Below are positions 1 through 21,949 of a stretch of 21,949 nucleotides of DNA, piece after piece. The notes under the pieces are model-generated. The model saw only the letters and a program-made list of their open reading frames with translations, searched no databases and was not told where the DNA came from. Location of the stretch: positions 1-21,949 of IMG/VR virus record IMGVR_UViG_3300006802_000667; one strand, given 5' to 3'. The DNA is from a virus. The first letter of the stretch is position 1. Each line of letters starts with the position of its first letter. The translations under genes and the position numbers were made by a program.

Positions 1-2048
1 AGATACGGTTTCGGTTTGGATACCCGGAAAAGCTGGGCGGATGGGAGAAGTTTAGCTCGTCCACCTATCTCGGTTCCGCTCGTGCGCTGCATAACTGGAT
101 CGCACTTGACGGGTCGAACTACCTTGGCATCGGCACGCATCTGAAATACTACATCGAAGAGGGTGGATCGTTTAACGACATCACGCCTATACGACTGACC
201 ACGGGGTCCGGCGATGTAACTTTTGCAGCCACCAACGGCAGCACAACGATCACCGTTACAGAAGCGGGGCATGCCGCTGTCGAAAATGATTTCGTCACAT
301 TTTCTGGCGCGGCATCATTGGGCGGCAACATCACTGCCGCAGTCTTGAACATAGAATATCAGATCGTCAGCATCGTCAACGCCAACAGTTATACCATCAC
401 TGCCAGTGTCGCGGCCAACTCGTCCGACACAGGTAATGGTGGATCAAGCACCGTTGGCACATATCAGATCAACGTCGGTCTGGACTCGACTGTCGGTGGC
501 ACAGGCTGGGGTGCGGGTTTGTACGGTGGTGTAGCGGCAGGCGCACTTGAAACCACGATCAACGAGGGCGGCACGTTCTCTGACTCTGACACAACACTTA
601 CGGTTACCAGCGGCACAGGCATAGCCAACAACGATCTGATCCTGATTGACAATGAAATACTGAAAGTCACCAACGTATCGACCAATGACCTGACCGTGAC
701 ACGGGCGCAGTCTGGCACAGAAGCATCGACACATGCTGACGGCGCTACCGTGACGCTGATATCTGGCAATGCAAGTGCAGCAAACGATTACTTTGGTTGG
801 GGTGATGCCGCATCGGGCGGTCTGACAACCACAACGCAGATTCGCCTGTGGTCGCATGACAACTTTGGCGAAGACTTGCTGATCAACGCACGAGATGGTG
901 GCATATTCTATTGGGATCGCACTAACAATCTATCCACCCGCGCCGTCGAATTATCCACACGGACAGGCACAAAGCGAAGTGTGCCTACTATAGCCAAGCA
1001 GGTTTTGGTTTCTGATCAAGACAGACATGTCTTGGCTTTCGGTTGTGACGGCTTGGGGGGAGCATCCGATACGCAGGGTGACGGCGTACAAGATCCGCTA
1101 TTGATCCGGTTTTCGTCACAAGAGGATCCAGTCACTTGGTATCCACTTGCAACAAACACTGCTGGAGACTTGCGGCTTGGATCAGGGTCCACCTTTGTCC
1201 AGGCGGTTGAAACAAAACGTGAGATCCTTGTTTGGACCGATACGGCCCTATTTTCTCTGCGGTTCATCGGGCCACCCTTTACCTTTGGCCTGTCACAGCT
1301 TGCCTCGAACATCACGATCATGGGTCCGAATGCAGCCGTAGCGACAGAGGATGTTGTGTATTGGATGGGTATAGATAATTTTTATGTCTACGCTGGTCGC
1401 ACACAGCAGCTTCCATGCAGTGTGAGGCAGAAGGTGTTTGGTGATTTCAACATTGCGGAATCCGACAAAGTCACCTCGGGTATCAACTCAGAGTTCAGCG
1501 AGATATTCTGGTTCTATCCATCTGCATCATCCACGGAAAACGACAAGTACGTCATATATAACTACGGTGAAAAGGTCTGGTACTTTGGTAGTCTAGCTAG
1601 GACAGCATGGTTGGACCGTGGAACGCGGGCCAACCCTTTGGCTGCTGGCAGTCAGTACATCTTTAATCACGAGATTGGCTTCGACGATGACGGATCAGCT
1701 ATGACTTCGTTTATCGAGTCTGCTGCTATCGACATCGGTGATGGTGACAAGTTCACGTATATCAGGCGCGTTATTCCTGACCTGACATTCTTGGGGTCTA
1801 CTAATTTAAGTAGCCCACAAGCTGTGTTTACAGTAAAGTCTCGTCGATTCCCCGGCGCATCATTCGACAACACGGATGCTGGAACCGCGATTGGTTCGAT
1901 ATCAGGAGATGTCGAAACATTTACAGAACAGTTACACCTTCGTTCAAGAGGCAGGGCTTTCGCAGTTCGTGTGGAGAGTACGGCTCTTGGGACGAAATGG
2001 AAGCTAGGAAGTCCGCGCGTTGATCTGCGGCCTGACGGGAGACAATAG
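1..2048 (+). CDS. Tail/neck structural protein, 5' end cut by window edge
   Basis: The frame is open from base 3 to a TAG at 2046-2048, so the gene starts outside the window; the TTG at 318 is only an internal codon. The product is long, rich in Gly, Thr, Ser and Asn and looks all-beta. Early residues (LKYYIEEGGSFNDITPIR) and a later stretch on either side of GGTGWGAG resemble a structural protein I recall from many uncultured marine phages, often called a tail tubular or DNA-stabilisation protein. The C-terminal half (tryptophan-rich strands such as DPVTWYPLA and EIFWFYP) would fit a beta-propeller nozzle like T7 gp12 or P22 gp10, but that comparison is inference. A beta module with INEGGTFSDSD and DLILIDNEILKVT lies around 558-764. 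The next gene starts at its stop codon (TAGTG). Structural role is likely; exact position in the virion is uncertain. Confidence 0.75.
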   Translation, partial: IRFRFGYPEKLGGWEKFSSSTYLGSARALHNWIALDGSNYLGIGTHLKYYIEEGGSFNDITPIRLTTGSGDVTFAATNGSTTITVTEAGHAAVENDFVTFSGAASLGGNITAAVLNIEYQIVSIVNANSYTITASVAANSSDTGNGGSSTVGTYQINVGLDSTVGGTGWGAGLYGGVAAGALETTINEGGTFSDSDTTLTVTSGTGIANNDLILIDNEILKVTNVSTNDLTVTRAQSGTEASTHADGATVTLISGNASAANDYFGWGDAASGGLTTTTQIRLWSHDNFGEDLLINARDGGIFYWDRTNNLSTRAVELSTRTGTKRSVPTIAKQVLVSDQDRHVLAFGCDGLGGASDTQGDGVQDPLLIRFSSQEDPVTWYPLATNTAGDLRLGSGSTFVQAVETKREILVWTDTALFSLRFIGPPFTFGLSQLASNITIMGPNAAVATEDVVYWMGIDNFYVYAGRTQQLPCSVRQKVFGDFNIAESDKVTSGINSEFSEIFWFYPSASSTENDKYVIYNYGEKVWYFGSLARTAWLDRGTRANPLAAGSQYIFNHEIGFDDDGSAMTSFIESAAIDIGDGDKFTYIRRVIPDLTFLGSTNLSSPQAVFTVKSRRFPGASFDNTDAGTAIGSISGDVETFTEQLHLRSRGRAFAVRVESTALGTKWKLGSPRVDLRPDGRQ

Positions 2049-2278
2049 TGGCACAGGTACAAAACCCACCACCCCGACTCCCGGAGGCGCCCGAAGATTA
2101 CGATTCGCAGTACATGGCGGACTTGCTTCGAGCTTTGGAGATATTCATCTCGCAAGAAAGAACACCCGGCGAAATGCGCGGCACGAAGCTGACTCTGACA
2201 AACCTGCCGACCAGCGCGACTGGACTAGAAACCGGTGCTCTGTATAATGATAGCGGCACTGTAAAGGTTGTTACGTAA
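2048..2278 (+). CDS. Small virion-cluster protein, function unknown (76 aa)
   Basis: Starts at a GTG that shares one base with the preceding TAG (TAGTG); GGGAG lies six bases upstream, which supports this start. A Pro-rich N-terminus (NPPPRLPEAPEDYDSQY) is followed by a short helix (MADLLRALEIFISQE), then a strand-rich end finishing GALYNDSGTVKVVT. That last part resembles the end of head or tail decoration modules (an 'LYNDSGTVKV' strand), but no family can be named. It ends TAATG with the next gene, so translation is probably coupled. A structural or assembly role is inferred only from position between virion genes. Confidence 0.75.
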   Translation: MAQVQNPPPRLPEAPEDYDSQYMADLLRALEIFISQERTPGEMRGTKLTLTNLPTSATGLETGALYNDSGTVKVVT

Positions 2279-2799
2279 TGGGACTGTTTAACAACATCAC
2301 CAGAAACATAAGCAAGATTGCACCGATTGCCATCCCGGCAATGATCGGTTTTGGTCTTGGTGGTGGCTCGATGGGCGGCATCGGGAGCTTCTTTAGCGGG
2401 CTGTCCGGCGGGCAAAAACTTGGCATGGGACTTGGCGCACTGGCGTTGGCCGGGGGTTTGGGTCAGCGTCAGGAGTACAGTTTCGAAGAACGTCCCGAGC
2501 CTGTGGGTAAGGACTTTGCGATCACGTCACGTATGCAGGACGGCAGGATTGTACAGTTGAATGACCCAACAGATCTCGCAGACTACCGCCGTGAGATTCA
2601 GGGCGGCATCGCTACCATGATGCATGGTGGGGAGGTCAACGGACCAGGGACCGGCACATCTGATTCTGTGCCCGCTCGTCTGTCCGACGGCGAGTTTGTA
2701 ATGACGGCGGCATCTGTCCGTGGAGCCGGTGGCGGAGATAGAGATATCGGCGCTGCCCGTATGTATGATATGATGGCCGAACTGGAGGCCCAAGCGTAA
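2278..2799 (+). CDS. Gly-rich virion protein with GPGTGTSDS motif (173 aa)
   Basis: Starts at the ATG of a TAATG overlap. Residues 13-65 are hydrophobic and very rich in Gly and Ala (IAIPAMIGFGLGGG, then GLGALALAGGLG), suggesting a membrane-interacting or flexible core segment. Residues around 120-150 contain GPGTGTSDSVPARLSDGEFVMTA, a motif recurrent near the C-terminus of phage virion proteins in this gene position. A short acidic helix closes the protein. Position between the tail gene and the ejection-type proteins suggests an internal core or tail-associated role. No enzymatic motif is visible. It ends TAATG with the next gene. Confidence 0.75.
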   Translation: MGLFNNITRNISKIAPIAIPAMIGFGLGGGSMGGIGSFFSGLSGGQKLGMGLGALALAGGLGQRQEYSFEERPEPVGKDFAITSRMQDGRIVQLNDPTDLADYRREIQGGIATMMHGGEVNGPGTGTSDSVPARLSDGEFVMTAASVRGAGGGDRDIGAARMYDMMAELEAQA

Positions 2800-3728
2800 T
2801 GGCTGTAGCAACTCAATCAGTGACGACGAGACTGCCCGAGTTTCAGGAGCAGTATATTGCAGATCTTCTGACCTCGGCGCAGAATCTGTTCAAGCCAACG
2901 GATGAAGGCGGCAAGGGCTTGTCCATGCCGTTTGTCCAACAGCAGCTTGCGGGCCTGTCGCAGGGACAGCAGCAGGCAATTACTTCCGCTCTTGGTGGTG
3001 TTGGTTCCTTTCAACCGTTTCTTCAAGAATCGAAAGAAGCTCTGACTTCTGGTCTTGGTCAGGCGCAGGCACTTGCTGCTGGCGCAGGCATGTCTCCGAC
3101 AGCCTACCAAGAGTATATGGATCCGTTTCTAGAGGATGTTGTTCAACGAGCGCAGGCAGACATTGGTCGCCAAGGTCAGATACAAGAGCAGGCAGCAAAT
3201 GCTCGGGCTGTGGGATCGGGCGCGTTTGGCGGAAGTCGGGCCGCTGTTGTGCAGGGGGAACTTGGCAGGAATGTTCTTGAGCAGCAGGCTCGGACCGGGG
3301 AGCGTCTTCGCAGCGCCGGGTTCTCGCAAGCCTCGAAGTTAGCGCAAGACGCAGCAGCGCAGCAGCTTCGTCAGGCACAGCTTACTGGCGGTCTTTCACA
3401 GGGTCTTGCAGGTGGCATCGCACAGCTTGGTATGCAAGGTCAGCAGATGGGCACACAGGATATCAACACACTGCTTGGTATCGGTGGCCTGCAACAGCAG
3501 CAAGCACAGCAAGGTCTGAATGTTGCACAGGCGAACCAACTGGCACAGCAGCAGCTTCCCTTCCAGCAGCTTGGCTTCTTGGGCGACATCTTCCGCGGCG
3601 TCCCGGCACTGCAACAACAAACTACCCAGACCTACACACCTCCGCCAAGCATGTTGTCTCAGGGCATCGGTCTACTTGGCGCAGGCTTGTACGGTGGGTT
3701 CTTTAATCAAGGAGGCGGCACCCCATGA
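2799..3728 (+). CDS. Probable internal core/ejection protein, Gln/Ala-rich (309 aa)
   Basis: Starts at the ATG of a TAATG overlap; GGAGG lies ten bases upstream. The protein is dominated by Gln, Ala, Gly and Leu with long predicted helices and repeated QQ and AQQ clusters. Near residues 100-150 it carries YQEYMDPFLEDVV, and further on AVGSGAFGGSRAAV, a pattern I know from a widespread marine podovirus structural protein. A hydrophobic C-terminus (LLGAGLYGGFF) follows a Pro/Thr linker. Size, composition and position between virion genes fit a T7 gp14-like internal protein that is ejected with the DNA; this is inference, as no close family could be checked. Confidence 0.75.
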   Translation: MAVATQSVTTRLPEFQEQYIADLLTSAQNLFKPTDEGGKGLSMPFVQQQLAGLSQGQQQAITSALGGVGSFQPFLQESKEALTSGLGQAQALAAGAGMSPTAYQEYMDPFLEDVVQRAQADIGRQGQIQEQAANARAVGSGAFGGSRAAVVQGELGRNVLEQQARTGERLRSAGFSQASKLAQDAAAQQLRQAQLTGGLSQGLAGGIAQLGMQGQQMGTQDINTLLGIGGLQQQQAQQGLNVAQANQLAQQQLPFQQLGFLGDIFRGVPALQQQTTQTYTPPPSMLSQGIGLLGAGLYGGFFNQGGGTP

Positions 3729-4930
3729 TGCGTAATCCTTTGGATCGTCGGATGTTTGCCAACCCGCAGCAGCGCCGTAGTGCAGCGCGGGGGCCACAAG
3801 GGATCTTGGCCTCCGGTCCACGGATCATGAACGCTGCTATGGAGCAAGAACCCGTTCGCCGTCAAGCCGGCGGCTATCAGGGTCCGGCAACTGGGCTGGG
3901 CATGTCCGGGGTTACAGACTTTTTGAATCAATACGTACTTGGCCCCAACATGCAGATCGGCGGCTCACCGTCCACGGACGAGTCTATGTCTCCCCCGGCA
4001 GTGGCACCGGCACCGGCACCGGGTGCTGGAACTTCGGAGTTCCCTGATCCGAATGTGCCGTCTACGCAACCGGGTGACGTGAACTTTGGCCCTGAACTTA
4101 TTGGTGGTGCTCCTTACCCGCAGCCCGGTGCTGTTGATTCTGAAACAAGTCGTCTCGTAGAACCTACTCCGCCTGCGGCAGGTGATAAGCAGGAGGACAG
4201 ACCAAAGAGTGTCTTCGACGAACTGAAGCAGATACTGGAGACCACCACTCCCGAGGGCAAGAAGAAAGCCACAAGCGAGTATGTGGGCGAGGCGAAGAAA
4301 CTTTTGGAAGAGTACGGCATCGAGGCACCCGACCTGAAGAGCCGCCGCGATCTTCGTATCATGGAGTTCTTCCTGAACATGGCCGCAGGTCAGTCTCCAG
4401 ACTTCCTAACCAATGTAGCGCAAGCAGGTAAAGAAAGCTTCAAGGGTTATGGCGAAGATGTTCGCGAGGTAGAATCTGCCGAGCAGAAGCTCAAGCTGGC
4501 AAGCCTTGAGATGGGCATGGCTGAAGAGGCACGAGACGAAGCTGCCTCGCAAGCACTGCTGCTCAAGAAGTACGACATCGCCGCTGACCTGTTCGAGAAG
4601 ATCAACGATCTGCCGGACAAGTCACAGCAGATCAAGGTGCTCATGGAGAGCTACGGCGTGTCGCAAGATGACGCAATCAAAATGGTGTATCCCGGCAAAA
4701 CTGTTACGCCACAGGGTTATGAAATCCGTCGGGATGACTTCATTAAGATGGGTCACAGCCCAACTGTTGCAGCCTACCTGTCGGCAGGTGGTGCCACGTT
4801 GCTGGCGTCCCTCGCAGAAGGTAACCCGATTGGCGATCAAATCGCGGCTGCGGCGGTTGCTGGTGGTGGGAGCCTGACACCGCAAGATTCAAAAATCCTT
4901 GGGCTACAGACCACTTCTGTAGGAAACTAG
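3725..4930 (+). CDS. Probable internal virion protein, Pro-rich N-terminus and helical core (401 aa)
   Basis: Two adjacent ATGs (3725, 3728) overlap the previous TGA; GGAGG sits nine bases before the first, which I prefer. Residues 1-75 are basic and Gly/Pro-rich; residues 80-155 are a low-complexity linker (APAPAPGAG and similar). From about 155 the protein is helical: KSVFDELKQIL, then RDLRIMEFFLNMAAGQSPDF near 210, a feature I recall from marine phage internal proteins, then a charged coiled-coil-like stretch from about 235 to 300. No catalytic motif is seen. Its place between two large virion genes suggests a core or ejection protein comparable in position to T7 gp15. The gap to the next gene is four bases. 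Confidence 0.72.
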   Translation: MMRNPLDRRMFANPQQRRSAARGPQGILASGPRIMNAAMEQEPVRRQAGGYQGPATGLGMSGVTDFLNQYVLGPNMQIGGSPSTDESMSPPAVAPAPAPGAGTSEFPDPNVPSTQPGDVNFGPELIGGAPYPQPGAVDSETSRLVEPTPPAAGDKQEDRPKSVFDELKQILETTTPEGKKKATSEYVGEAKKLLEEYGIEAPDLKSRRDLRIMEFFLNMAAGQSPDFLTNVAQAGKESFKGYGEDVREVESAEQKLKLASLEMGMAEEARDEAASQALLLKKYDIAADLFEKINDLPDKSQQIKVLMESYGVSQDDAIKMVYPGKTVTPQGYEIRRDDFIKMGHSPTVAAYLSAGGATLLASLAEGNPIGDQIAAAAVAGGGSLTPQDSKILGLQTTSVGN

Positions 4931-4934
4931 CCCA

Positions 4935-7900
4935 ATGGCTAGAATCATCCAGCATAACGGGAGGTTCATCGAAGTTTCCGACGATATGACGGACGAGGAG
5001 GCTCGTCGCCGCGCCGATGCAATGGCAGGGTCGGGGGAAGAAAAACTCGTCGCTCGTGATCGTATCGTCGATCCTTCTGTAGAATCAGAGGGCACCCTCC
5101 AAGAGTTTGCCGAAGGCCTGGGGTCTGGTGTTACCAAGGCGGTGCAGGGTGTCGCCGAACTCGGCGGTATTGCCATTGACTCCGTGTTCGATACCAACAC
5201 AACTCGTGCTATCAGCCAAGCTGGAGACGATGTCCGCGAAGCTCTTGGCCTCGACCCTGTCGGCATCGCGGGCACCATCGGTGATGTAACAGGGCAGTTC
5301 TTGTTACCGGGCGGTGTAGGTGTTGCCGCAGTCTCCAAGATTTCCAAGCTCGGCAAGTTAGAGAAAGCTATCCGTCAGCAGGGCCGGGGCCGTGTTGCTA
5401 CCGCTGGACCGATGCCGGCACGTTTGACAGCAGGACAGACAGCCAAGCTGCGGGCACAGCAGGCCGGAGCCGCGCTGCTTGTAGACGCAGCCGTTGCTGA
5501 CGACGGTGTCACCACCATCGGTGATTTCGTTGACGGTGGACCGACGATGACCGAAAAGGATGTCGGTCTCAGTGGCAGGCTCGAAGCTGGTCGCAGGTTC
5601 CGTAACAAGATTCGGCTCGGTGCAGAGGCCGGTGCACTGGCGGCAGCATTCCCCTACCTACTCAGCACAACAGCACTGGTTGCAAAACCCGGACTAATGT
5701 TGACCGGCGAGGTTCTGGCACCGGTAGCATCAGGAACTCGTGGTGCACTGCAAAAGATTGCCGAAGCAACAGGCAACAGTGCGGCAGCGCAGTACATCGG
5801 TAACATGACGGTGCCTCGTGCGATCACCCGTCGTGCGGCCACGGACCCGGATACAACGGTCTCGGATGTGTACGAGGGGGTCAAAGCCCGTCTTCGCTTC
5901 CGTGGTAATCTTACGACCGAGGCTGCTGAACGCCGGTCCGCGATCCAGGGTTTCATCGACTCGCAAGCCAACAACGCGGCGTACGCGATCCGGCAGCTTG
6001 AAAAAGAGACTAATAAAATCTTCAAGGGAGCAAAGACTGCAAACCTTCAAGGGTTCGGAGAACTTAGTCGCGTCGAGGTTATGAACTCGATCTACGGGTT
6101 CCTGACCAAGGATGCAAACTTCTTGAATAGTGCCGAGGTTCGCAGGGCAGCAATCCGGCGGGCAGCGCGTACAGGTGAAGCCTTCGATCCGAACAACGCT
6201 GACCACCTGATCGAGGCTATTCCAGAGTTTGCCCGTGGGTCTGTCTTAAAAATGCGCCAGCAGATCGACGACTTGTCGGCTCGTATTGTCAACAGTGACT
6301 ACGGCACACAGAACGTATCGCAGTTGGTGCGGGACGAGATCACAGAAAACTTTGGCAAGTATCTTCGTCGCAAGTACCGCGTGTTCGATGACCCGGATGC
6401 GTACTTCCGTTCGGACGAGTACGTGCAGAACCGCCGTGAAGTTATCGGGTTCTTGCAGCAGAACCCCAACACGGCGCGAAACTTGTACAACAAGATTGTC
6501 AGCGAAGCAGACCTTGGCAACCAGCTTGCTACAGACGCACCTGTCACGCAGCGTGTGATTAACGACGTGGTTGACACATTCGTGAACCGCTATCGTACTC
6601 GTGTTGGCTTCCTTGACAACAGCGAGACGTTGTCTCGGACTGCAAAGCAGAAGATGAGTCGAGACATGTTCCGTCAGCGCCGCCTCGAAGAGGATGTGCT
6701 GAAGAAGCTGCTTGGTGAAGTCACCGATCCTGTCGAAGCCTACGTTCGGACGGTGGGCGATCTTGCGGAAACTGTGGCGCTCGACGATTTCTACGGATTC
6801 CTGCGGCAGGGCCGGGGGCAAATCATCGACGGTGCTCGTGTTGGTGGTGACGACATCATCGACGGTAACGTGTACGAAAGTTTGTCTCTTGCCAACAGGG
6901 CAGACTATATTGAATTAGTAGACAGTGGGTTCGGTTCATTGACTTCCGCCGGCAAGGAAGCAGGCAACGAAGTACGAACTTTCGCCCGCAAGCCCGTGTA
7001 CAATGATCTTACTCGTAACACAAAACAGTTTAATCCAGTGATCAACATGGCGATGAGTTCCTTCCTGCTTGGCAAGGGTTTCACTCAAAAGGTTAAGACT
7101 GTCTACAGCCCGATGACGCAGATTCGTAACGTCACCTCGGCGGCGCTTTTCGCTGCGGCACAGGGTAACGTGGGCCGGGGCGCTAATGTGTTCGAGTCTG
7201 TTTCGCTTGTTCTGGAAAACATCCGCAAGTCTTCACCCGAGGATCGGGCAGCTTTCTTCCGTGAGTTGCAGGAACTTGGTGTAGTGGGCACGCAAGCACA
7301 GCTTCGCGAACTTGAAAGAACTATCGAGGATGGTCTGTCTCGCCTGTCCACCGACGAGGTCGATCAGTTTGGTGTTAACCTCGGTCAGAAGAAGTCACGA
7401 GGCCGCGCCGGTCAGTTTTTGGGGTCTGTCGATAAACGAGCCAGGGATCTGTACCAAGGTGGTGACGACATCTGGAAGATTTACAACTTTGACTTCGAGC
7501 GCAGCAAGCTGGTCAATGCGTTTGGCGGAGACGTTGCCGCCGCAGAAGACTTCGCTCGGGCACAGGGTGCGAAGAGCCTGAACGCATACGCTGCCGACAT
7601 TGTGAAGAACACCGTGCCGAACTACGAGCGGGTGCCGCAGTTCATTGAAGGGTTGCGTCGTCTGCCTGTTGGTAACTTCATCGCGTTCCCCGCCGAGATC
7701 GTTCGCACGTCCTTCAACACCTTGAATCGTGGCATCGACGAAGTGCAGATGGGTGCACGAATGATTCAAGAGGGACGGGCTGCGGGCAACCAAGCATTGG
7801 TGCAGCAAGGCCGCAGTATGCGGGACATCGGCAAGCGGCGGCTCAACGGATTCGCTGCAACCACGATGGTGGCCGGTCCGGCTGTGCAGGAAACAGCACT

Positions 7901-9170
7901 GTACCTGAACGATCTGTCCCGAGACACACTTGACGCGCTGCGCGAGATCGCACCTCCGTGGAGCAAGAACAGTACACTTGTCCCAACCTCCGTGGACAAG
8001 GATGGCAACATCACAGGTTACGTGGACTACAGCTTCACCAACCCGTACGACTATCTGCGCCGCCCGGTTATGGGTGTGATCAATGCGATCAACGACGGCA
8101 AGGAACTTGACCTCGATGCCAGCAGCATAACACTGAACGCGATGGGGCAGTTCCTGTCAGAGGTTGCCTCGCCCTTCGCCGAAGAATCGATCATCTTCGA
8201 GCGGCTGCTCGATGTCACAGCACGTGGTGGTGTCACCAAGACAGGTAACAAGGTGTGGAACCCGGAAGATACTCCGGGTGAGGTGGGCGCCAAGTCCATG
8301 ACGCACATCTTCGAGGCGTTCCAGCCGACGATCATTACCGACTTCACAAGTATCGCACAGGTCTCGCCAACCACGGGAGACGTTGAGTTCTTCGTGCCGG
8401 GGCGTCTTGGGGCCGCGCTGCTTGGGCCAGAAGGTCTCGACAAGCGTGGTAATGTTCGTCAGCTTGAAGAAGAGATCCTTCGCTACTTCACCGGTATCGG
8501 CGAACAGAAGGTTACCCCGGAGTCGTCGTTCCGTTACCGGACATACGCGCACAACGAATCTGCTGTGCAGGCACAGAGAAACTTCAACCGTCAGCTTCGT
8601 GCGTTTGGTCGTACCGTCGAGGATCCATCCGTCATCATCGAGAACTATCGTCAGGAAAACGAGCGTAAGTTCAAGGTGTACAATCGCGGCTTCAAGCTGA
8701 TTCAGAACATGAAGAAGCTCGGCATGGACGAGAGGGAGATCCGTCGGGCTGCAAAAGAGTTTGGCTTCTCCGGGTACAAAAAGATTCTTGCTGGTCGCTT
8801 CGATCCGGTAAACATCGACAGCGATATCATGAACGACATCACTGCGTTCTACCGTAGCGTAGGCCGTCCGTTTGATCGCCGGGGATTGCAGCGTGAGTTG
8901 AACCTGATCAAGCGTGACTATCTGCGTAGGCCACTGACTGCGGAAGGCGTGGACGAGCGCAAGCGTCCGGTGTTCCGGATTGAAATGCCACCGGAAGAAA
9001 CACCAACCTCCACGGCGACGACTCCTCCACCGGCGCCCGTGGACACGGGAGCCGTCAGTGATCTCCCCTCGACGGCTCCCGTACAACTCATGACGAATCA
9101 AACAGCACAGTCCACGATCCAGGATCCACGGACCAGGGAGTTGTTTGAAAGATTACGAGGTACTGGATAA
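4935..9170 (+). CDS. Giant internal virion/ejection-like protein (1411 aa)
   Basis: This is the largest gene here. The N-terminus (ARIIQHNGRFIEVSDDMTDEEA) resembles the short 'DGR-IEV-D-T-EE' lead sequence on many phage internal proteins. Residues about 50-130 and 220-270 have hydrophobic Gly/Ala stretches that could touch membrane; most of the rest is helical and charged with many Arg. The last 60 residues are a Pro/Thr linker followed by a short helix (TRELFERLRG). Length and position match the giant ejectosome proteins of podoviruses (T7 gp16 class), but I see no convincing lytic transglycosylase or peptidase motif, so that comparison rests on size and context. A coding-frame shadow of 314 codons lies on the opposite strand and is not counted. 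It ends TAATG with a tiny ORF. Confidence 0.8.
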   Translation: MARIIQHNGRFIEVSDDMTDEEARRRADAMAGSGEEKLVARDRIVDPSVESEGTLQEFAEGLGSGVTKAVQGVAELGGIAIDSVFDTNTTRAISQAGDDVREALGLDPVGIAGTIGDVTGQFLLPGGVGVAAVSKISKLGKLEKAIRQQGRGRVATAGPMPARLTAGQTAKLRAQQAGAALLVDAAVADDGVTTIGDFVDGGPTMTEKDVGLSGRLEAGRRFRNKIRLGAEAGALAAAFPYLLSTTALVAKPGLMLTGEVLAPVASGTRGALQKIAEATGNSAAAQYIGNMTVPRAITRRAATDPDTTVSDVYEGVKARLRFRGNLTTEAAERRSAIQGFIDSQANNAAYAIRQLEKETNKIFKGAKTANLQGFGELSRVEVMNSIYGFLTKDANFLNSAEVRRAAIRRAARTGEAFDPNNADHLIEAIPEFARGSVLKMRQQIDDLSARIVNSDYGTQNVSQLVRDEITENFGKYLRRKYRVFDDPDAYFRSDEYVQNRREVIGFLQQNPNTARNLYNKIVSEADLGNQLATDAPVTQRVINDVVDTFVNRYRTRVGFLDNSETLSRTAKQKMSRDMFRQRRLEEDVLKKLLGEVTDPVEAYVRTVGDLAETVALDDFYGFLRQGRGQIIDGARVGGDDIIDGNVYESLSLANRADYIELVDSGFGSLTSAGKEAGNEVRTFARKPVYNDLTRNTKQFNPVINMAMSSFLLGKGFTQKVKTVYSPMTQIRNVTSAALFAAAQGNVGRGANVFESVSLVLENIRKSSPEDRAAFFRELQELGVVGTQAQLRELERTIEDGLSRLSTDEVDQFGVNLGQKKSRGRAGQFLGSVDKRARDLYQGGDDIWKIYNFDFERSKLVNAFGGDVAAAEDFARAQGAKSLNAYAADIVKNTVPNYERVPQFIEGLRRLPVGNFIAFPAEIVRTSFNTLNRGIDEVQMGARMIQEGRAAGNQALVQQGRSMRDIGKRRLNGFAATTMVAGPAVQETALYLNDLSRDTLDALREIAPPWSKNSTLVPTSVDKDGNITGYVDYSFTNPYDYLRRPVMGVINAINDGKELDLDASSITLNAMGQFLSEVASPFAEESIIFERLLDVTARGGVTKTGNKVWNPEDTPGEVGAKSMTHIFEAFQPTIITDFTSIAQVSPTTGDVEFFVPGRLGAALLGPEGLDKRGNVRQLEEEILRYFTGIGEQKVTPESSFRYRTYAHNESAVQAQRNFNRQLRAFGRTVEDPSVIIENYRQENERKFKVYNRGFKLIQNMKKLGMDEREIRRAAKEFGFSGYKKILAGRFDPVNIDSDIMNDITAFYRSVGRPFDRRGLQRELNLIKRDYLRRPLTAEGVDERKRPVFRIEMPPEETPTSTATTPPPAPVDTGAVSDLPSTAPVQLMTNQTAQSTIQDPRTRELFERLRGTG

Positions 9171-9268
9171 TGTTTCGCTGGCTGCTGCGCTTGCTACGCA
9201 CACAACACACGGGCGACATGAGTCAGCACCGTCTTTATACTACCCGGTATGAAGACTTGTGCATGTAG
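9170..9268 (+). CDS. Possible micro-ORF between virion and lysis genes (32 aa)
   Basis: An ATG sharing a base with the previous stop (TAATG) opens 32 codons ending in TAG at 9266-9268. The product begins MFRWLLRLLRTQ, a short basic amphipathic helix, and continues polar to YEDLCM. The stop lies in the Shine-Dalgarno region of the endolysin gene, so the ORF fills the otherwise empty 107-base gap and would couple translation from the giant protein to the lysozyme. No transmembrane segment long enough for a holin is present. It could also be just a spacer; the coupling arrangement is the only support. Confidence 0.4.
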   Translation: MFRWLLRLLRTQHTGDMSQHRLYTTRYEDLCM

Positions 9269-9277
9269 GAGGCAACC

Positions 9278-9727
9278 ATGAACCTAGAACAACTCCAACA
9301 GGAGCTTGCTATCGACGAAGGATGCAAGCTGGAAATATATTTAGACCATCTTGGCTACAAAACCGTGGGTATTGGGCACCTTATTACCGAAGATGACGAA
9401 CTGTACGGGTTCGAAGTGGGCACTACGGTGTCTCAGGAGCACGTCGATGACCTATTCCACGAGGACATACAACGAACTGTACGAGATTGCGAATTATTGT
9501 ACAGCGATTTCAATGACTTGCCTGAAGACGCACAATTATGCATTGCAAACATGTGCTTCCAACTCGGTCGTCCACGGCTCTCGAAGTTCCGAAAGATGAA
9601 AGCTGCCGTCGATAAGCGGGATTGGCCCGAGGCCAGCCGTCAAATGTTGGACTCGAGGTGGGCTAAACAGACTCCGAATCGGGCGATGCGTTTGGCTCAT
9701 CGGATTCAGGCGTTGGGTGATACATAA
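9278..9727 (+). CDS. T4-type lysozyme endolysin (GH24)
   Basis: A muramidase that cleaves the MurNAc-GlcNAc bond of peptidoglycan to release progeny. The start has an excellent site, AGGAGG five bases upstream. Residues Glu14, Asp23 and Thr29 keep the exact spacing of the T4 lysozyme catalytic triad (Glu11, Asp20, Thr26), in the context DEGCKLEIYLDHLGYKTVGIGHL split by normal loop lengths. Near the C-terminus, RWAKQTPNRA matches the T4 signature RWYNQTPNRA. At 149 aa it is slightly shorter than T4 lysozyme (164 aa). There is no signal peptide or signal anchor, so release to the wall would need a holin, which I did not find in the window. Its last 65 bases overlap antisense with the zinc-ribbon gene ending at 9663. 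Confidence 0.95.
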   Translation: MNLEQLQQELAIDEGCKLEIYLDHLGYKTVGIGHLITEDDELYGFEVGTTVSQEHVDDLFHEDIQRTVRDCELLYSDFNDLPEDAQLCIANMCFQLGRPRLSKFRKMKAAVDKRDWPEASRQMLDSRWAKQTPNRAMRLAHRIQALGDT

Positions 9728-9851
9728 GATAGAACGTCTTGCACTCGGGGCATGACAGGTTGGAGACGATGAAGTAGTCCTCGTCATCGTCAATGTCATG
9801 GTCCCCGCCCCAAATCAGATTCGATTCGCAGGCAAAACATTTCAAGTTCAT
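9663..9851 (-). CDS. Small zinc-ribbon protein at end of replication operon (62 aa)
   Basis: The ATG at 9851 overlaps the polymerase stop (ATGA), which I take as the start in place of a longer upstream reading. Two CxxC knuckles, Cys5/Cys8 and Cys34/Cys37, flank an acidic segment (GGDHDIDDDED), giving a classic zinc ribbon. The strand NLSCPEC and the N-terminal NLKCFAC with IWGGDHD resemble a small zinc-ribbon protein I recall next to polymerase genes of T7-like phages. Role unknown; binding to nucleic acid or to a host protein is plausible. The Ser/Pro/Glu tail is encoded antisense to the last codons of the endolysin. Confidence 0.8.
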   Translation of the reverse strand: MNLKCFACESNLIWGGDHDIDDDEDYFIVSNLSCPECKTFYLMYHPTPESDEPNASPDSESV

Positions 9852-11722
9852 CCAACCTCTCCCCAGTTGTCGCCTAGCTCGGCGTCCACGTCGAACGGCA
9901 CCTTCAAGTCTGGTACACAATTCTTCATGATATCTACAATCTTGTCGGATTGTTCACTAGAGTTCACGCTAAAACACAATTCGTCGTGAACTGTTAGCAT
10001 TGGCACCAGTCCTTCTTCATAACACGTCACCATCGCCTTCTTGGTCTGGTCCGCGCTTGACCCTTGGATCAGTCGGTTCAGTGCCTTGTAGGTGAACGCG
10101 CGGCGGATCATACCCTTGCCACCGTATTCCTTGACCGCCTCTTCAAGGGGCAACGCACGGTGGTATCCGTAAGACCTTGGCTCCCACATGTCGAACCGAC
10201 ACTTGCGGCCCAGCCACGTACGGATCACACCCTTGTCCGCCGCTTGATTCATCGCCAGATCGGCCATGCCTTTCACAAACGGCACCTTGTCGTGGTACTT
10301 GTTCAGCAATCCCTTGGCATCCTCCTCGGTGATGTCGAGGGTGCCGGCCAACTTTTTCCGGCCCATGCCGTACATGATGCCGAGGTTTACAGTCTTGGCT
10401 TCCTTGCGTGACACACCCGCCATATCCGCCACCATTTGGTGGAAGTCAGCATTGCCTTCGTGGTACATTCTCACCACGTCATCGATCTGTGGATCCCGCC
10501 GCGCGCCGGTCAGCGTGGCGCAATAGTGTGCCAGCCACCGTGGCTCTTGGGATGCATAGTCGAAACTGCCCCACCTCTCGCCATCCTCCGGGATGAAAAG
10601 ACCCCGAATCATTTTTTTGATTTCAGGGTCACGCGCGGGGATCTGTTGGAGGTTCGGGTTGGACGAAGAAAATCGTCCGGTGACTGTGCCCCCTTCATCT
10701 GAACGAAGAGGGTGAAAATCACAATGGATACGACCGTTATGCGAATGTTCAAGAATGGTTTCAATAAATGTTGTGTTTGCCTTGTTAAACTCGCGCAGGC
10801 GTACAATCTTTTGCGCCACCGGGTGAGTGTGGTTCGCAAGAAATGCTTTTGTAAAGGCTGGCGCATTCGACTTTTCTGTCCTGTTGTAGTTCAACCCAAG
10901 GGCGTCGAACGCCTTTGCTATAGATGCAGCGGCCCACGGCTCCACAAGGATGCCGGTCTCTTTCTTTACTTCTTTAAGTAGGGCGTCCTCGCGATGTTTC
11001 AGTTCCTTCTGTACCTGCTCGGCGCGGTCGGTGTTGACACGCACACCTTTCGTCTTCATATCGAGCATCAACGGAATCAGTGATGTCTCCAACTCGAATA
11101 TGCTGCTGACTTCATCCTTGTCGATGTCAGCCCGCAGCCGATCCCACAGACGCAGTGTAACAGCAGCGTCCTGCTCCGCATACTTGCCCACGAACGAGGC
11201 GTGTAGCTTCCACATCTCCCCCTTCGGATCCACACCGTACATCGACGCCGCAGCCTTCAGCATCTTCTCGTTCTTCCACTCGCCGAGATACTCGCCAGCC
11301 AGACTGTTCAGGTTGTACCAGCGACGGTTCTCGTTCAGCAGCGGCGCCGCCACCATTGTGTCGATGATCTTGCCCTGCACCTCGATGCCGGCCCAGCGCA
11401 ACCAGCCCAGATCGTACATGGCATTGTGCATGATCTTCTCGATGTGCGGCGTGGCAAGCTGTTTCTTCAACCAGTTCACCACAGTCTTCTCCGGCATGTT
11501 GCCACCACCTTGGTGCCGGATCGGGAAGTAACCAACGAAGTCACCAGCAGCAACAGCGAAGCCAATCACATAGCCGTCGTTGCGACACCAACCCGGACCC
11601 AGGGTCAGCAGGTTCGGGTCACAGGTTTCAAGGTCAACCGAAATACGTTCGCAGTTTGTCAGGTCCGGCAGGGACGACGGTGGATACCACTCTTCCTCAA
11701 TATCAAACAGATCAGCTTTCAT
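9848..11722 (-). CDS. DNA polymerase, family A, with 3'-5' exonuclease (624 aa)
   Basis: Replicative DNA polymerase of the Pol I/T7 gp5 family, lacking the 5' nuclease domain. The start MKADLF at 11722 is chosen because GGGGAG lies about ten bases upstream and the gene then overlaps its neighbour by only 11 bases. Exonuclease motifs: DLE with Asp30/Glu32, HNAMYD with Asn100/Asp104, and YAEQD with Tyr181/Asp185. Polymerase motif A is DYASQEPR at 388-395, keeping Asp388 and Glu393 (E. coli Asp705, Glu710); motif B is KTVNLGIMYG starting at Lys443; motif C is VHDE at 578-581 with Asp580. The residue equivalent to E. coli Phe762 is Leu447, a substitution linked in marine virus surveys to slower, more accurate synthesis and to temperate lifestyles. 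Motif A has Ala in place of the usual Ser. Confidence 0.97.
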   Translation of the reverse strand: MKADLFDIEEEWYPPSSLPDLTNCERISVDLETCDPNLLTLGPGWCRNDGYVIGFAVAAGDFVGYFPIRHQGGGNMPEKTVVNWLKKQLATPHIEKIMHNAMYDLGWLRWAGIEVQGKIIDTMVAAPLLNENRRWYNLNSLAGEYLGEWKNEKMLKAAASMYGVDPKGEMWKLHASFVGKYAEQDAAVTLRLWDRLRADIDKDEVSSIFELETSLIPLMLDMKTKGVRVNTDRAEQVQKELKHREDALLKEVKKETGILVEPWAAASIAKAFDALGLNYNRTEKSNAPAFTKAFLANHTHPVAQKIVRLREFNKANTTFIETILEHSHNGRIHCDFHPLRSDEGGTVTGRFSSSNPNLQQIPARDPEIKKMIRGLFIPEDGERWGSFDYASQEPRWLAHYCATLTGARRDPQIDDVVRMYHEGNADFHQMVADMAGVSRKEAKTVNLGIMYGMGRKKLAGTLDITEEDAKGLLNKYHDKVPFVKGMADLAMNQAADKGVIRTWLGRKCRFDMWEPRSYGYHRALPLEEAVKEYGGKGMIRRAFTYKALNRLIQGSSADQTKKAMVTCYEEGLVPMLTVHDELCFSVNSSEQSDKIVDIMKNCVPDLKVPFDVDAELGDNWGEVG

Positions 11723-11996
11723 CGTTCGAGATCTCCCCGCCCAGTGCGGCGTACCCGATAATGTCGGTCCACGAATCGTCCTTGTGCATGTCCTCGGCAA
11801 GTCTAGCCAGTTTCAACCCGACCATCATCGCCGTCACCTCGGTTGGCGTGATCTTGTCTAGCAGCTTTTTGCGGAGCAAGACGTTCCAGATGCTGGCGAT
11901 ACGTTGATGATTCAATAGCGCCGGCCCGTAGTCCTCGGCCCTCGGTCCGTTGATCAGTTCTTCCGCCTGCTTCAAGAAATACTCTCTGTTTTTCAT
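11712..11996 (-). CDS. DUF6378-like conserved phage protein (94 aa)
   Basis: Almost the whole protein fits the pattern I know as DUF6378: an N-terminal helix (EYFLKQAEELI), the turn GPRAEDYGPALLNHQRIASIW, then ITPTEVTAMMVGLKLARLAED and a final DSWTDIIGYAALGGE. This family is common in phages and prophages next to replication genes. Its biochemical role is not established to my knowledge. Full length for the family. The start ATG overlaps the helicase stop (ATGA) and the end overlaps the polymerase start by 11 bases, so it is translated within the replication operon. Confidence 0.85.
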   Translation of the reverse strand: MKNREYFLKQAEELINGPRAEDYGPALLNHQRIASIWNVLLRKKLLDKITPTEVTAMMVGLKLARLAEDMHKDDSWTDIIGYAALGGEISNDES

Positions 11997-13513
11997 AGTT
12001 CGAACCTGTGGTTGGAGTGTGACTCGACAAGGTGTAGCTGTTTGCGGGCACGAGTCATACCCACATAGAAGGTGCGAATCTCACCTTCCGTGTCCTCGGC
12101 TCTTGTTATGACAGGGCTAGACTCAAGCAGGAGGAGGACGTTGTCTGCCTCCCCACCCTTCGCCTTGTGGATCGTCGAGATCCGTATCCTCGGTTTGCCC
12201 GACAAGATAGACTCGCCCATCCGACGTACAGAAGTAATGTAGATCCGCTCCTGCTCCGACACACGGATCACTTCGTACCATGGCGTCTCCGCAGTCGCGG
12301 TCAACTCGCACAGGTTCTGTAAATCGGTGAGGTTGTAAGTTGCTTCGGAGTCTAGGTTTGTAAGTTTGCGTCGGCCAGACTTGGTGATGACCGTTGACTG
12401 GATAAGTTTGGAGAAGCTCTTCAAGTCCGTTGGGGACACAAACTGATTTTTGCATAATCGCAACCACACCTCGATGCCGTTTAGTACATTTGGAGAAATG
12501 GACCAACCCGGCCCCTCTCGCCAGAACAAGTAGCCCTGTTCCTTGAGGGTGTTCGCAACCTTGTTCGCAATGTTATTTGTGCGGGCAAGAATCAACCATT
12601 CACCAGATCGTAGGTCCACATCGAGGATATCATGATGCCATACGACGGCGCCACCTTCTTCGACCGGCGACCATACTTTTTGCTGCCGAACCTCTAGGCG
12701 TTTTGCCACACTGTCCGCCAGCCCATGCACCTGCGAGGGCAGACGGTAGGATTTATCGAGGATGATCTTGTCGTCCGATGCAGTCAGGAAGTCGTTGACG
12801 TTCACACCCATCCACGAATAGATGCACTGATCGTCGTCACCGGCAAAGTATATACGCTTGGCGCACGGCTTCATCACTTCATGCACCATACGCCACTGGA
12901 GTGGCACTAAGTCTTGAGCTTCATCCACAATCAGCACGTCGAGCAGCGGACAGTTACCCTGCATCACAAACTGTTCGATCATGTCCACGAAGTCCACCTT
13001 GTCGGTCATCTTCTTGTAGTCACGGATTACCTGATCCATGACTTTCAGTTGCTGGAAGTGCAGCCTGTAGTCTGTGTTCTTTTCGTTGAACATCTCTTCC
13101 ATTGACTTGCCAGTCACCCGAGCAAGTTGAAGTATGCCGTGGTATTGATCACCCTTGGACTGACCAGCCGAGAACAAGATACCATCATCCATGCGGACAG
13201 AAGCAGACGAGAGCATGGGCAGACCCAGCAACTCACCGACCTTGTTGTAGTCCGCACCCTTCATGACCTTCTGACCACTGAGGCCAAGGTTCTGGAACGC
13301 GAAGGAGTGCAGCGTACGGAACCAGATCATCTGCTGCTCGTTGATGCCCAGCTTCTCCGTGGCGCGATCCCGTGCTTCCTGTGCAGCCTTCTTGCTGAAG
13401 GACACGAAAGCAATCTTGTCGGGCGCCGTTCCACGGTCCAGTTCTTCCTGAACGATGTTGATCAGCCGTGTAGTCTTGCCCGTGCCTGGGGGTCCGAAAA
13501 TCGTGGTCTGCAT
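11993..13513 (-). CDS. UvrD/Rep-like superfamily 1 DNA helicase (506 aa)
   Basis: ATP-driven 3'-5' DNA helicase by family. Motif I is GPPGTGKT at 7-14 (Lys13); motif II is DEAQD at 197-201; motif III is GDDDQCIYSW at 225-234; motif IV region ILDKSYRLP near 251-259; motif V is TIHKAKGGEADNV at 447-459; motif VI is YVGMTRAR at 483-490. All key residues are present, so it should be active. At 506 aa it is shorter than UvrD or Rep (about 670-720 aa), which suggests reduced accessory (1B/2B) subdomains. The start is the ATG of TAATG shared with the zinc-ribbon gene; upstream Shine-Dalgarno is weak and an 18-bp palindrome ends about a dozen bases before it, hinting at coupled or structured initiation. 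No DnaB-type helicase appears in the window, so it may serve at the fork. Confidence 0.95.
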   Translation of the reverse strand: MQTTIFGPPGTGKTTRLINIVQEELDRGTAPDKIAFVSFSKKAAQEARDRATEKLGINEQQMIWFRTLHSFAFQNLGLSGQKVMKGADYNKVGELLGLPMLSSASVRMDDGILFSAGQSKGDQYHGILQLARVTGKSMEEMFNEKNTDYRLHFQQLKVMDQVIRDYKKMTDKVDFVDMIEQFVMQGNCPLLDVLIVDEAQDLVPLQWRMVHEVMKPCAKRIYFAGDDDQCIYSWMGVNVNDFLTASDDKIILDKSYRLPSQVHGLADSVAKRLEVRQQKVWSPVEEGGAVVWHHDILDVDLRSGEWLILARTNNIANKVANTLKEQGYLFWREGPGWSISPNVLNGIEVWLRLCKNQFVSPTDLKSFSKLIQSTVITKSGRRKLTNLDSEATYNLTDLQNLCELTATAETPWYEVIRVSEQERIYITSVRRMGESILSGKPRIRISTIHKAKGGEADNVLLLLESSPVITRAEDTEGEIRTFYVGMTRARKQLHLVESHSNHRFEL

Positions 13514-13695
13514 TACGCGGAGTCCACTTCTTCGAAGAAGTGTGTGTCAACCTGCACTTCCTCTATCGTGCCCCACTGGTGATCACCCGTGCACTTCTGA
13601 CAAGCATCGCCCAAGGTCATCGACGCCATGTCAGCGTAATAGACCTTCCAGTGATCGTTGCATCGGTCGCAACAAAAATACGCTACATAGCCCAT
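13513..13695 (-). CDS. Small zinc-binding protein between primase and helicase (60 aa)
   Basis: Starts at the ATG at 13695, which shares a base with the primase stop (TAATG); GGAGAGGAG lies upstream. Cys8, Cys9 and Cys12 (FCCDRC) pair with Cys32 and Cys35 (CQKC) to give a zinc-ribbon pattern. The C-terminus is acidic (FFEEVDSA) and its codons TTC TTC GAA GAA form the middle of a perfect palindrome. It ends TAATG with the helicase. Function is unknown; placement between primase and helicase genes, with coupling on both sides, suggests a replication accessory protein. Confidence 0.78.
   Translation of the reverse strand: MGYVAYFCCDRCNDHWKVYYADMASMTLGDACQKCTGDHQWGTIEEVQVDTHFFEEVDSA
13525..13542. 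promoter_or_regulatory. 18-bp perfect palindrome before the SF1 helicase start
   Basis: The bases CACTTCTTCGAAGAAGTG read identically on both strands, with no mismatch over 18 bp. The palindrome ends 11 bases upstream of the helicase ATG, inside the last codons of the zinc-ribbon gene. In the leftward mRNA it can fold into a six- or seven-pair hairpin with a four- to six-base loop, covering a purine-rich stretch that could otherwise serve as ribosome binding site. It might instead be a DNA operator, or only a by-product of the FFEE codons. Role is inferred. Confidence 0.45.
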
Positions 13696-15230
13696 TAGAA
13701 CGGAATCTCCTCTCCACCCACATCGATGGCCGGGATCTCGACCTCGTTGGACTTGGCAGGAACCCACCACACACGCATCGGCATGGTGTCCCCCTTCGTT
13801 GTCTTGAACCGACGCTGGCCGTTTGCCTGTCCACCGTTGTTCAACTCTTTCAATCGCTCCTGTATCTGGCCCCGGCTGTAGCTGTCGAACTTCTGGTTAC
13901 GCAGATACTTCATCAACGCTTCGAGCTTGAAGTATGTCAGGTCGTCCTCTTCATCCGTGTACGGCTTGCCCAGTGCGATCTCTTCCGCCGACTGTGCTTG
14001 TACCCGACCATCACAATACGCCTCGACAAGCTCGTTGAACTGGCCCTTGTATGTCAGTTCGTGCGGCACATCGATGTGGTTCATGTCTTCCATGAGCATG
14101 GTGACGATGGTCTGCCAGTCTTGCATCTTCATCATCGGGGGCATGACATGAATCTGTTCCATGCATGCCTTCTGGAAACGCTGCGGTGTTTGCAGATCGT
14201 CGGTTGTCAACTCGACACGACGACCACCTACATCACAGAACCAGACAGGCGGCTCGGACTTCACTACACATAGCCCTGTAACGTCCACAGCCATGCTGGT
14301 AACGCCGATACCGAACTTCTTGGTCTTACACAGCGTCTTGTTGCAGAAGCTCCTCAGTGGCTCCTGATCGCACGGGAATCCGTAGTCCTTCTTGTCATGC
14401 TGGTTCTGGATCGTGACGATCTCGGACGCCGGCAGCGGCGGGGTAGAGAAACGCTGGTTGATCTCTTCGAGTCGTTGCTTCCATGTCTCGGGCTGCTCCT
14501 TCTTGCACCCAACCGCAGCGGCGAACATCACCGTGTTGCGAGTGCCCTCGGGAATGCCCTGCCCGAACATACAGTTCAGGCAGGGCGCCCATTCCTTGAA
14601 CTCGTCTTCGACAACCCCGAAGGTAAGCGAGACGAAAGCCTCCGGAGAGATGGCACGACTGTCGGCAAGGTCAAGGAATTCCTCGAGGGTGGCGGCAGAT
14701 CCATCCTCGAGGATTGCATGACGCAGGGTTTGCTCTGCATCGAAGTATGGCAGGTTGATAAAGTTACCAACGTCACCACGCTCGTGCAGAACCTGCTCCT
14801 GCTTCGGGAAGATTTCACACCGACCATACCCAACATAGGCGGCAATCTCCGAAGCCTTGTCACGGAACTCCCCTGCGCTCATGAACTCCGTGAAGAAGAA
14901 GTATATATGTGCCCCACCAGACTTTGAGCGGCAGACCACGGCTGGGATATCAAGGTCGCGCAAGCGCCGGTCAATGCCGGCAAGGTCTAGTGGATATTCG
15001 TCAATGTCGAGGACACCGAACTTACATTTGTTGTCCTCGTTAATCGGTATGGAACCTACACCCTTCACGCCGTTCAGGTGTGACCGGATAAGTTCGAGTG
15101 TGATTGGAGTGCGGACTGTACGGGATTGTGCCTTTTGTTTCCCGGCGCGTCGTTCCTCTGAAATAATCGTCTGTCCATGTGCCGATTTGAAACCCTCAAA
15201 CGCGGCCATGAACCTTTCGTCCAAGTTCAT
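13695..15230 (-). CDS. Archaeo-eukaryotic-type (AEP) DNA primase (511 aa)
   Basis: Makes primers for the polymerase. The start MNLDERF at 15230 has AGGGG six bases upstream; the longer frame opening at 15272 has no such support. Residues about 70-165 form an AEP fold like that of TOTE-type primases: FGVLDIDEY with Asp75/Asp77 (metal-binding DxD), SKSGGAHIYFFF with His108 (nucleotide-binding SxH type), EIFPKQ at 139-144 and GNFINLP at 155-161. A second domain near 220-310 carries CLNC, then IPEGTRN, then a Cys cluster ending CKTKKFGIG, a probable zinc site typical of this primase type. The last residues are GGEEIPF, like the tip of single-stranded DNA-binding proteins. It replaces the DnaG-type primase of T7-like phages. 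Ends TAATG with the zinc-ribbon gene. Confidence 0.88.
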   Translation of the reverse strand: MNLDERFMAAFEGFKSAHGQTIISEERRAGKQKAQSRTVRTPITLELIRSHLNGVKGVGSIPINEDNKCKFGVLDIDEYPLDLAGIDRRLRDLDIPAVVCRSKSGGAHIYFFFTEFMSAGEFRDKASEIAAYVGYGRCEIFPKQEQVLHERGDVGNFINLPYFDAEQTLRHAILEDGSAATLEEFLDLADSRAISPEAFVSLTFGVVEDEFKEWAPCLNCMFGQGIPEGTRNTVMFAAAVGCKKEQPETWKQRLEEINQRFSTPPLPASEIVTIQNQHDKKDYGFPCDQEPLRSFCNKTLCKTKKFGIGVTSMAVDVTGLCVVKSEPPVWFCDVGGRRVELTTDDLQTPQRFQKACMEQIHVMPPMMKMQDWQTIVTMLMEDMNHIDVPHELTYKGQFNELVEAYCDGRVQAQSAEEIALGKPYTDEEDDLTYFKLEALMKYLRNQKFDSYSRGQIQERLKELNNGGQANGQRRFKTTKGDTMPMRVWWVPAKSNEVEIPAIDVGGEEIPF

Positions 15231-15264
15231 AGCTGTCCCCTCTAGTTGGGTTAGGGCAGGGGGT

Positions 15265-15351
15265 GGGCACACAACCCGTTCTGATACCGCGAGACTCTAT
15301 GTGAGCCGCCATGTCGCAAAACTGTCGATATCCATAGCCTTGTGTGTGCCC
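15265..15351. repeat. Inverted repeat in gap between primase and SSB-like genes
   Basis: The 167-base space 15231-15397 is the longest gene-free stretch. GGGCACACA (15265-15273) and TGTGTGCCC (15343-15351) are perfect 9-bp inverted repeats 69 bases apart. Just beside them, CGCCT (15361-15365) and AGGCG (15375-15379) can form a 5-bp hairpin. In the leftward transcript both lie between the SSB-like stop and the primase ribosome site, so they may tune primase expression or mark a processing point. A 43-codon ATG frame and a 12-codon one occur here on the minus strand, without good ribosome sites; I do not call them genes. Confidence 0.35.
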
Positions 15352-15397
15352 TACTGTTGCCGCCTCCCCCTGTCAGGCGCATTTTGACCGGCTTACG

Positions 15398-16207
15398 TTA
15401 GAACGGGATCTCTTCGTCGTCGTGCTTGGAAGCAGACGCCGAGTTCATCTCTTCGGCAGTTCCGGCGGATGTTTTGATTTCACCCTTGCGGAACATCTCG
15501 TAGAGACCCTTACATTCCTGCACCACTACCGACGGCACACTCTGGATGTCAAGTTGAGAGACCGAGTAGTTGAACCACGAACCCTTGTCGTTGCTCTCCT
15601 GCACAGTCTTCAGCTTCCACACCGTAGCCCACATGGGCGGAGTGAACAGACCTTTCTCCGGATGCATCAGCTTCATACCCGCACGGCGAGTGTTCCACTG
15701 CTTGGCAACCTTCATCTGGGTCTTCTTCATATCGAGAATCATCTGCTGCGTTGCACCGTTCTCGTCGATAGCCACAACCAAGAACTGTGCAGCACGAACC
15801 AACTCGTTACCCGACGGAAGCATTTCATGCGGACCCACCCGATTTGCCCGAAGGATGTCAGGGTTGTTCGGATCGACCTCGCCAAGGAAGCCACCACCAG
15901 ACTCACGTAGTTGGAACTCCAGGAACTTCATCTCGTAGGCGCACGGGATAATCGTCACGCCCTCGTCGCCTTCCCAATACTGCCCGGTCACAGTGTTGAA
16001 GATATCACCGGCAGACGCACCCTTGATAAACTTCGAGTCCGTCTTGATCAGTTGCGGGGAGAGAGGTTGCAAGATCCGCATGAACGGAATCTGCATGTCC
16101 TCGGAGGTCATGTTCTCCGTCCCCTGACCTGCACCAGCGTACAGGTCATCCATAAGATTGACGGGTAGCGACTCCGCCTTTTTCGCTACAGCTTGTTTTT
16201 CAGTCAT
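15398..16207 (-). CDS. Probable single-stranded DNA-binding protein (269 aa)
   Basis: Expected to coat single-stranded DNA during replication and recruit partners. The middle region, about residues 40-240, is rich in strands and aromatic residues (IPFMRILQPLSPQLI, VTIIPCAYEMKFLEF, FNYSVSQLDIQSVP), as in the OB-like ssDNA-binding proteins of marine phages. The last residues are DDEEIPF at 263-269, the acidic-hydrophobic tip used by bacterial SSB to bind replication partners, preceded by a Ser/Ala/Thr linker. GAGG lies ten bases before the ATG, within the end of the upstream gene four bases away. Position upstream of primase supports the role. The assignment rests on tail and context; a recombination-mediator function is an alternative. 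Confidence 0.65.
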   Translation of the reverse strand: MTEKQAVAKKAESLPVNLMDDLYAGAGQGTENMTSEDMQIPFMRILQPLSPQLIKTDSKFIKGASAGDIFNTVTGQYWEGDEGVTIIPCAYEMKFLEFQLRESGGGFLGEVDPNNPDILRANRVGPHEMLPSGNELVRAAQFLVVAIDENGATQQMILDMKKTQMKVAKQWNTRRAGMKLMHPEKGLFTPPMWATVWKLKTVQESNDKGSWFNYSVSQLDIQSVPSVVVQECKGLYEMFRKGEIKTSAGTAEEMNSASASKHDDEEIPF

Positions 16208-16211
16208 CGTT

Positions 16212-16778
16212 CTACGTCCTCGTAATCTTTGCTTCAGTTCCTACAAACACACCGAACTGGTCGAAGTCGATATCCTGACCCGACTCAATACGGTTACGAA
16301 CCCACGCCTTCAGCGTCTGCGGATGGATGTGGGTTTTCTGTGCGGGGTCCAGTCCATACTGCTGGCGCAAGTCTTCAACGACAGAGCCGGCCATGTTGTC
16401 TTGGCCTGCGCTGAAGGACAACGTCACATCATTCTTGATGATGTCACCTTCACCAATGGAACGGAGCCACGCATACGCATCGTCACGCCTGTCATCCGGG
16501 ATGCGGGCGTGGACGAACTGACGAAGAGAAATCTTGTTACCGTCCACGGTAACACTTTCCATACCCATCTCTTCCATCAGAGCCGGGATGTCCTCTTCAT
16601 TCACCTTGCGTTTCTTGAATTTCAAATCCTTGAGGTACTTCTCGGCTTGCGAGATTTTCTCGTCGATCTGTAGGGATGCGCGGATCAGGGTCGAAAGGCG
16701 GGAACCTTTTGACTCATCCACATTGTCGAACTTTTGGGCATCGACCGCCTCGTCAAACAGCGAAAACACATCGCTCAT
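16212..16778 (-). CDS. Conserved coiled-coil protein of phage replication modules (188 aa)
   Basis: The ATG at 16778 has a perfect AAAGGAGA nine to ten bases upstream. Residues 37-60 form a charged coiled-coil helix (QIDEKISQAEKYLKDLKFKKRK), followed by EDIPALMEEMGMESVTVDG, then a domain with ARIPDDRRDDAYAWLRSIGEGDIIKNDVT, and an end with HPQTLKAWVRNRIESG and FGVFVGTEAKI. I recall this order from a protein found beside SSB and endonuclease genes in many T7-like phages, usually of unknown function. A structural partner for DNA replication or recombination proteins is plausible. Only four bases separate it from the SSB-like gene. Confidence 0.8.
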   Translation of the reverse strand: MSDVFSLFDEAVDAQKFDNVDESKGSRLSTLIRASLQIDEKISQAEKYLKDLKFKKRKVNEEDIPALMEEMGMESVTVDGNKISLRQFVHARIPDDRRDDAYAWLRSIGEGDIIKNDVTLSFSAGQDNMAGSVVEDLRQQYGLDPAQKTHIHPQTLKAWVRNRIESGQDIDFDQFGVFVGTEAKITRT

Positions 16779-16924
16779 CGTCTTCTCCTTTCGTTAAAGT
16801 TTAAGCCCTTCGGCTGTCGGGCGGCAGCAGACCAGAGGACGGTCGTAAGATCCTTGGTATACTTAGCAGTTTGACGGACTTCTAAGCCCAGTCCGCTGCC
16901 GCTGGAGGGTGATACATGAACCAA
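16775..16924 (-). CDS. Possible small ORF in frame behind the regulator (49 aa)
   Basis: After the TGA of the ribbon-helix-helix gene, the same reading frame stays open for 52 codons and ends in a TGA that overlaps the next ATG (ATGA). The first possible start is TTG at 16924; there is no ATG and no strong ribosome site, so initiation would depend on coupling or on stop readthrough. The product has a plausible helical segment, LEVRQTAKYTKDLTTVLWSAA, then QPKGLNF; its last codons NERRRR coincide with the ribosome site of the next gene. It may be a real small protein, a former C-terminal extension of the regulator, or chance. Confidence 0.33.
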   Translation of the reverse strand: MVHVSPSSGSGLGLEVRQTAKYTKDLTTVLWSAAARQPKGLNFNERRRR

Positions 16925-16933
16925 GGTCCACGA

Positions 16934-17086
16934 TCAATCTATATTTTGTCCCTCCGATTCAAAAAACTTCTTGAGTATGTGGGCAACTTGTTTGCTTATA
17001 CTTCTGTCGTTCTCGTCGGCCATCCTTTTCAGTGCGGCATACATTGGCGCCGAGACGGCAACGGTTCTCCACTTATTCAAATTCAC
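16934..17086 (-). CDS. Ribbon-helix-helix (Arc/MetJ-type) DNA-binding regulator (50 aa)
   Basis: Start chosen at the GTG at 17086, which has a perfect GAGGAG seven bases upstream; a longer GTG start at 17125 would lack any ribosome site and would overlap a promoter. The product has one strand (WRTVAVSA, residues 6-13), helix A (MYAALKRMADEND) and helix B (SISKQVAHILKKFFES), the canonical Arc layout of a dimeric repressor that inserts its paired strands into the major groove. Length equals the Arc class. It is divergent from the nuclease gene at 17159 with 72 bases between, which contain a promoter-like sequence and an inverted repeat, so autoregulation and control of the nuclease are likely but unproven. 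Confidence 0.85.
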   Translation of the reverse strand: MNLNKWRTVAVSAPMYAALKRMADENDRSISKQVAHILKKFFESEGQNID

Positions 17087-17100
17087 CTGTTTACTCCTCG

Positions 17101-17125
17101 GTGCGTGTCTGTTACGGTCACTCAC
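17101..17125. promoter_or_regulatory. Imperfect inverted repeat, candidate operator of the RHH regulator
   Basis: GTGCGTG (17101-17107) and CACTCAC (17119-17125) are inverted repeats matching at six of seven positions, with centres 18 bp apart. The site overlaps the -10 region and the expected transcription start of the regulator's own promoter. Paired half-sites in this size range suit two dimers of an Arc-type protein. Binding is inferred. Confidence 0.4.
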
Positions 17126-17151
17126 AATAATCTACACAACGGGGAAGTCAA
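17124..17151 (-). promoter_or_regulatory. Sigma70-like promoter for the RHH regulator operon
   Basis: On the minus strand TTGACT (17151-17146) is followed after 16 bases by TATTGT (17129-17124). The -35 matches the consensus at five of six positions, the -10 at four of six. Transcription would begin around 17117 and give a leader of roughly 30 bases holding the GAGGAG of the GTG start at 17086. It could drive the regulator and, by read-through, the coiled-coil, SSB-like and primase genes. Confidence 0.45.
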
Positions 17152-17158
17152 CAACATT

Positions 17159-17611
17159 ATGCGACCACACAACAAAAATCGAGATGGTAAGCGATCCGAA
17201 CTGCTTGCAGCCGAGTGGCTGTTCTCTCAAGACTGTTATGTCTACGCTCCGTACCTCGAACAGGGGCCAATCGACCTGATTGCTGTGTCCCCGAACGGCA
17301 AGACCCACTATTTTGACGTAAAAACACACAGCTTCCGGGCCAGTGGCACACCAATCTCTCGCAAGTTGACCGACCAGCAGCGCAAGCTAGGCGTTCGGCT
17401 GCTGTATGTGGACCTCGAGACTGGACGAGTGGGCCTGTACCCGCATCAGTTGCAGAACAACGAAGAGTCCACACGCAATGCGATGAACCGTGCGTTCAAG
17501 GGGAAGAAACCTCCAACCATTTCCGAGCTTCTTCACCCAACGCCTTCGCCGATAGATCAATCTTGTCCCGAAGAGCACGAACAATCCGCTGATCAATCGA
17601 ACCCGGAGTGA
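17159..17611 (+). CDS. PD-(D/E)XK nuclease, Holliday-junction-resolvase-like (150 aa)
   Basis: The sole plus-strand gene in the right half. The ATG at 17159 fits the start of the domain; GGGGA lies upstream at loose spacing. Glu14 in a first helix (GKRSELLAAEWL), Asp39 (GPIDLIAV) and Asp53/Lys55 (YFDVKT) form the E-D-DxK metal site of the PD-(D/E)XK fold, as in Hjc-type resolvases. Length of the conserved part, about 100 residues, fits such minimal nucleases; phages use them to resolve recombination and packaging intermediates. A restriction-like or anti-host role is possible. The last 38 residues (Pro/Ser/Glu-rich, after KGKKPPT) are encoded antisense to the helicase 3' end and look like an added tail. 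A longer frame opens at 16916 with a good ribosome site but crosses the regulator antisense; I reject it. Confidence 0.8.
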   Translation: MRPHNKNRDGKRSELLAAEWLFSQDCYVYAPYLEQGPIDLIAVSPNGKTHYFDVKTHSFRASGTPISRKLTDQQRKLGVRLLYVDLETGRVGLYPHQLQNNEESTRNAMNRAFKGKKPPTISELLHPTPSPIDQSCPEEHEQSADQSNPE

Positions 17612-18944
17612 TCAGGTCAACGTAAGTCACTCGATTGTCCTGTCCAATCCGGTGACACCGATCCTCGGACTGCATCCGTGTAGCCAAGTCGAAGTCGTTG
17701 GCGTAGTAGATCACGTTTGTTGCAGCCGTCAGCGTCAGGCCGAAGCCTGCGGTCTGTGGGTTTGCCACAAAGAACCGAGCATCCCCAAACTGAAAGTCCT
17801 TGATCGCCTGCTGGCGTTGTTCATCGGTCGTGTCCCCGAAATATGTGACCACGGACCCCGGTCCATGGACCCTTTGGATCTCGGCTTGTATCTTCTTGAT
17901 GTCGTATCGGAATCGTGACCAGATGATAACCTTGCCGGTCATCTCCTCGATGGCCTCCATCAGTGCGCCGATACGCTTCGACGGAATCTCGATCAAGTCC
18001 CCATCGTCAGTGCGAATGTGTCCGCACAACACTTGCTGCAAGCGCAGCAGTTGCGTGATCACAGCCGGCGCCGTCACCAAATCGCCGTTGTCGAACATGG
18101 CGATGGCTTGCTTTTTCAATGTCAGATAGTGCTGTCGCTGCTCGTCGGTGACGCTCACCTCTCGGGTGACGTACACCTTGTCAGGCAGGTCTAGTGCTTC
18201 TTCCTTGGTGACCCGGTAGGAAAACGTGTCAAGTTTCTCCGATAGTTCTTCCAGATTCCTGTAGCCCACGATCTGAAGGAAACTATGCGATCCCATACGT
18301 TGTGTTTTTGTAACTGCATAACGCCCCTGAAAAGAATAGTAAGAGTCAAAGCCGAGCAACGACTTATCCATGAATCCACATTGTGCGTACAAATCCATCG
18401 GTGACTTGGTAATAGGTGACCCCGTCAGGATGCGTTTGTATGCAGCTTTTTTACCGAAAACGACCAACGTCTTAGTGCGCTTGGCTTTGGGATTCTTGAT
18501 TGTAGTGGACTCATCAACAGCAAGTAAGAAACTGCTGCCCTGTGTGAACGCGCCCATAAATGCGGGCAGCTTTTTAGACGCGAACCCTTCCACGTTTGCC
18601 AACAGGATGCGGAGGACGCCACGCTCTTGAATGCCAGACTTGAGACGCTCGGCTTGCGACTTGTTGGGACTCGGATTCCATACATAAACCTCGTGCGGAA
18701 CATTCTCGGGGAAGTGGGTGGGAATCTCCAAATCATCCCAGTTGCGGTAAACACCTTTCGGCGCAACCACAACCGCTGTGTCAATGCGCCCCTGCTCGTA
18801 GAGCCAGACGATGTTGTCAATAAGTACCTTCGACTTGCCACAGCCCATCTCCATAAAATAGCCGTAGTTGCGTTTGTCATGCGAACGCTCCAGAGCCTTA
18901 CGCTGGTGTGCATAAGGCTCTGTGCGATAATTAAACTTCACCAT
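17496..18944 (-). CDS. SNF2-like superfamily 2 helicase/translocase (482 aa)
   Basis: ATP-dependent DNA translocase. A Q-type motif YAHQRKAL at 11-18 leads to motif I MGCGKS at 33-38 (Lys37); motif II is DEST at 144-147 in place of DEAH; motif III is LTGSP at 173-177; the C-terminal RecA lobe holds IIWSRFR, the motif V-like TAGFGLTLTAA, and motif VI DRCHRIGQ at 428-435, a hallmark of the SNF2/RapA group. Size suits phage SNF2-like proteins without extra domains. Possible tasks are fork remodelling, stripping proteins from DNA, or recombination, together with the neighbouring nuclease. The start overlaps the upstream gene by 14 bases; the last 116 bases overlap the nuclease gene on the other strand. 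Confidence 0.93.
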   Translation of the reverse strand: MVKFNYRTEPYAHQRKALERSHDKRNYGYFMEMGCGKSKVLIDNIVWLYEQGRIDTAVVVAPKGVYRNWDDLEIPTHFPENVPHEVYVWNPSPNKSQAERLKSGIQERGVLRILLANVEGFASKKLPAFMGAFTQGSSFLLAVDESTTIKNPKAKRTKTLVVFGKKAAYKRILTGSPITKSPMDLYAQCGFMDKSLLGFDSYYSFQGRYAVTKTQRMGSHSFLQIVGYRNLEELSEKLDTFSYRVTKEEALDLPDKVYVTREVSVTDEQRQHYLTLKKQAIAMFDNGDLVTAPAVITQLLRLQQVLCGHIRTDDGDLIEIPSKRIGALMEAIEEMTGKVIIWSRFRYDIKKIQAEIQRVHGPGSVVTYFGDTTDEQRQQAIKDFQFGDARFFVANPQTAGFGLTLTAATNVIYYANDFDLATRMQSEDRCHRIGQDNRVTYVDLITPGSIDQRIVRALRDKIDLSAKALGEEARKWLEVSSP

Positions 18945-19191
18945 CTACACCATCGTGTACGCCCTGATCTAGGATCGCCTTCTTGGCAACCTCCAGATAG
19001 AACAGAATGTCGGCAACATCTTCTTGTGTCGTCATCATCTTGATGGCACCAGTCTCCTTGTCCGATCCGAGAATGACAACGTCATCCAGATGTCGGCCTG
19101 CAATGTCGCACAAGACCTCGACCGCAGAGGCGTCGATCTTGTTGATCTTGGATTGTTCTTTCGAGAAATAGATAATGTTATCGTCAGTCAT
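18931..19191 (-). CDS. Conserved phage hypothetical protein, 'VVILGSDKE' type (86 aa)
   Basis: Start at 19191 has AAGGAG nine bases upstream; an in-frame ATG at 19218 lacks one. The middle shows HLDDVVILGSDKETGAIKM, then a helix DVADILFYLEVAKKAIL. The pattern of 'DVVILG-DK-G' strand pair followed by a 'L-LE-AK' helix recurs in small phage proteins of unknown role. Overlaps both neighbours (8 bases upstream, 14 downstream), so it is part of the leftward operon feeding the SNF2-like helicase. Confidence 0.75.
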   Translation of the reverse strand: MTDDNIIYFSKEQSKINKIDASAVEVLCDIAGRHLDDVVILGSDKETGAIKMMTTQEDVADILFYLEVAKKAILDQGVHDGVDGEV

Positions 19192-19417
19192 TGGCGCACT
19201 CTCCTTGGCAGCAGTCATCGATCACACTACCACAGACAGAACATTGACTATGGCCGTGAACTTCTACAATAGAAGCAAGAGGTGTGCCACACCGCAAACA
19301 ACGATTGAACATATCTTCGACCATCGTTTCATGAATATCTTCCATTAATTTATTGCGCTTGTCCGGCACCACATTGTGGCGCCGGATAGCCCTCCAGTTT
19401 GGATCCCGTTGTTTCAC
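19184..19417 (-). CDS. Small zinc-ribbon protein with CCQGEC end (77 aa)
   Basis: GTG start with GGGAG seven bases upstream; it shares four bases with the previous gene (GTGA). A helical N-terminal half (KLMEDIHETMVEDMF) leads to Cys40/Cys43 (CLRC) and Cys59/Cys62 (CSVC), a zinc ribbon, followed by a second Cys cluster, DDCCQGEC (Cys69, 70, 74), which could bind another metal or form disulfides. Small proteins with this ending recur in phages. Function unknown; DNA, RNA or host-factor binding is possible. Confidence 0.75.
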   Translation of the reverse strand: MKQRDPNWRAIRRHNVVPDKRNKLMEDIHETMVEDMFNRCLRCGTPLASIVEVHGHSQCSVCGSVIDDCCQGECAND

Positions 19418-19626
19418 AATTGTTCTCCCACAACTCTAAGACACTTGCCCTCGGCCCTTATCAGGTGGGGCGGAAACATAATACGCAACAAGCCGAACAT
19501 CTCTTCTATCCGAACCTCACACTGCTCCACAGTTTTATACGGCCCTCGTTCGTCTTCAATGTAGCCGCACTCCGGGGGCATGCTTGCCATTACACAGAAT
19601 GATACTGTTGCGATGATCGCTTCCAC
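19414..19626 (-). CDS. Small Cys protein with hydrophobic N-terminus, member 1 of a pair (70 aa)
   Basis: GTG start with AGAGG five bases upstream, one base after the previous stop. Residues 3-17 are hydrophobic (AIIATVSFCVMASMP), short for a membrane segment but signal-like. Then come Cys20, a YKTVEQC motif ending at Cys36, and CLRV at Cys62. The order hydrophobic start, Y-x-T-x-x-Q-C, C-[LI]-R-V also appears in the gene at 20003-20197, so the two seem related. Export or periplasmic action with a disulfide between the last two Cys residues is an inference. Confidence 0.65.
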   Translation of the reverse strand: MEAIIATVSFCVMASMPPECGYIEDERGPYKTVEQCEVRIEEMFGLLRIMFPPHLIRAEGKCLRVVGEQL

Positions 19627-19627
19627 C

Positions 19628-19813
19628 TTAGCCTCTTAAAATCCGTTCCCACGCTTCCATGACCTCGTCAGCCCTGCCCGGACCATAGTCATCCGGCCAT
19701 TCCTGAATCTTATCGAGCATCTCGCTAACGCACCAGTCGATAACTTGCACGGCGGTACTCCACTCCATGTCTGGCTCGGTGTTTGCCTCTGGCAATAGGT
19801 GTGTTTGGTTCAT
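19628..19813 (-). CDS. Small acidic orphan protein (61 aa)
   Basis: The ATG at 19813 has AGGAG seven bases upstream and overlaps the previous stop by four bases; a longer frame upstream has no ribosome site. The product is acidic and helical with tryptophans (MEWSTAVQVIDWCVSEML, then IQEWPDDYGPGR and VMEAWERILRG). I do not recognise a family. Small acidic early phage proteins often bind host enzymes, but nothing specific is visible here. Confidence 0.68.
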   Translation of the reverse strand: MNQTHLLPEANTEPDMEWSTAVQVIDWCVSEMLDKIQEWPDDYGPGRADEVMEAWERILRG

Positions 19814-20019
19814 TTCAACGCTCCTGTCATGCTGATTACTGACTCGGGATCGATCAACGGTGTACAACCATGGGGGTCCAGTACACCGCCGATCTGTAAC
19901 CCACAACATCGGCACACGGTCCACGGTCCAGGGTCCAAGGCTGTCCGACACTTAGGGCATAGACCCAAGTCCAAACGCCGCTGCATCGTGCCGTCACCTT
20001 CTTCAATCGTCACTGTCAT
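19810..20019 (-). CDS. Small zinc-ribbon protein (69 aa; start uncertain)
   Basis: Cys21/Cys24 (CPKC) and Cys36/Cys39 (CRCC, with Cys38 between) make a compact zinc ribbon around a Pro/Trp turn (DPGPWTVC). The ATG at 20019 has GGAG ten bases upstream and overlaps the preceding gene by 17 bases; a second ATG at 19986 (MQRRLDL) has GAAGG at similar spacing and avoids the overlap. Either would leave the ribbon intact. The hydrophobic C-terminal part (LQIGGVLDPHGC) has no known match to me. Confidence 0.65.
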   Translation of the reverse strand: MTVTIEEGDGTMQRRLDLGLCPKCRTALDPGPWTVCRCCGLQIGGVLDPHGCTPLIDPESVISMTGALK

Positions 20020-20197
20020 TGTCCATGTACTCCACTCTGATGCACAACGCTTCTTGGTTTATTGGCATGTTCTCCCAAAAGATTTGAGTCGATGCCAGAT
20101 AGCATTGTGCCATAGTATCGTAACCGCCGAGGGATTTGGTGTCGAATTCATCGACACCATACCCTGTGACTAGCAACAGAACCCAGACGACCTTCAC
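20003..20197 (-). CDS. Small Cys protein with signal-like N-terminus, member 2 of a pair (64 aa)
   Basis: GTG start with a perfect GAGGAG eight bases upstream, in a GTGA overlap with the previous gene; the longer frame from 20260 is not used. Residues 2-12 (KVVWVLLLVTG) resemble a short signal sequence. YDTMAQC ends at Cys32 and CIRV holds Cys52, matching the layout of the gene at 19414-19626. Between them is ASTQIFWENMPINQE. The C-terminus is acidic (DNDSDD). An exported or membrane-bound early protein is plausible; I recall similar small unknown proteins in marine phages. Confidence 0.7.
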   Translation of the reverse strand: MKVVWVLLLVTGYGVDEFDTKSLGGYDTMAQCYLASTQIFWENMPINQEALCIRVEYMDNDSDD

Positions 20198-20457
20198 TGC
20201 ATCGTCTCCTCGGGTTGGTCCTCCTCCTTCACATCCTCTGCGAACACCCAGTCCGACCAATACCCATGCCCTTCCTTGGGAGGCTTGAACTCGAACTCGT
20301 GGTGCAATGTGTGAATGATCTTATTCAGCTTCTGTAGATCAGACAGCCAGATGTCATTGCACTCCTCGATGGTGTTCTTGATGTCCTTCAGATCGTTGTG
20401 AATCTTCAGCATCGTCAGACGCATGTCGCGCGTCACTCGTTTATCTCTCTTGTTCAC
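20194..20457 (-). CDS. Small helical/coiled-coil protein (87 aa)
   Basis: GTG start with GGGAG seven bases upstream. Basic first 14 residues (NKRDKRVTRDMRL) precede a long amphipathic helix, about residues 14-55 (MLKIHNDLKDIKNTI, then LSDLQKLNKIIHTLHHEF), likely a coiled coil. A Trp-containing linker (GYWSDWVF) and acidic end (KEEDQPEE) follow. No family recognised. It overlaps the upstream gene by 17 bases and the downstream one by four. Confidence 0.68.
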   Translation of the reverse strand: MNKRDKRVTRDMRLTMLKIHNDLKDIKNTIEECNDIWLSDLQKLNKIIHTLHHEFEFKPPKEGHGYWSDWVFAEDVKEEDQPEETMQ

Positions 20458-20590
20458 CTAGAATCTCCCTTCTGTAGGTTTCGTCTTCATAGGCACACTC
20501 GTCGCAACGAATGTCCCCGAAAAATGTCGTGTGCTCCCAGCATGTATGTCCACACCAGTCACACTCGACGCCCTCGTAAGCGTCATCCAT
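20441..20590 (-). CDS. Minimal zinc-finger protein (49 aa)
   Basis: The ATG at 20590 has GAGG nine bases upstream and overlaps the previous stop by eight bases. Cys10/Cys13 (CDWC) and Cys29/Cys32 (CDEC) form the zinc site; Cys17 and His20 lie between and could also take part. The rest is acidic, ending in a short charged helix (TYRREILGEQER). Fewer than 50 residues in total, so it is little more than the finger itself. Role unknown. Confidence 0.68.
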   Translation of the reverse strand: MDDAYEGVECDWCGHTCWEHTTFFGDIRCDECAYEDETYRREILGEQER

Positions 20591-20759
20591 TGTCCGCCGC
20601 CTCGTTGTACGGATCAGGGACCACACTGGTCACATCATAGTCGGCACCATCCAGAGTCTCGAACACACCCAACGCCAGTGCCTGTTGCGTTGCGTCATCC
20701 TCGTTGTCCGCGTCGATCAACACGGTGTTGGTCGCCACAATCGTTACCTCGTACCTCAT
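20583..20759 (-). CDS. Small acidic orphan protein (58 aa)
   Basis: The ATG at 20759 has GGGAG eight bases upstream. A beta strand (RYEVTIVATNTVLIDAD), a helix with alternating acids (NEDDATQQALALG) and a second strand (YDVTSVVPD) give a small beta-alpha-beta outline like other phage proteins in which a strand is followed by an 'A-n-n-A' helix. No function recognised. Four bases separate it from the gene upstream. Confidence 0.68.
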   Translation of the reverse strand: MRYEVTIVATNTVLIDADNEDDATQQALALGVFETLDGADYDVTSVVPDPYNEAADNG

Positions 20760-20763
20760 CACA

Positions 20764-20934
20764 CTAACTCCCTTGGTATTCGTGGTTGTAGTTGTATTCA
20801 GCATCCAGCCAGTGCCACGCCTCTTCGTAGGCATGGTCCCAGTTTGTGTGGTAGCCGGTGGCTACGTCCTCGTCGGCGATACCCTTCGCCCAATGGTCGA
20901 GGCTAGGCTCATGGTCGAGCGGTAGTTCTTCCAT
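20764..20934 (-). CDS. Small Trp/His/Tyr-rich orphan protein (56 aa)
   Basis: The ATG at 20934 overlaps the previous TGA (TGATG). The product is acidic and unusually aromatic: DHWAKGIADED, then HTNWDHAYEEAWHWLDAEYNYNHEY. The aromatic stretch could be one amphipathic helix. No family recognised. Coupling and lack of any other frame at this place support its being translated. Confidence 0.6.
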   Translation of the reverse strand: MEELPLDHEPSLDHWAKGIADEDVATGYHTNWDHAYEEAWHWLDAEYNYNHEYQGS

Positions 20935-21206
20935 CACTCCACCAACTCCCCGTCGATGTACTCGCGGTCCGGCCACTTGTGGTCGTCGTCCTCACCGTTC
21001 TGTTCAGCAGTCGGCTCGTACTCGAACCGGTGACCGTCCTTGTGCCACTTCACATGCAGCAACCCCCACTTGATGTAGAAGTCATGTGCCGATTTGATAT
21101 CACGCGGCGCACCCTCCTCGTCTGTGGGCCAGCCCTCGATGTGCTTGACCTCCCAGAAATGTGTGGCCTGTACATGATACTCGGCCTCAATGATCTTCGC
21201 TGGCAT
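20934..21206 (-). CDS. Orphan early protein (90 aa)
   Basis: Two ATGs lie six bases apart; AGGAGG directly abuts the first (21212), so the second (21206), at a spacing of six, is the likely start. The product begins PAKIIEAEYHVQATHFWEV, with strands and aromatic residues through FYIKWGLLHVKWHKDG, and ends strongly acidic (GEDDDHKW and IDGELVE). I do not recognise a family. It overlaps the upstream gene by 20 bases. Confidence 0.65.
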   Translation of the reverse strand: MPAKIIEAEYHVQATHFWEVKHIEGWPTDEEGAPRDIKSAHDFYIKWGLLHVKWHKDGHRFEYEPTAEQNGEDDDHKWPDREYIDGELVE

Positions 21207-21348
21207 TTGCATCCTCCTCTAAATTCTGTGCTTCATACACAGCTTCCTCGACATACCGAAAGGGACCGGCAACCGTGATGTCCAACTTGGTGTCCACGAC
21301 ATAATTTTCGTACCAGCCCTCTTCGGCAACCATGAAACGCTCACCCAT
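21187..21348 (-). CDS. Small orphan protein (53 aa)
   Basis: The ATG at 21348 has GGGAG eight bases upstream and overlaps the previous gene by eight bases. A strand-rich middle (WYENYVVDTKLDITVAGPF) precedes a helix (VEEAVYEAQNLEEDA) and an acidic end. The ordering resembles small proteins in which a strand pair is followed by an 'EEA' helix, but no function can be named. Confidence 0.62.
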   Translation of the reverse strand: MGERFMVAEEGWYENYVVDTKLDITVAGPFRYVEEAVYEAQNLEEDANASEDH

Positions 21349-21799
21349 AGACCGCACTCCCGAACAAACCTGTCTGCACGATCTGGTCCGCGATCTCGGC
21401 GTCGATGTCACAGGTGTATGGGTTCATGATCGACAGCTTGACTTCAGGCGGCAGATTGTTGATGCCGACCGCCACTATGTCGAAAGACAATCCTTCAGTG
21501 ATCTCGGACTCGCCGGACTCCCAGTCATCGGCATTGTGATAGACCTTGAGCGGAATGTTCTTCATAAGATCACTGCCCTTCTTGATGTCGGGACCATCGA
21601 CGAACCCGAGAGCAAGTCGAGTCTTCCAAGCATCATGGTTGCGGTTGACCTCGATACGATCCATCCAGTAGTTGCACCCACCCTCCAAGGCCGTGACCCA
21701 CACGGCCTCGCAAAGATCGGTCCACTGATCCCATGACGGATTGCATTGGATCAGGATTCTGGGTAAGCCGGTCACGGCTGAAAACTCTACCTTGTTCAT
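21341..21799 (-). CDS. Uncharacterised early protein (152 aa)
   Basis: The largest of the small-gene cluster. The ATG at 21799 is chosen over an adjoining GTG because GGAG lies seven bases before it, and it forms TGATG with the previous gene. Visible parts: an N-terminal strand (RILIQC), a Trp-rich helix (SWDQWTDLCEAVWVTALEGG), a middle with ADDWESGESEITEGLSFDIVAVG, and an end with CDIDAEIADQIVQ. It is acidic with five Trp. No recognised domain. Confidence 0.7.
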   Translation of the reverse strand: MNKVEFSAVTGLPRILIQCNPSWDQWTDLCEAVWVTALEGGCNYWMDRIEVNRNHDAWKTRLALGFVDGPDIKKGSDLMKNIPLKVYHNADDWESGESEITEGLSFDIVAVGINNLPPEVKLSIMNPYTCDIDAEIADQIVQTGLFGSAVYG

Positions 21800-21949
21800 C
21801 ACACGTCTCCATTCAGTCTGTCGATGTAGGCGTCGGCTTCACGCTCCGCTGCCTCGATCTTGCGATACTCGATGCTGTCCGCCATCCGGCCCTGAACATC
21901 ATCGTAAACTTGCAGATTCATCGCGCCATGTTCAGCGGCCCACGAATCA
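21799..21949 (-). CDS. Partial small protein cut by right edge
   Basis: The frame is open from the window edge to a TGA at 21801-21799. An ATG at 21921 would give MNLQVYDDV and 40 residues, but it has no ribosome site, so the real start is more likely outside the window. Visible residues form a charged helix (ADSIEYRKIEAAEREADAY) ending IDRLNGDV. No function recognised. Confidence 0.5.
   Translation of the reverse strand, partial: DSWAAEHGAMNLQVYDDVQGRMADSIEYRKIEAAEREADAYIDRLNGDV

Follow-up and report, generated by a model that had tools for sequence, protein, structure and literature searches.

A core ribbon-helix-helix gene and a swappable nuclease cassette with a putative opposing promoter in the replication operon of uncultured phages

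A large set of uncultured, mostly marine phages carries, within the replication operon, a core and probably self-regulating ribbon-helix-helix (RHH) gene next to a swappable nuclease cassette, and on balance we favor the reading that the promoter of this cassette and that of RHH exclude each other. The stretch of DNA analyzed here, in the following called the window, comprises positions 1 to 21,949 (21,949 bp) of the IMG/VR virus record IMGVR_UViG_3300006802_000667. A first-pass annotation had described a divergent regulator-nuclease pair. Both open reading frames, of 50 and 150 amino acids, and the 72 bp gap between them were verified. The features of the locus are the following:

16212 to 16778, minus strand: gp33-like protein (DUF7307; Pfam E 1e-28), the next replication-operon gene after RHH
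16934 to 17086, minus strand: 50-aa RHH protein (Arc/CopG/MetJ-type), GTG start at 17086
17090 to 17118, plus strand: candidate nuclease promoter; -35 TTTACT at 17090-17095, 17-nt spacer, extended -10 TG-T-TACGGT at 17110-17118 (TGTTACGGT), conserved as TGnTAnnnT
17093 to 17100, minus strand: RHH Shine-Dalgarno GAGGAG, within CGAGGAGT, kept in relatives
17124 to 17151, minus strand: RHH promoter TTGACT-16-TATTGT; -35 at 17151-17146 with the conserved TTGAC, -10 at 17129-17124
17141 to 17147, plus strand: probable Shine-Dalgarno of the nuclease, GGGGAAG, which overlaps with the -35 box of RHH; GGGGTCAA/GGAGTCAA is kept just before the nuclease ATG
17159 to 17611, plus strand: 150-aa PD-(D/E)XK nuclease, ATG at 17159, with E14, D39 and D53-x-K55
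17496 to 17611, both strands: tail-to-tail overlap of the nuclease and helicase C-termini, in which the nuclease tail is encoded antisense to, and overprinted on, the helicase end
17496 to 18944, minus strand: SNF2-type helicase upstream of the cassette (Pfam SNF2-rel_dom 6e-15; PHROG 62 E 8e-116)

Neither RNA families nor tRNAs were found in the window. On the minus strand, no terminator-like site is present between helicase and RHH, and thus transcription from the helicase may also extend, in antisense, across the nuclease gene. In the window and in some relatives, the reading frame of the nuclease continues without a stop codon back across the RHH gene (16916-17611, 231 aa), and it is closed in others; the corresponding 231-aa plus-strand reading frame from 16916 was rejected, as it is not kept in relatives such as L014.

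The assignment of the 50-aa protein to the RHH family is confirmed by several lines of evidence. The Pfam profile RHH_5 matches the window protein with an E-value of 1e-3, which taken alone is below the Pfam cut-offs, and 24 of 26 homologues, the best at 6e-8. By profile, the protein matches Arc (E 1.8e-4), and its model (pLDDT 84) shows the beta-helix-helix fold with TM-scores of 0.76-0.84 to CopG/Arc folds. That DSSP assigns no strand to the monomer model is in keeping with a strand formed by pairing in the dimer. An alternative start at the upstream GTG 17125 (63 aa) would coincide in part with the promoter -10 and is not preceded by a good Shine-Dalgarno sequence; GTG 17086 is favored, since its GAGGAG is well placed and an equivalent start (GTG, TTG or ATG) is conserved in relatives. 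Both the RHH and the nuclease gene are under purifying selection (dN/dS 0.15).

In the nuclease, E14, Q35-G36-P37, D39 and F52-D53-V54-K55 are invariant among 24 diverse homologues. The predicted core follows the order alpha-beta-beta-beta-alpha-beta (pLDDT 67, i.e. moderate confidence, with 70-90 for most of the core), and the fold matches include I-Ssp6803I (2ost, the best Foldseek match, E 3.1e-3), Hjc (3.6e-3), SPARDA nucleases and VRR_NUC. The invariant catalytic residues, the predicted core and these top matches place the protein among the PD-(D/E)XK nucleases, as the first-pass annotation had proposed. No Pfam match above cut-off and no match by sequence in the PDB were obtained; the protein matches PHROG 5018, a family of unknown function. 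PDDEXK_5 gave no match to the window nuclease and weak ones to 8 of the 24 homologues (best 2.5e-4), with all family members checked scoring below the curated cut-off of 26.1 bits. UPF0102 matched 7 of the 24 (best 5.6e-5), while the window nuclease (E 0.02) reached 15.7 bits against a cut-off of 23.6. Named relatives of the nuclease, by DNA or protein, were absent from 50,697 phage records, matches in pelagiphages, obtained with a diverged homologue, are weak, and GTDB genomes yielded no bacterial homologue. Judged by these searches, the nuclease is phage-specific within the collections covered.

To survey the locus in relatives, a nuclease search provided 12 close viral contigs, a helicase search 80 loci, and further searches additional ones; most contigs in this comparison are fragments. 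The divergent pair is present in all 12 close contigs. A total of 125 distinct loci fall into 100 with a divergent nuclease, 8 in which it reads codirectionally with the helicase and RHH genes, 13 that lack it and 4 that the rule could not judge. Of the 120 loci in which the RHH gene could be assessed, every one carries it. The divergent pair is thus conserved in about 100 distinct loci. A nuclease without the regulator, which the first-pass annotation had named as speaking against the pair, was not encountered: helicase and RHH accompany the nuclease in the same divergent order in 80 of 80 nuclease-anchored loci. The reverse case, a regulator without nuclease, is represented by the 13 nuclease-free loci; hence, the dependence is one-way. 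The records of these loci, all of them fragmentary, contain no nuclease homologue elsewhere, and no replacement by RusA, VRR_NUC or PHROG 298 was found in them. According to a tentative helicase tree (FastTree), the nuclease state changes four times and absence is confined to two clades; the tree is compatible with insertion and loss alike. In two distant named relatives, a PHROG 298 exonuclease lies at the helicase 3' end, tail-to-tail and overlapping in HTVC023P (L097:1440-2180) and codirectional in DSL-LC04 (L094:4922-5632). Three further loci (L044, L041, L091) have about 0.4-1 kb of additional DNA between RHH and gp33. The Pam3 / PaMx11 replication operon (helicase, gp32, gp33, gp34) shares the helicase and the gp33/gp34 order, but its slot carries the PF23992 gp32, without RHH and without a PD-(D/E)XK gene.

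In nuclease-free phages TTGAC begins 16 nt past the last helicase codon, and where a nuclease is present the gene fills this helicase-to-TTGAC space. The ATG of a divergent nuclease abuts the RHH -35 box, and the stop codon of a codirectional one lies inside TTGAC. At the other end, divergent nucleases run 20-65 codons antisense into the helicase, whereas codirectional ones stop before that tail. Allele comparisons between near relatives point to exchange of the two genes independently of each other. The window and L001 differ by 4% in the nuclease and 3% in gp33 but by 39% in RHH; L018 and L004 differ by 5% in the helicase and 1% in gp33 but by 26% in the nuclease. Within the close clade, nuclease and RHH alleles are seen in all four possible pairings. 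From these comparisons we conclude that nuclease and RHH alleles recombine freely. In L174, helicase and gp33 are nearest to the codirectional clade and nuclease and RHH to divergent phages, so that orientation apparently changed here through cassette replacement. As judged from gene content and alleles, the nuclease is an accessory, swappable cassette beside a core RHH gene.

As to its function, the nuclease may be a homing or competition endonuclease, which we put forward tentatively. In line with this, the intergenic cassette is small and exchanged between phages, and I-Ssp6803I, a PD-(D/E)XK homing endonuclease (PDDEXK_5), combines the closest fold with the weak profile matches in homologues. 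In contrast to I-Ssp6803I, the nuclease is free-standing rather than located in an intron, occurs in most relatives with only two clades missing it, and stays below the curated PDDEXK_5 cut-offs. Insertion boundary and allele exchange fit homing; a polymorphic empty site was not seen among close relatives. A role as junction-resolving recombination nuclease is somewhat harder to support, yet it deserves consideration: with the archaeal Hjc resolvase and YraN/UPF0102 the protein shares the fold match, the catalytic E, D, D-x-K spacing, the UPF0102 matches and a location among replication genes. It differs from them in being phage-only, without a match in GTDB genomes, and in missing from two lineages whose partial records contain no RusA or VRR_NUC. 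Other DNA degradation could likewise be its role. The more far-reaching reading, namely that the nuclease represents a new, free-standing PD-(D/E)XK competition/homing endonuclease family, moving as an exchangeable, orientation-switching cassette at a single replication-operon site and held in check by a promoter head-on to and mutually exclusive with that of the RHH autorepressor, is conceivable, although we regard it as rather unlikely in this complete form.

We next turn to transcription control, beginning with the RHH promoter. Within the right arm of the window alone, promoter-like sites occur at chance level (8 against 7.9 expected), so that the TTGACT-16-TATTGT promoter claimed by the first-pass annotation, present on the minus strand, gains its credibility from conservation in relatives. 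Of 75 distinct regions upstream of RHH, 72 contain TTGAC at a distance of 40-95 nt from the RHH start, versus 6% of shuffles, and this holds for every arrangement (divergent 58/60, nuclease-absent 9/10, codirectional 4/4, not classed 1/1). By conservation, the RHH promoter is thus real and independent of the nuclease. The inverted repeat over the RHH start point reported alongside it, GTGCGTG-11-CACTCAC, did not stand up to comparison: its 6 of 7 matches are equalled in 53% of shuffled spacers, and several close relatives retain no more than 3-5 of 7. It was rejected as operator, and a repeat finder returned no inverted repeat of 6 bp or more. Across relatives, no RHH operator common to all three nuclease states was found. 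Upstream of RHH in the nuclease-free L201 and L202, the -10 is followed by ATGGA-N7-TCCAT, whose arms are constant and whose loop has partly changed; it is a candidate for an RHH operator or a leader hairpin.

A second promoter, facing the nuclease, is newly described here and was absent from the earlier annotation. A TGYTAC (TARCA) motif near the RHH start point, when aligned in nuclease direction, reads TGnTAnnnT with TT 17-18 nt upstream and therefore resembles an extended -10 promoter. It is present in 22 of 29 divergent representatives and missing from the other 7 (shuffle mean 1.6, maximum 6 in 2000), a count to be read with the motif having been derived from the same data and the representatives being kin; on the opposite strand it occurs in 0 of 29, and in non-divergent representatives in 0 of 7. 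The hexamers are weak (4/6 and 3/6, plus TG). Moreover, the -35 overlaps the RHH Shine-Dalgarno sequence, which alone could explain the conservation of TT. One might instead take the motif for the RHH operator, with the nuclease being transcribed by read-through or not independently expressed. Its position at the RHH start point is where an Arc/CopG operator would be expected, and L156 carries two 8-bp tandem copies. Overall, however, the motif shows no 8-bp periodicity of tandem operator boxes (z 0.6), and the 7 non-divergent representatives have RHH but no motif; together with the conserved TG..TA...T and its upstream TT, this renders the operator reading improbable, and we have reread the motif as the extended -10 of the nuclease promoter.

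If the nuclease-facing promoter is accepted, the two promoters lie head-on with 5 bp between their -10 boxes (17110-17118 on one side, 17124-17129 on the other), and the predicted start of each falls at or beside the -10 of the other. Hence, both are probably not occupied or firing simultaneously. Convergent promoters are described to interfere, occlusion included (PMC6593788), and phage 186 offers a similar case of convergent promoters with transcriptional interference. The locus differs from phage 186 in the 5-bp distance of the -10 boxes and in that no integrase was found; given this short distance, the promoters would exclude each other at the step of RNA polymerase binding rather than chiefly through elongating polymerase. 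The RHH fold, as the TM-scores given above indicate, is shared with Arc/Mnt (P22 immI) and CopG repressors. P22 uses two repressors of the RHH type for promoters that oppose and overlap each other. In contrast to P22 immI, the divergent partner here is a nuclease, no lysogeny gene was seen, and 13 records contained no integrase.

The reading that we favor can be outlined as follows. The RHH gene belongs to the core of a replication operon (helicase, RHH, gp33, gp34, primase). Most likely, it governs its own sigma-70-type promoter together with the genes that follow in the operon, the RHH protein probably binding and repressing this promoter. The nuclease cassette fills the stretch from the helicase stop codon to the RHH -35 box. 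In most lineages it is antisense, with its own candidate extended -10 promoter placed inside the RHH promoter and firing towards it, so that RNA polymerase bound to one of them would probably preclude binding to the other. Having the better -35, the RHH promoter should win first, so that little nuclease would be made during the onset of replication-operon expression. Subsequent shut-off of the RHH promoter by its own product would either free the nuclease promoter or close it as well, depending on operator position. Since the promoters overlap head-on, whatever occurs at that of RHH should carry over to the nuclease, and expression of the latter should be tied to the state of the former in the divergent arrangement.

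The proposal of the first-pass annotation that the regulator sets nuclease timing is thus plausible for divergent lineages, by way of promoter overlap, but such timing does not appear to be the dedicated job of RHH. That RHH exists to time the nuclease is an unlikely reading, notwithstanding the roughly 100 divergent loci, the overlapping promoters and the consistent presence of RHH wherever the nuclease occurs: RHH and its promoter persist in the 13 nuclease-free loci as well as in the 8 with a nuclease codirectional to the helicase, and the alleles reassort in four combinations among near relatives. Least probable is a toxin-antitoxin pair of nuclease toxin and RHH antitoxin, because, even though RHH proteins are common antitoxins and ParD_like weakly matches 12 of 26 RHH homologues, the 13 RHH-only loci and the free recombination of alleles argue against the stable co-inheritance of a matched type II pair, the genes have separate opposing promoters instead of one operon, and the 50-aa protein has no C-terminal toxin-binding extension.

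In conclusion, a core RHH gene accompanied by an exchangeable nuclease cassette amounts to a compact natural experiment on the orientation of genes and the overlap of promoters, in which a nuclease at one site faces its neighbor, is turned round or is absent while the repressor and its promoter remain constant. It would show how the geometry of promoters lets a phage restrain a nuclease that could do harm, and how cassettes of this kind swap between phages, and it gives context to PHROG 5018.
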